From Okeania sp. KiyG1 (GTDB lineage: Bacteria; Cyanobacteriota; Cyanobacteriia; Cyanobacteriales; Microcoleaceae), in the NCBI RefSeq assembly GCF_014132355.1, contig NZ_BLZO01000121.1:62001-126000 (forward strand): a DNA stretch of 64,000 nt, read 5' to 3'. Under the pieces are notes generated by a model. That model was not told the DNA's origin and made no database searches. It was given only the letters and a program-made list of their open reading frames with translations. The number at the start of each line of letters is the position of its first letter. Positions within the stretch are counted from its first letter, which is position 1. Position numbers and translations under genes: made by a program. Below are positions 1 through 64,000 of the stretch, one piece after another.

Positions 1-251
1 ATAATTTTAACTGTCCCGGCAGGAAGTCCCGCGCTCTCCCGTTTTGCTGGCGCATAACTTTCCTATGGTCATGCTGCGCAAACGTTAACGGCTGTCGCCG
101 ACATGGCAAGCGGAGCATTCCGTCAGGAAAAGGCGGAGGAAGTGCGGCAGCTATTAGGGGAGCGTCCTATGGGAAAGCTGGGCACTATGTGTGTGGTCGA
201 TCCTGCATTTTTGATATAATAGCTAATGTAGAGATAAAGGTCGATTCTGCA
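1..251. other. G+C-richer non-coding stretch before tnpB remnant
   Basis: No gene is visible. The stretch is richer in G+C than its surroundings and carries two partial copies of the short dispersed motif seen elsewhere (GCGCAAACG near 87, GCGGAGCATTCCGTCAGGAAA near 111-131). It lies where the left end of an IS200/IS605-type element would be expected, directly before a tnpB remnant, but I cannot define an end. Confidence 0.3.
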
Positions 252-894
252 ATGTTGCTGAAATACAAGTACAAGCTAAAACCTCAAAAAAACCAAGCAA
301 TTATAATATCTAATTGGTTGGAATTAGCACGAAAGCAATATAATTACCGTTTATCTCAAAGGTTGAATTGGTTTGAATCAACACGCACACCAGTAAACGC
401 TTGTCCTCTTAATGTTTCAGTAGTAGGGGCGTTGCATGCAACGTCCCTACAGCTGATTTATCATGCACATTCCTGAATTTAGAGTACAAACACGAGATGG
501 CAGAAAAAAAGACAGTAATGGTAATCCAATAACAAAGAAAGGGGATAAACATCTGAATCTAGTCAATGGTTATGTTTTGTGGGAAACTGTTCAACTAGCA
601 GACTTAGCACAAACAAAAAAACTATTCCCTGAGTATAAGTCTATCCACTCCCAGGTTTTGCAGGATGTTATCCAAAGAGTACAAACTACTATGGATAACT
701 TTACCTTACCTGATAAAAACGGCAAAACTACTGGTATAGCTAAATTCAAGGGAAAACATTACTATAATTCGTTCAGTTATCCTCAGTTATCAAATACCAG
801 TATTGTCAAAAATGCTAACGGTCTTACCAGTGTTAATTTACTTAAAATTGGTTTAGTCCCTTTTGTCTTCAATCGGCAAATACCAAAGGGGTGA
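252..894 (+). pseudogene. tnpB: tnpB remnant 1 (IS200/IS605 OrfB), N-terminal part
   Basis: The reading frame from the ATG at 252 (MLLKYKYKLKPQKNQ, then YNYRLSQRLNWFE) is the N-terminal helix-turn-helix part of a TnpB protein, the RNA-guided nuclease of IS200/IS605 elements. A 28-bp palindrome at 423-450 breaks it; the protein resumes in another frame at about 463 and runs to 894 through segments typical of the family (QVLQDVIQRVQTTMDNF, then FKGKHYYNSFSYPQL). It stops before the RuvC domain, so no catalytic Asp/Glu or zinc finger remains. It is a dead fragment. The family assignment rests on the overall pattern; the subfamily is unknown. Confidence 0.8.
423..450. repeat. 28-bp palindrome inserted in tnpB remnant 1
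   Basis: GTAGGGGCGTTGCA is followed directly by TGCAACGTCCCTAC, an almost perfect inverted repeat (one mismatch). Related palindromes with a GTAGGG/CCCTAC edge occur near 29403-29427 and 47120-47150. Here it sits inside coding sequence, so it behaves as a very small mobile repeat. Confidence 0.7.
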
Positions 895-999
895 TTAACT
901 GTTAAACTTAAACCGTAGAAAATAGTTGTAAAATTTACACTCATTGTTGTAATATTAAATAGGTAATAACTTAAGATGAAAAATAGCGGGTGAATGCGA

Positions 1000-2118
1000 C
1001 TTGTTGACAAACATATTATTAACCGAACACATAACTTTTGGCAGGTGTGTGATGAGTTAGCCTTTAAATCAAAAAACTTGTACAACTTGGCTAACTATTA
1101 TTGTCGTCAGCATTTTTTCACTTTTCTCAAAAAGTCTAGATTTAACTAAACTGTACCACGCTACCAAAGATAGTGATGCTTATAGAGCATTACCAACTAA
1201 AGTATCAAAACAAATAGTAAAATGCCGGCGTTGCAACTTGGCGTGGTTATTTTCAAGCTATAAAAGAATGGTCGCGCACATCCAGGGAAGTTTTTAGGTA
1301 AACCAAAAATACCAAAGTATAAAAATAAAACTCAAGGTAGGAATGTAGTCATATATTCATGCATAATCAGTTTATAAAACCCCTTTAAAAGATGGTATTT
1401 GTCATTTATCCATGAGTGAAATCATGCATACCTGTAGTTGTAGAAACTGTAATCGAAGTCAGGATAGTACCTGCTACTAACTGCTATATAATTGAAGTAG
1501 TGTATGAAAAAGCTCTTGAGCCACAAATACACTCAACATATGTAGCTGGAATAGACTTAGGGATTGACAGTAAGGTAGCTCTATCTACAAACAAGCCTGG
1601 CGTTAAGCCTATGCTTGTTAACGGGAAGCCACTAAAAAGCGTCAATCAACTATACAACAAGCGTAAAGCCAAGTACCAAAGTCATCTCAAAGGGAACAGA
1701 AAAAGCAGCCGTAAGATAGAAGCATTAAGTTATCATAGAAATCGTTTTGTAGAGAATTATCTACATAACACCAGCAAATTAGTTGTCAATTATTTAGTAA
1801 CTAATAATATTGGTACTGTAGTCATAGGAAAAAATGATAACTGGAAACAAAGTGCAAATATCGGCAAAAAAAACAATCAAAGTTTTACTCAAATACCACA
1901 TGATAAGTTACTCAAGCAAATAACTTATAAATGTCAGCTAGCACCGAATCAAGGTGATTGAAACAGAGGAAAGCTATACAAGTAAAACATCTGCCCTTGA
2001 CCTAGAGCAACCAGTTAAACATGAAACTTATGGGGGTAAACGAGTCAAACGTGGTTTATTTAGGAGTGCAACTGGTATAGTCATTAATGCTGACATTAAT
2101 GGCAGTCTTCAAATTTAA
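1000..2118 (+). pseudogene. tnpB: tnpB remnant 2
   Basis: A second, different TnpB. The first part (from about 1003, containing NFWQVCDELAFKSKNLYN) is the family's N-terminal region. Stops and frameshifts follow. The longest open part, 1416-1961, contains the RuvC-I motif YVAGIDLGIDSKVAL and the segment GTVVIGKNDNWKQ where RuvC-II lies. The tail continues in another frame from about 1950 (ESYTSKTSALDLE, then GIVINADINGSLQI, with the RuvC-III Asp) and stops at 2116-2118. The pieces are in the right order, so one gene decayed in place. No zinc-binding CxxC pairs are visible in the tail. It is non-functional as read. Confidence 0.8.
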
Positions 2119-2269
2119 GATAAGAAATTCCCAGGGGCATTTACTGCCGAGAGAATAGTGAGCTGTGCCGAGAGCGCCTGTATTGGTTAATCCAATATCA
2201 AGATCAAGGCTGTTACAATTTTCTACAGTTTTTTTCGTACGGTTTAAGGTTAAGACAGGTACAGTAATA

Positions 2270-3160
2270 CGCGCAAGCAGACGGATGGTATATCAGCTTC
2301 ACGATAGAATATCAAACCATACCTTTGAGGCGTGCAGAAATTCAACCCACCGAAGATAACTCATGCATGTATTGATTTAGGACTGTTGCATTATGCTCTC
2401 ACCAGTGATGGTGAGTTTATAGAAGTCCCTAAGTTTTTTAGAAAATCTGAACACAGATTATCTAAACTTCAAGTTAGATTAGCCAGGAAACAAAAGCATT
2501 CTAAGTCTTGGAAAATTCTCAAACGTAAAATAGCAAAACTTTATCAAATAATAATAGCTAGACAACATTTAGACTGGCAATTCAAACTTGCTTATTATTT
2601 TTTTAGTGATGTAAGCGTGATATTTGTAGAAGACTTACAAATAGCCAATTTAGTCCGACGTTGCAAAGCTAAATTAGCTAATAATGGTCAATTTTTACCG
2701 AAAAATTGTGGGTATGCGCCTCCCCTTTTAAGGGGATAATAAGCGGTCGTTTGCGGAGCAGTCCGTTAGGATGGGATGGCGAGGTCTCGGAGCCATATCC
2801 AATCGACCAAGAGAAGAAAAATTTTCATCTCTTTGTCAATCCTATCCGTTTCAAGGAGAGGTAATTATTCATTATTCATTATTCATTATTAATTGTTGAA
2901 CAAATGGTCAGTCAGCTAAGTCAGGATTAAATAAGTCTTTGCAAGATGCAGCTTTTGGTAAGTTCATTCAAGTCTTAGAGTATGTTGCCTGGAAGTTAGG
3001 CAAGAGAATTATCACGCGTAGACCCAAAAGGTACATCTCAACATTGTTGGGAATGTTTGAATAAAGTCTCAAAAAGCCTATCTGAACGTTTCGCTCCGCG
3101 ACATGAAAGGCATTCATGTTCTAAGTGTGGACAGGAACTAGACAGATATTATAAACTCAC
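2270..3160 (+). pseudogene. tnpB: tnpB remnant 3, split by a family-A repeat
   Basis: A third TnpB. The frame DGWYISFTIEYQ (about 2280) shifts into ACIDLGLLHYALTSDGEF at about 2350, which carries the RuvC-I Asp, and runs to VIFVEDLQIANLV (RuvC-II Glu). Family-A repeat DNA interrupts it at 2712-2906. After the repeat the protein resumes (KSGLNKSLQDAAFGKFIQVL) and reaches the zinc-finger part (CSKCGQELDR), with a short insertion SERFAPRHE before it. A C-rich palindrome at 3158-3207 cuts the rest. The order and spacing of the fragments show stepwise decay by insertion. Confidence 0.8.
2712..2906. repeat. Family-A palindromic repeat, copy 1 (inside tnpB)
   Basis: About 195 bp with complementary ends: CCTCCCCTTTTAAGGGGA at one side and AAGGAGAGGTAATTATTCA at the other, with an AAGCGGTCG...CGACCAAGAGAAGAA core. 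The inserted tnpB frame continues on both sides, so this is a genuine insertion. The same family recurs near 26.1, 28.5, 37.9, 45.5, 45.9, 54.7, 56.3, 62.9 and 63.3 kb. Confidence 0.75.
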
Positions 3161-3207
3161 CCACCCCTCTAACTCCCCTCCCGGGAGGGGATGGGGGTGG
3201 GTTGGAT
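3158..3207. repeat. C-rich palindrome (CCCACCCC...GGGGTGGG)
   Basis: Inverted repeat with CCTCCCGGGAGG at its centre and ACCCACCCC / GGGGGTGGGT arms. It is inserted in the tail of tnpB remnant 3. Similar C-rich palindromes occur near 12545, 46855 and 51390. Confidence 0.6.
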
Positions 3208-3270
3208 GCTATCAACACAGGGGGAGGATATCACCTCACACGAAACTGCAGTCAGGACTTCCTTGCCTGA

Positions 3271-3315
3271 AGAATCCCGCGTTGTCGCGTAAGCGAAACG
3301 TCGGGAGTATGTCAA
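3271..3315 (+). ncRNA. IS200/IS605-type right-end hairpin (omega-RNA 3' end)
   Basis: GAATCCCGC...CGGGAGTATGTCAA matches the hairpin plus AGTATGTCAA ending seen downstream of other tnpB remnants in this window (22255-22289, 55498-55533). In TnpB systems this right end forms the 3' scaffold of the omega-RNA and is followed by the guide. The loop carries an extra GTAAGCGAAAC, as if a tiny repeat had entered it. With tnpB dead, function is doubtful. Confidence 0.5.
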
Positions 3316-3439
3316 AACATAAAAAACGACGGGAGGAAAGTTCCCGGAAGATTTATCCCCTGGTTGAATAACGACGCGCGGGTAATAAAGCGGAGTAAAA
3401 GTCTGTTATAATGGTTGGAATATAAGTAAGAACAAGGTT

Positions 3440-3800
3440 TGTCGCTATGACCTCTAGCTAGTGCGGTGAGATTCCAGCGGACAGGAGACGGGGAATTAAT
3501 TTCCTACGACGGCTGTTTGCGCAGCATTCCGCAGGAAAAGTAAGTAATGCAGCTAAAGCAGCGAGAAGATTGCTCCAATATCTTGAGTAAAACCACTCTG
3601 AAAGTAAGCTCACAGCTAAATGTTTGATTGACGCCGAGGAGTCTAGAAGTCTGTCCTTCAGACTTTAAGCAAATGCGGATTTATGAGGGGCTGCGTGCGG
3701 AAGTAAATTCCGCACATTTTTCGCCCCGTCCCATTTGCGGTGTATTTGCCACAGAATCCAGGGTGTTTCAACCCCTGGAGATGTCAAAGAAGAAACCACT
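3440..3800 (+). promoter_or_regulatory. Structured leader upstream of the WD40 gene
   Basis: No gene is visible. A strong nested hairpin is present: CAAATG (3670-3675) pairs with CATTTG (3732-3737), GGGGC (3687-3691) with GCCCC (3723-3727), and TGCGGAA (3696-3702) with TTCCGCA (3708-3714). A second pair, CCAGGGTG/CAACCCCTGG, lies at about 3760-3780, just before the WD40 start. The short dispersed motif CTGTTTGCGCAGCATTCCGCAGGAAA lies at about 3513-3538. Whether this is a leader RNA, a small RNA or a transposon end is not known. Confidence 0.35.
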
Positions 3801-5018
3801 ATGCAGAAGTTGAGCAAGATAAAAAATGATTTATCTCCATCTTTAATGCCAAAAAAATATCATCCACTAAAAAGCAAATTATTATTAGGTAGTATAATTT
3901 TATTTCTAGGATTGGGTGTAACTCAAATTATTAGTTATTTGCCCAAACAATTTAATACTGATTTACTGCCTCCAGAACAGTCAAACGAAATTCCATCTGA
4001 CAATCTAGAGAATTTTTTCTCTGAAAATAAAGGTAAATTTCTAGTAGGTGGAATAATTTTTATCCTCGCCATAGGAGGCAGTCATTTTGTTGGTTATTTT
4101 CAGATTCATCCCAAATATTTAAAATTAAGTCTGCCCAATGGAGTTTCCTTGGAAGAAACTTTTAATACAGATTCAGAAAGAGTTTATTCTGTAGTTATTA
4201 GTCAAGACGGTCAAATTTTAGCCTGTGGTAATGGTAATGGTACTATTCAAGTTTGGAATTTAGAAACAAGAGAAGAATTAGGCATAATTGAAGGTCATAC
4301 TAATGACGTAGTAGCGATCGCTCTCAGTCAAGATGGAAATATATTAGCTAGTGGTAGTTATGATGGGACGATAAAAATTTGGCATTTAGCAACAGAAACA
4401 GAACTAACTTTGCAAAGTCATTTTATGCGAGTTACTTCCATTGCTATTAGTCCTGATGGAGAAAAATTAGTGAGTGGCAGTAGCGATGATTCTATCAAAA
4501 TTTGGCATATTCCTACAGGTAAAATGCTGCATACTTTTCGAGGTCATTCTGACAGTATTTATGCAGTTGATATTAGTCCGAATGGGGAAATATTAGTCAC
4601 AGGTAGTCACAATAATATTAAAATTTGGAATCTGGAAACTGGAGCTGAAATTTACATATTAGTCGGTCATCATGGCAGAATTTTATCTGTGAATGTTAGT
4701 CCTGATGGAGAGAAAATAGCCAGTGGTAGTAGCGATAAAAATATTAAAATTTGGCACCTAGAAACAGGAAAACTTTTACGCACTTTAAGCGGTCATACTA
4801 ATGATGTTAATTCTGTAGTTATTAGCCCAGATAGTCAAACTTTAGTTAGTGCAAGTAGCGACCATACTATCAAAATTTGGCATCTAGAAACAGGGAAACT
4901 TTTACGCACTATAAAAGGGCATTCTCGATGGGTTAATTCTGTTGCATTTAGTCCTGATGGAGAAATTTTAGCTAGTGGTAGTTTTGATCGAACTGTTAAA
5001 CTTTGGAAATTGGGATAA
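3801..5018 (+). CDS. Membrane-anchored WD40 repeat protein
   Basis: A 405-residue protein if it starts at the ATG at 3801. The N-terminus has two hydrophobic stretches, KLLLGSIILFLGLGVTQIIS at about residues 30-49 and KFLVGGIIFILAIGGSHFVG at about 80-100, probably membrane segments. The rest is seven WD40 blades ending in the usual IKIWH/VKLWK strands, with recurring ISPDGE and LASGS. WD40 propellers are protein-binding platforms; no catalytic domain is present, so an adaptor or scaffold role at the membrane is an inference. The frame stays open upstream, but those codons translate the structured leader. Downstream lie GAAGAAGGAA tandem heptamers and the 206-bp array; no operon partner is seen. 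Confidence 0.85.
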   Translation: MQKLSKIKNDLSPSLMPKKYHPLKSKLLLGSIILFLGLGVTQIISYLPKQFNTDLLPPEQSNEIPSDNLENFFSENKGKFLVGGIIFILAIGGSHFVGYFQIHPKYLKLSLPNGVSLEETFNTDSERVYSVVISQDGQILACGNGNGTIQVWNLETREELGIIEGHTNDVVAIALSQDGNILASGSYDGTIKIWHLATETELTLQSHFMRVTSIAISPDGEKLVSGSSDDSIKIWHIPTGKMLHTFRGHSDSIYAVDISPNGEILVTGSHNNIKIWNLETGAEIYILVGHHGRILSVNVSPDGEKIASGSSDKNIKIWHLETGKLLRTLSGHTNDVNSVVISPDSQTLVSASSDHTIKIWHLETGKLLRTIKGHSRWVNSVAFSPDGEILASGSFDRTVKLWKLG

Positions 5019-5075
5019 GAAGGAAGAAGGAAGAAGGAAGAAGGAAGAAGGAAGAAGTTATACCGTTTCACTGAA
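5019..5075. repeat. GAAGGAA short tandem repeats
   Basis: Several tandem copies of the heptamer AGAAGGA follow the WD40 stop directly. Such short tandemly repeated sequences are common in filamentous cyanobacteria. Confidence 0.7.
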
Positions 5076-5097
5076 GTTATAATTCAAAAGTCAAAAG

Positions 5098-8000
5098 TCA
5101 AAAGTAAGATTTTATCAGCTCTGGTTGAATACTTAGGGTTTGCTGATTAAATCTCACAGAACTGATCAATAAAAGTAAGTGCTTTTTTGGAGCAAAAAAA
5201 AAGTGCAAATTTTTCAGCTTGAGTGACCAAAAAGTTAGGACTTTGAGCAGACAAGCACAGTAAAGATACAGCTACAATTATTCCTCCCACTTTCAAAGTT
5301 AAAAGTCAAAAGTCATCCATTCAAAAGTCAAAAGTTAAAAGTTAAATTTGATTAGCTCTGGTTGAATACTTAGGGTTTGCTGATTAAATCTCACAGAAAT
5401 GATCAATAAAGGTAAGTGCCTTTTTGGAGCAAAAAAAAGTGCAAATTTTTCAGCTTGAGTTACCAAAAAGTTAGGACTTTGAGCAGACAAGCACAGTAAA
5501 GATACAGCTACAATTATTCCTCCCAGTTTCAAAGTTAGAAGTCATGCATTCAAAAGTTAAAAGTTAAAAGTAAGATTTGATTAGCTCTGGTTGAATACTT
5601 AGGGTTTGCTGATTAAATCTCAAAGAACTGATTAATAAAGATAAGTGCTTTTTTGGAGCAAAAAAAGTGCAAATTTTTCAGCTTGAGTCACTACAAAGTT
5701 AAGACTTTGAGTAGACAAGTACAGTAAAGATACACCTACAATTATTCCTCCCACTTTCAAAGTTATAGCAATTGTCAAAGCGTTTAGGACAGAGAAAAGC
5801 TCAAATTATTAGACCATCTCAATGAGGAGATATAGCTGCCGCATTTACTGCCCCAACGCTATATTTGTCTTTTATGTCCCAAGCGCCTTGGCGACTGCTA
5901 TAAAAGTCAAAAGTAAGATTTGATTAGCTCTAGTTGAATACTTAGGGTTTGCTGATTAAATCTCAAAGAACTGATTAATAAAGATAAGTGCTTTTTTGGA
6001 GCAGAAAAAAGTGCCAATTTTTCAGCTTGAGTCACTACAAAGTTAAGACTTTGAGTAGACAAGTACAGTAAAGATACACCTACAATTATTCCTCCCACTT
6101 TCAAAGTTAAAAGTTAAAAGTAAGATTTGATTAGCTCTGGTTGAATACTTAGGGTTTGCTGATTAAATCTCACAGAACTGATTAATAAAGATAAGTGCCT
6201 TTTTGGAGCAAAAAAAAGTGCAAATTTTTCAGCTTGAGTCACCAAAAAGTTAGGACTTTGAGCAGACAAGCACAGTAAAGATACACCTACAATTATTCCT
6301 CCCACTTTCAAAGTTAAAAGTCAAAAGTAAGATTTGATTAGCTCTAGTTGAATACTTAGGGTTTGCTGATTAAATCTCAAAGAACTGATTAATAAAGATA
6401 AGTGCTTTTTTGGAGCAGAAAAAAGTGCCAATTTTTCAGCTTGAGTCACTACAAAGTTAAGACTTTGAGTAGACAAGTACAGTAAAGATACACCTACAAT
6501 TATTCCTCCCACTTTCAAAGTTAAAAGTTAAAAGTAAGATTTGATTAGCTCTGGTTGAATACTTAGGGTTTGCTGATTAAATCTCACAGAACTGATTAAT
6601 AAAGATAAGTGCCTTTTTGGAGCAAAAAAAGTGCAAATTTTTCAGCTTGAGTCACCAAAAAGTTAGGACTTTGAGCAGACAAGCACAGTAAAGATACACC
6701 TACAATTATTCCTCCCACTTTCAAAGTTAAAAGTCAAAAGTAAGATTTGATTAGCTCTAGTTGAATACTTAGGGTTTGCTGATTAAATCTCACAGAACTG
6801 ATTAATAAAGATAAGTGCTTTTTGGAGCAAAAAAAGTGCAAATTTTTCAGCTTGAGTCACTACAAAGTTAAGACTTTGAGTAGACAAGTACAGTAAAGAT
6901 ACACCTACAATTATTCCTCCCACTTTCAAAGTTAAAAGTTAAAAGTAAGATTTGATTAGCTCTGGTTGAATACTTAGGGTTTGCTGATTAAATCTCACAG
7001 AACTGATTAATAAAGATAAGTGCCTTTTTGGAGCAAAAAAAAGTGCAAATTTTTCAGCTTGAGTCACCAAAAAGTTAGGACTTTGAGCAGACAAGCACAG
7101 TAAAGATACACCTACAATTATTCCTCCCACTTTCAAAGTCAAAAGTCAAAACTCATCCATTCAAAAGTCATGCATTTAAAAGTAAGATTTGATTAGCTCT
7201 AGTTGAATACTTAGGGTTTGCTGATTAAATCTCACAGAACTGATTAATAAAGATAAGTGCTTTTTTGGAGCAAAAAAAGTGCAAATTTTTCAGCTTGAGT
7301 CACTACAAAGTTAAGACTTTGAGTAGACAAGTACAGTAAAGATACACCTACAATTATTCCTCCCACTTTCAAAGTTAAAAGTTAAAAGTAAGATTTGATT
7401 AGCTCTGGTTGAATACTTAGGGTTTGCTGATTAAATCTCACAGAACTGATTAATAAAGATAAGTGCCTTTTTGGAGCAAAAAAAAGTGCAAATTTTTCAG
7501 CTTGAGTCACCAAAAAGTTAGGACTTTGAGCAGACAAGCACAGTAAAGATACACCTACAATTATTCCTCCCACTTTCAAAGTCAAAAGTCAAAACTCATC
7601 CATTCAAAAGTCATGCATTTAAAAGTAAGATTTGATTAGCTCTAGTTGAATACTTAGGGTTTGCTGATTAAATCTCACAGAACTGATTAATAAAGATAAG
7701 TGCTTTTTTGGAGCAAAAAAAAGTGCAAATTTTTCAGCTTGAGTCACCACAAAGTTAAGACTTTGAGGAGACAAGCACAGTCAAGATACAGCTACAATTA
7801 TTCCTCCCACTTTCAAAGTTAAAAGTCAAAAGTAAGATTTGATTATCTCTGGTTGAATACTGAGGGTTTGCTGATTAAATCTCACAGAACTGATTAATAA
7901 AGATAAGTGCCTTTTTGGAGCAAAAAAAAGTGCAAATTTTTCAGCTTGAGTCACCACAAAGTTAAGACTTTGAGCAGACAAGCACAGTCAAGATACACCT

Positions 8001-9544
8001 ACAATTATTCCTCCCACTTTCAAAGTCAAAAGTCAAAACTCATCCATTGAAAAGTCATGCATTTAAAAGTTAGATTTGATTAGCTCTAGTTGAATACTGA
8101 GGGTTTGCTGATTAAATCTCACAGAACTGATTAATAAAGATAAGTGCCTTTTTGGAGCAAAAAAAGTGCAAATTTTTCAGCTTGAGTCACCACAAAGTTA
8201 AGACTTTGAGCAGACAAGTACAGTAAAGATACACCTACAATTATTCCTCCCACTTTCAAAGTTAAAAGTCAAAAGTAAGATTTGATTAGCTCTGGTTGAA
8301 TACTTAGGGTTTGCTGATTAAATCTCACAGAACTGATTAATAAAGATAAGTGCCTTTTTGGAGCAAAAAAAGTGCAAATTTTTCAGCTTGAGTCACCACA
8401 AAGTTAAGACTTTGAGCAGACAAGCACAGTAAAGATACAGCTACAATTATTCCTCCCACTTTCAAAGTTAAAAGTTAAAAGTCAAAAGTAAGATTTTATT
8501 AGCTCTAGTTGAATACTTAGGGTTTGCTGATTAAATCTCACAGAACTGATTAATAAAGATAAGTGCCTTTTGGAGCAAAAAAAGTGCAAATTTTTCAGCT
8601 TGAGTCACCACAAAGTTAAGACTTTGAGCAGACAAGTACAGTAAAGATACACCTACAATTATTCCTCCCACTTTCAAAGTTAAAAGTCAAAAGTAAGATT
8701 TGATTAGCTCTGGTTGAATACTTAGGGTTTGCTGATTAAATCTCACAGAACTGATTAATAAAGATAAGTGCCTTTTTGGAGCAAAAAAAGTGCAAATTTT
8801 TCAGCTTGAGTCACTACAAAGTTAAGACTTTGAGTAGACAAGTACAGTAAAGATACACCTACAATTATTCCTCCCACTTTCAAAGTTAAAAGTTAAAAGT
8901 AAGATTTGATTAGCTCTGGTTGAATACTTAGGGTTTGCTGATTAAATCTCACAGAACTGATTAATAAAGATAAGTGCCTTTTTGGAGCAAAAAAAAGTGC
9001 AAATTTTTCAGCTTGAGTCACCAAAAAGTTAGGACTTTGAGCAGACAAGCACAGTAAAGATACAGCTACAATTATTCCTCCCACTTTCAAAGTTAGAAGT
9101 CATGCATTCAAAAGTTAAAAGTTAAAAGTAAGATTTGATTAGCTCTGGTTGAATACTTAGGGTTTGCTGATTAAATCTCAAAGAACTGATTAATAAAGAT
9201 AAGTGCCTTTTTGGAGCAAAAAAAAAGTGCAAATTTTTCAGCTTGAGTCACCAAAAGTTAGGACTTTGAGCAGACAAGCACAGTAAAGATACAGCTACAA
9301 TTATTCCTCCCACTTTCAAAGTTAGAAGTCATGCATTCAAAAGTTAAAAGTTAAAAGTAAGATTTGATTAGCTCTGGTTGAATACTTAGGGTTTGCTGAT
9401 TAAATCTTAAAGAACTGATTAATAAAGATAAGTGCCTTTTTGGAGCAAAAAAAGTGCAAATTTTTCAGCTTGAGTCACCAAAAAGTTAGGACTTTGAGCA
9501 GACAAGCACAGTAAAGATACAGCTACAATTATTCCTCCCACTTT
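5098..9544. repeat. Tandem array of ~20 copies of a ~206-bp unit
   Basis: The string GGGTTTGCTGATTAAATCT recurs about 20 times at roughly 206-230 bp spacing. Each unit holds TAAGATTTGATTAGCTCT, this core, a TTTTTGGAGCAAAAAAAGTG stretch, CAGCTTGAGTCAC and CTACAATTATTCCTCCCACT, and is linked to the next by AAAAGTC/AAAAGTT heptamers. Two subtypes alternate over much of the array: one with CTCTGGTTG and GAGCAGACAAGCACAG, the other with CTCTAGTTG and GAGTAGACAAGTACAG. That suggests a dimeric higher-order unit of ~413-443 bp. The core resembles the TAGGGTTTGCTGA end of the MITEs at 27.5, 51.5 and 56.4 kb. A different MITE interrupts the array at 5764-5902. Confidence 0.9.
5764..5902. mobile_element. 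MITE with TATAGC...GCTATA ends, inside the array
   Basis: A 139-bp element unlike the surrounding repeats. Its ends are imperfect inverted repeats: TATAGCAATTGTCAAAGCG on the left, and on the right the complement of CGCCTTGGCGACTGCTATA. TA at the edges fits the TA target choice of IS630/Tc1-mariner-type transposases. No coding sequence is inside. Confidence 0.7.
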
Positions 9545-9589
9545 CTCTGTCTCCCCACACTTCCCGCACTCCCCCACTCCCCCACTTCC

Positions 9590-12106
9590 CTATTCTCTTT
9601 CAGACAATATTAATTCCACTTCTTTAGCAATATTTTTAGCTTTTTTCAGATGCTTGTGAGCTTGTTGTTGTTGCTCAGGATGAATTTGTAAAATAGTCAG
9701 ACCTAGATAATAGTAATTATAGGCTTGCATAGAGTAAAACTCAGTTTCTTGCAGTAACTCTTCTAAATGCCTATATTTTGCTAGAGCTTCCGAATATTTA
9801 CCTTGAGTAAAAAGCCAATTAGCATAACATTTTAGTGGATGAGCTCTTGACCATTTTTCACCTTGATTGACAGATAAATCTAACGCTTTTTCATAACATT
9901 CTTGTGCTACTTGTATTTGCTTTTTGGCAGAGTAATAAATTGCCAATTCTAAAGCTAATAAACATTGTTGATTATTATCTTCTGTCTCCAGCAATTTTTG
10001 AGCTAAATCTAAAACTTTCTTAGCCACTTCAAAAGATTTCATTGCATTGAAACATCTAGCAATATTCCAGAGAATATTAAACTTTTTAATCCGGTCTTCT
10101 CGCTCATTATGATTATATTTTTGAAAGAATTTTTGAACTTCAGCTATTTGGTCATTTGTCGGATTAAATAGTAATCCAAATAGCTTTTTCATCTCCCTTT
10201 TCAACTCTTGAGTAATTCCACCGAGTTTGGCATAAATTGCTGCAGCAAAAAAATGACGCAAAGCTTTCCTTGGTCTATCTTTTTCCAGATAAACTGCTCC
10301 TAAACCATAAAAAGCTATGGCTTGCCAATAGTTTTTACCAGATTTTGAAGCAATTTTATTAGCCTGTTGACAAGCAACTTCAGCCTTGTGTAAATTCCCT
10401 AGATAACGATAAGCTTTACCTGCTATTGAATAAGCAGACATCCGAGCAAAACCAACTTGTTCGTCTGACTCATCTTTTTCCCTAGTAATAGCAATAATTT
10501 GTTCGCTAATATTCAGTGCTTGACTATTTTTACCCACTTCTGAATAAATTGTTCCTAGAGGAATAAGAAGAAGCGCTCTTTGTATTCCAGATAAGCGATC
10601 AATGATTTTTTCGCTACTAGCAATAAACCGCGACATATTATTCCAGAGGTTAGCTGTACCCCTAAGATTTTCAATTTTATCTGCTGCTAAAATCTTATAT
10701 AATAAGACCTTACAACATTCCTCAAAATCTCCAATAGTTGCTAAATGCTCAATAGCCTCAAAAGCATATTTCTGAGTTATTTCCGACTCAACTTCATGGA
10801 CCTCAAGATAAAATTGCGCAGCCGCACGGTTAGCTAATAACCATTCCTGACACTCTTCCTTACCTGTTTCTACTGCCTCCAACTTACCCACAATATTATT
10901 CCTAAATTCCCCCTTCAACCTTTCCCTAGCCTTAGCGTGCATTACCGGATGGAGGTAATAACCATCCTCACACCAATCAATTAAAGCGCGATCGCGTAAA
11001 GCTTTGATGACCCTTTCTCGACGGAATATTGGCACATCCCACAATAAACATAAAAGTGCTGCCTTGGGTAAAGTAGGAATTTCTTGATAACGGTAACACC
11101 CTAAACGAAACAGGAGTCGAGCAGCTTGGGGGCGATCGCTCTGAAGTTTATCAAATTGTCCTTCAATCAAATTTTCCAAGGTCGGATCGACAAGCAAGTC
11201 GTGGCGGTTTTCTTGCCAATAAGCCTTTAAATTTCTCTCAAAGTCAACGCGGATGGCATTAGCAAGAATACACATTGTTTCCGCATTACCACCATAAGCA
11301 TAGTGCATTTCCTTTAAAGCAGCAGTATCTATCTCAACCTGGTGACTGCAAAAAAACTCTTGCCAAGCTACCTCACTCAACCCAGTCAAACGATAAATTT
11401 CCACCAGAAAAGCAGGTTCAGATAACTTTTCGCGACTGGTAAGCAGGGTGACAGAGTTTAAATTTGGGCTAGCTAGCATCCTCAATAATTCTGCGTAGCA
11501 GCGATGTTGAGGCACAAAACGACCTCTTTGCAACGCTGGTTCGAGGCGATCGATAAGTATGCCAATCTTTTGTGTACTATTTCGGAGCTGACGTCGTAAA
11601 CGGTCTAAAGTAATGCCAAATTCTCTTCCCGGCTCTTCCGCAAAATAGCATTGCAACCATTCCTCTATTACCAACTCCACCGAGATGATATTTTCTCTCT
11701 CCATGGCAATATGCAATTTAATAGTCAAATCAAACCCTTGAGTATCAAAAAAGTAGCGGGCCAAAGTAGTTTTACCTATGCCTCCCTCCCCTTGAATGAG
11801 AATTAATTTAGACCCTTGGGCGATGAGTTGGTTCAGACCATTAATGGCCTCTTCCCGGCCAACAAAATTGGAGTCTGGTACTGTAGATTTGCTTTGCTCT
11901 ACTATTTCTTGCCAATTAACATTGACAGCTTTACAGATATCTTGAAAAGTTTTTTGTTTAATAGGTTCTCTGCGCCAAAACCTTCTCAAGGTTGCTTCGG
12001 AGGTATAAGCAGCCTTTAGCCATTGGGGAGCAGCTTTTGTCCAGTTTTTCTGTTTTCTAGCCTGCTCCACTATTTTTAGTCCCTGTGTAGATGCTCTGAG
12101 GGCCAT
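9590..12106 (-). CDS. STAND NTPase with N-terminal HTH-like domain and TPR array
   Basis: 838 residues. Residues 1-72 form the compact helical domain found at the front of many cyanobacterial STAND proteins (SEATLRRFWRREPIKQKTF). An NB-ARC-type ATPase follows, with FVGREEAI at 81-88, Walker A GEGGIGKTT at 106-114, Walker B IGILIDRLEP at 181-190 and a TSR sensor near 224. A winged-helix-like section leads into TPR-like helical repeats from about residue 430 to the end. STAND proteins are ligand-triggered switches; relatives serve in signalling, regulation and antiviral defence, and no effector enzyme is visible here. Its promoter region faces the PEP-CTERM genes, and copies of that region, including the first codons of this gene, are found before later PEP-CTERM genes. 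A linked regulatory role is therefore possible. Confidence 0.85.
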   Translation of the reverse strand: MALRASTQGLKIVEQARKQKNWTKAAPQWLKAAYTSEATLRRFWRREPIKQKTFQDICKAVNVNWQEIVEQSKSTVPDSNFVGREEAINGLNQLIAQGSKLILIQGEGGIGKTTLARYFFDTQGFDLTIKLHIAMERENIISVELVIEEWLQCYFAEEPGREFGITLDRLRRQLRNSTQKIGILIDRLEPALQRGRFVPQHRCYAELLRMLASPNLNSVTLLTSREKLSEPAFLVEIYRLTGLSEVAWQEFFCSHQVEIDTAALKEMHYAYGGNAETMCILANAIRVDFERNLKAYWQENRHDLLVDPTLENLIEGQFDKLQSDRPQAARLLFRLGCYRYQEIPTLPKAALLCLLWDVPIFRRERVIKALRDRALIDWCEDGYYLHPVMHAKARERLKGEFRNNIVGKLEAVETGKEECQEWLLANRAAAQFYLEVHEVESEITQKYAFEAIEHLATIGDFEECCKVLLYKILAADKIENLRGTANLWNNMSRFIASSEKIIDRLSGIQRALLLIPLGTIYSEVGKNSQALNISEQIIAITREKDESDEQVGFARMSAYSIAGKAYRYLGNLHKAEVACQQANKIASKSGKNYWQAIAFYGLGAVYLEKDRPRKALRHFFAAAIYAKLGGITQELKREMKKLFGLLFNPTNDQIAEVQKFFQKYNHNEREDRIKKFNILWNIARCFNAMKSFEVAKKVLDLAQKLLETEDNNQQCLLALELAIYYSAKKQIQVAQECYEKALDLSVNQGEKWSRAHPLKCYANWLFTQGKYSEALAKYRHLEELLQETEFYSMQAYNYYYLGLTILQIHPEQQQQAHKHLKKAKNIAKEVELILSERE

Positions 12107-12360
12107 AATGTTTATTTTTAAATAAATTGGTACTAATACTTAAATCAGACTTTTCAGGAGCTTTTATGAAATCGACTTTGATTTTTATAGATAAGATTTT
12201 TTCAAAACACCCCATTTGTAAGATTATTATGTTATCTATACTACTTTATATAAACAATTTTACTTAGTTATGTAGTGGAATTGTACAAAAAATTAACAAT
12301 TTGAATCAGTAAAATAAGTAAATTAACGTATAGGTGAACAGAAAAGTGAACCACCGTGGG
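12080..12360. promoter_or_regulatory. Divergent promoter block, copy 1
   Basis: From CTGAGGGCCATAAT (the STAND start codon seen on the + strand) to AGGTGAACAGAAAAGTGAAC this block matches regions at about 13990-14541, 16920-17237 and, in part, 18060-18300. Shared pieces are CTTTTCAGGAGC, AAATCG/TTGGCTTTTATTTATAGA, ACTTAGTTATGTAGTG and AATTTGAATCAGTAAA, then a run of RTGAAC motifs. The GTGAAC repeats look like binding sites for a regulator, but the factor is unknown. Confidence 0.6.
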
Positions 12361-12766
12361 ATTGTTCTGAGAGAGTCATTTCAGTTATCAGTTAGCCTCG
12401 TCCTGAGGAACTGCGCCCTTCAGTTATCAGTACCTCTGCAATAAGGAGGCTTGAAATCTGGAATGTTCTCTTTTTTTATCCCCTTATACCATTTATCAAA
12501 AACTTTTCTACATTTTTTAGAGCAGGGGAGTAGGGGAGTGGGGGAGTGAACCTACCCCTAACCCCTCCGGTGGAGGGGAAGCAAACATAAGAATAATTAA
12601 CATTAACGCAAGCTAAAATTAGCATGCAAAGTAATTTTGCTTGTGCTGATTAGTTGACAACTGAAGTATTGCCCGAGTATAGCAATAATGCATGGGAATT
12701 GGTATTAAAAGGGGAGGCTTTATACCACTGTCTTTCTTTTCGTAAAAATATAGATAAGCCCTACCG
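12361..12766. other. Non-coding, repeat-filled spacer
   Basis: No gene seen. It holds TCAGTTATCAGT-type repeats, a piece ACCTCTGCAATAAGGAGGCTTGA that recurs near 32525, GGGGAGT short repeats and a C-rich palindrome near 12545. Confidence 0.5.
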
Positions 12767-12832
12767 ATATATGAAGAATGTGAAGGTTATATATGAAGAA
12801 TGTGAAGGTTATATATGAAGAATGTGAAAATT
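12767..12832. repeat. Three tandem copies of a 22-bp unit
   Basis: ATATATGAAGAATGTGAAGG(TT) is repeated three times (12767-12788, 12789-12810, 12811-12832), the last copy with two changes. It lies about 90 bp before the PEP-CTERM start and could be regulatory or simple slippage. Confidence 0.8.
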
Positions 12833-12920
12833 ATAGACAAATTCATAGAAAACTATTAATCTAATTTAGAACCGATATTTAACCATCAATTAACACTAAT
12901 TTAAAATCAGGAAATTTTCA

Positions 12921-13579
12921 ATGAAAAAGCTCAATTAGTAAAGTTCTCCACAGCATTTGCTACTTTTTCTATGATGCTATTAGCTCAACAGCAATCCACA
13001 AAAGCTGCCATTTTAAAAATTGTTAATCCGATAGATAAACCCCGAAACGCTACATTTGTAACATTTTTTGATGGCGAATTTCTCAACGGAGTCACAAAAA
13101 CTGAAGAAGGAGAAAATTGGAGCCTTACTATAACTGAGGAAAATAGCCCAAATGATGGAGTATTTCAATCGTGTGATAATCTTCCATCTGACCTCACCCC
13201 AACAACATTTGATTGTATTAAGATAGAAGGTGTCCATAAAATTGCACTTAATCCTGGACAAATACCTAATAACCCATTGGGTCCAATATATATTGATAGA
13301 TTTACTGCCGACCAAAATGGAGGTCGTGTAGAGGATGGAAATTCTTTCGATATTGGCTTTGGAACTTTTAACAGTGTAGCTGGTTGGTCAGCACTGGATA
13401 AAATTGTAGACTCTGAATTTCAGGTTGCTGGCGTGGATGGTATAGATATACCTGTAGGTACTGAGTGGATTTTAGAATCAAAGTTAGCTCAGGCTCCTGA
13501 ACCAACATCCTTAGTTGCCTTATTAGCATTAGGAGGATTAGGGTTAATGTCTCGCTTGAAAAAGCTTAAACAAGGATAG
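12921..13579 (+). CDS. PEP-CTERM protein, start separated by a one-base frameshift
   Basis: The open part runs from 12971. The natural start is the ATG at 12921, 3 nt after the likely ribosome site region CAGGAAA. Reading from 12921 hits a stop after five codons, but adding one A to the A5 run at 12924-12928 gives MKKAQLVKFSTAFATFSMML, a normal signal peptide that joins the open frame. The mature protein is a small secreted protein of no recognised fold. It ends with the PEP-CTERM sorting signal: PEPTS, a hydrophobic helix (LVALLALGGLGLM) and a basic tail (SRLKKLKQG). PEP-CTERM proteins are processed by an exosortase, in cyanobacteria usually for export or surface polymer. The missing A may be real, a slippage switch, or a sequencing error. 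Confidence 0.7.
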
Positions 13580-13601
13580 AATTGAAAATAATTTGTGTGT
13601 G

Positions 13602-13742
13602 TAGTGCGATCGCCGATAGGGTGCGTTAATGAAATGTAACACACCAAATTAGTAGTCTTTTAACTAATAGTGCGATCACCGATCTTGTCAGGTGCGTTAA
13701 TGAAATGTAATACACCAAATTAGTAGTTCCTGAGCTAATAGC
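13602..13742. repeat. Two tandem ~70-bp palindrome-containing repeats
   Basis: TAGTGCGATC, then GGTGCGTTAATGAAATGTAA, then CACCAAATTAGTAGT, occurs twice in tandem. GGTGCGTTA...TAACACACC forms a hairpin. A single copy recurs at 19806-19840. This hairpin type is widespread in cyanobacterial intergenic regions. Confidence 0.7.
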
Positions 13743-13810
13743 AGTGGACCGACACATATTCAATGGTGCCCGGCGACGGATTTTTCAATACTTTTCACAG
13801 CTTATATTTT

Positions 13811-13952
13811 GGCGTTGCACAGTGACAAATGATTTGAGATTTTTGATGAACAGGATTTTAGATTTGAGAATTGCTAGAATGATTAATATTAGGTTTTTTT
13901 AGTCAAAATCTAAACCAATTTTTTGTAGTATCATTCCATAATGTGCAACCCC
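13811..13952. mobile_element. 142-bp MITE with 8-bp target duplication
   Basis: The left end GGCGTTGCACAGTGACAAAT pairs with the right end AT(G)TGCAACCCC as imperfect inverted repeats. TATATTTT lies on both sides (13803-13810 and 13953-13960), which fits a target-site duplication. No gene is inside. Confidence 0.7.
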
Positions 13953-13979
13953 TATATTTTTGGTCTTCATGGCAAACCC

Positions 13980-14541
13980 TACAATAATGAACTGAAGGCC
14001 ATAATTTTGATTTTGAAATTGATCTTAATATTTAAATCGAACTTTTCAGGAGCCTTTATAAAATCGGCTTTTATTTATCTTTATTCCTTATGGGTTTAAT
14101 ACCCTAGCGTCACCCGCGGTGCAAATGCGGTTGGTGGGGTGAGAATCCCCATCGACCCCATTCTCCTGTACGTCGCCAATCCGACGGCTCCCCTACCTGA
14201 CTCCTGACTCCTTCTTCAAAGACAATATTTTTTCCAAGCACCCCAGAATAGTCTAAGTCTTGGTCCAACTTTGCCAGATAATGTTGTCCATAGTACTTGA
14301 AATTGAAAATTTTGCTCAGTTGTGCAGTTAAATTGAACAAAAAGTGAACAATTTGGATAGGAAAGTGAACAGAAAGTGAACAATTTGAATCAGTAAATGA
14401 ACGGATAGGTGAACAAAAAGGTGAGCGATCGCTAGAGCATAAATTCTGTATTGTGAATAATATAGATTTTGAATTCTACCTCCCACCAGAAATAGGTAGT
14501 CTACTTTAGAACTTTCTTTTGAGCGAGACTCAAAAAAGCCC
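13980..14541. promoter_or_regulatory. Divergent promoter block, copy 2, before PEP-CTERM gene
   Basis: It starts with TGAACTGAAGGCCATAATTT, whose minus strand reads ATGGCC, the relic of the first codons of a STAND gene like that at 9590-12106, and then a stop. It contains an inserted C/G-rich palindromic stretch (about 14100-14215). It then has CTTGGTCCAACTTTGCCAGA and a series GTGAAC/GTGAAC/GTGAAC/ATGAAC/GTGAAC between 14340 and 14415, ending in GGTGAGCGATCGCT and AAATTCTGTATTGTGAATAA shortly before the gene. Confidence 0.6.
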
Positions 14542-15279
14542 ATGAAAAACACTGAAAAGCCAAGTAACAAACTAACTAACTTTGCCAGAATAGGAAAAAC
14601 ATTGGCAATGATGACTGCTGCTACTGTTTTCCTAGCTGAACCTGTACTAGCTTGCACAATGGTTCCTCCTATAGAGGAACCACCCAAGATTTGGATTGAA
14701 AATCATGGTGATGAAAATGGAATAACGAGTTTCTGGATTGGACTTGAACTACCAGGAAAAGAAGAAGGGTTGTTCAGTATTGGTGATACCCAAATATGTG
14801 ACTGTGGTTTAGCGTTTTTCCCAGAACCAGATATGACGTTACCTTCTATTTCTGTGAAAGATGCAATGGTTGCTAAAACTAACATTGTTACTCATGAAGT
14901 TATGGAGTTGTTAGATGAGGATGGCAATCCCATATTTGATTTTGATCTGAACTCAGAAGTAAGCGCAGACCTGACAGGGGATGCACCTATGGGTGGAGAA
15001 TGGTCTGGTTTACGGGCAATGGTCAATCCATTTGATATCCCTAATCTTGGGGACAATGAGGTATTTAAGTTATGGTTTGAGGTTGAAGTTCCCACTGTAG
15101 ATGTCCCTGGTTTTAATTGGCTATCTGCTCAGTTTGCTGCTGGATCTAATCTGGAAGACCATCCCATTGTATTCACCGATCAAGTATCACTTAAGCCTAC
15201 TCCTGAGCCAACTGCCATTTTATCGCTTCTAGGTTTAGGTGGAATGATGGTACTTAGGAGCCGTGTAAAAATAACTTGA
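14542..15279 (+). CDS. PEP-CTERM protein, C-terminus altered by an IS
   Basis: 245 residues as read. A signal peptide lies at about residues 17-36 (TLAMMTAATVFLAEPVLAC). The mature region is acidic with no recognised domain and has a CDCGLAF cysteine pair. The sorting signal is TPEPTAILSLLGLGGMMVL. The last residues (RSRVKIT) are encoded by the left end of the ISAzo13-type insertion at 15258-16588. Collapsing the 7-bp duplication TACTTAG restores a frame that continues LSKKKQHRSGNKATSEI and stops at 16644. The insertion thus swapped a lysine-rich tail for a shorter one that still has two basic Arg/Lys positions, so sorting may or may not survive. Confidence 0.8.
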   Translation: MKNTEKPSNKLTNFARIGKTLAMMTAATVFLAEPVLACTMVPPIEEPPKIWIENHGDENGITSFWIGLELPGKEEGLFSIGDTQICDCGLAFFPEPDMTLPSISVKDAMVAKTNIVTHEVMELLDEDGNPIFDFDLNSEVSADLTGDAPMGGEWSGLRAMVNPFDIPNLGDNEVFKLWFEVEVPTVDVPGFNWLSAQFAAGSNLEDHPIVFTDQVSLKPTPEPTAILSLLGLGGMMVLRSRVKIT

Positions 15280-16588
15280 ACAAATTACCTCCAAAGCTAA
15301 ATAATAAAAGTATCACGTTTATTGTTGGGTAATATGTCTGATAACTCTGTAGTCAAAACTATTCAAGACAAGTATGAATTGTTGTGGCCTTACTTAAACG
15401 AAAAAACACGACGTATATGGGCAGCTATTGAAGCTCAAAGCCTGGGTTGGGGAGGTCTCACCTTGGTGGCCAAAGCAACTGGACTTTCGCGGACAACAAT
15501 TCATGCTGGTATAGATAATCTCTGTAAATCAGATGGAACAACAAGATCGGACTACAGCGATCGAATTCGTGAATTTGGTGGTGGCCGTAAACTACTAGAG
15601 GAAAAAGACCCAACTCTGTTAACAGATTTGGAATTACTGATTGAACCCGCGACTTTAGGAGACCCAGAATCTCCTCTGAAATGGACCTCAAAAAGTGTAG
15701 CTAAATTAGCAGCAGGATTGAATCAAGGGGGACACAGAATCAGCCCTAAAAGTGTTTATAATTTACTGGAGTCTCTTGGTTACAGCCTACAATCAAATCG
15801 TAAGACTCGCGATCGCTCATCTCACCCAGATCGAGATGCTCAGTTTTTACATATTGCTCAACAAGTTAGATATTTCCAATCTGAAAATCAACCAGTCATT
15901 TCTGTTGATACCAAGAAAAAAGAATTAATTGGGGATTTTAAGAACTCTGGTCATGAATGGTGTGTTCATGGACAACCAATAGAAGTACGAATGCACGACT
16001 TTGCTGACCCGAAATTGGGTAAAGCAATTCCCTATGGAATTTATGACTTAACTTTGAATACTGGATGGGTGAATGTTGGCATTGACCACGACACAGCCTG
16101 CTTTGCAGTGGAGTCGATTCGCCATTGGTGGTACTCAATGGGTGAAGAACTTTATCCAGATAGTCAAAAGATAATGATTACAGCTGACTGTGGTGGTAGT
16201 AATAGTTATCGCTCCCGACTATGGAAGTTAGAACTACAAGAATTTGCTGACGAGATTAATCGAACTATTCATGTGTGTCATTTCCCTCCCGGTACCAGTA
16301 AATGGAACAAAATTGAACATCGCTTGTTTTGCCAGATCACCCAAAACTGGCGTGGCAGACCCCTAAGTAGCTTGCAAGTCGTGATTAATCTTATTAACAA
16401 TACTACTACCACACAAGGATTGAATGTAGTTGCTCACCTAGACGAAAATTTTTACGAAACAGGAATTAAAGTAAGTCGCGAAGAATTTAATGCCATTAGA
16501 ATTGAGCCAGACTTTTTTCATGGTGAATGGAATTATATGATTAAGCCGAGAACAATAGCTTAAATTGTTCAAGTTATTTTTACACGGC
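15258..16588 (+). mobile_element. ISAzo13-family insertion sequence, complete
   Basis: The left end, from GCCGTGTAAAAATAACTTG, is the inverted complement of the right end CAAGTTATTTTTACACGGC. One transposase gene fills the interior. TACTTAG flanks both sides (15251-15257 and 16589-16595). Removing the element and one copy of TACTTAG restores the host PEP-CTERM reading frame, which strongly supports these boundaries. The element is 1331 bp and looks intact, so it is probably recent. Confidence 0.85.
15334..16563 (+). CDS. ISAzo13-family transposase
   Basis: About 409 residues from the ATG at 15334 (TTG codons at 15322 and 15325 are less likely starts). The N-terminus has a helix-turn-helix (LTLVAKATGLSRTTIHAGI), followed by EFGGGRKLLEEKDP, a stretch characteristic of this family. 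The catalytic part has DDE-type motifs: ISVDTKKKELIGDFKN, ITADCGGSNSYR and SKWNKIEHRLF. It ends just inside the right inverted repeat. All motifs are present without frameshift, so it may be active; it would mobilise its own element by cut-and-paste. Confidence 0.9.
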   Translation: MSDNSVVKTIQDKYELLWPYLNEKTRRIWAAIEAQSLGWGGLTLVAKATGLSRTTIHAGIDNLCKSDGTTRSDYSDRIREFGGGRKLLEEKDPTLLTDLELLIEPATLGDPESPLKWTSKSVAKLAAGLNQGGHRISPKSVYNLLESLGYSLQSNRKTRDRSSHPDRDAQFLHIAQQVRYFQSENQPVISVDTKKKELIGDFKNSGHEWCVHGQPIEVRMHDFADPKLGKAIPYGIYDLTLNTGWVNVGIDHDTACFAVESIRHWWYSMGEELYPDSQKIMITADCGGSNSYRSRLWKLELQEFADEINRTIHVCHFPPGTSKWNKIEHRLFCQITQNWRGRPLSSLQVVINLINNTTTTQGLNVVAHLDENFYETGIKVSREEFNAIRIEPDFFHGEWNYMIKPRTIA

Positions 16589-16644
16589 TACTTAGCAAAA
16601 AGAAACAACACAGATCGGGAAACAAAGCTACCAGTGAAATTTAG
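16589..16644 (+). pseudogene. Displaced C-terminal tail of the split PEP-CTERM gene
   Basis: After the second TACTTAG the frame reads SKKKQHRSGNKATSEI and stops at 16642-16644. Lysine-rich tails are normal at the end of PEP-CTERM proteins, so this is the original 3' end of the gene at 14542. Confidence 0.75.
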
Positions 16645-16826
16645 AGTTAGGTGGGGTTGGGAAAGGTAGCAAAGTCCCACAAAGGTAAGCAAAGAAAAAT
16701 ATGTATCTGTTGGGTTGCGCCTCACTTGACCTATCTACAGCATTAGAATTAATTATCCGCAAGCGTACCTCCTCTGGAGGCGGCACTTGATATTAGTGAA
16801 TTTAGGAATAAAAGTTAGTTTTTAAT

Positions 16827-16866
16827 AATGGAGCGTTAGTATCGGCAAAACGAGCAGCACTCCATT
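16827..16866 (+). terminator. Hairpin downstream of PEP-CTERM gene, copy 1
   Basis: AATGGAGCGTT...GAGCAGCACTCCATT forms a stem, preceded by TGAATTTAGGAATAAA. The same sequence lies behind the next PEP-CTERM gene (18011-18053). It probably acts as a terminator or mRNA 3' end; there is only a short T-run after it. Confidence 0.5.
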
Positions 16867-16899
16867 ATTTTTATCTGCTCTATCAACGAAAACATGTCG

Positions 16900-17237
16900 T
16901 CATAGCACACTCTACAATAATGAACTGAGGGCCATAATTTTGATTTTTTTTAATATTTACAGCAATTTTCATAAGCTTTGATGAAATTGGCTTTTATTTA
17001 TAGACAATATTTTTTCAAAGTACCCCAGAGTAGTTCAAGTCTTGGTCCAACTTTGCCAGATAATGTTGTCCATAGTACTTTAAATAGAAAATTTTACTTA
17101 GTTGTGCAGTGAAACTGAACACAAAGTGAACAATTTTAATCAGTAAATGAACGGATAAGTGAACAAAAAGGTGAGCGATCGCTGCGACATAAATTCTGTA
17201 TCGTGAATAATACTTAGATTTTGAAATTTATCTCACT
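16900..17237. promoter_or_regulatory. Divergent promoter block, copy 3, before PEP-CTERM gene
   Basis: The closest copy to block 2: TGAACTGAGGGCCATAATTT (relic of a STAND start codon on the minus strand), TCTTGGTCCAACTTTGCCAG, GTGAAC and ATGAAC motifs, GGTGAGCGATCGCT and AAATTCTGTATCGTGAATAA. It ends just before the start codon at 17238. It lacks the palindromic insertion of block 2. Confidence 0.6.
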
Positions 17238-17972
17238 ATGAAAAATTATCAGTTTAAAAGTTTTACTCGTACTTCTTTAATTGCATTTGGCCTTTCTTTA
17301 CTTGGAGCGCCAGCTTTTGCTTTCGATCTGACTATTAATCCACCCCCCAGTTTAACGATAGATGGCATGGATATCACTGCGGGTGTATTCACTTTGGAAA
17401 GTGCTATAGGGTATTCTCCCACACTTAATGGCGATCCACTTATCAATGATATTGTGCAAATCAATGCCACAATTGATGAGAATAACTCACCTATTAATCT
17501 TCTGATTGCAGATGTGCCTGATGATATTGAGGTACTTCGACTAATGGGCAATTTTGATGCAAGTAACCCGGACAAGCCACCAGCCCCTTTTGATATAACT
17601 CTTTTTGGCTTCAATCCTGGTATTGATGACTTTACTTATTTTTTACCCAGTATGAGTGGTCCACTTCAAGTATACCAAGTAACCGACCTTGGACCTACGA
17701 CAGCTCTTGGTGACAATAAAAATATATTCACTAGCGCTGCACCAACAATTGTGGCTAATACTGGCGGTGGTTTTACTGTAATTCCCAATAATCCTATTGG
17801 TATGAGTACTGGTAATTTTTGTGGACCTCCAGCTGTTAGTTTTCACGGAGGTGCTGGTGGTACTCCGCCCCCACGTTGCGTACCAGTTCCGGAACCTGGT
17901 TCTGCCATGGGTATTTTTGCTCTAGGTTTGCTGGGGATAGGTTCAATGTTGAAGCGTCAACAGAAAAGCTAA
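17238..17972 (+). CDS. PEP-CTERM protein
   Basis: 244 residues. Signal peptide at 1-29 (TSLIAFGLSLLGAPAFAF), then a secreted region rich in Pro, Asp and Asn with no recognised domain, then the sorting signal VPEPGSAMG, a hydrophobic helix (IFALGLLGIGSML) and the basic tail KRQQKS. It shares promoter and downstream hairpin with the PEP-CTERM gene at 14542, but the mature parts are not obviously alike. The regulatory modules therefore seem to have been duplicated or recruited for different cargo proteins. Probable fate: export and cleavage by exosortase, with a role at the cell surface or sheath. Confidence 0.85.
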   Translation: MKNYQFKSFTRTSLIAFGLSLLGAPAFAFDLTINPPPSLTIDGMDITAGVFTLESAIGYSPTLNGDPLINDIVQINATIDENNSPINLLIADVPDDIEVLRLMGNFDASNPDKPPAPFDITLFGFNPGIDDFTYFLPSMSGPLQVYQVTDLGPTTALGDNKNIFTSAAPTIVANTGGGFTVIPNNPIGMSTGNFCGPPAVSFHGGAGGTPPPRCVPVPEPGSAMGIFALGLLGIGSMLKRQQKS

Positions 17973-18010
17973 GAAACTCTTAGTGAATTTAGGAATAAAG
18001 GTTAATTTTT

Positions 18011-18053
18011 AATAGTGGAGCGTTAGTATCGAGAAAACGAGCAGCGCTCCATT
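18011..18053 (+). terminator. Hairpin downstream of PEP-CTERM gene, copy 2
   Basis: TGGAGCGTT...GAGCAGCGCTCCA stem, nearly identical to the hairpin at 16827-16866, with the same TGAATTTAGGAATAAA lead-in. Confidence 0.5.
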
Positions 18054-18082
18054 ATTTATATCTGCTCTCTCAACGAAAACAA

Positions 18083-18184
18083 TTTGAATATATCTGAAGG
18101 AATTGTCGGAAAAGTGAACAATTTGAATCAGTATTTGAATATATCTGAAGGAATTGTCGGAAAAGTGAATAATTTGAATCAGTA
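18083..18184. repeat. Two tandem 51-bp units in promoter block 4
   Basis: TTTGAATATATCTGAAGGAA, then TTGTCGGAAAAGTGAA, then AATTTGAATCAGTA, occurs at 18083-18133 and 18134-18184. Each unit contains one GTGAA(C/T) motif and AATTTGAATCAGTA, as in the other promoter blocks. Confidence 0.8.
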
Positions 18185-18300
18185 CAATGAACGGATAGGT
18201 GAACAGAAAGGTGAGCGATCGCTACAGCATAAATTCTGTATTGTGAAGAATATACTAAATTTTAAATTTTACCTACCACCTACTACGGAGAATTAAGAAA
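18185..18300 (+). promoter_or_regulatory. Promoter block, copy 4 (proximal part)
   Basis: ATGAACGGATAGGTGAACAG, AGGTGAGCGATCGCT and AAATTCTGTATTGTGAA match the ends of blocks 2 and 3. TACGGAGAATTAAGAAA supplies a ribosome-binding site before the ATG at 18301. Confidence 0.55.
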
Positions 18301-19137
18301 ATGAAGTGGTCTACTTTAAGTGTTACCGTGCTAGTAGCTTTAGCTGCTGTAGATATGGAAAGAGCTTTAGCAGTTGATATCACAGCTAAAGTTAATGGGA
18401 TGGATATGGTGATTGGTACTCTCGATGCCAAGATAGATACAGAGGATTCTGGCCGCATTATTGGAGAATTTCTTTTTGCTCCTGAGAAGGCATTTCTAGA
18501 TGATTGGTATGACTTTCGATGGGTGAACGTAGAAACAAAATACACTGTTGATGACGTAATGGAGATGACTGACCCCGTACTCGGTAAACTACCAGCCATA
18601 GATCCAGCCCCATTTCCATTTGATATGAACGAAGATAATGAACCCTACTATTTCAACGACACTGAATGGGCGAATGGTGTATTTAACGGTGTCAAAATTC
18701 ACGAAGAAGGCAAAGCATCTCGGTTTGTTGACCGTCCAAGGGATGGGAATAAAAATAGCATGATTGATTTTACAACCTATCTAGTTGTGGACAACCTTAC
18801 TGACCCTACATTTCCGAAAACGACTTTCGACGTACTGGGATGGTTTGACTGGACTTACGATAACAAGGGGAATTTCGTTAACGGAATGTCAACTATTGGA
18901 ACTATTTCCTCTGTGGTTACGGATGGTAACTCCATTAATCCAATTAATACAGCAATAGGAAATGCAGAAGCTAATGGTTTTCCCGGTTGGAAAGCAGCGA
19001 AGGACATTAATTTAACAGCCTGCGTTCCTGAACCATCAACTACTCTTGGTATAGTTTTATTAGGATTAGGGGTGTTGTCAACCAAAAAGAAGAAAACTAA
19101 ACACTTAGCCAACCAGAATGTATCTAAAGTGGCATGA
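18301..19137 (+). CDS. PEP-CTERM protein
   Basis: 278 residues. The first 25 residues (STLSVTVLVALAAVDMERALA) act as signal peptide. The mature part is rich in Asp, Trp and Phe, with no fold I recognise. The sorting signal is CVPEPSTTLG, then a hydrophobic IVLLGLGVLS and a strongly basic tail beginning TKKKKTKHL, longer than usual. Start chosen at the ATG after GGAGAATTAAGAAA. Only 18 bp separate it from the next gene, so the two are probably one transcript. Confidence 0.85.
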   Translation: MKWSTLSVTVLVALAAVDMERALAVDITAKVNGMDMVIGTLDAKIDTEDSGRIIGEFLFAPEKAFLDDWYDFRWVNVETKYTVDDVMEMTDPVLGKLPAIDPAPFPFDMNEDNEPYYFNDTEWANGVFNGVKIHEEGKASRFVDRPRDGNKNSMIDFTTYLVVDNLTDPTFPKTTFDVLGWFDWTYDNKGNFVNGMSTIGTISSVVTDGNSINPINTAIGNAEANGFPGWKAAKDINLTACVPEPSTTLGIVLLGLGVLSTKKKKTKHLANQNVSKVA

Positions 19138-19155
19138 TTTCAAGGAGAATTTATT

Positions 19156-19731
19156 ATGAAAAACGATGGCTTTCAACGAAAAGCATTAGCATTGCCCATC
19201 GTTATGTTCAGTTTAGGCTTCATCTTGACTGTTTCATTATCGTTCCTTTCCATTAATCATCTAGATTTCTTAGCAATGAAAAACCATAGTCAAGCTGATG
19301 AGTACGGTGCAGAAGTAGCTGGATTACGAGCTAGAGTAAGTCTTATACAAACTAGATTTGCGGTCGGTGAAGCCATTATTCCCACTTTCTCGATCAAGAA
19401 CGTCTCCAAAAAACAACTAACAATTTGGCAACCTGGTTTCTGGTTTAACCATCTGGTTATTGTTAAGGACATTAACGATAAAGAAATACCTTTGACAGAA
19501 TTAGGAGAAGCAACTCGCAGAGCTTTCTCACCTGGCGGTCCTAGACGAAAAAACTTGCCTATCGATCTAGCACCTGGAGACGAAAATACGGTCGAAGTTC
19601 CGCAAGATATTACATTGTTATACGAACTCTTAAAACCTAGTTACTATACCATCCAGATAATTTACGAAGAACAAGGGGAAGGATGGCAAGGAAAACTTCC
19701 CTCAAATGTCTTAAGGTTTGAGGTATTCTGA
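19156..19731 (+). CDS. Membrane-anchored protein with a beta-rich domain, function unknown
   Basis: 191 residues, preceded by AAGGAGAATTTATT. An N-terminal hydrophobic segment at about 13-33 (LPIVMFSLGFILTVSLSFLS) anchors or exports it. The remainder (from LRARVSLIQTRFAVGEAIIP) looks like an immunoglobulin-like beta sandwich of the type seen in the intracellular proteinase inhibitor (BsuPI) family: GE.I.PTFSIKNVS, then LAPGDENTVEV. That comparison is a weak inference. Its position directly behind a PEP-CTERM gene suggests joint expression and perhaps action in the same compartment. Confidence 0.65.
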   Translation: MKNDGFQRKALALPIVMFSLGFILTVSLSFLSINHLDFLAMKNHSQADEYGAEVAGLRARVSLIQTRFAVGEAIIPTFSIKNVSKKQLTIWQPGFWFNHLVIVKDINDKEIPLTELGEATRRAFSPGGPRRKNLPIDLAPGDENTVEVPQDITLLYELLKPSYYTIQIIYEEQGEGWQGKLPSNVLRFEVF

Positions 19732-19844
19732 CAGGTGGAACTGGAAACGATGGCTTTAAATTTGATTTACCTAATGAAGGTTTAGTACGATTTCTTATCT
19801 GGTAGGATAATTAATGAAATGTAACGCACCAAATTAGTAGTTAA
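19732..19844. other. Spacer with one GTGCGTTAATG-type hairpin
   Basis: TTAATGAAATGTAACGCACC, then AAATTAGTAGT, at 19811-19842 is one copy of the repeat found twice at 13602-13742. It abuts the end of the DUF29 fragment and probably truncated it. Confidence 0.5.
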
Positions 19845-20015
19845 CTACAAGAAAAACCATCTTTCACTTCTACCCAAGGCTTTTAACTCTGCAATTAAAT
19901 TATCATAATCTATGTTCTCTAATTGACGATTATTTAGCAGTTTAATCATCTTTTTTAACCAATCAAAATAATCTGTATCATAAAGTAATTTTAAATCAGT
20001 AACTTGATTATTCAT
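19845..20015 (-). pseudogene. DUF29 family, N-terminal fragment
   Basis: Reading the minus strand from the ATG at 20015 gives a 56-residue frame with LYDTDYFDWLKKMIKLL, then LENIDYDNLIAELKALGRSE. This is the start of the cyanobacterial DUF29 family, whose full members are about 130-150 residues. The frame stops where the GTGCGTTAATG repeat begins, so the gene has lost more than half its length. Its function in intact form is unknown. Confidence 0.7.
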
Positions 20016-20091
20016 ATTTGATTTTTGTCTTTTATAAATTCCCGCTAAACTATTAAAAACGTCTAACGGGAGAGCTAATAAAATGTAAGTA

Positions 20092-20117
20092 TTTCCTGCG
20101 GAATGCTGCGCAAACAG
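20092..20117. repeat. Short dispersed repeat, 26 bp
   Basis: TTTCCTGCGGAATGCTGCGCAAACAG. The same motif, in one or the other orientation and with small changes, occurs near 3513-3538, 28289-28313, 45773-45798 and 63575-63598. It matches the idea of very small dispersed repeats described in Nostoc-type genomes. Confidence 0.65.
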
Positions 20118-20271
20118 CTATTAGCTCTCAGCTCTCATAAGCAGGTTTCAATTAATATAGCCAGCTTTTGTAGTAAGATTTAATTCCGACTCAATTATTA
20201 AAGCTTTTATCTAAAATTAAAACCAATAGCTGATAGCTGATGGCTGACTGCTGAATGCTTACTATACAATT

Positions 20272-20373
20272 CTAGATTAACTTAACAGCACGCAAGCCAA
20301 ACATTAAAACTGTAGCTACACCTAAGCCACCAACAAATAATACAAAGAAAGCAATAATTCCATCAACAGTCAT
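20272..20373 (-). CDS. petL: PetL-like small membrane peptide (cytochrome b6f)
   Basis: A 33-residue frame starting MTVDGIIAFFVLFVGG, with one membrane helix and the ending FGLRAVKLI. Size, single helix and the GLR.(I/V)KLI-type end fit the cytochrome b6f subunit PetL of cyanobacteria, which stabilises the complex. GGAGAAA lies 6 nt before the ATG. It stands alone, pointing away from aroB. The match is from memory of the family and a related small photosynthetic subunit cannot be excluded. It is too short for routine gene callers. Confidence 0.6.
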   Translation of the reverse strand: MTVDGIIAFFVLFVGGLGVATVLMFGLRAVKLI

Positions 20374-20453
20374 TAACTTTTCTCCAAAATGGCGAATAAT
20401 ATAAAATTAAGTCTAATATTTAATGTTCAAAATAGCAAAGTCTGAAATTATCT

Positions 20454-21544
20454 ATGGCATCTATCACTGTTCAACTACCCTCCAAGTCTTATGAAATAGC
20501 GATCGCTCCTGGCAACCTGGACCAACTTGGCCAAAAATGCAACCCCTCAACTTGGGCAAAAAGGTCTTGCTGGTCTCCAACCCAGAAATATTTGGTCATT
20601 ATGGTTCTAGAGCGATCGCCTCTCTCCAACAAGCGGGTTTTGATGTTTCTCACTGCATCCTCCCTGCTGGAGAACAATACAAAAACTTTCAAACCCTAAA
20701 CACTATTTACGATGCAGCTTTAGCACACCGTATGGAGCGGTCTTCGACAATGGTTGCTCTTGGAGGTGGAGTAGTTGGCGATATGACTGGGTTTGCAGCA
20801 GCGACTTGGTTGCGGGGTTTGAATGTGGTGCAAGTTCCCACTTCTCTATTAGCAATGGTGGATGCTGCTATTGGCGGAAAAACGGGAGTCAATCATCCCC
20901 AAGGTAAAAATCTCATCGGCGCTTTTCACCAACCACGTCTGGTATTAATTGACCCGGAAGTATTGAAGACTTTACCTGTGCGTGAGTTTCGGGGTGGAAT
21001 GGCAGAAGTTATTAAATATGGAACTATCTGGGATGCGGAATTATTTGCCAAGATGGAGAATAGTCAGAAGCTTAATGAAATTAATCATCTCACGGCAGGG
21101 TTATTAGAAGAAATCTTGATTAGGTCTTGCCAAAGTAAGGCTGATGTGGTAGAGAAAGATGAAAAAGAATCGGGATTAAGGGCAATTTTGAATTACGGTC
21201 ATACTATTGGTCATGCCGTGGAAAGTTTGACTGGTTATACTATGGTGACTCATGGTGAAGCGGTGGCTATTGGGATGGTGGCTGCGAGTCGGTTGGCGGT
21301 GGAGTTGGGGATGTGGGATGAACAGAGCGATCGCCGTCAGTTAGCTTTGATAGAAAAGGCTGCTTTACCGACGAGGTTGCCGAGTGGGTTGGATATTGAG
21401 GAAATTTTGGTTTCTTTGCAGACTGATAAAAAGGTTAAAGCGGGTAAAGTTAGGTTTGTGTTGCCGACTGGGGTGGGTGTGGTCAAGATTACAGACCGGG
21501 TAAGTGCAGATGTATTGAGAGGAGTATTGGCAGGAATGGGTTAA
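20454..21544 (+). CDS. aroB: 3-dehydroquinate synthase, with an N-terminal frameshift
   Basis: The second step of the shikimate pathway: DAHP to 3-dehydroquinate, with NAD and a divalent metal. Clear family motifs are [60 protein letters not shown] and HGEAVAIGM. The N-terminus ([19 protein letters not shown]) is in a different frame from the rest. The two join if the A5 run at 20532-20536 had one more A, giving [18 protein letters not shown]. As written, only a form starting inside at the ATG at 20537 (335 residues, lacking about 28) could be made. An essential enzyme broken in this way suggests a sequencing error or slippage correction rather than real loss. A tnpB fragment begins right after the stop. 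Confidence 0.9.
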
Positions 21545-22197
21545 AGAAAAAGTTAGAATTCATAAACGATAATGCTATTGTTTATCCTCAATATTTGAGG
21601 AAGTCAGAGAAAAAATTAAAACGTCGGCAACGACAATTAAGTAAGAAGTTTGTGAAGGGCAAAAAACCTCAATCAAACAATTACCACAAAGCCAGAAAAA
21701 GACTAGGCAAGTGCCATTTGAAGGTAAGTAGGCAGCGTAAAGACTGGAGCATTAAGCAAGCCCGGTGCGTAGTAGCATCTAACTATGTTGTCGTCTATGA
21801 AGATCTAAAGATACAAAACATGGTCAAAAATCATCATTTGGCAAAGTCAATATCTGATGCAGCGTGGTATCAATTCACTCAATGGCTAGAATATTATGGA
21901 AAAATTTGGGACAAAGCGGTTGTCTCCGTAAATCCCAAATTCACTTCTCAAGATTGTTCTAATTGTGGGCATAGAGTTAAGAAAACTTTATCAACTCGTA
22001 CTCATGTTTGCCCCAGTTGTAATGCTGAAATATGTCGTGATACAAACGCAGCACGAAACATCTTGAGCCGTGGATTAGAAATAATAGGTATTGAGTGGAA
22101 TCAAGGTACTGTAGACGCGGAGCGGCGCGCCGAAGGCAGGGCATTCAGAAACCTCCTAGTAATAGGGAACGCTTTGGGAGACAACAGTCTCTGCTAA
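21545..22197 (+). pseudogene. tnpB: tnpB remnant 4, C-terminal half
   Basis: The frame opens immediately after the aroB stop and reads through LRKSEKKLKRRQRQLSKKF to the RuvC-II region VVVYEDLKIQNMVKNH. The zinc finger is complete (CSNCGHRVKK...CPSCNAEICRDTNAARNI), with the RuvC-III Asp in RDTNAARN. The N-terminal half and RuvC-I are missing, so it cannot be a nuclease. A palindromic GCGGAGCGGCGCGCCGAAGGC near 22119 sits in the tail. The right-end hairpin at 22255-22289 is still present. Confidence 0.8.
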
Positions 22198-22254
22198 TGA
22201 TGGGCAACTTAATTTAGTAAGCTGTGTCGATGAGCAAAGAATCACTTTTTGTGA

Positions 22255-22289
22255 GAATCCCCGTGCCTGATAGCCGGGGAGTATGTCAA
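22255..22289 (+). ncRNA. IS200/IS605-type right-end hairpin after tnpB
   Basis: GAATCCCCGTGCCTGATAG, then CCGGGGAGTATGTCAA. A GC-rich stem followed by AGTATGTCAA sits 57 bp after the tnpB stop, the standard place for the omega-RNA 3' end. The bases after 22289 would be the guide in an active system. Confidence 0.6.
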
Positions 22290-22650
22290 CATTAAAGAAA
22301 ATCATAGGATTTTAACCCTAAATCATACAGATATAAAATCACATTATGTCTATCCCAATTATGCTGGAATTATTATTTATCTATACGAGCGTTATTGGGA
22401 AAATTTTGCTCATTGTATTCATAAAGTTATTAGCGGATTTGAGATATTCAAGGGAGAGTTAATTCGTGTCAATAATATTTTTCATAGATTAAAATTATAG
22501 TAAATTACCCCCACAGCAAAAATTTATTCTATGATTAGTGGTTGACGAACTTTTCAGTTCGGAAAATGCTACCTAATATTTACTTTTATTTGTTATAAAC
22601 AAATGTTATTTTACAAATTAAGTAAATTATTTCAAAAAGGATAAATTAGA
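22290..22650. other. Spacer with possible short relic and promoter of KilA-N gene
   Basis: A frame around 22350-22498 (YAGIIIYLYERYWENFAHCI) looks protein-like but has no start or family I know. A hairpin GAACTTTTCAGTTC lies at 22548-22561. AAAAAGGATAAATTAGA before 22651 is the ribosome-binding region of the next gene. Confidence 0.35.
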
Positions 22651-23466
22651 ATGAACTACATTGAACACCCTGTTGGGGAATTAGTAGTTACTCAGCGCAA
22701 TTATGATGGCTATATTAATGCAACTAAATTAGCGAGAGCATATAAAAAGAAAACAGGAAAGTACAGAAATCCTAATAGCTGGTTTGAAAAGAATGGAACA
22801 ACTGAATACATAGAGCTTTTATCGAATAAAACTAAGCTAGAGGTTTATGAGCTTGTGGAAAAAACAGGAGAAGGTAAACATCAAGAAGTTTGGATTCATC
22901 CTAAGCTTGCTGTTTCTTTTGCTATGTGGCTCTCACCTGAAATTGAAATGATGGTGTCTGAGTGGATCGAGCAATGGCCTTTCACAGGTCAAAAACCTGC
23001 TACTCAAGAACCTATAAATTTGCATCCTTACCAACGTGTTTGGTACGAACGCTTAAAGTTATTTGAACAGAAAACTGAACTACCAAAAAGTACATGGTGT
23101 GTTTTTGAAGAAATTGGTAAATTAATGAGGAAATTGGAATCTAAAAATGTTCCTTTACATGATAAAGCAACTATTGACATTTCAGTAGGTCTGACTTGGT
23201 GTTATTGGCTAAGACAGAACGGATATGAAACAGATTTTGAACAGTATATTCACCATTATCCAGATAAAAGAGGTGAACAGCTTGCTAATATTTATCCCTA
23301 TGAATTACTCGGAAAATTTCATCAGTGGTTAGAAGAAACTTACATCCCAGAAAAATTTCCTGAATATGTCAGAAAATTTGTTACTCCAGAAGAATGCAAG
23401 TTAATTTCAGAAGCTATTGGTTATGAAGTTAAGCCAGTTTTCAAAAGACTTAAAACAAAGGTTTAA
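22651..23466 (+). CDS. KilA-N domain protein
   Basis: 271 residues. Residues 1-110 form a KilA-N domain: DGYINATKLARAYKKKTG, NPNSWFEKNGTTEYI, then VWIHPKLAVSFAMWLSPE. KilA-N is a DNA-binding fold common in phage and large DNA viruses, and many cyanobacterial genomes carry stand-alone copies. The C-terminal half (LHPYQRVWYERLKLFEQKTE onward) is helical and is shared by cyanobacterial homologues as far as I recall; its function is unknown. Flanks are AT-rich non-coding DNA, so it is monocistronic. Possibly a phage or plasmid legacy. Confidence 0.85.
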   Translation: MNYIEHPVGELVVTQRNYDGYINATKLARAYKKKTGKYRNPNSWFEKNGTTEYIELLSNKTKLEVYELVEKTGEGKHQEVWIHPKLAVSFAMWLSPEIEMMVSEWIEQWPFTGQKPATQEPINLHPYQRVWYERLKLFEQKTELPKSTWCVFEEIGKLMRKLESKNVPLHDKATIDISVGLTWCYWLRQNGYETDFEQYIHHYPDKRGEQLANIYPYELLGKFHQWLEETYIPEKFPEYVRKFVTPEECKLISEAIGYEVKPVFKRLKTKV

Positions 23467-23655
23467 TTTCACAAATAGTGAATGTTTATGTTTGCTTCAT
23501 TTGCCCTCAGGTGGAATAGATATTTTGGTTTTATCTTAATTATAAAATTATTTTGAGATTAGGATTTACAAGTTCTATATACTTAAATAATTCTACTCAT
23601 TACTATAGTAATTTTACCTGCTAGCAGTGTACTTGACTGATATGAAACTCGCTAT
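23467..23655. other. AT-rich spacer
   Basis: No gene, repeat or clear signal seen. Confidence 0.4.
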
Positions 23656-24105
23656 AATACCCCATGTTTTACGAAACAATCAATTAGAAAAACTATTTTC
23701 AATGATATAAATTAAAATTCCAAACAGAGATTCCAAATTCCCAATAAAATGCTCTCCTGCTTCAATCTCAATTTGATTTTCTAGCAACCTTCAAAACTTC
23801 CAATTACTTCCTGTCGTAACAATTCCATAAATACAAGAAATTTGATTTTTTTTCTGTCGATTAAACAACTGAGCAGCAACCATTTCCGCAATACACTGAG
23901 CTAATCCAGATTTAATATTATCGTTTTTGCCTCAACAATTGTCACTACAGGAGCAGTTACCTCTAACTGTTTGGGAGAAGAACTAATTATAAAATCACAT
24001 CTTCCCGTTAATCCCTTACTTTTATCCACATTAAATTCTGTGCCAGAAAATCAACTAATTTGGCGGTTAAAGTATTTTCTGAGTTCCACAATAATTGGAG
24101 AAATA
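23656..24105 (-). pseudogene. Nuclease-like hypothetical gene, dead copy 1
   Basis: On the minus strand this matches the gene relic at 27853-28484 almost base for base, with several frame breaks. Recognisable protein pieces are [26 protein letters not shown], then (V/T)IVEAK and [15 protein letters not shown]. The CDF...EAK pattern resembles the core of PD-(D/E)XK nuclease folds and of a hypothetical family widespread in filamentous cyanobacteria. Intact function is not known. Here the start region is missing and replaced by the repeat at 24106-24330. Confidence 0.65.
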
Positions 24106-24330
24106 ATCAATATTGCTGAAACAACGCAAGTGGGTGAAATATTTTGTAACGATCTGGGAAAAATCAGAGTTTTTTTGATTAGAATAAACAATTTTAATCG
24201 CTGATTTGATAAGTTAAATCTATATCTTGCTCTCCTTGTCTAATTTTGGGTTTGAAACTACTTTTGATGATTCGTAATGGTATTCCTGACAAAAAATTAA
24301 AGATTTTAACTGGCGATCGCTAAATTTAAT
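24106..24330. repeat. Part copy of a ~400-bp dispersed repeat
   Basis: GCTGAAACAACGCAAGTGGG, then TGAAATATTTTGTAACGAT, ATCAGAG and GCGATCGC follow the same order as at 29200-29400 and 32850-33020. Only the right half is present here. Confidence 0.6.
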
Positions 24331-24529
24331 TAATATAAAAACATCTCAAGTAAATAAATCAACTTTTGCTGAAACTCTTGTAATATCATCAGGACTTACG
24401 CACGAGATACGAAAGATTAGGATTTGAGATAGCTTTCCGTCCCGGAATGCTCCGGGAAACCCTGTCGGTCGCTTCGGACGAAAATTTGAGTTCTTAAAAC
24501 TAGAATTAATTCAGGTTAATAGAGTTTTG
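24331..24529. other. Spacer with GC-rich hairpin
   Basis: TCCCGGAATGCTCCGGGA, then CGGTCGCTTCGGACG, near 24440-24480 forms short stems and resembles the small dispersed motifs. It may serve as a terminator region for the minus-strand STAND gene. Confidence 0.35.
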
Positions 24530-25906
24530 TCATTGATGAAAATTATTACCTTGTTTAAGATATTCTCGAAAGACTGGAGAAAGTTGAAACATTTTTTTAT
24601 TTTGAGGATTTGTTCGTAAAATATATCGTCTGGATAAAGATTGTAAACCATTAATCAAATCTGCCGATGATAAAGATAAATGTTCTTTTAAAGTCTCTAT
24701 GGAAAATTCTTGGTTTTGTTGACTCATTTCCACAATAATTTTTTGTTCGACCTTAGATAATTTATCGAATAATGAATTAAATAGATCTTTCAAATCTTCT
24801 GTTAAAATCAATTCGTCCCCATTGACAAAACTTAAAACATCACCTTGAAATACATCTTTAATTAAATCGGCTATATTCTGTAAATATAAAGGATTTCCTT
24901 CATAGAGTTTGATTAAGGTAGACCAAGATTCAGGATTCTCTAAATCTTGATGATTCAAAAGCTCTGTTTCGTATAAACCTATTAACTCTAAAACTTTAAT
25001 TGGATATAATTCCTCATTTAAAGATTTCATTTCTTGAGATTTCTCTTGACTGACTAAAATTAAACAGCTTTGATGTTCAATCTCAGTCATCATTTTCAAG
25101 AATGTTTTGTAATCTCTATATTCTGGTTGATACTGTCCTGCTAATTGTTTTTCTGTAAAAATATTCTGAACGTCATCCAAGATAATTAAGCATTTTTTAT
25201 GGCGTAAAATATCAAACAACTTTCTCCAGGTTTCTTCATTAAGACTGACACTATCATTTACCAGAGAAAAATTATTGAAGATTTCAGTTAAAAGCAAATT
25301 TAACGGTTGAGGAAATCTTAAACTTTTCCACATCAGAACATCAAAAAAATTACTGTTTAGATCGACGAATCTTTTCACTAAAGTTGTTTTACCAATTCCA
25401 CTTAATCCTAAAACACTAATCAAACGAGCTTTTTGTAAAAATATCCAATCATGGATAATTTTCAGTTCTTCGTTTCTGCCATAAAAAAAATTAATTTTAG
25501 GTGCTATTCCTAAATCTTCATAGCAGGATTTAGGTTCAACTTGATTTTCAATATCTGGTTGTTGTTGTGGTTGCTCAGATATCGGCGAACAGAAATTAAA
25601 ACTATGGTGATGATTTTTATGATTAAACAAATTAATAAACGATGAATTTATAAATAATCTTTCTATGGTTGAACGAAAATTATTTTTATTAACATCTTCC
25701 CCTAACTGCTCCGATAAAATTTGCCATAATCTATAACCGACATCTCTAACTCGACTCTCACTACGATGATATTATTCTCCAATTTGACTATAACTTTCAC
25801 CTTGCCAGACTCCTTGGATAACTACCTGTTGAAGATCATCTAAGTGTTTACCAGTTTTCGAGAAAACTAACCGATCTGCTAATTGTAATACCTCTGCAAT
25901 AGTCAT
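24530..25906 (-). pseudogene. vMAP-type STAND NTPase with an in-frame stop
   Basis: The natural start is the ATG at 25906. The first 44 codons (MTIAEVLQLADRLVFSKTG...QGESYSQIGE) form the helical N-terminal domain typical of cyanobacterial STAND proteins. A TAA at 25774-25772 interrupts it, and the same frame continues YHRSESRVRDVGYRLWQILS. The open part can only start at a weak TTG at 25630. The NB-ARC core follows: FFYGRNEELKIIHDWI, Walker A LGLSGIGKTTL, Walker B CLIILDDVQNIF, then a winged-helix domain (SKVEQKIIVEMSQQ). No sensor repeats follow; the protein ends at FREYLKQGNNFHQ. Either it is a degraded sensor, a nonsense mutant, or it is truncated as expressed. Confidence 0.75.
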
Positions 25907-26114
25907 AAACTCCAGATATAGTTAAGTTTCAGGTATTATAGCTTGATTTTACACGGCAATTTACGATATTTTCAGACTTTAATATTAGTATTCGTCTATA
26001 AAACATAAGATTTAATAGGATATTTTACGTTAGCTATGCCTAAAGATAAAAGATTATACTGAAAGGAAAGTTAAGCTAAATTCATATATTAAAAATTCTT
26101 TTATGTATAGCTTC

Positions 26115-26282
26115 AACAATTAATAATGAATAATGAATAATTAATAATTACCTCTCCTTGAAAAGAAGAGGATTGACTCAAAGGAAAAATTTTTCTCTCT
26201 TGGTCGATTGGATATGGCGAGGAGACCTCGCCATCCCTCGACCGCTTTTTTCTCCTTGAAAGGAGAGGCTTTATACCAAATT
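26115..26282. repeat. Family-A palindromic repeat, copy 2
   Basis: AATAATGAATAATTAATAAT, TACCTCTCCTTGAAAAGAAG, TTGGTCGATTGGATATGGCG, CGACCGCTTTTTTCTCC, AAAGGAGAGGCTTTATACC. Ends pair (CCTCTCCTT / AAGGAGAGG) and the GCGAGGAGACCTCGC core is itself a palindrome. Confidence 0.75.
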
Positions 26283-26460
26283 GATAAATGTTTGCTACAA
26301 ATAGTTAGGGTATTTATTCTAATGCGCGAATTTAGAATGCAGAATGCAGAGTGGATATATTTAATACCATTTTTGATGTTTTAAATTACTTTTTTCGTGA
26401 AAAAAACTTTCAGATAAAGTCTGTTTATGGTGCTTATTATTCGTAACATTCTTTTTAAAA

Positions 26461-26838
26461 ATGGTATTAAACCTTAATTATTCGGTAAATAAATTCAATA
26501 TTGTCAAGATATTTGTTTTAGTCGGGGTAATTCTTTCCTCCTCATCATGTGAAAGTATTGCAAATATGCAAAGTGAGAAGAAAGAGCAAGAACTTTTGAA
26601 AAAAGTAGAGTTAGCATCAGCAATGTACTATTGTGAAGATTAATAACCTTATCCTAATAATGAGACTGACCAGGATTATCAAATAAGACGAAATAGAATT
26701 GAGGCTGAACGCCAGAACTTAGAACTTACTGAAACTAGAGCCAAGCAAGGAGGTTTAACAGAGGAAGCAATTCAAGAAGCTAGAGATGCTGGGGAAGCTA
26801 AAGGTCGTCGATATATTGCTCAAGAAGATCGCCAGTAA
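26461..26838 (+). pseudogene. Lipoprotein gene with two adjacent in-frame stops
   Basis: The frame opens with a lipoprotein signal peptide (IVKIFVLVGVILSSSSCES, Cys at residue 30) and continues to ASAMYYCED. TAATAA at 26641-26646 stops it. The same frame then continues as a plausible charged helical protein (NETDQDYQIRRNRIEAERQN, then AREAGEAKGRR-like RDAGEAKGRRYIAQ) to a stop at 26836. Codon pattern and composition look coding on both sides. The 60-residue product could still be secreted. No family recognised. Confidence 0.5.
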
Positions 26839-27546
26839 CAATTACAACATATATTGCAAAGGTTCTTATACTTTCGCCGGGGAAGACTAAGTATAATCCA
26901 TAAAGTAATAGGAAAATACTCAATTACAGTTAGGTTTCTCTTGTGCATAAGAAAGAAAACTAATCATTACAAATATGTTTAAGTCAGAACCAAAAATCTT
27001 AAATTGTGTAGGTTGGGTTGAAGAAGCAAAACCCAACATTTTTATAATTTTTGTTAGGTTATACCATTTTCAAAAAATATTGCTACATTGGCTATTCAAG
27101 GTATTAGGTGTTAGGTGTTAGGTGGTAGGTATAATAAATAAAAAGTGAAGATTTTTCAATTCCGTTAAGCATCTATATTTTACTGTAACAATCTTTCTTG
27201 AATTTGGTATTACTCCTATGGATAAGTCTTGCTAAAAGTTTATTCTAAGCAACCGATGATTTTTAACTCTTAAAAGATTTGTCTTCTCGTTGAACAGTCA
27301 GAACCAAAAATCTTAAATTGTGTAAGTTTGCTTGAGGAAGCAAAACCCAACTTTTTTCTACTTTTTGTAAGGTTAATGTGAATAAGCCTTCCTAAAACTT
27401 TGTTCTTAACAACTGATGATTCTTAATTCTTAAAAATTTTGTTTCTCAACCAGGTTTTTTCAGTGGCGCAGAAATAATTTTTCTACCACTAACAGCTTGT
27501 TTTTTTAATCTCCAACTATAAGCTTGTAAATTATCATCAAAATATT
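26839..27546. repeat. Spacer with a duplicated ~75-bp element
   Basis: GTCAGAACCAAAAATCTTAA, then ATTGTGTA, and AAGCAAAACCCAAC, occurs at 26985-27061 and 27296-27372. Each contains a GTTGGGTT...AACCCAAC-type palindrome or its decayed form. Between them lie TAGGTGT tandem heptamers near 27107. No gene seen. Confidence 0.55.
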
Positions 27547-27753
27547 TAGGGCTTGCTGATTAAATCTAAAAGTCTTTATATATAAAGGTTTTAGCCTTTT
27601 TAACTATCAAAAAATGCGAGGTTTTAAGTGATAATGGTTCAAAAATGAGCCGATTTTGGTCAAGATTTGGGCAGAAAAATCATTCTTACAAAACTTAGCT
27701 CCTACCTCCTCGCTAATTCCCATTTCTCCTGTCTCCTGTCTCCTCAAACCCTA
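27547..27753. mobile_element. MITE with TAGGGCTTGCTGA / CAAACCCTA ends
   Basis: The left end TAGGGCTTGCTGATTAAATC and the right end CTCAAACCCTA form a degenerate inverted pair. Inside, AGCTCCTACCTCCTCGCTAA, then TTCCCATTT, also occurs (inverted) in the related element at 56448-56706 and near 42230. No transposase inside. Confidence 0.55.
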
Positions 27754-27852
27754 TTTAACAGATTCTTCTCGGTATTTATAAATTCCTGCTAATACTTCAT
27801 CATTATATACAGTTTTACCCACAAATTTAATACTCCATATTTTACGAAACAA

Positions 27853-28484
27853 TCAATCAGAAAAAGTATTTTCAATTATATAAATTAAAATTCCAAATAG
27901 ATATTCCAAATTCCCCATAAAATACTCACTTATATCAATCTCAACTTGATTTTTGTCAACCTTAAAATTTTTAATTACTCCCTGTTGTAACAATTCCATA
28001 AATACAATAAATTTGATTTTTTTTCTGTCGATTAAACAATTGAGCAGCAACCATTTCTGCAATACACTGAGCTAATCCAGATTTAATATTATCATTTTTT
28101 GCCTCAACAATTGTCATCACAGGAGCAGTTACCTCTAACTGCTTTGGAGAATAACTAATGATAAAATCACATCTTCCCGTTAATCCCTTACTTTTATCCA
28201 CATTAAATTCTGTGCCAGAAAATAAACTAATTTGGCGGTTAAAGTATTTTCTGAGTTCCACAATAATTGGAGAAATAATCAATTCTGTTTGCGGAGCATT
28301 CTGTCAGGAAACGAGCTTTTTCTGTATCAATTTCTAATGCCAAAGGAATATTTTCAGCCAAAATTTATTTCAATAAGGTACTAGGATTTACAGATTTTAT
28401 AGACTTAAATAATTCAACTCGTTCCTGAAGTACAAAATTAAATTCAAATTCTAATTGTGAGAGAGTAAATTCGCTGTAAGACAT
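27853..28484 (-). pseudogene. Nuclease-like hypothetical gene, dead copy 2
   Basis: Start codon ATG at 28484 (MSYSEFTLSQLEFEFNF). The protein can be followed to the end (VEIDISEYFMGNLEYLFGIL) only by changing frame: a 26-bp short repeat interrupts it at about 28289-28313, an in-frame stop lies near 28365, and a frame change occurs near 28000. The central part is the best preserved: [16 protein letters not shown], then [18 protein letters not shown]. The D...E-A-K arrangement resembles a PD-(D/E)XK nuclease core (inference). The full gene was about 210 residues. Copy 1 lies at 23656-24105. Confidence 0.65.
28289..28314. repeat. Short dispersed repeat inserted in coding sequence
   Basis: TGTTTGCGGAGCATTCTGTC, then AGGAAA, interrupts the codons of the nuclease-like gene: the expected protein continues on both sides. 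That is direct evidence that this 26-bp motif moves or is copied. Confidence 0.65.
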
Positions 28485-28511
28485 ATTCTCAGAGGGAAGG
28501 AAGAATTCATT

Positions 28512-28735
28512 AATGGATAATTGATAATGGATAATTGATAATTACCTCTGGTTAAAACCGTTACGGAATTGAATATAAGGAAATATTATTTCTTCTCTTA
28601 GTCTATTGGATATGGTTAGGAAACCCATCTATCCCTCTACCGCTTTTTTCCCCTTAAAAGAGGAGGCTTTAAACCAGAATAATTAATTATTAATTATTAA
28701 TTATTAATTATTAATTATTCGGTAATACCAAATTG
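28512..28735. repeat. Family-A palindromic repeat, copy 3
   Basis: Variant with GATAATTACCTCTGGTTAAA, then ACCGTTACGGAATTGAATAT, instead of CCTCTCCTTGAAAAGAAG. It ends in AAAAGAGGAGGCTTTAAACC and five tandem AATTATT units. Copies near 45.6 and 63.4 kb share this variant. Confidence 0.7.
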
Positions 28736-28994
28736 ATAAATTTTTGCTACAAATAGCTAGGATATTTCTGATGATTTTAATAGTTTTGTGGAATGGGCAT
28801 CTTGCCCGTTCCTGTTCTTTATATTTTCCCGTTCTCTATATTTTCGGATCGGCAGGATACCCACCCCAGTTATATTCATCACTTAACTCAGCAACACCCA
28901 TTATTTTTGACAACTGATAACTGACAACTGAAATGACGATTCCTGAAATATTCGGTTTTGAATCACTACTTTCCTACCTTATAAACATTAATCC
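28736..28994. other. Spacer with small palindromes
   Basis: GGAATGGGCATCTTGCCCGTTCC near 28792-28814 is a hairpin, and a decayed copy of the same motif follows. CTGATAACTGACAACTGA near 28914 belongs to a common short repeat. No gene. Confidence 0.4.
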
Positions 28995-29400
28995 GTCAAT
29001 AGCTATGATTACTTAAGCACTTCTACTTATCTAAAATTTGTTTTTTTCAAGTTATCCAACCAGACAAAAAATGTGAATATTGGAGATGATATTAACGTAA
29101 ATACTAAGTTGTAGCTTGATTAAATAGAGGATTTTTTACTTTTAGCTACAAGAATAGCATTATATACTATGTACTAATTATGATACCAAATCGCTGAAAC
29201 AACGCAAGTGCGTGAAATATTTTGTAATAATTTGGGAAAAATCAGAGCTGTTTTGATTATAATAAATAATTTAAATCATTGATATGATAAGTTAAACCTA
29301 TTATTTATGCCTCTTGTCTAATTTTTAATTTGAAATTACTTTTGGATGATTAGCGATCGCATTTCTGACAAATAAAGAGAATATTGCCTGAAATTCTTCT
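28995..29400. repeat. ~400-bp dispersed repeat, copy 1
   Basis: Matches 32645-33020 over its length at roughly three-quarters identity by eye: TCAATAGCTA, ATTACTTAAG, AAATTTGTTTTTTT, AAGTTATCCA, TTAACGTAAATACT, GATACCAAAT, ACGCAAGT, AATATTTTGTAAT and TTAGCGATCGCAT in the same order and spacing. A right-half copy lies at 24106-24330. No reading frame is conserved. Confidence 0.65.
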
Positions 29401-29693
29401 AGAGATGTTCCATGTAACATCCCTACATTATTACTTATATAGAACCCCTGAGTGGAATCTTTGCAACCGGTATATGCTTTTGCTTGCAGTCCTCAGTCAT
29501 CATAAATTGTGGAAATTCAGGAACGAGAATAGGGGAAAAAGCTAATGTTATCCCGCGCCACCCGATAGCGTAAGCAGGTAGAAAAATTCTCTCATCTCCC
29601 CATCTCCCCATCTCCCCATCCCCCATCTCCCCATCTCCTTCTCTATTTTTAAATAGATACCAAATGGTTTCTATATATTACCTATTGACAATT
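29401..29693. other. Spacer with palindrome and CTCCCCAT tandem repeats
   Basis: GAGATGTTCCATGTAACATC, then CCTAC, at 29402-29427 is a hairpin like that at 423-450. CATCTCC/CCATCTC tandem heptamers fill 29590-29645. No gene. Confidence 0.5.
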
Positions 29694-30095
29694 TCAATAA
29701 TCAGTTGCTTCCTGACTCACTGACGCATTTGCCTCAGCCGCTTGCCATAACTTAAAAAGTAACAACTCAATCCGATCACTCAACGCAGTAATAAAAATCC
29801 CATTCTCATATTCTGGATCTACTGTTATCCAAGTTCCTCCTAAACTAACTTCCACAAACTCATCATCAGCAACACAAAGGGCAATATCATCTCCACCCTC
29901 CTTTTGCACAGCCATCTCCAACATCGACAACTCAGGTAAACTTACAGGTAGCAAAAAAGCTGCAGAACTTGGTTCAACTAAAATTTTTTGACCAACTCGC
30001 ATAGCCAAGATTACCCGCAGTGCTACCAACTGTTCGGGAGATTGAGCCAAACGCTCCATATAAAAGCCAGATTCAGTATAAGTTAACTTTAGCAT
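29694..30095 (-). CDS. alr0857 family protein
   Basis: 133 residues. The start MLKLTYTESGFYMERLAQS, then ILAMRVGQKILVEPSSAAFLLP, is the signature of a cyanobacteria-specific family named after Anabaena alr0857. The protein is soluble, with no signal peptide or known catalytic motif; its function is unknown. Start at the ATG at 30095, with AAGGAGAGACC a few bases before it. Intact, and isolated between repeat-rich spacers. Confidence 0.85.
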   Translation of the reverse strand: MLKLTYTESGFYMERLAQSPEQLVALRVILAMRVGQKILVEPSSAAFLLPVSLPELSMLEMAVQKEGGDDIALCVADDEFVEVSLGGTWITVDPEYENGIFITALSDRIELLLFKLWQAAEANASVSQEATDY

Positions 30096-30159
30096 TCCCG
30101 GTGGTCTCTCCTTTTTTAATTGGAAGAGCTTCGGATGTTATTGAGTAATTAATCCATAA

Positions 30160-30370
30160 CTCAAAACTCAAAACTCTTTGCAGTTATTGAAATTAGTTTT
30201 GTTAGCAACATCTGGCGCAAATACCGTTTCACGGAAGTTAAAAGTAAAAATACCGTTGCACCGAAGTCAAAAGTCAAAAGTCAAAAGTAAGATTTTATAG
30301 GCTCCAAACTTTTTCACGGAAGTTAAAAGTCAAAAGTAAGATTTTATAGAATCCAAACTTTTCTGCCACA
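30160..30370. repeat. AAAAGTC heptamer repeats
   Basis: AAGTCAAAAGTCAAAAGTCA and AAGTAAGATTTTATAG pieces, twice, with TACCG-TTTCACGGAAGTT before them. This is the same linker sequence that joins units of the 5.1-9.5 kb array, here without the 206-bp core. Confidence 0.6.
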
Positions 30371-30501
30371 GTAATTTCAGGAAATTATTTAACTTATGTA
30401 ATTTGAAACTATTTGTGACATCTTTAAAGTAAATTGGTATAGGATCATTATTTTGACTGTTTTCTGCTCAAATAACGACATCAAAATTTAGCTCTAGTTA
30501 C

Positions 30502-30732
30502 CGAAAAATTGGGTTTAAAGCCTCGCCCATAAGCGGGGACTTTTTATTTGCAAGTAAATTGAATATATGCTACATTATTAGCAGTTGCCGGGGGGCACTC
30601 GGAAACTCTAAACGGACGTGGAGGCAAGCATAAGACTACTGTCAAAGTAGCAGCAGCCCAGGAAGCGTCAACCCGCCGAAGAGCTACGGCTCAGTAGGAA
30701 TCTCCGTGCCTTTAGGCTGGAGAGGATGTCAA
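30502..30732 (+). mobile_element. Non-autonomous IS200/IS605-like element, ~230 bp
   Basis: The left end CGAAAAATTGGGTTTAAAGC sits after TTAC and is followed by a GCCCATAAGCGGGGAC hairpin. The right end is GAATCTCCGTGCCTTTAGGC, then TGGAGAGGATGTCAA. The interior is GC-richer with several stems (TTGCCGGGGGGCACTCGGAA) and no ORF. The same left and right ends bound the insertion at 55145-55533. It looks like a tnpB element reduced to its ends and RNA-like core. Confidence 0.65.
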
Positions 30733-30893
30733 TTCCTAGAACTAACGAAACTTATACAGGACTTACGCATGGGCACTAAATCCAGTGAGGGCAAATGCCA
30801 TTCGCCCCTACATATGGTGTTTTAAAGGTTGATTTGCGTAAGTCCTTTTATAGACAACCTTTTAGGTCTGCTTCAGTAACAAAATAAGAGCTT
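30733..30893. repeat. Palindromic spacer
   Basis: AGGACTTACGCA (30762) and TGCGTAAGTCCT (30833) bracket GCAAATGCCATTCGCCCCTAC, giving a ~85-bp inverted-repeat unit. No gene. Confidence 0.5.
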
Positions 30894-31409
30894 CTAAACT
30901 TCGTGTTGTCGTTCGCGCCAGAACTGTTCAGCAAATGCAATAGTCGGATGTATTGGTGTTTTCGGTTGGTGTGATAATTTCATCCCTGCCTCAGTAGGAG
31001 TACGATTACCTTTCATTGCATTGCACCTTTCGCAAGCCGTAACTACATTATCCCAACTATGTTTACCACCCCTAGACCGAGGAATAACATGATCTAAGGT
31101 GAGACGTTTAGTAGTCCCGCAATATTGGCAACGGTGATGATCCCTCTTTAACACTTCCCTGCGGTTGACTGGGGGGACTTTCCACACCCGTTCTTGGGAG
31201 GCCATCGTTAGGCGAATTTGTTCCGGCACATATAAGACCAAACTAGGAGAACGCACAGCCCAGCCACTACCATTATCAAAATTTAGAGGTTCAGCTTTGC
31301 CAGTCACCAGCAGAGCGATCGCCCGCTTGATATTTACGCGGGTCATGGGTAAGTAGTTCTGAGAAAATACGACTACAGATTGGTTTAATACTTGAGTCAT
31401 GCTGGTCAC
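30894..31409 (-). CDS. HNH endonuclease
   Basis: 171 residues from the GTG at 31409, chosen because AGGAGGT lies 8 nt upstream (an ATG three codons later is possible). The C-terminal half holds the HNH core: CQYCGTTKRLTLDHVIPRSRGG, here read as CQYC, LDHVIP and SRGG, then NVVTACERCNAMKGNRTP with the second CxxC and the final His/Asn pair. The N-terminal half (VVVFSQNYLPMTRVNIKRAI) is the conserved extension of this widespread cyanobacterial stand-alone HNH group. It is a probable metal-dependent DNA nuclease of unknown role, with no restriction or phage partner nearby. Confidence 0.85.
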   Translation of the reverse strand: MTSMTQVLNQSVVVFSQNYLPMTRVNIKRAIALLVTGKAEPLNFDNGSGWAVRSPSLVLYVPEQIRLTMASQERVWKVPPVNRREVLKRDHHRCQYCGTTKRLTLDHVIPRSRGGKHSWDNVVTACERCNAMKGNRTPTEAGMKLSHQPKTPIHPTIAFAEQFWRERQHEV

Positions 31410-32066
31410 TGCTTTACCTCCTAAATTTTAAATTTTAGATTTTTTATAGCAACTGGTTTTTCAATTAACTAGCTATCAGCTATTAGCATTTCAGCACTTC
31501 AGCCTAAAAATTTGCCCATATAATTAGGTATCTGTTTGAGCAGTCCGCGCCAAGCTGACCGCTGATTGCTGAACTACTGAAATGCTTAATGCTTTTTAAT
31601 TGTCCGAATTCAAAAATTAATTTTATTTTTCTATTTCTCGGTCCTATTTAAAACTAACAACCCCTGCTTCTACTTATTCGGAAGCGGGGGCTAGAAAAAA
31701 GATTTTTATACCTTTTAGTCTGATTTATGTACAGATTTTTTTGGTCTGTACCTCCCGCTTCTGAGAAATTGATTTGACCTAATCTTTGGCCCTTCAATTT
31801 GAAAAATATGATTAAATTTTTCGAGTAGCTCCAAACCTCCATAATCAATGCCAAAGCTATTTCCATTACATAATATTTTTCCCAATATCAGCCACGAAAT
31901 AGTCCCACAACCCTTAAATAGGTTGTTTTTTGACTGATCGATGGCTTGAATAAATGAATGGTTCACAGGAAAGCTCTCAAAAAGTTGGGGTTTCAAATCT
32001 AACCTTTTTTATACTACACTAATATTACAGAGATGTCTACCTAAAATTTTAAGGAGAAAAAAAATC
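31410..32066. other. Spacer with hairpin and leader of next gene
   Basis: No convincing gene. CCCCTGCTTC...GAAGCGGGGG at about 31661-31689 is a strong hairpin followed by A-rich DNA. TTAGCTATCAGCTATTAGC-type repeats lie near 31470. AAGGAGAAAAAAAATC just before 32067 is the ribosome-binding site of the next gene. Confidence 0.45.
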
Positions 32067-32402
32067 ATGTACACAATACCCAGAACTTCAACTACTGATA
32101 TGGAAGTTACTAGCATTCGTTTGGAAAGGGAGTTAAAGGATAGGTTGAAAAGACTGGCTAATAATAAGGGCTATCAAGCTTTGATTCGAGATATCCTCTG
32201 GAACTATGTCCAGCAAAAGTCTGGAGATTATCGGCCACAGTTTTCCCATTCGGATATTCGAGCTAGTCTTCCTGCAACGGCCCAACAGGAGGAACGATGT
32301 GTGCTTACTGGCAAAGTGATACGAGCAAATGAATCTATGTTATTAGGACTTACGAATAATGGTGATATGGTGCCCCTCAGTATAGATAGTATGGACGATT
32401 AA
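32067..32402 (+). CDS. Ribbon-helix-helix-like small protein
   Basis: 111 residues. EVTSIRLERELKDRLKRLAN, then YQALIRDILWNYVQQ, at about residues 13-50 has the strand-helix-helix pattern of CopG/Arc-type DNA-binding proteins. The tail (ERCVLTGKVIRANESMLLGL) is a small beta-rich extension. Similar proteins are conserved in cyanobacteria without known function. No toxin gene adjoins it, so an antitoxin role is not supported. AAGGAG lies at a good distance before the ATG. Confidence 0.7.
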   Translation: MYTIPRTSTTDMEVTSIRLERELKDRLKRLANNKGYQALIRDILWNYVQQKSGDYRPQFSHSDIRASLPATAQQEERCVLTGKVIRANESMLLGLTNNGDMVPLSIDSMDD

Positions 32403-32644
32403 CTCAAATTTTTATTGGTGATGGGCTATGGGCAATTGAGAAGTATATTTAAAGATGACGACGCCCAATTTTATTTATTTGTCTGCTAGCCCATCACCTG
32501 CTATTTCAGTTATCAGTTATCAGTACCTCTGCAATAAGGAGGCTTGACATCAGGGATATTCTTTTTTTTCCTTTAAAAGGGGACCTTTAGACCCAATTTT
32601 TCAGTAAGTAGAGGGTAGGGAGTAGGGAGTAGGGAGAAATAGTG
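32403..32644. other. Spacer with decayed repeat end
   Basis: CCATCACCTGCTATTTCAGT, then ACCTCTGCAATAAGGAGGC, recurs near 12430. TTTAAAAGGGGACCTTTAGA, then CCCAATTTTTCAGTAA, is a degenerate family-A end. TAGGGAG tandem heptamers lie near 32611. Confidence 0.45.
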
Positions 32645-33020
32645 AATTTGTCAATAGCTACAATTACTTAAGTACTTATACTTGGATAAAATTTGTTTTT
32701 TTGAAGTTATCCATCCTCGCGAAAAATTTAGATAATGAGGCTGATACTTAACGTAAATACTGAATTACAGTCTTTTAAAGATAGGAGTTTTTAATTTTAG
32801 GTATAAGAAAACCATGATATCTTATGTACAGGGTATGATACCAAATTTCTGAAATAACGCAAGTACGTAAAATATTTTGTAATGATTTGGAGAAAATCAG
32901 AGCTGGTTTTATAGGAATAAATAATTTTAATGACTGAATTAATAAATTAAATTTATGCTTTTGTTGATGATTAGCGATCGCATCTCCTGAAAGAAAGTTA
33001 ACATTTTGGTAGTACTGGTG
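32645..33020. repeat. ~400-bp dispersed repeat, copy 2
   Basis: Second near-full copy of the repeat at 28995-29400; see that entry for shared blocks. It ends about 200 bp before the TPR-CHAT gene, so it could influence that promoter. Confidence 0.6.
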
Positions 33021-33238
33021 AGAGATGTTTAAAGAATTTAGGGCTTATAACGTTTCACGGAAGTCACAAGTCAAAAGTCAGAAATAAATTAGCTATCTTT
33101 AGTCATCTTTAGATGACTTCTGCTTTGAGCCAAGAAATTTACTTCTTGGCGGATGAATTGAGTTGTATGCCATCTTTGTTCATATTGAAATAATTTGACA
33201 AAATTGCATATATATGGTGATAGCAAACTTACTGTTTA

Positions 33239-36200
33239 ATGAACTTAATGGACGAAGAAAGGTTACAAGCTTACATTTCCCTAATTCAAGAATTGCTGAA
33301 TTGCCCCAGTGGGGAAGAAGCGGAAATTCTCAACAGACACCCGGAACTTATAGATGAGGGTTTGGTGCAGGTGTGCAGGCAAGTAGTGGAAAATTTGCAG
33401 CGGGAAGGGCAAGAAAACCAGGCGCAATTTCTACAGCATTTGGCACAACAATTGGCAGAGTTGCTTAATCTCCAGTCTCCCGGTGGTGGGGTAGCTCCCA
33501 AAAAGGCGACACCTGAAGAATATTTGAGATTTTTGATGGAGGTTTTGCAAGCTGAGGTTGACAGTAATAGTGACCCTGGGGTTGTCTATCCACTTCTAGC
33601 AAAAAATCAAGATAAACTCGACTTGACTTTTGCAGAGGTTCTCAAAGAGTGGTTTGAGTCAAAGCTTGACCCTGATAATTCTGAGAGAAACCAATTTCTG
33701 GCACAAATTCTTAATGATTTTGCTGTTAATATTTTTAACTTTCCTTTAGGCAACGGAGCAAATAATCTGGAAATAGCTATCGCCTCCTACAAAGAAGTTT
33801 TACAAGTTTTAACTCTAGAAGCTTTTCCCCAAGACTGGGCAATGACTCAAAATAATTTGGGTCTGGCTTACGGTAACCGCATTAGAGGAGAGCGTTCAGA
33901 AAATCTGGAAATAGCGATCGCCTTCTATCAAGAAGCTTTACAAGTCTATACCTGTGAAGTTTTTCCTCAAGACTGGGCAATGACTCAAAATAATCTGGGG
34001 AATGCATACTCAGAACGCATCAGAGGAGAGGGATCAGAGAACCTGGAGAAAGCTATCGCTTGCTACAAAGCAGCTTTACAAATTCGGACTCGTGAAGTTT
34101 TTCCCCAAGACTGGGCAATGACTCAAAACAATCTGGGAGAAGCTTATCGTACTCGCATTAGGGGAGAGCGTTCAGAGAATGTAGAGAAAGCCATTGCCTT
34201 CTACCAAGAAGCTTTACAAATTCGGACTCGTGAAGCTTTTCCCCAAGATTGGGCACTGACTCAAAATAATCTGGGTATGGCCTATAATGACCGCATTAGA
34301 GGAGAGCATTCAGAGAATGTGGAGAAAGCCATCGCCTGCTATGAAGCAGCTTTACAAATTCGGACTCGTGAAGCTTTTCCTCAAGACTGGGCAATGACTC
34401 AAAACAATCTGGGTATTGTCTACAATGACCGCATTAGAGGAGAGCGTTCAGAGAATGTGGAGAAAGCCATCGCCTGCTATGAAGCAGCTTTACAAGTCTA
34501 TACCCTAGAAGCTTTTCCCCAAGACTGGGCAATGACTCAAAATAATCTGGGACAAGCCTATCGCACTCGCATTAGGGGAGAGCATTCAGAAAATGTGGAG
34601 AAAGCCATCGCCTGCTATGAAGCAGCTTTACAAGTCTATACCCTAGAAGCTTTTCCCCAAAACTGGGCAGCAACCCAAAACAATTTGGGTATTAGCTACA
34701 ATGACCGCATTAGAGGAGAGCGTTCAGAGAATGTGGAGATGGCCATCACCTGCTATGAAGCAGCTTTACAAGTTCGTACTCGTGAAGCTTTTCCTCAAGA
34801 GTGGGCAATGGCTCAAAATAATCTGGGTATTGCTTACTCAAACCGCATCAAAGGAGAGCAGTCAGAGAATATAGAAATAGCTATTGCCTACTACGAAGCA
34901 GCTTTGCAAGTCCGTACCCGTGAAGCTTTTCCCCTAGACTGGGCAACAACTCAAAATAATTTGGGGAATGCCTACAATGACCGCATCCAGGGAGAGCGTT
35001 CAGAGAATGTGGAGATGGCAATCGCCTACCACAAAGCAGTTTTACAAGTTCGTCGGACTCGTGAAACTTTCCCCCAAGAATGGGCAAGAACTCAAAATAA
35101 TCTGGGGAATACCTACCGTAACCGCATCCAGGGAGAGCGTTCAGAGAATGTGGAGATGGCGATTGCCTACTACAAGGCAGCTTTACAAGTCCGTACCCGT
35201 GAAACTTTTCCCCAAGAGTGGGCAACAACTCAAAATAATCTGGGTATTGCTTACTGGAACCGTATCAAAGGAGAAAAGTCAGAGAATATGGAGAGGGCGA
35301 TTGCCTGCTACAAGGCAGCTTTACAAGTCCGTACCCGTGAAGCTTTTCCCCAAGAATGGGCAAGAACTCAAAATAATTTGGGTCTTGCCTACTCAGACTG
35401 CATCCAAGGAGATCGCTCAGAGAATATAGAAATAGCTATTACCTACTACGAAACAGCTTTACAAGTCTTAACCCTAGATGCTTTTCCCCAAGAGTGGGCA
35501 ACAACTCAAAATAATTTAGGAAATGCTTACGAAAACCGCATTCAAGGAGAGCAATGGGAGAATATGGAACAAGCGATTGACTGCTACCAAGCAGCATTAC
35601 AAGTCCATACCCCTGACTTTTTCCCTCTCGACTGCCTCCGAACAGGTCGCAACCTGGGCAACCTGGGCATTGATATGGAAAACTGGGAAATTGCTATCTC
35701 TGGTTACAACCAAGCTATCCTTGGTGTAGAGAAAAGTCGCTATTGGGCAGTCTCCGAACTTACTAAAAGGGAAATTATAGAAAATAACCTAATCATTTAT
35801 GAAAAAATGGTGCAAGCGTGCATCAAGCATCAAGACTATCGCCAAGCTATCCTCACTGTTGAGCGTAGTAAATCTCAAACATTAATCGAACTCCTCAACA
35901 GTGCCAACCTCTATCCCAAAAATGCCACCGATGACCAAAAACAAAGCATCAGCGAATTACGTCGCCAAATCGCCTCCTACCAACAACAACTTATGGATAG
36001 TAGGCAACAGGCAACAGGCAACAGGCAAGAATTAATAGGAGGAGGTTTGGCAGAAGAAAGAGGAGAAAATTTTTCTTACGTACCCGAAGCCAACATCCGT
36101 ACCCAACTCCAAACTGCCAATCAAGAATTCCAACAACTCCTAGAAGAAATTGGCGACTCAGACTTCGCCCTTACCCAACAAGTTACCCCCCAACTGCCAG

Positions 36201-37348
36201 ACTTCAGGCACCTGCTCAACTCCGAAACTGCCATCCTGGAATGGTATCTCCCAGCCAATAATGAATCTAACTTTTACCTTTTCCTGATTACTCCTACCCC
36301 AGACAAAAATTTCCAAATTCACCACCTCACCTTCACACCCGAAGACCATCAGCAACTCCAAGAAGCCATTCGAGATTACCGCAGCGACTATGGCGAAACC
36401 ACCTGGGAAACCCAACTAGAAAAATATTTACAAATCCTCAGCCAAGCCTTGCAGCTACCAAAAATACTTTTGCAACTTACCAACTATCAACGATTAATTC
36501 TAATTCCACATCGGGAACTCCACCTAATTCCTTTTCACGCTCTTCCCATTTCCGAAAGTGAAAGCCAACTTCTAGGGGATAAATTTCTTGTGCAATATTC
36601 TCCTAGTTGCCAAATTTTTAATAATCTCTCTCAACGACCCCCTCTTGACCCCCATTCGCCTCCTTTTTTCGCCATTCAAAACCCTACACAAGACCTTACT
36701 TATGCAGATTTAGAAGTGGAGCAGTTGTGCCGTCAGTTCGACCCGCAACAAATTCTCGTTCTTCCCCATGACAAAGCTACTAAAACTGCCCTCAACCAAC
36801 AAAAAACCAGGAATTTCTTGGGTCAGACTACCTATATCCATTTTTCCTGTCACGGAGAGTTCGATGAGGAATTTCCCCGCAACTCTTATCTGCGTCTAGC
36901 AAATCGGGAAAAACTGACATTTCTCGACATCTTCGAGAATCTGGATATCCCTAACTGTCGCCTTTTAATCCTTTCTGCCTGCAAAATGGGTTTAGTAGAA
37001 ACTCCTCCTACTGATGACTATGTAGGTTTAGCCAGTGCTTTTTTTTATGCAGGAACTCGGACAGTTGTGGGTAGTTTGTGGGAAGCTGATGATTTAGCAA
37101 CGGCGTTGTTGATGATTCGCTTGTATCTGGAGCTACCAAAGTTTGGTTCAGTGGTAGAGGCATTACGAGAAGCTCAATCTTGGTTACGGAATGTTTCCTG
37201 TGAGGAGGTTTTGGCTTGGTTGCGGGGTGGTCTGAAACTGAGTGAAGATTCTTTAGAAGAATGCGAGTTATACTTAGAGTTGTATGATGACGACCGCCCC
37301 TTTGCAAATCCTATATATTGGTCAGCATTTACAGCGATCGGGATATAA
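33239..37348 (+). CDS. TPR-CHAT protease (caspase-like)
   Basis: 1369 residues. Residues 1-170 are helical. Then come 13 near-identical 46-residue TPR units, each with EAFPQDWAMTQNNLGxAY and RIRGERSENVEKAI, from about 180 to 790, plus a degenerate one. A linker with coiled-coil character (DDQKQSISELRRQIASYQQQ) leads to a C-terminal CHAT domain: IHFSCHGEFDEE with His1205 and LLILSACKMGLVE with Cys1248, then FFYAGTRTVVGSLWEADD. CHAT is a clan-CD cysteine protease; relatives are HetF in cyanobacteria and the Csx29 protease of Craspase. The TPRs probably sense a partner and release protease activity. The near-identity of the TPR units implies recent internal duplication. ATG at 33239 or 33248. 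Followed by two same-strand genes that may be partners. Confidence 0.9.
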   Translation: MNLMDEERLQAYISLIQELLNCPSGEEAEILNRHPELIDEGLVQVCRQVVENLQREGQENQAQFLQHLAQQLAELLNLQSPGGGVAPKKATPEEYLRFLMEVLQAEVDSNSDPGVVYPLLAKNQDKLDLTFAEVLKEWFESKLDPDNSERNQFLAQILNDFAVNIFNFPLGNGANNLEIAIASYKEVLQVLTLEAFPQDWAMTQNNLGLAYGNRIRGERSENLEIAIAFYQEALQVYTCEVFPQDWAMTQNNLGNAYSERIRGEGSENLEKAIACYKAALQIRTREVFPQDWAMTQNNLGEAYRTRIRGERSENVEKAIAFYQEALQIRTREAFPQDWALTQNNLGMAYNDRIRGEHSENVEKAIACYEAALQIRTREAFPQDWAMTQNNLGIVYNDRIRGERSENVEKAIACYEAALQVYTLEAFPQDWAMTQNNLGQAYRTRIRGEHSENVEKAIACYEAALQVYTLEAFPQNWAATQNNLGISYNDRIRGERSENVEMAITCYEAALQVRTREAFPQEWAMAQNNLGIAYSNRIKGEQSENIEIAIAYYEAALQVRTREAFPLDWATTQNNLGNAYNDRIQGERSENVEMAIAYHKAVLQVRRTRETFPQEWARTQNNLGNTYRNRIQGERSENVEMAIAYYKAALQVRTRETFPQEWATTQNNLGIAYWNRIKGEKSENMERAIACYKAALQVRTREAFPQEWARTQNNLGLAYSDCIQGDRSENIEIAITYYETALQVLTLDAFPQEWATTQNNLGNAYENRIQGEQWENMEQAIDCYQAALQVHTPDFFPLDCLRTGRNLGNLGIDMENWEIAISGYNQAILGVEKSRYWAVSELTKREIIENNLIIYEKMVQACIKHQDYRQAILTVERSKSQTLIELLNSANLYPKNATDDQKQSISELRRQIASYQQQLMDSRQQATGNRQELIGGGLAEERGENFSYVPEANIRTQLQTANQEFQQLLEEIGDSDFALTQQVTPQLPDFRHLLNSETAILEWYLPANNESNFYLFLITPTPDKNFQIHHLTFTPEDHQQLQEAIRDYRSDYGETTWETQLEKYLQILSQALQLPKILLQLTNYQRLILIPHRELHLIPFHALPISESESQLLGDKFLVQYSPSCQIFNNLSQRPPLDPHSPPFFAIQNPTQDLTYADLEVEQLCRQFDPQQILVLPHDKATKTALNQQKTRNFLGQTTYIHFSCHGEFDEEFPRNSYLRLANREKLTFLDIFENLDIPNCRLLILSACKMGLVETPPTDDYVGLASAFFYAGTRTVVGSLWEADDLATALLMIRLYLELPKFGSVVEALREAQSWLRNVSCEEVLAWLRGGLKLSEDSLEECELYLELYDDDRPFANPIYWSAFTAIGI

Positions 37349-37499
37349 GGCGAATGGCGTTGCTGATTTTGGGTATAAATAAATGGGTAAAAGTTATAGA
37401 CCTGATTGAGAACCTAGTCAAATCATATAGTCATTTAGTAACAGTTATATAATTGATAATTATGTCTGATGTAGATATTAATTGGAGTGAAAATAAACA

Positions 37500-37868
37500 A
37501 TGGCAGTTCCACAAACCGAAGAGATTATCCGTAAATTCATCAGTGTTCTGAACCAAGAAAGTAAAAAACCAGATAGCCAGATTTTTCCTGAAAGTGCTTG
37601 GCAAAAATTAGAAGACCTGAAAAAAAATTTAGAGCAAACAAATGACGAACCCAAAAATATCTATTTAACAATTACTAAATGGTGTAAGGAAAACCAGTAC
37701 AAAACTATTACAAACGCTTTAAAAAGTGCAAGGAAAGACCCTATAAAAGATGACGAATACCCACCACCTCCCGACCCCAGAGACCAACCAATTACAAATA
37801 TTTCCCTACGCTCGGCAATTGAAGACGCTCAAGAAAACCGTCAACAATTAATAATTAATAATGAATAA
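37500..37868 (+). CDS. Small helical protein downstream of TPR-CHAT
   Basis: 122 residues, starting after GGAGTGAAAATAAACA. Helical N-terminus (TEEIIRKFISVLNQESKK), then PESAWQKLEDLKKNLEQTND and a proline-rich link (DEYPPPPDPRDQP). The last residues (QLIINNE) and the stop are supplied by the family-A repeat starting at 37852, so the original C-terminus may have been longer. No family recognised. The position, 150 bp after a CHAT protease on the same strand, suggests an adaptor or substrate, but this is inference from context only. Confidence 0.6.
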   Translation: MAVPQTEEIIRKFISVLNQESKKPDSQIFPESAWQKLEDLKKNLEQTNDEPKNIYLTITKWCKENQYKTITNALKSARKDPIKDDEYPPPPDPRDQPITNISLRSAIEDAQENRQQLIINNE

Positions 37869-37976
37869 TTAATAATTAACAATTATCTCTCCTTGAAAAG
37901 AAGATGATTAACGCTGAAGGAAAATTTTTTCTCCTTTAAAGGAAAGGTTTTAAACCTTAATTATTCGCCAATAATA
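37852..37976. repeat. Family-A palindromic repeat, copy 4 (short form)
   Basis: AATAATTAATAATGAATAAT, TATCTCTCCTTGAAAAGAAG, TTTTCTCCTTTAAAGGAAAG, then GTTTTAAACCTTAATTATTC. It lacks the CGACC...GGTCG core. It provides the stop codon of the preceding gene. Confidence 0.7.
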
Positions 37977-38346
37977 CCAATTTAATAAATGTCTGTTACA
38001 AATAGTAGAAGTAAGAAAGAAGGAAGAGGGAAGAAGGAAGAAGGGGTAAGCATTGAAAAAAAGGGGAAAACGATATAAATAACTATATAAAATGAACTGA
38101 ATTAGCTATTTTTAAGCATATGTGTTATAGATATACTTTTTATAGCATTCTTTTTTCAAATTGGTATAACCAGTAATAATTCAGCCTTCATTTATCAGGG
38201 GTGAGCAGAGTTAACTCAGATTAAATACAACGCTTTCCACTGTTATGAGGTACACCCATCGCGGGCAAGATGCCCGCACCACAAGATTAGCTGATAGCTG
38301 AATGCTGATAGCTGTTTGCTTACAATAACCAACCTTTATAATTAGA
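37977..38346. other. Spacer before the membrane-hairpin protein
   Basis: GAAGGAA heptamers near 38016, a hairpin CGGGCAAGATGCCCG near 38261 and AGCTGATAGCTGAATGCTGA short repeats near 38289. No gene; no clear promoter. Confidence 0.4.
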
Positions 38347-39930
38347 ATGAATATCAATCAAGAATTTATTTATGCTCCTAATATTCGCTTGTTTACCTAT
38401 CATTTAAAAACGGTAAATTTGACGAATTACCAACAGTTTGAACTAAAAATTACAGACATTCAAACTTTCTATCAAATCCTCTTAGATTATTATGGCGCAT
38501 TAGACCAAAACCAGAATCCATCAAAATTAAAATTACGCTCTGATTTCTCAGACTTCCTCAACTCCGGTCTACCGAATTTAGACTTAATTTATCATCCTCA
38601 AGGCAGAGGTTGCCAAAGAATTACTCTAGCAAATAACTCCCCATACAAAGGATTTATCTATCCTCAATTTCTTAATGATACATATAGTTTTTCTCTCACC
38701 ATTTATCATCCCCAAAATCCAGGAAAAGACAAAGTTGCCTTTGCCAACTTATCTCAATTAAAACCACCCCGTCAGTTTTTTTCAGGAATTAATCACAACT
38801 CAGACCAAACATTACAAAAAACACAAAAAAAAGCCTTTTGGGGAAGCACAATCATGTTAAGCGGTTTTCTCCCAGAAAAACCCGAAACTCCCGCAGAATT
38901 AAAACCCCTTGCTGACCGTTACTTACAAAATTTTCTTAATCTCGAAAACCTCGAAGATGCACCACCCTTTTATACCAGTGGCGAACTTCTAGATGGCTAT
39001 ATTTACGAATATCAAAACCCCAATAATTATCATCCCTACGGACACATAATTATCCTATTTATCTTTGCGGAAATTACCACAGAAAAACTCAACAAAATTC
39101 AATGGGATTTACCAGAACTATTTTTATATCATCATAAAAACAAGCAAAACTTTGCCGACAGCAAAAAAGAATATAAAACTGCCCTAGAAGATATCAAAAA
39201 AATCGAAGATCTTATTCAAAAATTTCCAGTTTATCTTCCTACTATTGGAGAAGAAAAATTGAGAATTGAGAGTGCGGAGTCAAAAGCAATATTAGCCACT
39301 TCCAATCCCGTAGAAATATTACATAAAACTTCCCTAGCTAACTCATCTACCCTTTCAGACCAACAACTAAAAAACCTCAAACAACAAATCAAAAATCTGC
39401 TAGACCTCTCCCTAAAAAATTCTCAATACCTCCGCAGTTTAGGAAACTTTCAAAACACAATAGATATCAACCGTGAAAATTATCTCAACAAAATTAACCG
39501 CCTAGAAAAATTAACCCAGAGCCAACTAAATATTTGGCAAGACTATGCCAACCTAGACTTTCAACGCTTCCAACGACAAATTCAAGCAGACCTAACCTAT
39601 CTCCATCAAGGCTCACTTTTACTAGATAGAGCGATCGCTACTATTCGCGGTTTAGTAGAAATAGACCAAGCAGAACGGGACCAACAACGACAAAAAGCCG
39701 AACTATTACTGCAAGACAACATTCAAGCGATCGGTCTAGGGGTAGGAACGGGAGCTATTCTGGCCTCAACTTTCGGTTTAGTTACTCAACCTGCTACTTG
39801 GCCATGGCAAAAAAACCATAGCTTACTTCCTCATCCCTTTCCAGCAGCAGTTGTGGTTAGTAGTTTAACGGCTTTGCTGGTATGGCAATGGACAAAAAAT
39901 CATTTAAAGAAAAAGCGCAATTTAAAGTAG
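38347..39930 (+). CDS. Large protein with C-terminal two-helix membrane hairpin
   Basis: 527 residues, family not recognised. Residues 1-260 look like a globular alpha/beta domain (RLFTYHLKTVNLTNYQQF; HPYGHIIILFIFAEITTEKL). Residues 265-455 are helical with coiled-coil character (LKNLKQQIKNLLDLSLKNSQ; RENYLNKINRLEKLTQSQL). The end has two membrane segments, IGLGVGTGAILASTFGLV (about 463-480) and AAVVVSSLTALLVWQW (about 501-516), then a basic tail KNHLKKKRNLK. A soluble sensor or stalk with a membrane hairpin at the end fits a membrane-acting effector or a CorA-like architecture. Lying behind a TPR-CHAT protease, it is a candidate for a protease-controlled membrane effector. That function is inference. 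Confidence 0.6.
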   Translation: MNINQEFIYAPNIRLFTYHLKTVNLTNYQQFELKITDIQTFYQILLDYYGALDQNQNPSKLKLRSDFSDFLNSGLPNLDLIYHPQGRGCQRITLANNSPYKGFIYPQFLNDTYSFSLTIYHPQNPGKDKVAFANLSQLKPPRQFFSGINHNSDQTLQKTQKKAFWGSTIMLSGFLPEKPETPAELKPLADRYLQNFLNLENLEDAPPFYTSGELLDGYIYEYQNPNNYHPYGHIIILFIFAEITTEKLNKIQWDLPELFLYHHKNKQNFADSKKEYKTALEDIKKIEDLIQKFPVYLPTIGEEKLRIESAESKAILATSNPVEILHKTSLANSSTLSDQQLKNLKQQIKNLLDLSLKNSQYLRSLGNFQNTIDINRENYLNKINRLEKLTQSQLNIWQDYANLDFQRFQRQIQADLTYLHQGSLLLDRAIATIRGLVEIDQAERDQQRQKAELLLQDNIQAIGLGVGTGAILASTFGLVTQPATWPWQKNHSLLPHPFPAAVVVSSLTALLVWQWTKNHLKKKRNLK

Positions 39931-40206
39931 TGGACTGAAACGCCTAAAATGGTGCATCGGGTAGGGGCGAGTTCTGCGGGTAGGGGCGGGTTCCGCGTTA
40001 AGTTAATGGTTTTACCCACGACTGAGTAAACCCGCCCCCGCCCCAATAATCTAATTTTATGAATTAGATGTGTCAGTCCAGTAGGGTGGGCAAATTTTAC
40101 TTGATTTTCTGCAAGTCTTGATTGCTCTACAGAAATTATCAGTCATTTGTTATCCGATCAAAACACTCTGACGCAACATAAAGGATAATACTTATTTAAA
40201 ATTAAA
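39931..40206. other. Spacer with GTAGGGGCGGGTT palindrome
   Basis: GTAGGGGCGGGTTCCGCG...AACCCGCCCCCGCCCC at about 39979-40054 forms an inverted repeat. No gene. Confidence 0.45.
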
Positions 40207-40695
40207 AATCAGAAATAAAAAATATATTCATTACTATTGTGACATACGCAATAGTAGAGTCAAACCTCTATGAATTCTGAACTTGAAGTTATTTACCCTC
40301 TCATCAAACTACTCTGAGCAATCAGCCAACAAAAATCACTCTAGTTATTATAAATCAGAAATAAAAAACATATTAATCACTGTTGCGACATACGCAATAG
40401 TAGAGTCAAACCCCTATGAGTTCTGAACTTGGAGTCATTTGCACTCTCATCGAACTACTCTGAGCAATCAGCCAACAAAAATCACTCTAGTTATTATAAA
40501 TCAGAAATAAAAAACATATTAATCACTGTTGCGACATACGCAATAGTAGAGTCAAATCCCTATGAGTTCTGAACTTGGAGTCATTTGCGCTCTCATCCAA
40601 CTACTCTGAGCAGTCAGTCAACAAAAATCACTCTATTTATTAAAAATCAGAAATAAAAAAGATATTCATTACTATTTTGATATACGTAATAGTAG
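40207..40695. repeat. 146-bp tandem repeat, three full units and a partial
   Basis: Units begin AATCAGAAATAAAAAA at 40207, 40353, 40499 and 40645, exactly 146 bp apart. Each contains GACATACGCAATAGTAGAGT, TATGAGTTCTGAACTTGGAG, TCATTTGC, CAACTACTCTGAGCA-type and CAACAAAAATCACTCTAGTT stretches. The middle two are almost identical. 146 is not a multiple of three, so it does not encode a repeat protein. Confidence 0.85.
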
Positions 40696-40854
40696 AAAAT
40701 TGCACTATCACAACAGCCACTTGACATCTTTCTGGCAAGAATTTAATTTTTATATTACATTGGTAGCATAAGTAATACGCGAAGCGATCACCCAGACAAA
40801 AAGCTATTAAAAAAAGTTTTAGAGGATATCTGAAAAGTTGTTTAATGCTGAATT

Positions 40855-40945
40855 TTGCCCCCCTAGCCCCCCAATTCTGGGGGGAACAAGAATCCATTAG
40901 CTGGTAAAAGTCCCCCAAAATTGGGGGATTTAGGGGGCGCGTGAT
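40855..40945. repeat. GC-rich inverted repeat (CCCCCC...GGGGGG)
   Basis: GCCCCCCTAGCCCCCCAATT...AATTGGGGGATTTAGGGGGC frames about 40 bp with a further CTGGGGGGAA stem. This unit is a familiar mobile-looking palindrome in cyanobacterial spacers. Confidence 0.65.
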
Positions 40946-41026
40946 TTAGCAAATGAGACTTCTCAAACAACCTCTTAGGAGTCTTCATTATATAACTTTT
41001 GACTTCTGACTTAATTTAATTTAGAG

Positions 41027-42130
41027 ATGAATAGAAAAACAGTAGAATCAGGATTAATATTACTCGCCCTCACAGGTTCTCAAGCTTACGGTACTTCTAC
41101 ACCTTCATCAGATTTTGACTATAAAGGAGTTTTTATTGCACCTAAAGATTATTATTTAGGCTTCAAATCTTTTGAACAAAAAGACCAAGGTTGGGATGAA
41201 CCAGGAACAGGTTTATATCCGGTATTAGATAATGTCAAAGATTGTGTGGTTTATGAGTTAAGAAAGTTTCTGACCTTGGTCTACAACAATAATCCGAATA
41301 TATTAGAAACTCTCTGGTTAGATTCAGAATTTTACTTGCATTTATCGCCAGTGGGAAAAAAGCTAATTTCCTATCGTCAGGCATTTATTTCCCAAAAAAT
41401 CAGAGCTTCTTTTGCGGGCTATGCTTACTCTCAAATTAAACGAGTGGAAACTCATAGAAAATGGCTATTAAATCCTCCAGCAAAAAAGCCAGAACCTCAA
41501 GATTTTGGACTGAATAAAAATAGCTATCGACCTTTAACAAAATCAGAGGTTAATGCTTTTATGGAATTCCTTTATATGTTGGTTAGAGACTGTATAGAAT
41601 TTTTAGAACCAACTCAGCAACTACGAGATTTGTTGTTAGAAAAAATTGATTATAAAGCGATTATTAAACAGCACCCTATTTCTGAGGAATTATTACCAAA
41701 AGTGCAAGAATATACCCGAGCAAAAAACGATTTTATTCATCTGTTGCACTTAACTCAAGCTTATCGGCAAGGTTTAAGTCAATGGGAAGCTTATTGTAGT
41801 TGGAATAAAGGTAGAAATTTGCAACGGAAGGAGTTAGAAAAGAAGTGTGGATATGATGCCAAACACATGAGTCATTGTATTAGGTTGTTAAGAATGGGAA
41901 TTGAAATTTTGCGGGAGGGGGTACTTTATGTGAATCGGAAAAAAGTGGGAGATGCGGAGTATTTATTATCGATTAGAAATGGGGATGTTATTTATGAGGA
42001 TGTGAAAAGATTAGCTGATGATTTGTTTGATGAGATTAAAGAGATAAAAACTGAATTACCAGAACAAGTAGACCGGGAATTTTTGAATCAAGTTTGTGTA
42101 GAGTTGGTGGAAATGGCGGGAATTTGTTAA
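41027..42130 (+). CDS. DNA polymerase beta superfamily nucleotidyltransferase
   Basis: 367 residues. The N-terminal motif TGSQAYGTSTPSSDFDYKG carries the GS (17-18) and the paired Asp (D29, D31) of the nucleotidyltransferase fold. The rest (ETLWLDSEFYLHLSPVGKKL; AKHMSHCIRLLRMGIEIL) is the helical body of the COG3541-type predicted nucleotidyltransferases. These are thought to transfer a nucleotide to an unknown acceptor. No HEPN partner or defence gene is adjacent. Start ATG at 41027 preceded by a weak TTTAGAG. Confidence 0.8.
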   Translation: MNRKTVESGLILLALTGSQAYGTSTPSSDFDYKGVFIAPKDYYLGFKSFEQKDQGWDEPGTGLYPVLDNVKDCVVYELRKFLTLVYNNNPNILETLWLDSEFYLHLSPVGKKLISYRQAFISQKIRASFAGYAYSQIKRVETHRKWLLNPPAKKPEPQDFGLNKNSYRPLTKSEVNAFMEFLYMLVRDCIEFLEPTQQLRDLLLEKIDYKAIIKQHPISEELLPKVQEYTRAKNDFIHLLHLTQAYRQGLSQWEAYCSWNKGRNLQRKELEKKCGYDAKHMSHCIRLLRMGIEILREGVLYVNRKKVGDAEYLLSIRNGDVIYEDVKRLADDLFDEIKEIKTELPEQVDREFLNQVCVELVEMAGIC

Positions 42131-42396
42131 TGATTTAGCTCTCAAAATAAAAGACGAGTAGGGGAGTAGCGGAGATTGAATATTGAAGTAATTAGGGTTC
42201 GCTGAAAAAGTCTTTTAGTAGGGGTAGGAAACAGGATAAATGGGAATGAGCGAGGAGACAGAGTGAAACTCTCAATCCTCCCCCTAATTTAGCTGAATCT
42301 GGCATTCATCCCGACACCATAAACTTGTTTTGGTGCTCTCCTGAATGCCAGTGTTTTTATGATATACTGCTTGACAGCAAATAAAATTCGCTCCTT

Positions 42397-43572
42397 ATGC
42401 TTAAAGTAGTCAAAGTAAGACTTTACCCTAATAGCCAACAACAAGAAGCCTTAAGTCAATCTTTTGGCAATTGTCGCTGGTTGTGGAATTACTGCCTGAA
42501 TTTGATGAACCAAACATATAAAGAAACGGGAAAAGGATTGTCAGGATATGAAATTAAGAAGCTAATACCTCAACTTAAAAAAGAGTATGAATGGTTATCC
42601 TTGGCTTATTCGTCTTGCTTACAACAAGTGTGTTTAAATCTCGGTGGAGCTTTCAATAACTTCTTTGAACGTAGAACTCGCATATCCTAGGTTTAAATCA
42701 AAACATGGAAAGCAGTCAATTCAATACCCTCAAAATGTTAGGGTTTTATCTGATTACTTAATAATCCCCTGTTAGGGGAGAAATAAAAGCTGTTATTCAT
42801 CGTCCCATTGAGGAGAAAATTAAGACTGTAACCATCAGTAAAAACTGTTGCGATCGATACTTTGCTTCAATTTTATTTGAAGATGGTAAAGAGAAACCAT
42901 TATCATCAACAGAAGGAAAAGCTGTAGGGGTTGACGTTGGGTTAACTCACTTCTGTACAACGTCATCAGGTTTAAAATATGATAATCCCAGATTTTTGAC
43001 TAAACATGAAAAGAATTTAAAACGAAAACAACAGCAACTATCTAGAAAAGAAAAAGGGTCTAATAACCGTAATAAAGCTAGAAAGAAAGTTGCTAGAGTC
43101 CACCGCAAAATAACTAACTGTCGTGAGGATTTTCTACACAAACTATCCCGTAGAATAGTTGACGAAAACCAAGTCATAGTAACAGAAAATCTAAACGTTA
43201 AAGGTATGATGAAAAACCATTGTCTAGCTAAAGCAATAGGGCAAGTAGGATGGGGAATGTTTACTCCTCATGCTTAAATATAAAGCAGAAGAAAATGGTA
43301 AAACCTATGTTGAAGTTGATAGGTTCTTTCCTAGTTCTAAGACTTGTCATGTTTGCTTAAATCAGGTGGGTAGCTTACCCCTTGATATCAGGCGATGGAC
43401 TTGTCAATCATGTAATACTACACACGACAGAGATATTAACGCAGCTATTTCTCTCAGAGACGAGGGACTACGAATTATTTCCTGTGGGACACGGGATCAA
43501 GCTGATCGCCAAACTGTAAGACGTAGCAGTAGAGGACGTAAGAAATCTAGTACTACGCTAGTTTCTGGGTAA
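42397..43572 (+). pseudogene. tnpB: tnpB remnant 5, nearly full length but frameshifted
   Basis: Starts as a typical OrfB (MLKVVKVRLYPNSQQQEALS, then NCRWLWNYCLNLMNQTYKE) to 42690, followed by frame breaks near 42690-42770. The RuvC-I motif GKAVGVDVGLTHFCTTSSG (about 42925), RuvC-II VIVTENLNVKGMMKNH and, after a frameshift near 43265, the zinc finger CHVCLNQVG...CQSCNTTHDRDINAA with the RuvC-III Asp are all in order. The gene needs at least two frame corrections. The element's right end is the hairpin GACGCTTTATCAAAGATTTA, then AGCGTTCGGTAGTTCAC, ending at 43614. Upstream 42300-42390 (GGCATTC...GAATGCC stem) is its left end. Confidence 0.8.
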
Positions 43573-43574
43573 GA

Positions 43575-43614
43575 AGCCGACGCTTTATCAAAGATTTAAG
43601 CGTTCGGTAGTTCA
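43575..43614 (+). ncRNA. Right-end hairpin of tnpB element (GTAGTTCAC type)
   Basis: CCGACGCTTTATCAAAGATT, then TAAGCGTTCGGTAGTTCAC: a stem followed by GTTCAC just after the tnpB stop, where the omega-RNA 3' end lies. It differs from the GTATGTCAA type, so a different IS200/IS605 lineage is present. Confidence 0.5.
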
Positions 43615-43659
43615 CAGGATACTCGACGTTGATGAGAGTGCATTTTGCCATCAGGAAAC

Positions 43660-43878
43660 CTAGACATCCAAGCTCTCTTTGAAAGTACCTTGCCAATTCA
43701 GACTTTTATCGCCCCACCATTGTTCTTGAAAAGAATAATAATTATCGTAATATTTTAGATAATCTTTCACTAAATCTGAAAGAGTTTTTTTCTGAGGAGT
43801 AAGAGGTTTACTATGGCATTGATTTGAAGTTTTTACTACTCTTTTTTTTTCGTTGTAGCAGTCCATAATCGTACTCAC
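43660..43878 (-). CDS. Small hypothetical protein
   Basis: 72 residues from a GTG at 43878 or 68 from the ATG at 43866. Polar, with an aromatic stretch (VKDYLKYYDNYYSFQEQWWG). No signal peptide, motif or family recognised. Its 3' end lies about 45 bp from the right end of the tnpB element, so it may be a remnant cut by that insertion. Weak evidence that it is expressed. Confidence 0.35.
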   Translation of the reverse strand: MSTIMDCYNEKKRVVKTSNQCHSKPLTPQKKTLSDLVKDYLKYYDNYYSFQEQWWGDKSLNWQGTFKESLDV

Positions 43879-44236
43879 AATAACTGTATTTATACAATTC
43901 TAGAATAGAAGTTATTTAATTATTGAAATAGCTTAATATAGTATGTGGATAATTAATTAATGAATAAATACTTCTAAGGTTTAGGAAGGGAAGTTTGACA
44001 ATAACTTCTATTTTTTGCTCAATTTCAAAAGTTGCTTTCACATTCCCCAAAATTAATGGCTGATAACGCAGTTCTTGCGCAGGAGGCTAGCTAATAGCTA
44101 AAAATCCAAAGTTTAAGTCCCCCACTATATTTGAAAATTAGTGGTGCCCCTTTTATGGAGGTTTTAATTCCCCATTATACACCTTGAGAAGCTGATAGCT
44201 GACCGCTGACCGCTGACTGCTATTTCAATTTTTGAA

Positions 44237-44575
44237 TTAATCATCTCTAGTAAAACTAGATTTTCCCCTAACTTCCTCTAATGTTAAAGACGGTCTATTT
44301 TTTACCTCTGGGTCAGCTCCTACTCGAATCAATAAATCTGAGAATTCTACTTTTTTATTAAAAGGTCGAATAGCTTTAATCTTCACACCTGAACTAATTA
44401 ATTTTTCTGCGACTAACTTAACTTCTTTTATACTTACTTCTGAACCAAACCAAATTGAATTACTAGGCATATCTGCTACTACAGTTGGTCGAAGTATTAA
44501 CTGATAATCTAAAGTTCTTAAAGCTTTTTCAACCACTCCATTGTCAACATCTTTAGGAAAATACTCAACTATCAA
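44237..44575 (-). CDS. Small domain often linked to caspase-type proteins, in lysozyme operon
   Basis: 112 residues. Its start overlaps the stop of the lysozyme gene by ATGA, so the two are translationally coupled. The stretch ADMPSNSIWFGSEVSIKEVK, then LVAEKLISSGVKIKAIRPF and LIRVGADPEV, resembles a C-terminal module I recall in cyanobacterial caspase-family and other conflict-type proteins. There it reads as P(S/T)NAIWFG...DVKLVA..L...GV.IK.IRPF. Its biochemical role is unknown. Here it is a free-standing protein without a signal peptide. Confidence 0.6.
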   Translation of the reverse strand: MIVEYFPKDVDNGVVEKALRTLDYQLILRPTVVADMPSNSIWFGSEVSIKEVKLVAEKLISSGVKIKAIRPFNKKVEFSDLLIRVGADPEVKNRPSLTLEEVRGKSSFTRDD

Positions 44576-45342
44576 AGATTGTTCATTTTTATCAAAAAAT
44601 TATCCCCTGAAAGACTTAATTCATTCTCCAAAACTTCCCGATATACTCTGGGTAAATTCTTACTCATAGAATTAGTTTCAATTCCATATCCTAAACTCGT
44701 CCATGTTCCAGATAACAACCGCAAAACTCGGTCTAATTTCCCCCTTCTTAATAACCCAGGAATATCTGCCTTCCAATATTTGCGATCGCTTAACCAACCA
44801 TGTACAACAGCATCTTGATATTTTGGCTCAAAACTGTAAGATTCCCAAAACATAAATCTGCCACGTTGTGGATGATAACGTTTTGCCATGAGATACCAAG
44901 TACTTGTTAACATTTGATATCGTCCAGCTGCAGTAGTACAATTTCCTTTATTCGGACCAGAAACGATAGTAATACACCAGTCTGGATGTTTACTCAGATT
45001 AGATACATTTTTACCTGTATAAACAACATGATAAGGTCGAGGATAATTAGATTCGCTAGCTGAAATAGTTCGCATTAATGCACGAATATAAGGATCTCCA
45101 CCTTTCATTGCTAGCTGAGGCCATTTTTTGCCATTATTGTAATTATATTTATTAGGAGTAGGAGAAATTAATTTAGTTATTTCCTGTTTAGCTATGTTGA
45201 AACTTCCCTTAAAAGTTCGGGAAAAAGAAACAAAAGAGATGATAACTATAAATATAACAATTAAGCGTTTGAACAACATAAAACGAGCATGAAAAGGCGT
45301 TGACTTCTGTGTTCTGATAATCTGAGGTTTAACCCTATGCAT
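44572..45342 (-). CDS. Lambda-endolysin-like muramidase (GH104-like), membrane-anchored
   Basis: 256 residues. One membrane segment at about 23-40 (LFKRLIVIFIVIISFVSF), then a spacer, then the enzyme domain: RALMRTISASESNYPRPY with the likely catalytic Glu97, SKHPDWCITI, TTAAGRYQMLTSTW, KYQDAVVHGWLSD and RLLSGTWTSLG. This order (S.SE, HP, AGRYQ, QDAV, W.S) is that of phage lambda lysozyme, which cleaves peptidoglycan glycan strands. As a chromosomal, membrane-anchored form it may remodel the wall, or be a phage-derived toxin. The downstream gene overlaps it by 4 nt. Confidence 0.75.
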   Translation of the reverse strand: MHRVKPQIIRTQKSTPFHARFMLFKRLIVIFIVIISFVSFSRTFKGSFNIAKQEITKLISPTPNKYNYNNGKKWPQLAMKGGDPYIRALMRTISASESNYPRPYHVVYTGKNVSNLSKHPDWCITIVSGPNKGNCTTAAGRYQMLTSTWYLMAKRYHPQRGRFMFWESYSFEPKYQDAVVHGWLSDRKYWKADIPGLLRRGKLDRVLRLLSGTWTSLGYGIETNSMSKNLPRVYREVLENELSLSGDNFLIKMNNL

Positions 45343-45460
45343 CTAAATAATCAAGGAGGGATTTTCTAAACATTTTTTTTGCAGCTTTCTACAATAAATT
45401 TCATGCAGTAAACTTTCCTAATAAATGTCTAGTTTAAAAAGTAGCCCTCCCCCTTTTTTA

Positions 45461-45672
45461 ACCGAATAATTAATAATTAATAATTAAATAATTCAGGTTT
45501 AAAGCCGACCCTTTTTAGGGGAAAAAAGCGGTCGAAGGATCGCGTTAGCGGAGTGGCTCTGTCAAGAGTTTGTCTCCTCGTCATATTCAATAGACCAAGA
45601 GAATAAATAATATTTCCTGATATTCAATTCCGTAACGGTTAAAACCGGAGGTAATTATCAATTATCAATTAA
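45461..45672. repeat. Family-A palindromic repeat, copy 5
   Basis: ACCGAATAATTAATAATTAA...GGTTTAAAGCCGACCCTTTT, AAAGCGGTCGAAGGATCGCG, AATAGACCAAGAGAATAAA, then the variant end AATTCCGTAACGGTTAAAAC, CGGAGGTAATTATCAATTAT. It shows the full left terminus ACCGAAT...GGTTTAAAGCC. Confidence 0.7.
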
Positions 45673-45884
45673 TGAAAATAGCTAATTTTTTTACAACAAT
45701 TACTGTATTGAAATAATTCTCAAATTTGCTGTGGCATAACTTAAAAATTATCTTAACTTATTACTGTAAGCATTTCCTGCGGGATGCTACACAAACAGAA
45801 AATAATGAATAATTCCTTCTCAGGTTGAATGAGTGTACCTTACTAATAACTTTGAATTCTCTCTCAATTTTTCAATTGCTTTTA
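45673..45884. other. AT-rich spacer with one short dispersed repeat
   Basis: ATTTCCTGCGGGATGCTACA, then CAAACAG, at 45772-45798. No gene. Confidence 0.45.
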
Positions 45885-46062
45885 CCGAATAATTAAGGTT
45901 TAAAACCTCTCCTTTAAAGGAGAAAAAAGCGGTCGTGGGATGGATAGGTTTCCTAAGCATATCCAATCGACTAAGAGAAGAAAAAATTTCCTTAAGTATC
46001 AATCCTCTCCTTGAAAAGAAGAGGTAATTATTAATTATTAATTATTAATTATTAATTATTTT
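45885..46062. repeat. Family-A palindromic repeat, copy 6
   Basis: TTACCGAATAATTAAGGTTT, AAAACCTCTCCTTTAAAGGA, AAGCGGTCGTGG...ATCGACTAAGAGAAGAAAAA, CTCCTTGAAAAGAAGAGGTA, then four ATTATTA units. The AATTATT units encode the last residues (FKIINN) and stop of the gene at 46045. Confidence 0.75.
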
Positions 46063-46707
46063 GAATAGCTCTTCCCAAGATTTTTCTGGTGCTTCTTCCT
46101 GAGTAACAATTTCCACAATTTTATTACAGGCTGCTGATTGAAATATTGCCTCAACAGAAACTTGTGCTACTTTTGTTCGAGGAATACTACCCTCAAATAA
46201 GCGATCGGCAGATTCCATAACAATAGGAAATTGATTATCATCATTTTTCAGACCCCCAGGGCGAACAATAGTATAATTCAGACCACTTTTCTGAATATAT
46301 CCTTCAGCTTGTTTCTTCCAGAACAAAATTAGCCAGAACAAATTTAGGGGATGAAAAAATTTAGACACACATAGGGATGAAACTAAAATAAAACGTTCAA
46401 TACCTTTCTGTTTAGCAACATCCACTAAATTTTTAGTTCCTACATAATCCACCTTATATGGACCAGTAAAGTCAAAACTAGGTTTAGCACCCGTAGCACA
46501 TAACAGTACTGTGCTATCTTCAATAGCAGTGTCAAGACCTTGATAATTCAGGACATCTCCTATTACCAACTCTGCTTCTGGAGGCAAAATTTCTTTAGCT
46601 GTTTCTAAATCACGAACCAGAGCTTTTACAGGAATATCTCGTCTTACTAACTCTTGTACAATCCGACGACCTGTTTGGCCAGTTGCTCCAGCAACAAATA
46701 CTTTCAT
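46045..46707 (-). CDS. NAD(P)-binding protein, atypical short-chain dehydrogenase/NmrA-like
   Basis: 220 residues. Rossmann fold with VFVAGATGQTGRRIVQEL (GATGxTGxxI) at the start, IGDVLNYQGLDTAIEDSTVL and FILVSSLCVSKFFHP. YTIVRPGGLK near residue 150 is typical of the atypical SDR group that includes Ycf39/NmrA-like proteins. There is no classical YxxxK. Substrate unknown; relatives act in chlorophyll or photosystem II assembly or redox sensing. The C-terminal residues derive from family-A repeat DNA, so the native end was overwritten. Starts at the ATG at 46707, monocistronic. Confidence 0.8.
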   Translation of the reverse strand: MKVFVAGATGQTGRRIVQELVRRDIPVKALVRDLETAKEILPPEAELVIGDVLNYQGLDTAIEDSTVLLCATGAKPSFDFTGPYKVDYVGTKNLVDVAKQKGIERFILVSSLCVSKFFHPLNLFWLILFWKKQAEGYIQKSGLNYTIVRPGGLKNDDNQFPIVMESADRLFEGSIPRTKVAQVSVEAIFQSAACNKIVEIVTQEEAPEKSWEELFKIINN

Positions 46708-46782
46708 TTTTCAATCTATATTAAAGTTATAAATTTTAACAATTTTTGACTCGAAGTTAGTAGTCAGTGGTTAGAAGGGAAT

Positions 46783-46895
46783 TTTATCAAACAGGATTGG
46801 GTCGCGCAACCCCGCCTTTTAAGGCGAAATATTTTTGGAGCGGAACTCAAATCTCCTACTTCCCCTCCTGGGAGGAGGAGGGCGAGGTGGGTTAA
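46783..46895. repeat. GC-rich repeat, inverted copy at 51.4-51.5 kb
   Basis: CAGGATTGGGTCGCGCAACC, CCGCC, AAATATTTTTGGAGCG, AAATCTCCTACTTCCCCTCC. The complement of this string occurs at about 51420-51515. Both copies are followed by C-rich palindromes. Confidence 0.6.
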
Positions 46896-47019
46896 CTTCT
46901 GACTTCTGAGTTCTAAATTTTGACTTCTGACTTGGTCAAAGATAGGGTCTTCGGATAGCTCGGTCTCTCTAGTTAAGAGACAACTTGGGTTTTCAAATCC
47001 TGATCGTCTTTACCTAAAT

Positions 47020-47740
47020 AACACGGGAGCATGAAAGCCATCGTCTTTTAAGCGATGGATGAAAAGCGAGGAGCCGGATTTTAATCCGAAGTATTTTATT
47101 TGACCGAGGAAAGTTATACTTGTAGGGGCGAATGGCATTCGCCCCTTCATTTTTAGATGGTGACAATCTACCTAATTATGGTGAGAAACCCAATGATTGG
47201 AAACCGTCAGGAAAGAGAATAAAGCGATGCAGCGCCGCCAAAGGGGGTTTCCCCCATGAGCGACTGCATCAAGACAGCGTGGTTTGTATAGAACAGGTAA
47301 TAATTGCTTGATTAATGCAGACTGTAATGGGGCTGCAAATATAATCACAAAAGTAAGCCGCAAAGCCAGGGTTAAACTTAAGCCGACTGTGTAGGGGCAC
47401 TGCGAAATTGTCCCCAAAGAGTATATCTTTGGTCAGCGCTCGAAAAACGAAGCAACATGGATTTATCCTGTTGCGTAGTATCAACTTAGAATCCCCGTGA
47501 CTTAAGCTATCCCTTACCCATAACTCCTGAAACCCTTGTGGGAGGGTGGGGAGGATGGGGAGGATGGGGAGGAGCGGGAGGAAGAATCCTGTCTACAGTT
47601 ATCAAAAAACGTATTTTTCAATACATTTTCTCCCGAAAAGACGAACTAAGACTTACCCATAACTTGTCAATAATGTCTACGTTTTATGTCAAGAAATATG
47701 TGGGTAAAGCATAGGTGACTTAAGTCCGGGGAGTAGTCAA
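47020..47740 (+). mobile_element. Non-autonomous IS200/IS605-like element, split by a MITE
   Basis: Left part AACACGGGAGCATGAAAGCC, then ATCGTCTTTTAAGCGATGG, is nearly identical to the left part of the element between cpeB and cpeA (52491). The right end is GAATCCCCGTGACTTAAG...TCCGGGGAGTAGTCAA once the MITE at 47507-47715 and one 9-bp duplication are removed. The interior (47150-47490) contains several stems and GTAGGGGCGAATGGCATTCG palindromes but no convincing gene. Probably an RNA-type remnant of a tnpB element. Confidence 0.6.
47507..47715. mobile_element. 209-bp MITE with 9-bp target duplication
   Basis: TGACTTAAG occurs immediately on both sides (47498-47506, 47716-47724). Ends CTATCCCTTACCCATA and, inverted, CCTATGCTTTACCCACATA form imperfect terminal repeats. 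It lies exactly in the loop of the right-end hairpin of the host element. It carries GGGGAGGAT short tandem repeats inside. Confidence 0.75.
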
Positions 47741-47975
47741 TAACTCTCAACTTTTAAAGATAAATATAAATTCTTTGTATAGGAATTAAATCATTTGTGA
47801 TAATTTTATTGCTTCGGTTTTTCTCCCATACCTGTTCCCTATTCCCTATTCCCCATTCCCTAAAATCTAGAATATCTCACAACTCAAATAAGATTGCTAT
47901 CTAGTTTATATAGCAATTTGGAAATCCTCAAAATATTGGATATAGTGTATATATATATACATGGGAGAATGAATC
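47741..47975 (+). promoter_or_regulatory. Upstream region of the DUF1997 gene
   Basis: TTCCCTATTCCC heptamers near 47840 and an AT-rich stretch TATAGTGTATATATATATAC just before GGGAGAATGAATC, which contains the ribosome-binding site. A promoter here is likely but not defined. Confidence 0.4.
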
Positions 47976-48674
47976 ATGGATCGCAACTTGGCAGGACATC
48001 AAACTTTAGAGATGGACAAAAACTTAGTTAGTGATTTCTACGCAAGCGCAACAGAAACAGACCTCTCGGAAACTAGCTCAATTACCTGGTTTAAGACAAA
48101 ATATAATGACTGCATGAAATTATATGCAGATGTAGATACTGTAGCAAAGCACTTTGCGTCTCATAGAAGTTGGTTTTGTCAATGCGCTCATCCGATGAAA
48201 GTTGAGCCTCTTGGAGAAAATGGCTATGATTTGTTGATTGGAAAATTTGGTTCTTTTGGATACCAGGTTGAAGCTAGAGTCGGTCTAGAATTGGTGCCAC
48301 CAGACTCCGCAGGAATATATAAAATCAGAGATATTCCAGTGCCTAATTATACACCTCCCGGATATCAAGTAAACTTTCAATCAGAAATGAAATTGCTAGA
48401 GTTACCCACAGAACAGTTTTTTACTCACAAGGAGATTCAAAAGTTTGGACTGCCTCCTGTGATTACTGGTGCAAAATGGGATTTAGATTTGACTGTAGGT
48501 GTAAAATTTCCCCAGTTTATTCAGAAAATGTCCCCTAGTTTGATTCAGAAAACTGGCGATAGTTTATTACTTAAAGTAGTACAACAAGTATCTAAATGCT
48601 TGAGTCACAAAACTCAAATAGATTTTCATACCACTCATAATTTGCCATTTCCCAAACAAAGAAAACGAAAGTAA
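47976..48674 (+). CDS. DUF1997 family protein
   Basis: 232 residues. KLYADVDTVAKHFASHRSWF, CQCAHPMKVEPLGENGYDLL and YQVEARVGLELVPPDS, then a stretch TGAKWDLDLTVGVKFPQFIQ, fit the DUF1997 family of cyanobacteria and plastids, a START/SRPBCC-like soluble fold. The function is not established. No membrane segment; the tail is basic (PKQRKRK). It converges with the DUF4079 gene, and the two face each other across about 55 bp. Confidence 0.75.
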   Translation: MDRNLAGHQTLEMDKNLVSDFYASATETDLSETSSITWFKTKYNDCMKLYADVDTVAKHFASHRSWFCQCAHPMKVEPLGENGYDLLIGKFGSFGYQVEARVGLELVPPDSAGIYKIRDIPVPNYTPPGYQVNFQSEMKLLELPTEQFFTHKEIQKFGLPPVITGAKWDLDLTVGVKFPQFIQKMSPSLIQKTGDSLLLKVVQQVSKCLSHKTQIDFHTTHNLPFPKQRKRK

Positions 48675-48730
48675 AGATATAGAACCTGAAAATCAGGGAA
48701 AATATTAATCCCCTGATTGATTCCAATCTT

Positions 48731-49198
48731 TTACATATTGCTAATAATCCTTAACAGAATTTGGACTCCCGTTACCGCTTGCCAGCTAAAAAGACCAAGA
48801 ATTGACACATTAAGAACAATATGACTGTAGCGAGCCCAATCTTGCCCTTTCTGCATAAAAGGAGTTAAAGAGGCAGAGATAGCGATCGCTCCTGTCATCC
48901 CTAACCCTGCTAACAGATGAGGGCCAAAAAATAATTTTCCATTATTGATATAAGTGACGGCCATTCCACCAAGAGACCCTAAAACCATAAAAGCTAAGAT
49001 AAAAGAGCCAACTTGGTGATGTTTGATTTTAAATTTAGCAAATTCTTTTTTCTTTTCTGTATCTGTAGCAGTTCTACTATTACGAACTTTGATGCCGAGA
49101 TATAAGGCATAAATTGTCAAGGCCAAAAGTACCCACATAATGGCGGGATGAAAAAAATTGAGCCATGGTTTAATAGATTCTGGAATTGGCAGATCCAT
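48731..49198 (-). CDS. DUF4079 membrane protein
   Basis: 155 residues, four predicted membrane helices: FFHPAIMWVLLALTIYALYL, GSFILAFMVLGSLGGMAVTY, LLAGLGMTGAIAISASLTPF and HIVLNVSILGLFSWQAVTGV. His in FFHP, KHHQ and YSHIVLN could bind haem or metal, as in related b561-like folds (inference). A family conserved in cyanobacteria, function unknown. ATG at 49198 with AGAGAGAAG upstream. Divergent from the ankyrin gene across 90 bp. Confidence 0.85.
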   Translation of the reverse strand: MDLPIPESIKPWLNFFHPAIMWVLLALTIYALYLGIKVRNSRTATDTEKKKEFAKFKIKHHQVGSFILAFMVLGSLGGMAVTYINNGKLFFGPHLLAGLGMTGAIAISASLTPFMQKGQDWARYSHIVLNVSILGLFSWQAVTGVQILLRIISNM

Positions 49199-49288
49199 AA
49201 TTAATCTTCTCTCTGGGATTAGTAAAAAAACTTCATAAAAGTTAGCATAACAGCAAGTTAATCTTATGTGATCTTAAAAACGTAGATT

Positions 49289-50779
49289 ATGGTTGTCGGT
49301 ATGGCTTCGCAAAAAGAAGAAATTTTCTTAGTCCAGGCTGTTAAAAATGCTAATTTGGCCCAAGTATGTACCTTACTGGCTCAAAATATTGATGCTAATG
49401 CTCAAGCTCTAGATGGTACAACGGCTCTAATGATTGCTGCAGAAAAGGGGTACACTCAAATAGCCTCTGCACTACTAGATAAAGGCGCTGATGTCAACTA
49501 TATAAGAAAAAAGTTTGGGTCAACAGCTTTAATGTTAGCTGCAGCTCATGGACGGGTGGAAATGGTAGAACTTTTGCTAAGTAGGGGTGCTGATGTCAAT
49601 GCCAAAAATGATGATGGTAGTTCCCCACTAATGGTTGCTTCAATGAATGGTTATATTGCAGTGGCCAAGCAATTAATTGCTGCTGGAGCTGATGTTAATG
49701 TAGTAGATAAAGACCATGATACAGCTTTGGGTTTAGCAACGAGTCAAGGTTATCAAGATGTAGTTAAGGTCTTGCTAGATGCTGGGGCTGGGGTAGATGA
49801 GTCTACTTTATCTATAGTTGCTGATAGTAATTATGCAGAAATGAGAGAAATTTTGATTAATCATGGTGTGAATGTAAATACTAGAAATTTACAAGGTAAA
49901 ACATGGTTAATGCAAGTAGCAGAAACAGGCGATCTATCTGCTGTAAATACTCTATTAAAAGCTGGTGCTGATATTAATTTTAAAGATAAAGATGGAGAGA
50001 CTCCACTTATTTTAGCTGCCGATCTAGGTCATTTAGAAGTAGTAAAAGTTTTGTTAGAAGCAGGGGCAGATGTAAATATTAAAAGTAGAAATGGTGGTAC
50101 AGCTTTGATGGCTGCTGCTGCAGAAGGAAATGTAGCGATCGCTTCTACTCTATTGGATGCTCATGCTGATGTTAATTCTCAAGATTTAGAAGGGGAAACA
50201 GCTTTAAGTTTTGCTGTAGTAGAAAATCATACTGAAATGGTAAAACTACTGCTTAATTATGGGGCCGAAATTGTTACTAAAAATCAAGCAGGCGATACAC
50301 CTTTATTTGGAGCAATTTTTCATGGGTATACAGATATTGTATCAATTTTATTGAACAACATAGAAAAGCAAAATTTGACATCTTTATTGAATAGTAAACA
50401 TCTTGGAGAAACAGCTTTAACTTTGGCAATATGGCAAAAACATCAAGAAATTATTAATGTTTTGCTAGATGTAGGGGCAGATGTGAATATTCCTGCTCAA
50501 GGTGGCTCTACTCCTATGATGAAAGCAGCATATCAAGGTGATATTGAAACATTAAAAATACTCTTAGAAAAAGGAGCTGATATTAATCTTAAAGATGATA
50601 ATGAAGCGACAGCTTTAATGTGGGCAGCATATCAAGGTCATGCTGAAGCTGTAAAACTATTAATTGATTATGGTGCTAATTTGAATGATAAAAATCAAGG
50701 CGGTTGTACGGCTTTAATGCTTGCAGAATTTAATGGTTATCAAGATATTATCAGCTTACTTAATAGCGCTGGTTCATAG
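49289..50779 (+). CDS. Ankyrin repeat protein
   Basis: 496 residues made almost entirely of about 14 ankyrin repeats (for instance DGETPLILAADLGHLEVVKV, LLEAGADVNIKSRNGGTALM). There is no signal peptide, membrane segment or enzyme domain. Ankyrin repeats bind other proteins; the partner is unknown. The repeats are diverged from each other, unlike the TPRs of the CHAT protein, so this array is old. Start ATG at 49289; the second Met (MASQKEE, at 49301) is an alternative. Monocistronic. Confidence 0.9.
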   Translation: MVVGMASQKEEIFLVQAVKNANLAQVCTLLAQNIDANAQALDGTTALMIAAEKGYTQIASALLDKGADVNYIRKKFGSTALMLAAAHGRVEMVELLLSRGADVNAKNDDGSSPLMVASMNGYIAVAKQLIAAGADVNVVDKDHDTALGLATSQGYQDVVKVLLDAGAGVDESTLSIVADSNYAEMREILINHGVNVNTRNLQGKTWLMQVAETGDLSAVNTLLKAGADINFKDKDGETPLILAADLGHLEVVKVLLEAGADVNIKSRNGGTALMAAAAEGNVAIASTLLDAHADVNSQDLEGETALSFAVVENHTEMVKLLLNYGAEIVTKNQAGDTPLFGAIFHGYTDIVSILLNNIEKQNLTSLLNSKHLGETALTLAIWQKHQEIINVLLDVGADVNIPAQGGSTPMMKAAYQGDIETLKILLEKGADINLKDDNEATALMWAAYQGHAEAVKLLIDYGANLNDKNQGGCTALMLAEFNGYQDIISLLNSAGS

Positions 50780-51518
50780 TAAGCATTCAGCAGTCAGCCA
50801 GCCTCCTATGGTCGGAACTGCGGACTTCAGCTATCAGCTATTGCTTTTAGTTTAGGATCAAAGCAATATTTAATTGTCTTACTACAAAAGTTGCCTTTCT
50901 TGTCCTTAAAGTCAGTTGTTAATTTAAACACTGTCCTATAAGAAGAGAATCTTGTTGCTGAAGTCCGCAGTTCCTCCGGAGGAGGCTAGCTGACAGCTAA
51001 TAGCTGAATGCTTACGGTTCATAATCCTCAAATTAAATTGGTATAACGTTGAATTATAGCAGGGAACTCTTAACAGAGCACAGTGGGAAAAGTGTTTCTC
51101 TGTGTTATGGTTCATCATCAATCTATATCAAACACTAACTTGTTTCTTAGTTATAGAAACAGAAAAATATTTATTTTATTTTGAAGAGGGGAGTTATATC
51201 ATGTCCGGTTGAATACTTATAGGACTTATGGATTACAACCTAACAACCTATTTTCGTCATTGTTATATCAAATCCGGTAGCATCGGTATAATTCAGCATT
51301 AAGAAAAAATAGTCAATATTGTAGGGGCGAACGGCCGGAAAGCTGACGCAAAGCTCCTGTACGGGGTGCCCGTACAAAAGTTAACCCACCCTTAACCCAA
51401 CCCACCCCCGCCCCTCCCAGGAGGGAGCCAGGAGGGGAAGTAGGGGATTTGAGCTTCGCTCCAAAAATATTTCGCCGATCAAGGCGGGGTTGCGCGACCC
51501 AATCCTGTTTGATAAATA
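50780..51518. other. Repeat-rich spacer
   Basis: Inverted pair GCCAGCCTCCTATGGTCGGA, ACTGCGGACTTCAGC (50807) and GCTGAAGTCCGCAGTTCC (50958). GTAGGGGCGAACGGCCGG near 51322. A C-rich palindrome at 51385-51440. The inverted copy of the 46783-46895 repeat lies at 51420-51515. No convincing gene. Confidence 0.5.
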
Positions 51519-51742
51519 GGGCTTGCTGAATAAATATCAAAGCATTTACAGGTAAAGGTTTTAGACTTTTTAGGTCTAGAAATTGTACCTGGTTTTCAGC
51601 CCTTCATGCTCATGCATGGAGCGTATTTTGGGCAAGAGTTGGGCAAAAAAATACTCCCCTACTCCCCTACTCCCCTCCTTGGAGGGGTTGGGGGTGGGTC
51701 CCCTACTCCTTAAAAAAGACTTTTGAGCGCAAACCCTAAATA
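51519..51742. mobile_element. MITE with TAGGGCTTGCTGA / GCAAACCCTA ends
   Basis: TAGGGCTTGCTGAATAAATA at the left and AGCGCAAACCCTA at the right, with an interior AGGTTTTAGACTTTTTAGGT as in the element at 27547. ATA/AAAT at the edges may be the target. Adjacent to the cpeB upstream region. Confidence 0.55.
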
Positions 51743-52479
<737 letters not shown>

Positions 52480-52490
52480 TTACCAAATTA

Positions 52491-52773
52491 ACACGGGAGC
52501 ATGAAAGCCATCGTCTTTGAAGCGATGGATGAAATGGGACTCGATGGATTAAAATCTATCCTATCTTTTTCTTTCTTGGGAAAAGCCGTGCACTGCATCA
52601 ATTCGTAAGCACGACACTTAATTTTGATTTAAGTCGAGTGTCTAGGGGCGTTTTGACTCGTCCTGTGAAGTTAAAATTCTGGTCAGCTAAAAAGACATTA
52701 CCCAATGCGGTTTTAACCCCCAATCGCAGTATCCTTTTAGAATCCCCGTCGATTTATCGCGGGGAGAAGTCAA
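52491..52773 (+). mobile_element. Non-autonomous IS200/IS605-like element between cpeB and cpeA
   Basis: Left end ACACGGGAGCATGAAAGCCA, then a CCATCGTCTTTGAAGCGATGG hairpin; right end GAATCCCCGTCGATTTATCG, then CGGGGAGAAGTCAA. Both match the element at 47020-47740. The interior has TTAAGTCGAGTG, GGTCAGC and CAATGCGG...CAATCGC stems and no ORF. With it removed, cpeB and cpeA would be about 75 bp apart. It lies sense to the operon, so it would be transcribed as a structured RNA within the cpeBA mRNA. Confidence 0.7.
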
Positions 52774-52805
52774 GATTAGCCAAGTAAGTTTCAATACCAA
52801 TCTAA

Positions 52806-53330
<525 letters not shown>

Positions 53331-53375
53331 TAAATAGGGATTTAGGCAAGATTATAGAACTCTTGCTTTAAAATT

Positions 53376-53402
53376 TCTTTAATTCAAGAACTTTGGGGGT
53401 TC
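53376..53402 (+). terminator. Possible terminator of cpeBA
   Basis: AAGAACTTTGGGGGTTCTTAG forms a 6-7 bp stem about 55 bp after cpeA and is followed by TTTGTT. Weak but in the expected place. Confidence 0.45.
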
Positions 53403-53750
53403 TTAGTTTGTTACTTACCTAATAGTGGGTGAGCAACTAACCAAGAGTCCCTGAGTTTTTTTAACTGAGGTGGTATAGCAGAAGGAAGCACCGAAAGAGC
53501 GAAAAATCTGGCTTTGTCTGAGTTAAAACTCAGATTCTGCACCTCAATTTGTCCGATAAATAAAAACTATAAATATTAGTACGTTGCTCAGTATTTTCAG
53601 ATAACCACAAACCTGTATCGCCCAAAATTTGAATTCTTGGAGATACTAAAGGAATAATTCTGATGCTGCATAAATGCTCCCTTTGAAGCAAATTATTTCA
53701 GGATTTACGCATAACTACTACTTATGGTATGGGTTAACGGCCGTTAACCC
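53403..53750. other. Spacer after cpeA
   Basis: GTGGGTGAGCAACTAACCAAG, an ACTGAGTTAAA-like stretch and, at 53727-53750, GGGTTAACGGCCGTTAACCC, a perfect palindrome with CTACA. No gene. Confidence 0.45.
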
Positions 53751-54338
53751 CTACAAATGTTGTATAACTTCTTCTTTTGGGTAATTCCTGTATTTATCTG
53801 AGTGCTTCTGTTGTTTCCTTGTATTTTTTGACTTCTTACTTTTTGCCCGCTGCTCAACTACTTCCGGTGGCGGACCATAATCTCCATCACTGAAGTATAC
53901 TCGCTCCACTATATGTTGTGGTTCTACTTCTATCCACAGACGTGCTCCCCCGGCTTGACTTTTATTAGGTTGATGAGGTTGATAAACGATTTGGCAAGGT
54001 CCGTTAATTTTCAGAGCGTGGCAATAATCTTTTTTATCTCCTACTTTTACGGCAACTGCTGGATGAGAAGTTCCATTGTCTCGGTTATAGTCAATGGTCT
54101 TTCGTAGAACATGAATAAAGGTATTGCCTGTACGTTTATTTTTGTTCCAAGTACCTTCAGGACCACGGCGACCTGGTGTAATCTCTGGCATTCCCCGTTT
54201 GTTTAATGGAATCATCCAAAGTCTTTTGATTTTTTTAGCACCTCTAACACGGCTTTGATTCAGAAGTGTTCGTAATCTACCTGTGGAAATATTCAGTAGA
54301 AATGCTGCTTCTGTTGTGGTTGTATACTGTACATTCAT
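53751..54338 (-). CDS. DNA-binding protein with N-terminal HTH
   Basis: 195 residues. TTTTEAAFLLNISTGRLRTLLNQSRVRGAKKIKRLWMIP at the start is a helix-turn-helix of the excisionase/HTH_17 kind. The middle (YCHALKINGPCQIVYQPHQP; ARLWIEVEPQHIVERV) is a beta-rich unknown domain. The tail is lysine-rich (KSKKSKNTRKQQKHSDKY). Similar proteins occur in filamentous cyanobacteria. Its stop lies within the palindrome-bearing repeat at 53727-53760, so the end may have been altered. Function unknown. Confidence 0.65.
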   Translation of the reverse strand: MNVQYTTTTEAAFLLNISTGRLRTLLNQSRVRGAKKIKRLWMIPLNKRGMPEITPGRRGPEGTWNKNKRTGNTFIHVLRKTIDYNRDNGTSHPAVAVKVGDKKDYCHALKINGPCQIVYQPHQPNKSQAGGARLWIEVEPQHIVERVYFSDGDYGPPPEVVEQRAKSKKSKNTRKQQKHSDKYRNYPKEEVIQHL

Positions 54339-54651
54339 AACTATAACGTCTTAGTTTTTATATTTTAGAATTAAATTTATTATCTAAATAATTTTTGAAA
54401 TTAGCTTTTTTTAACAAAAAAGTCAATAGGCAAAAATAACTAAGAAGTTATCTCTAATATAATGGCCTATTTCTAAAAAAGGCGATCGCTGATATAGCAA
54501 TTCCTAAAAAGTGTGAGGTAAAAAATTCTAGGTTTTTGGGAAGAAAAAGACAACTGTACAGGGGCGTGCCTGATAAACGCTATATGTGAGTTTGGTCATA
54601 AAAAAATATTCCTCCTTTGAATTTTTCTCTTGATTTTAAAGATTCGTTCAA
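54339..54651. other. AT-rich spacer
   Basis: AAAAAGGCGATCGCTGATAT at 54477 carries a HIP1 site and GTACAGGGGCGTGCCTGATA a short palindrome fragment. No gene. Confidence 0.4.
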
Positions 54652-54775
54652 CAATGAATAATGAATAATGAATAATTACCTCTCCTTGAAAGAAGAGGAT
54701 TGACAAATTCATGAAAATTTTTCTTTATTATCCCCTTAAAAGGGGAGACTTTAAACTACAATTTTTCGGTAAAGT
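54652..54775. repeat. Family-A palindromic repeat, copy 7 (short form)
   Basis: AATGAATAATGAATAATTAC, CTCTCCTTGAAAGAAGAGGA, TTATCCCCTTAAAAGGGGAG, ACTTTAAACTACAATTTTTC, GGTAAAG: the left terminus is complete in the inverted sense (TTACCGAAAAATTG). Confidence 0.7.
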
Positions 54776-55004
54776 TACACATAACATAAAGAGTTGGCAT
54801 TGAGGAAATATTTATGGTATTTAAGGGAACTTTTGTGAAGATTCTGTGAAGTTTAGCAGGATTTATGTGTGTTTTTTTAAGATTCAGTGAAGTTATGAAT
54901 AAACGCTTGCTATTTTAGAGAATATGTAAATATTATGTATTATAGTTTGCTACTTTAGGCAAAAATAAAAATAGCGGGTAAAAACTATTTAAATGTGAGC
55001 TAAC

Positions 55005-56223
55005 GATGAATATCAAAGATTTCAAGTCTGTTTTAATTTTTTCTGTAGCAATAGTATTAGGAGTTTTTGTTGCTCCTACAAAAGCTGCAAATATTTCTAG
55101 AGTAGTTAACTTTTAGGACTTGCCCCTTGGACCTGAAGAATTTTACCGAAAAATTGGGTTTAAAGCCTCCCCCTAAAAGGGGGACTTTATGTTATTATGG
55201 AAACAGCGGAAAGGTATTCAACCGCTCTAAAAACCTATAGCTACTTAACTGTAGCGTTTGCACCTTGAAAACTAGAGTTATGGGGTTTTGTACAGTAATG
55301 CTTGTACATGGAAAAGCTCTAAGCAACAAGTACCAGAGAACCAACATTTTTGTTTGAGGTTTGAACTGTACCGTAGGGCATACGGGAACAGGCTCTTGGA
55401 ATAGAGCAAACGCTTGGGGAGAGAACCATCTCTGGGCTAAGTATCGCAAGGTAATTAGTTTAAGTGGACTCAGTGAACCAAGAATCCTGGTTTCAGGAGA
55501 ATCTCCGCGCCTTTAGGCCGGAGAGTATGTCAAAATGGTTCTGATGGCGCTGGAGGATTTACGAGTCAGGATGCCTTTTTTAACAATAGCTTTAATTCCA
55601 CCTTTGGAAGTTGGTCAGGATGGTCGTATTCAAATACCTCTGACACTACAACATCAGGTTTCATGAATCAATATAGTGCCTTTACTGGTACTGGGTTTGG
55701 TGGAACGGGAAATTATGGCGTAGCTTTTACCTTTAATCCGGGTGATGCCATGATTGAGCTACCTGATGGTTATTCGGTTGATTCTGTAAGGATTACAAAT
55801 ACAACCTACGCTGCTCTCTCTATGCTGAATGGAGATCGGTTTGCCAAGAAGTTTGGTGGTCTATCTGGCAACGATCCTGACTTCTTTTTGTTGACAATTA
55901 ATGGTCTGGATGATTCTAATACTTCGGTAGGAAGTGTAGAGTTCTATTTAGCGGATTATCGTTTTGCAGATAACTCCCAAGACTTCATTGTTGATGATTG
56001 GAGTTTAGTCGATTTATCGCTTCTCAACGCTGCAACTAAACTTTCCTTCGCACTCACCTCATCTGAATAATGACCCTCAATTTGGGCTAAATACCCCAGC
56101 ATATTTTGCTTTGGATAATCTGATTTTACACAAATCTGTAAAATCTGTACCAGAATATGCTTCAAATCTTGGTTTATTAGTATTGGGTGCTGTTGGCGTT
56201 GGTTCAATGTTAAAGCGCAAATA
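55005..56223 (+). pseudogene. DUF4465 PEP-CTERM protein gene, broken three ways
   Basis: Signal peptide MNIKDFKSVLIFSVAIVLGV...APTKAAN at 55005-55095. An in-frame TAG at 55113 replaces what looks like a Glu codon (NF-DLPLGPEE). A non-autonomous element of about 390 bp is inserted after about 55144. The protein then continues GSDGAGGFTSQDAFFNN, FGSWSGWSYSNTSDTTTSGF, NQYSAFTGTG and ends the open part at 56070 after LSFALTSS, a DUF4465 domain. A one-base shift leads to DPQFGLNTPAYFALDNLILH and the sorting signal VPEYASNLGLLVLGAVGVG, then SMLKRK. Stop at 56221-56223. Clearly an exported PEP-CTERM protein now dead. Confidence 0.85.
55145..55533 (+). mobile_element. Non-autonomous IS200/IS605-like element in the DUF4465 gene
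   Basis: Left end, after TTTTAC: CGAAAAATTGGGTTTAAAGC, then CTCCCCCTAAAAGGGGGAC. Right end: GAATCTCCGCGCCTTTAGGC, then CGGAGAGTATGTCAA. Identical logic to the element at 30502-30732. The interior has many stems, e.g. TTTTGTACAGTAATGCTTGTACA and GGGGAGAGAACCATCTCTGGGC, and no ORF. The host protein continues directly on both sides, which defines the boundaries. Confidence 0.75.
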
Positions 56224-56281
56224 GGATTAATTGCTAGAGTTATGGATCTATAAGCTCTAGGCAAACATAATAAGGTATTCA

Positions 56282-56447
56282 ACAATTAATAATTAATAAT
56301 TAACTATTACCTCTCCTTGAAAAGAAGAAGATTGACGCGGAGCGTGAAAATTTTTTCTTCTCTTGGTCTTATGGATATGGCGAGGTCTCCTCGCCATATC
56401 CATAAGACCGCTTTTTCTCCTTTAAAGGAGAGGTTTTAAACCTTAAT
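56282..56447. repeat. Family-A palindromic repeat, copy 8
   Basis: ACAATTAATAATTAATAATT, CTCTCCTTGAAAAGAAGAAG, CTTGGTCTTATGGATATGGC, GAGGTCTCCTCGCCATATCC, CCTTTAAAGGAGAGGTTTTA, AACCTTAAT. Its end ATTATTCGGTAA is displaced to 56707-56718 by the MITE inserted at 56448. Confidence 0.75.
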
Positions 56448-56706
56448 TAGGGTTTGCTGAATAAAGTATGAGTGTTAGGGGTAGGAGTCAGAACTCAGGA
56501 GTCAGAACTCAGGAGTCAGAACTCAGGATAAATGGGAATTATAGAGGAGGTAGTCGGAAAAATTGTCCCAAGATTGGTCTGCCATAATCGTCCCAAAATA
56601 CTAGCTTTATGCAGCTCTTTCCACTGAAAACAGGCGAACTTTTTTAGACCCAAAAATGCTACAACCAATATCAGTCAATGCTTTGATATTTAATCAGCAA
56701 GCCCTA
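56448..56706. mobile_element. MITE with TAGGGTTTGCTGAATAAA ends, nested in family-A repeat
   Basis: TAGGGTTTGCTGAATAAA at the left, TTTAATCAGCAAGCCCTA at the right: a good 18-bp inverted repeat with two mismatches. TAATTA occurs on both edges. Interior: GAGTCAGAACTCAG tandem units and GGATAAATGGGAATTATAGA. Its ends are the best-preserved of this family and are the likely source of the core of the 206-bp array. Confidence 0.75.
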
Positions 56707-56784
56707 ATTATTCGGTAAATGTAATAGTAAGGTGCGTTTTGCTGACGCAAAGCTCCGCTAACGCTGTACGACAAGAAACGCATT

Positions 56785-59700
56785 CTACAACTTTCCCACT
56801 CCCCCACCACCAGGAGTTTCAATGACAAATACATCACCAACATTCATCTCCACAGTGGCTGTACTCCCCAATTCTTCAATTTTCCCATCACTGCGTTCTA
56901 CATAATTTTTTCCTACTAAACCATTACCCCCACCATTCAAACCAGGGGGGGAAACAACCCGATGACCTGATAATATCCCGGCAGTCATCTGCTCCAAGAA
57001 ACGTATCTTCCGAATTACTCCATTGCCACCTTTATATAAACCTTCACCTCCACTCCCGGAACGAATGGCAAAATTTTCTAGCAATACTGGAAATCGCCAT
57101 TCCAAAACTTCGGGGTCGGTTAACCGGGAGTTGGTCATGTGAGTATGTACTGCGTCGGTGCCATGAAAGTTAATACCTGCACCGGAACCTCCACAAATGG
57201 TTTCATAATATTGATATTTACTATTGCCAAAGGTGAAATTATTCATTGTTCCTTGGGAGGATGCCATTATTCCTAAGGCATTGTATAAAGTATCGGCTAT
57301 GGTTTGAGAAGTTTCGACATTTCCAGCGACAATAGCTGCTGGATATTTGGGGTCTAACATACTACCTTTGGGGATAATAATTTCTAATGGTTTGAGACAA
57401 CCTGCATTGAGGGGAATATCATCATCAACTAGGGTACGAAAGACATATAAAACTGCTGCTTTACATACTGCGGTTGGTGCATTGAAGTTTGTGGGAAGTT
57501 GGGGAGATGTTCCTGTAAAGTCTATTTTGGCACTGAGATTTTTTTTGTCGAGACTGACAGAAACTTGAATTTTATTGCCGTCATCGAAGGTGGATGTGTA
57601 AATTTTTTTGTTGAGTGATGAAGAGAGTTTTTTGATTGCTCGCCGTACTGATGTTTCGGCGTTATTTTGGACAAATTTCATGTATGCTTGTACGGTTTCT
57701 AATCCATATTTTTCTGTCATTTTTTGCAGTTCTTGTGTACCTTTTTCATTTGCTGCTATTTGTGCTTGGAGGTCGGCGATATTTTGGCTGGTGTTTCTGG
57801 CAGGATATTTGCCGGAGGTGAGGATGTCTAATATTTCTGTTTCTTGGAATTTTCCGTTTTTGACGAGTTGGAAGTTATCTATTAATATTCCTTCTTCTTC
57901 TACTGTTTTACTATGGGGTGGCATGGAACCGGGGGTAATTCCTCCAATATCTGCATGATGACCGCGGGAGGCTACATAAAATATGGGAGTTTCTATTTTT
58001 TCTGTCTTTTCAGAGGGAGTTAGGCAAGTAGTTGTTTCATTTTCAGAAATAATATTTTGATTGGGAATAGGGTCTACGGATTTTAATTTTTGAGTGATAG
58101 ATTTATCACCTAAAGCAATATTTGTATTGGATAAAGTTTCTTCACTGGTATTAGTTTCAGGAAAAGTATTTGTCTGATTCTCCCAAATTAATTTTTCATT
58201 GCCAGGAAGCTGTACAGATTTTAATTTTTGAGTGATAGATTTATCCCCTAAAGTGATTTTTGTATTGGATAAAGTTTCTTCGCTAGGAAACTGTACAGAT
58301 TTCAACTTTTGAGTAATAGATTTATCGCCTAAAGTGATTTTTGTATCGGATAAAGTTTCTTCAGTTGAATTAGTTTCAGGAAAAATATTTGTCTGATTTT
58401 GCCAAATTAATTTTTCATTGCCAGGAAACTGTACAGATTTCAACTTTTGAGTAATAGATTTATCGCCTAAAGTGATTTTTGTATCGGATAAAGTTTCTTC
58501 AGTTGAATTAGTTTCAGGAAAAATATTTGTCTGATTTTGCCAAATTAATTTTTCATTGCCAGGAAGCTGTACAGATTTTAATTTTTGAGTAATAGATTTA
58601 TCGTCTAAACCAATATTTGTATTGGATAAAGTTTCTTCACTGGTATTAGTTTCAGGAAAAATATTTGTCTGATTTTCCCAAATTAATTTTTCATTGTCAG
58701 GAAGTTGTACAGACTTCAACTTTTGAGTAATAGATTTATCGTCTAAACCAATATTTGTATTGGATAAAGTTTCTTCACTGGTATTAGTTTCAGGAAAAGT
58801 ATTTGTCTGATTTTCCCAAATTAATTTTTCATTGCTAGGAAACTGTACAGATTTTAATTTTTGAGTGATAGATTTATCGTCTAAACCAATATTTGTATTG
58901 GATAAAGTTTCTTCGCCAGGAAACTGTACAGATTTTAATTTTTGAGTAATAGATTTATCGTCTAAACCAATATTTGTATCGGATAAAGTTTCTTCACTGG
59001 TATTAGTTTCAGGAAAAATATTTGTCTGATTCTCCCAAATTAATTTTTCATTGCTAGGAAACTGTACAGATTTTAATTTTTGAGTGATAGATTTATCGTC
59101 TAAACCAATATTTGTATTGGATAAAGTTTCTTCGCCAGGAAACTGTACAGATTTTAATTTTTGAGTAATAGATTTATCGTCTAAACCAATATTTGTATCG
59201 GATAAAGTTTCTTCACTGGTATTAGTTTCAGGAAAAATATTTGTCTGATTTTCCCAAATTAATTTTTCATTGTCAGGAAGTTGTACAGACTTCAACTTTT
59301 GAGTGATAGATTTATCCCCTAAAGTTATTTTTGTATCGGATAAAGTTTCTTCACTGGTATTAGTTTCAGGAACAATATTTGTCTGATTCTCCCAAATTAA
59401 TTTTTCATTGCTAGGAAACTGTACAGATTTTAATTTTTGAGTAATAGATTTATCGTCTAAACCAATATTTGTATCGGATAAAGTTTCTTCGCCAGGAAAC
59501 TGTACAGATTTTAATTTTTGAGTAATAGATTTATCGTCTAAACCAATATTTGTATCGGATAAAGTTTCTTCACTGGTATTAGTTTCAGGAAAAATATTTG
59601 TCTGATTTTCCCAAATTAATTTTTCATTGTCAGGAAGTTGTACAGACTTCAACTTTTGAGTAATAGATTTATCGTCTAAACCAATATTTGTATTGGATAA

Positions 59701-62679
59701 AGTTTCTTCACTGGTATTAGTTTCAGGAACAATATTTGTCTGATTTTCCCAAATTAATTTTTCATTGCCAGGAAGCTGTACAGACTTCAACTTTTGAGTA
59801 ATAGATTTATCGTCTAAAGCAATCTTTGTATCGGATAAAGTTTCCTCACTGGAATTAGTTTCAGGAACAATATTTGTCTGATTTTCCCAAATTAATTTTT
59901 CATTGCCAGGAAGCTGTACAGACTTCAACTTTTGAGTAATAGATTTATCGTCTAAAGCAATCTTTGTATCGGATAAAGTTTCCTCACTGGAATTAGTTTC
60001 AGGAAAAGTATTATTGTTCTTGTTTTGTAAATCATGGTTAGCAATGACAGAAGGAACTTTTGGTTTTTGTAGAGGTGGAAATACGGGGGTAATAACTGTT
60101 ATGTCTGGTAAATGAGTACCACCGTTATAGGGATTATTTAAAACATAAACGTCTCCTGGTTTGAGGATATCTTTTTTATCAGAAATTACGGCATTAACAC
60201 TTTCGCTCATGGAGCCTAAATGTATGGGAATGTGAGGTGCATTGGCAACTAATTGACCGTCTCTATCGAAGATGGCGCAGGAAAAATCTAGTCTTTCTTT
60301 GATGTTTACTGAGGAACCAGTTTTTTGTAATGTTATTCCCATTTGTTCGGCGATCGCTCTAAATAGGTTATTAAATATTTCTAGCATTACTGGGTCTGCT
60401 GATGTTGGGATTTTTGTTTGAGATGTTGTGGTTGGATCTAGAGATTTTTCTGTGTTTTTGCTCTTGGTTAATACGAGGTGATTTTTGAGGGTTAATTCTG
60501 CTTGCCATCCTGGTTCAATAATATTTGTTCCGGTTTTTTCTATGATTAAGGCGGGACTATTAATTTTTGTTCCTGGTTGTAGGTTTTCTCGTAGATAAAT
60601 AGGTGTATCTTGCCATTTTCCGGCGGTGTAGATTTTTGTTTTTGTAATTGGAGTTATGGCAGTTTTTTGAGTGGGAGAATTTTCTGTTTCTTCTGGGGTT
60701 TCCATTTGTTGAATAAGTTCTAGGGAAACTGCTTCAATAATTAGAGATTTTTCTGTCATTATAAATCCATATCTTTGTTGATGGGCTGTTTCAAATTCGG
60801 ATTTCATTATGGAGATATTTTCGGCAAAGTCTACGATTAATGTTGAGTCGCTGCCTTGATATTTGATGTGAACTTTCGATAAGGATATTTGATTTTGATT
60901 GGAGTTTATTTCTTGTTTAGCTTCAGTTTCTAGTGTGGCTAAAATTTCTTTAATTTCTGGCAATAATTCTGGAGTTAGTATTTTTTCAACTGCCTTTTCT
61001 TTCATAACTCGAATATCTGCCAATCCCATGCCATAAGCTGATAAAACTCCGGCATAAGGATGAATAAATATTTGTTTCATCCCCAAAGCATCAGCAATTA
61101 AACAAGCGTGTTGACCGCCAGCTCCACCAAAACAACAAAGAGTATATTCTGAAACATCATAACCTTTCTCCAAAGAGATTTTTTTAATCGCATTTGCCAT
61201 TTTTTCCACAGCGATCGCTAAATATCCACTAGCTACTTCTTCTGGTTTTTTACTATTACCTATTTCTACTGCTAACTGAGTAAACTTTTCTCGAACAATC
61301 TCCAAATTTAAAGGTAAATTTCCATCTTTCCCAAAGACTTTCGGGAAAAATTCCGGCTGTATTTTTCCGACCATGACATTACAATCTGTCACTGTTAAAG
61401 GTCCGCCTTTTCCATAAGCAGCAGGTCCAGGATTTGCCCCAGCAGATTCAGGTCCGACACGATAACGAGAACCATCAAAAAATAAAATTGAACCTCCACC
61501 AGCAGCCACAGTATGTATCGACATCATCGGAGTTTGTAACCGTACCCCTGCAATTTCTGTTTCAAATTCTCGCTCGTATTCTATTGTTTTATTTTCTGCT
61601 CCAGCGTAATGAGCAACATCAGTAGAAGTACCGCCCATATCAAAACTAATTATCTTATGAAAACCAGCCATTTTACTTGTTTGAACTGCTCCAACAATTC
61701 CACCAGCAGGTCCAGATAAAATACTATCTTTACCTTGAAATTTTTGAGCATCTGTTAAACCGCCATTTGACTGCATAAACATTAATTTAACTGCCTGTCT
61801 TTCTGAAATATTGCGACTATTTAAAACACCTTTTCCAAAAGTTAAAGTTAAATCTTTTTTCTTCTCTCCTCCTCCTCCTGCTTCACCACCTATTTCCTTT
61901 CTTTCAAAACTAAGTTCTGAGGAATTTTGGATAGAAGATATATTCTCTGTTTCTAAATTTTCAAAGCAGTTCAAAGAATTACTGACTTGATTGACATATC
62001 TTAGTAAAATTGGTGATAAATAAGCATCAACAACAGTAGTATCTCCCCGACTAACTAATTTCATTAAAGGGCTAACTTCGTGAGATACAGATATTTGAGT
62101 AAATCCTATTTCTTGAGCAATTTCTTTAATTTTTTGCTCATGCTTCGGGTAACGATAACCGTGCATTAAAACAATGGCGCAACTTCTAATTCCTGCTGCA
62201 TAAACTTCTTGAAGTTGAATAGTTAACTCCGTTGTTTGAAGTGGAATAATTTCTTCACCTTTCGCCGTATAACGTTCCTCTACTTCAATAACTTTCTCAT
62301 ACAACATTTCCGGCAAAATAATTTCTCTAGCAAAAATATTTGGTCGGTTTTGATAACCAACTCTTAGAGCATCTTTAAAACCCTTCGTAATAACTAAAAC
62401 TGTACGGTCGCCCTTCCTTTCTAATAAAGCATTTGTAGCGACAGTAGTACCCATTTTAATCACTTCTATTTCTTCAGAAAAAATGGGTTGATGTTGAAGA
62501 ATTCCTAATATTTCACGAATTCCTTGTACTGGAGCATCTTGGTAGCGATCGGGATTTTCTGATAATAGTTTATGAATAATAATTTGACCGTCCGGAGCTT
62601 TAGCCACTATGTCAGTAAATGTACCTCCACGGTCTATCCAAAATTGCCAAGAGTTGTTAGTAATAGATGTGTTAGTCAT
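56785..62679 (-). CDS. 5-oxoprolinase/hydantoinase-type enzyme with internal 46-aa repeat array
   Basis: 1964 residues. The A domain (about 1-760) begins WQFWIDRGGTFTDIVAKAPDG and has SFDMGGTSTDVAHYAG and AAGGGSILFFDGSRYRVGPE. The B domain starts near 765 (DPVMLEIFNNLFRAIAEQMG) and ends VFVIETPGGGGVGKL. Together they are the fused form that opens 5-oxoproline or hydantoin-like rings using ATP. Normal fused enzymes are about 1200-1300 residues. The excess is an in-frame array (about residues 890-1540) within the B domain between VITPVFPP and FYVASRGHHADIGG. A second insertion near 240-285 has a Gly/Lys-rich stretch (GGEAGGGGEKKKD). The frame is open throughout, suggesting that the protein is made. 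The ATG at 62679 is the natural start. Confidence 0.9.
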   Translation of the reverse strand: MTNTSITNNSWQFWIDRGGTFTDIVAKAPDGQIIIHKLLSENPDRYQDAPVQGIREILGILQHQPIFSEEIEVIKMGTTVATNALLERKGDRTVLVITKGFKDALRVGYQNRPNIFAREIILPEMLYEKVIEVEERYTAKGEEIIPLQTTELTIQLQEVYAAGIRSCAIVLMHGYRYPKHEQKIKEIAQEIGFTQISVSHEVSPLMKLVSRGDTTVVDAYLSPILLRYVNQVSNSLNCFENLETENISSIQNSSELSFERKEIGGEAGGGGEKKKDLTLTFGKGVLNSRNISERQAVKLMFMQSNGGLTDAQKFQGKDSILSGPAGGIVGAVQTSKMAGFHKIISFDMGGTSTDVAHYAGAENKTIEYEREFETEIAGVRLQTPMMSIHTVAAGGGSILFFDGSRYRVGPESAGANPGPAAYGKGGPLTVTDCNVMVGKIQPEFFPKVFGKDGNLPLNLEIVREKFTQLAVEIGNSKKPEEVASGYLAIAVEKMANAIKKISLEKGYDVSEYTLCCFGGAGGQHACLIADALGMKQIFIHPYAGVLSAYGMGLADIRVMKEKAVEKILTPELLPEIKEILATLETEAKQEINSNQNQISLSKVHIKYQGSDSTLIVDFAENISIMKSEFETAHQQRYGFIMTEKSLIIEAVSLELIQQMETPEETENSPTQKTAITPITKTKIYTAGKWQDTPIYLRENLQPGTKINSPALIIEKTGTNIIEPGWQAELTLKNHLVLTKSKNTEKSLDPTTTSQTKIPTSADPVMLEIFNNLFRAIAEQMGITLQKTGSSVNIKERLDFSCAIFDRDGQLVANAPHIPIHLGSMSESVNAVISDKKDILKPGDVYVLNNPYNGGTHLPDITVITPVFPPLQKPKVPSVIANHDLQNKNNNTFPETNSSEETLSDTKIALDDKSITQKLKSVQLPGNEKLIWENQTNIVPETNSSEETLSDTKIALDDKSITQKLKSVQLPGNEKLIWENQTNIVPETNTSEETLSNTNIGLDDKSITQKLKSVQLPDNEKLIWENQTNIFPETNTSEETLSDTNIGLDDKSITQKLKSVQFPGEETLSDTNIGLDDKSITQKLKSVQFPSNEKLIWENQTNIVPETNTSEETLSDTKITLGDKSITQKLKSVQLPDNEKLIWENQTNIFPETNTSEETLSDTNIGLDDKSITQKLKSVQFPGEETLSNTNIGLDDKSITQKLKSVQFPSNEKLIWENQTNIFPETNTSEETLSDTNIGLDDKSITQKLKSVQFPGEETLSNTNIGLDDKSITQKLKSVQFPSNEKLIWENQTNTFPETNTSEETLSNTNIGLDDKSITQKLKSVQLPDNEKLIWENQTNIFPETNTSEETLSNTNIGLDDKSITQKLKSVQLPGNEKLIWQNQTNIFPETNSTEETLSDTKITLGDKSITQKLKSVQFPGNEKLIWQNQTNIFPETNSTEETLSDTKITLGDKSITQKLKSVQFPSEETLSNTKITLGDKSITQKLKSVQLPGNEKLIWENQTNTFPETNTSEETLSNTNIALGDKSITQKLKSVDPIPNQNIISENETTTCLTPSEKTEKIETPIFYVASRGHHADIGGITPGSMPPHSKTVEEEGILIDNFQLVKNGKFQETEILDILTSGKYPARNTSQNIADLQAQIAANEKGTQELQKMTEKYGLETVQAYMKFVQNNAETSVRRAIKKLSSSLNKKIYTSTFDDGNKIQVSVSLDKKNLSAKIDFTGTSPQLPTNFNAPTAVCKAAVLYVFRTLVDDDIPLNAGCLKPLEIIIPKGSMLDPKYPAAIVAGNVETSQTIADTLYNALGIMASSQGTMNNFTFGNSKYQYYETICGGSGAGINFHGTDAVHTHMTNSRLTDPEVLEWRFPVLLENFAIRSGSGGEGLYKGGNGVIRKIRFLEQMTAGILSGHRVVSPPGLNGGGNGLVGKNYVERSDGKIEELGSTATVEMNVGDVFVIETPGGGGVGKL
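58056..60005 (-). repeat. In-frame tandem repeat inside the oxoprolinase gene
   Basis: Sixteen copies of KSITQKLKSV can be counted. The full unit is 46 codons (138 bp): SEETLSDTNIGLDDKSITQK, LKSVQLPGNEKLIWENQTNI, FPETNT. In four places a shortened unit lacks the NEKLIWENQTNIFPETNTS part. Units are nearly identical in DNA, so the array is recent. Composition is polar and acidic, probably an extended surface loop. Confidence 0.9.
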
Positions 62680-62822
62680 ATCAATTTAGAATGCAATAAA
62701 TTTGAGTAGTTTATAACAGGATATTCAGAGTTATACCTAATACTTATGTAGGTGAGGTAGACTTGATTTTCTTTTTTGTTCGTTAAAACAACAAATCTTG
62801 TATGTCATTCAAGGGATAAAAG

Positions 62823-62939
62823 TTATAATTGCAAAACTTTAACAGTTTTATCATCTCTTCCACTCACCAAAAATAATTGATCTGAGCTAAACATATAAAG
62901 GAGGCAGTCTACATTTTCTGATAGTAGTTTATAAATCAT
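62823..62939 (-). pseudogene. WD40 repeat fragment
   Basis: Minus-strand frame MIYKLLSENVDCLLYMFSSD, then QLFLVSGRDDKTVKVLQL, and stop: the last blade of a WD40 protein. Upstream blades are absent and a family-A repeat follows at 62945. A relic only. Confidence 0.55.
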
Positions 62940-62944
62940 AATTT

Positions 62945-63103
62945 TACCGAAGAATTAAGAATTAAATAATTAAATAATTAAATAATTTAGGTTTAAAGCC
63001 TCCCCTTTCAAGGGGAAACAAGAAAAATTTTCCTTTTATTCAATCCTCTTCCTTTTAGGGAGAGGTAATTATCAATTATCCATTATCAATTATCAATTAT
63101 TGA
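62945..63103. repeat. Family-A palindromic repeat, copy 9
   Basis: TTACCGAAGAATTAAGAATT...GGTTTAAAGCCTCCCCTTTC, AAGGGGAAACAAG, AATCCTCTTCCTTTTAGGGA, GAGGTAATTATCAATTATCC. Confidence 0.7.
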
Positions 63104-63107
63104 ACAT

Positions 63108-63190
63108 CCGTAGCTTTAGCAACTAGGTCAGTAAATGTTCCTATACAGTCTATTCAAAATTGCCAAGAGTTGTTAGTAATGGATGTATTA
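63108..63190 (-). pseudogene. Duplicated 5' end of the oxoprolinase-type gene
   Basis: The minus strand reads TNTSITNNSWQF, stop (TGA for Trp), IDCIGTFTDLVAKAT. This equals residues 2-28 of the gene at 56785-62679 with a few changes. It lies about 430 bp upstream of that gene's start, so the region was duplicated and one copy decayed. Confidence 0.75.
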
Positions 63191-63322
63191 GTGGGACTTA
63201 CACAAAATAGAGGCATAAACATAAAATAGTCCCAAATATATATAGGTAGAGAGTTTCACGTCAAAAAGGTATAATTCTTTCACTACCAAGGGTTACAGCT
63301 ATTTTTAGGGCGTAGACTTCAT

Positions 63323-63556
63323 TAATTGATAATTGATAATGGATAATTGATAATTACCTCTGGTTAAAACCGTTACGGAATTGAATATAAGGAAATATTA
63401 TTTCTTCTCTTGGTCGATTGGATATGGCGAGGGGACCTCGCCATCCCATCCTACGGACTGCTCCGCAAACGACCGCTTTTTTCCCCTTAAAGGGGAGGCT
63501 TCAAGGCGCGAATTATTTAATAATTAATAATTAATAATTAATAATTCGGTAATTCC
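63323..63556. repeat. Family-A palindromic repeat, copy 10
   Basis: TTGATAATTGATAATGGATA, ATTACCTCTGGTTAAAACCG, TTACGGAATTGAATATAAGG, GGTCGATTGGATATGGCGAG, CGACCGCTTTTTTCCCC, TTAAAGGGGAGGCTTCAAGG, AATTCGGTAA. Carries a CATCCTACGGACTGCTCCGC segment also found in copy 1. Confidence 0.75.
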
Positions 63557-63838
63557 CTTATACAGACAGACTTTTCTTGCTGAATGCTACGCAAACAGGC
63601 ATTTTTTGACCAGATAATGTGTAAATACCATTAGAAAATAATATTTTTATAGATTTTTAATGATACATTTAATTTGAGTTGAAAAAATGAATAATTACTT
63701 CTAATCTTTATACTTACTAATTTATACCAAATCTGATTCATATAAAGATATCTATAATTTTCCCTATTCTATCAGAAATACAGCGCGCGTAAAATTGTTC
63801 CATCCCATCGCTATAACATTACTTCTATCAATTTATTA
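63557..63838. other. AT-rich spacer with one short dispersed repeat
   Basis: CTTGCTGAATGCTACGCAAA, then CAGG, at 63577-63600 is a copy of the 26-bp motif. No gene. Confidence 0.4.
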
Positions 63839-64000
63839 TTATTCTTCTTCATGTAACTTCCCTTCAGAAATTACCGTTGTTTCTATCTCCATTTTCAAAT
63901 TTTTATGATTACCTATGTCTCGTATCCATCTCAAAAGCGTATTTGCTAACCTCGCCGCTACTACAGTTCCTTCAAAATTAAAATCAGGATTTTGTAAACC
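63839..64000 (-). CDS. Unknown protein, C-terminal end (runs off the window)
   Basis: Minus-strand frame from the window edge: GLQNPDFNFEGTVVAARLAN, then TLLRWIRDIGNHKNLKMEIE, ending GKLHEEE and TAA at 63841-63839. Fifty-three residues of an open frame with normal-looking composition; the start lies beyond 64000. No family recognised. Confidence 0.55.
   Translation of the reverse strand, partial: GLQNPDFNFEGTVVAARLANTLLRWIRDIGNHKNLKMEIETTVISEGKLHEEE

Follow-up and report, generated by a model that had tools for sequence, protein, structure and literature searches.

The gene and its insert

The window analysed here, a stretch of 64,000 nucleotides from the marine filamentous cyanobacterium Okeania sp. 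KiyG1, holds a fused HyuA-HyuB gene whose 1964-residue product is interrupted within its B domain by a long tandem repeat (Table 1). Hydant_A_N, Hydantoinase_A, Hydant_A_C and Hydantoinase_B follow one another in this order, all above the Pfam cut-off, and the product is a predicted enzyme of the HyuA-HyuB/5-oxoprolinase type, with ATP-dependent hydrolysis of 5-oxoproline as its putative activity. PF02538 is matched in two stretches with the array between them (Table 1 gives the coordinates of the C-terminal one), in keeping with a sequence-only reading of this DNA which had placed the insertion between two conserved B-domain segments. The insert parts YNGGTHLPDITVITPVF from FYVASRGHHADIGG, the latter beginning at 57981 on its C-terminal side. 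Both segments are rich in residues that are invariant among 51 aligned B domains (hand-chosen from the fetched loci), and the invariant residues are retained on both sides of the insert. In the solved homologues 7hk5, 6yra_B and 5l9w (an N-methylhydantoinase, a hydantoinase and an acetophenone carboxylase, respectively) the alignment shows only a few residues and no insertion at this site, and we infer that the site is an exposed turn.

Table 1. Features of the oxoprolinase-type gene and its insert (window coordinates).
Feature	Position	Strand	Basis
Fused HyuA-HyuB (5-oxoprolinase/hydantoinase-type) gene, 1964 aa	56785..62679	minus	ORF; Pfam PF05378, PF01968, PF19278, PF02538
Hydant_A_N domain (PF05378)	62104..62643	minus	Pfam, residues 13-192
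Hydantoinase_A domain (PF01968), best stretch	61006..61803	minus	Pfam, residues 293-558
Hydant_A_C domain (PF19278)	60493..60792	minus	Pfam, residues 630-729
Hydantoinase B domain, N-terminal part, DPVMLEIF to ...YNGGTHLPDITVITPVF	60079..60396	minus	End read from sequence; invariant columns
N-terminal, little-repeated junction of insert (PPLQKPK...NNNTFPETN)	59992..60078	minus	Read from sequence
Tandem array, 16 units (11 x 46 codons, 4 x 27, last 25)	58075..59991	minus	TRF and unit analysis
C-terminal, unrepeated junction of insert (DPIPNQNIISENE...IETPI)	57982..58074	minus	Read from sequence
Hydantoinase_B (PF02538), C-terminal stretch	56791..58023	minus	Pfam, residues 1553-1963

In unit register the array comprises 639 codons, and TRF extends it to position 60012. 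Its 16 core units define 15 spacings, eleven of 46 codons and exactly four of 27, with a final unit of 25 codons; all are in frame, and the units of 27 codons are those without a spacer of 19 residues. The ORF is open throughout, no other ORF of at least 100 aa overlaps the array, and the array, with its tandem units in one open frame, is an in-frame VNTR. The sixteen copies, the 46-codon unit and the four shortened junctions thus agree with what had been read from the sequence, and the statement that the gene is about 650 codons longer than usual fits the array, the whole loop being 712 aa against 19–35 aa in 76 of 94 distinct loci that have this gene. The units are not all nearly identical, as had been claimed: over their shared 27 codons they differ by a mean of 11% of nucleotides, although several are identical and the longest exact repeat inside the array, 218 bp, is far beyond chance.

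The insert is acidic and rich in T, N, S, E and K, and in all five arrays tested the hydropathy and charge of the loop fall on the disordered side of the Uversky boundary; the long insert is probably floppy. Within the repeat the Pfam search gave only two sub-threshold matches, to PF12690 BsuPI (residues 1075–1101, E 0.0007, below cut-off) and PF16300 WD40_4 (E 0.068), both of which we regard as chance.

Copy number and loop length in related genomes

We compared one genome per species. Arrays occupy the same loop of the same gene in 6 of 13 genomes from two related genera, namely Okeania (6 genomes) and its sister genus g7 (7 genomes, Trichodesmium/Hydrocoleum by its named records), and the frame is open in all six. 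Copy number differs between related species; the sequence-only reading had called for a comparison among related strains. Four of the six Okeania genomes carry arrays, with 16 core units in KiyG1, 10 in G005, 14 in G004 and 11 in G001, while the other two (G002 and G003) have an 80-aa loop that holds only a remnant. In the sister genus two of seven have arrays, G017 with 15 core units and G022 with six, cut by a contig end; G011, G026 and G029 have one unit each and G035 has one unit and a part, and G032, an assembly that is 81% complete, gave no match.

The length of the loop follows the same series. Beside the 712 aa of KiyG1, loops with arrays measure 560 aa (L119), 620 aa (L121), 482 aa (L122) and 765 aa (L124); those with one unit measure 98 aa (L126, L127 and L128), that with one unit and a part 114 aa (L125), and those with the remnant 80 aa (L120 and L123). 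Loops of at least 40 aa occur in 18 of the 94 loci, and ten of these come from the two genera. The C-terminal part of the protein is 97% identical in Okeania sp. SIO1I7 (L039) and Okeania sp. SIO2C9 (L040).

At E ≤ 0.001 the unit is found in 11 of 62 genomes of the family, with all 57 matches in the oxoprolinase-type gene, and we reject a mobile element since the unit occurs in this one gene only. A search of its own genome at E ≤ 10 returned one further row (E 0.061, 26% identity), which we attribute to chance; a plasmid search returned no match.

The gene itself is matched by its C-terminal part in 54 of 60 relatives (E ≤ 1e-60), the other six giving no match. In the array-less G003 (L123) a tandem repeat whose offset, 98 bp, is not a multiple of three splits the HyuA part; this gene is either a pseudogene or an assembly error. 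The more distant relative G009 has several stops in the C-terminal part of the gene, and in G045 the gene lies in two pieces. The split gene of G003, the broken one of G009 and the six relatives without a match suggest that some species may be able to do without the enzyme. Frameshifted arrays, which had been named as a sign of a non-functional gene, are absent from the six arrays; the frame-breaking duplication of G003 lies in another loop.

History of the units

In a tree of the units, those of L124/G017 (15 of 15), of G022 (6 of 6) and of the four Okeania arrays (49 of 49 kept) form separate groups, with supports of 0.84, 0.94 and 0.79, respectively. Within the Okeania group the units of the four species are intermixed, and the largest single-species groups hold only 3 of 16, 4 of 10, 4 of 14 and 2 of 9 units. 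This pattern fits one amplification before the four Okeania species split, plus a further one or two in the sister genus, though homogenisation of a single ancestral array could also produce separate groups. Several supports in the flank tree within the genus are weak, and the array-less L120 and L123 do not come out as sisters in it; L122 begins its array with a unit similar to the remnant in L120.

The mean dS among the units of KiyG1 is 0.30 over 27 codons and 0.22 over 46 codons, compared with a dS of 0.08–0.17 when the flanks of the enzyme are set against each other across species of the genus. Since the units have diverged more than the flanks, the unit types seem to predate the separation of the species, provided that the array does not mutate faster, and only the block copies seem recent. 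The recent expansion proposed earlier from the similarity of the units would accordingly apply to the block copies and not to the unit types.

Repeat background in the genome and in other cyanobacteria

To place the array in its genomic setting we surveyed arrays with a period of at least 18 in 792,381 bases (7%) of the same genome, comprising the window and 39 further stretches, and assigned them to ORFs of at least 150 aa. The 44 arrays inside ORFs, two of which are parts of the present array, have a period divisible by three in 43 cases, compared with 25 of 67 arrays outside ORFs. The divisibility of the unit length by three, which had been pointed out, is thus general for in-ORF arrays in this sample of the genome. 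Many of these encode TPR, WD40, HEAT-like, pentapeptide, RTX or coiled-coil repeats, as judged by reading the sequences, eight ORFs having been scanned with Pfam. One other enzyme-like case is found among them, a fused two-domain ABC transporter ATPase (L140:17380-19341) in which a short in-frame repeat (EEGRRMKDEGRRKEDEGIRK) is inserted ahead of an LSGGQ motif.

Further arrays lie in the window. A 138-bp, 13-copy in-frame array at 33764-35616, in a 1374-aa ORF, has TPR-like units by sequence reading and shares its period, and not its sequence, with the oxoprolinase array. A long tandem array at 5901-9545, outside ORFs of at least 150 aa, has a 207-bp period and approximately 17 copies, with TRF also giving a 443-bp period over 6736-9545.

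Oxoprolinase-type genes of other cyanobacteria carry repeats as well. Unrelated short in-frame repeats occupy the same loop in eight loci (L047, L050, L053, L075, L077, L098, L129 and L130), and repeats elsewhere in the enzyme lie mainly in an A-part loop and in the A-B region; the 21-bp two-copy rows in this survey look like conserved sequence and not like inserts. A different region of the enzyme holds in-frame PSCGTGILPV repeats in the oxoprolinase ORFs of L052 and L132 (78-bp x 3 and 51-bp x 5.9). In a set of 52 loci from cyanobacteria that do not belong to the clade, picked by record title, arrays occur in 18 of 69 oxoprolinase-type ORFs and in 21 of 150 neighbouring ORFs of at least 300 aa (Fisher p 0.037; 177 and 218 kb; the ORFs are stop-to-stop, so some may not be genes). 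The frequency of arrays per length is about equal in the two sets, and we therefore reject the idea that this enzyme is a special magnet for repeats.

This background of in-frame arrays reduces the surprise of the array. The sequence-only reading had held such VNTRs to be unusual in cytosolic enzymes; the host is indeed of a cytosolic type, but in other cyanobacteria arrays are equally common per kb in the neighbouring ORFs. Its description of the locus was accurate, and its interpretation is partly supported.

A probable tolerated expansion of a permissive loop

We consider it likely, with a probability of roughly 0.8, that the array is a linker, expanded and probably disordered, which occupies a permissive loop in a HyuA-HyuB enzyme that works. 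An ancestor of Okeania and its sister genus would have gained a linker of approximately 80–100 aa between the two conserved B-domain segments, as suggested by comparison of the present loops, and a 46-codon part of this linker would then have been tandemly duplicated, the length differences between species being directly observed. Unequal recombination or replication slippage may have grown, shrunk and reshuffled the copies, giving anything from a remnant to about 16 units, with the short units arising by internal deletion and with blocks being copied. Purifying selection would remove any change that disrupts the reading frame or damages the enzyme, and only in-frame arrays would persist. Between species of Okeania the flanks of the enzyme have a dN/dS of 0.09–0.24 and, judged by these rates, are under purifying selection, compared with 0.61–0.83 for the loop in relatives with a single unit or a remnant.

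Because the insert in relatives differs widely in length or is nearly absent, it looks like tolerated ballast and not like a new functional part: a flexible loop, in agreement with its composition and rates of change, in which the core of the unit may be mildly constrained. As a process this would be ordinary for a lineage rich in repeats, the in-frame growth of a tandem array in a loop that permits it, although the present case is unusually extreme and well documented. Two points speak against pure ballast. The core of the unit is more conserved than its remainder, which would not be expected of ballast, though the contrast is borderline. Keeping long arrays, as four of the six Okeania genomes do, also costs nitrogen, and their loss might be expected if they were useless.

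The constraint on the core was assessed from substitutions between units. Averaged over pairs, the between-unit dN/dS (27/46 codons) is 0.25/0.28 in KiyG1, 0.60/0.53 in L119, 0.33/0.55 in L121, 0.57/0.63 in L122 and 0.72/0.68 in L124. When each change is counted once on spanning trees, the resulting omega over 27 codons is 0.45 in KiyG1 (synonymous excess p 0.004), 0.56 in L121 (p 0.05) and 0.49 in L122 (p 0.02), and 0.55 for the four Okeania arrays pooled (p = 0.0008), with no synonymous excess in L119 (0.96, p 0.53) or L124 (0.86, p 0.43). Over the 46-codon units omega is 0.50 in KiyG1 (p 0.01), 0.82 in the pooled four (p 0.14) and 0.47 in L124 (p 0.02). Within the unit, the four Okeania arrays give an omega of 0.40 for the 12-codon core LDDKSITQKLKS, falling to 0.19 in KiyG1, against 1.06 for the N-terminal part and 1.37 for the spacer. 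These values suggest that much of the unit evolves near-neutrally and that the core is perhaps constrained.

The strongest alternative takes this constraint as its starting point and proposes that LDDKSITQKLKS is a selected binding motif, many copies of which would let the enzyme self-associate or tether it to a partner, at a strength set by the copy number. The low omega of the core and the synonymous excess in the pooled and KiyG1 arrays speak for it, as does KSITQKLKS, which L120 and L123 preserve in their short loops. We nevertheless think it unlikely, given that the contrast between core and remainder is borderline across the four arrays (Fisher p 0.05–0.09) and not significant in KiyG1 (p 0.16) or L124 (p 0.25), that two arrays lack the synonymous excess over 27 codons, that two of six Okeania genomes keep a remnant and three of the sister genus a single unit, and that the single unit of L127 has lost much of the core. 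The more specific proposal that a selected short linear motif makes the enzyme multivalent, with VNTR copy number tuning clustering or partner binding between species, we regard as quite improbable.

An assembly or collapse artefact, in which the array or its copy number would not be real as read, is very unlikely. Exact repeats such as the 218 bp of KiyG1 and the 434 bp in the array of L121 are hard for short reads, and the G022 contig breaks within its array, so that exact copy numbers in these short-read assemblies are uncertain. This uncertainty extends only to the exact number, as arrays appear in six separate assemblies with species-specific unit variants, all in frame.

We give as little credence to removal of the insert after transcription or translation, as an intron or intein, or to decay of the gene as a pseudogene. 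Trichodesmium is known for inteins and group II introns, and the split copy in G003 would suit a decaying gene, but Pfam recognises no intein splicing domain in the protein, Rfam at gathering score gives no match in 56000-64000, the flanks are under strong purifying selection and all six arrays have kept an open frame. A structured RNA element is rejected on the same Rfam search and on the folding of two units (z 0.35).

Relation to known systems

Our literature search found no report of a tandem repeat array in a cyanobacterial oxoprolinase. Intragenic in-frame VNTRs of bacteria are known from surface proteins and adhesins; they resemble the present array in their tandem in-frame units, in a copy number that varies between relatives and in their block duplications, whereas the host here is a predicted cytosolic enzyme and the repeat sits in an internal loop instead of a stalk or tail. 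A likeness from a close relative is Trichodesmium erythraeum DnaB, a non-surface protein with large in-frame tandem repeats; there they lie within an intein, while here no intein family is matched. The short tandemly repeated repetitive sequences (STRR) of cyanobacteria find a parallel in the 7- to 8-nt and other short repeats in oxoprolinase loops of other cyanobacteria, but STRR have 7-nt units in few copies, compared with 138-nt units in 16 copies here.

The Rickettsia palindromic elements (RPE) are in-frame insertions in metabolic genes, according to PMC10969869. The metabolic genes remain open, as in the present case, while RPEs are dispersed over many genes and the present unit is tandem and was found in one. 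PMC9950141 describes Trichodesmium genomes as repeat-rich.

The two genera offer a natural series of loop expansion in one conserved enzyme, from a remnant through one unit to 10 to 16 units. Such a series lends itself to the question of how far an enzyme can accommodate additional loop length, and of how proteins in repeat-rich cyanobacteria are shaped jointly by slippage, selection on the frame and relaxed constraint. It also advises caution, in that odd gene lengths in such genomes need not mean new domains. The L124 protein (2207 aa) has further in-frame arrays in other loops, at residues 264–354 (135-bp x 2) and 639–767 (105-bp x 3.7), and thus three arrays in a single protein; a version of the second of these extra arrays is present in G022.
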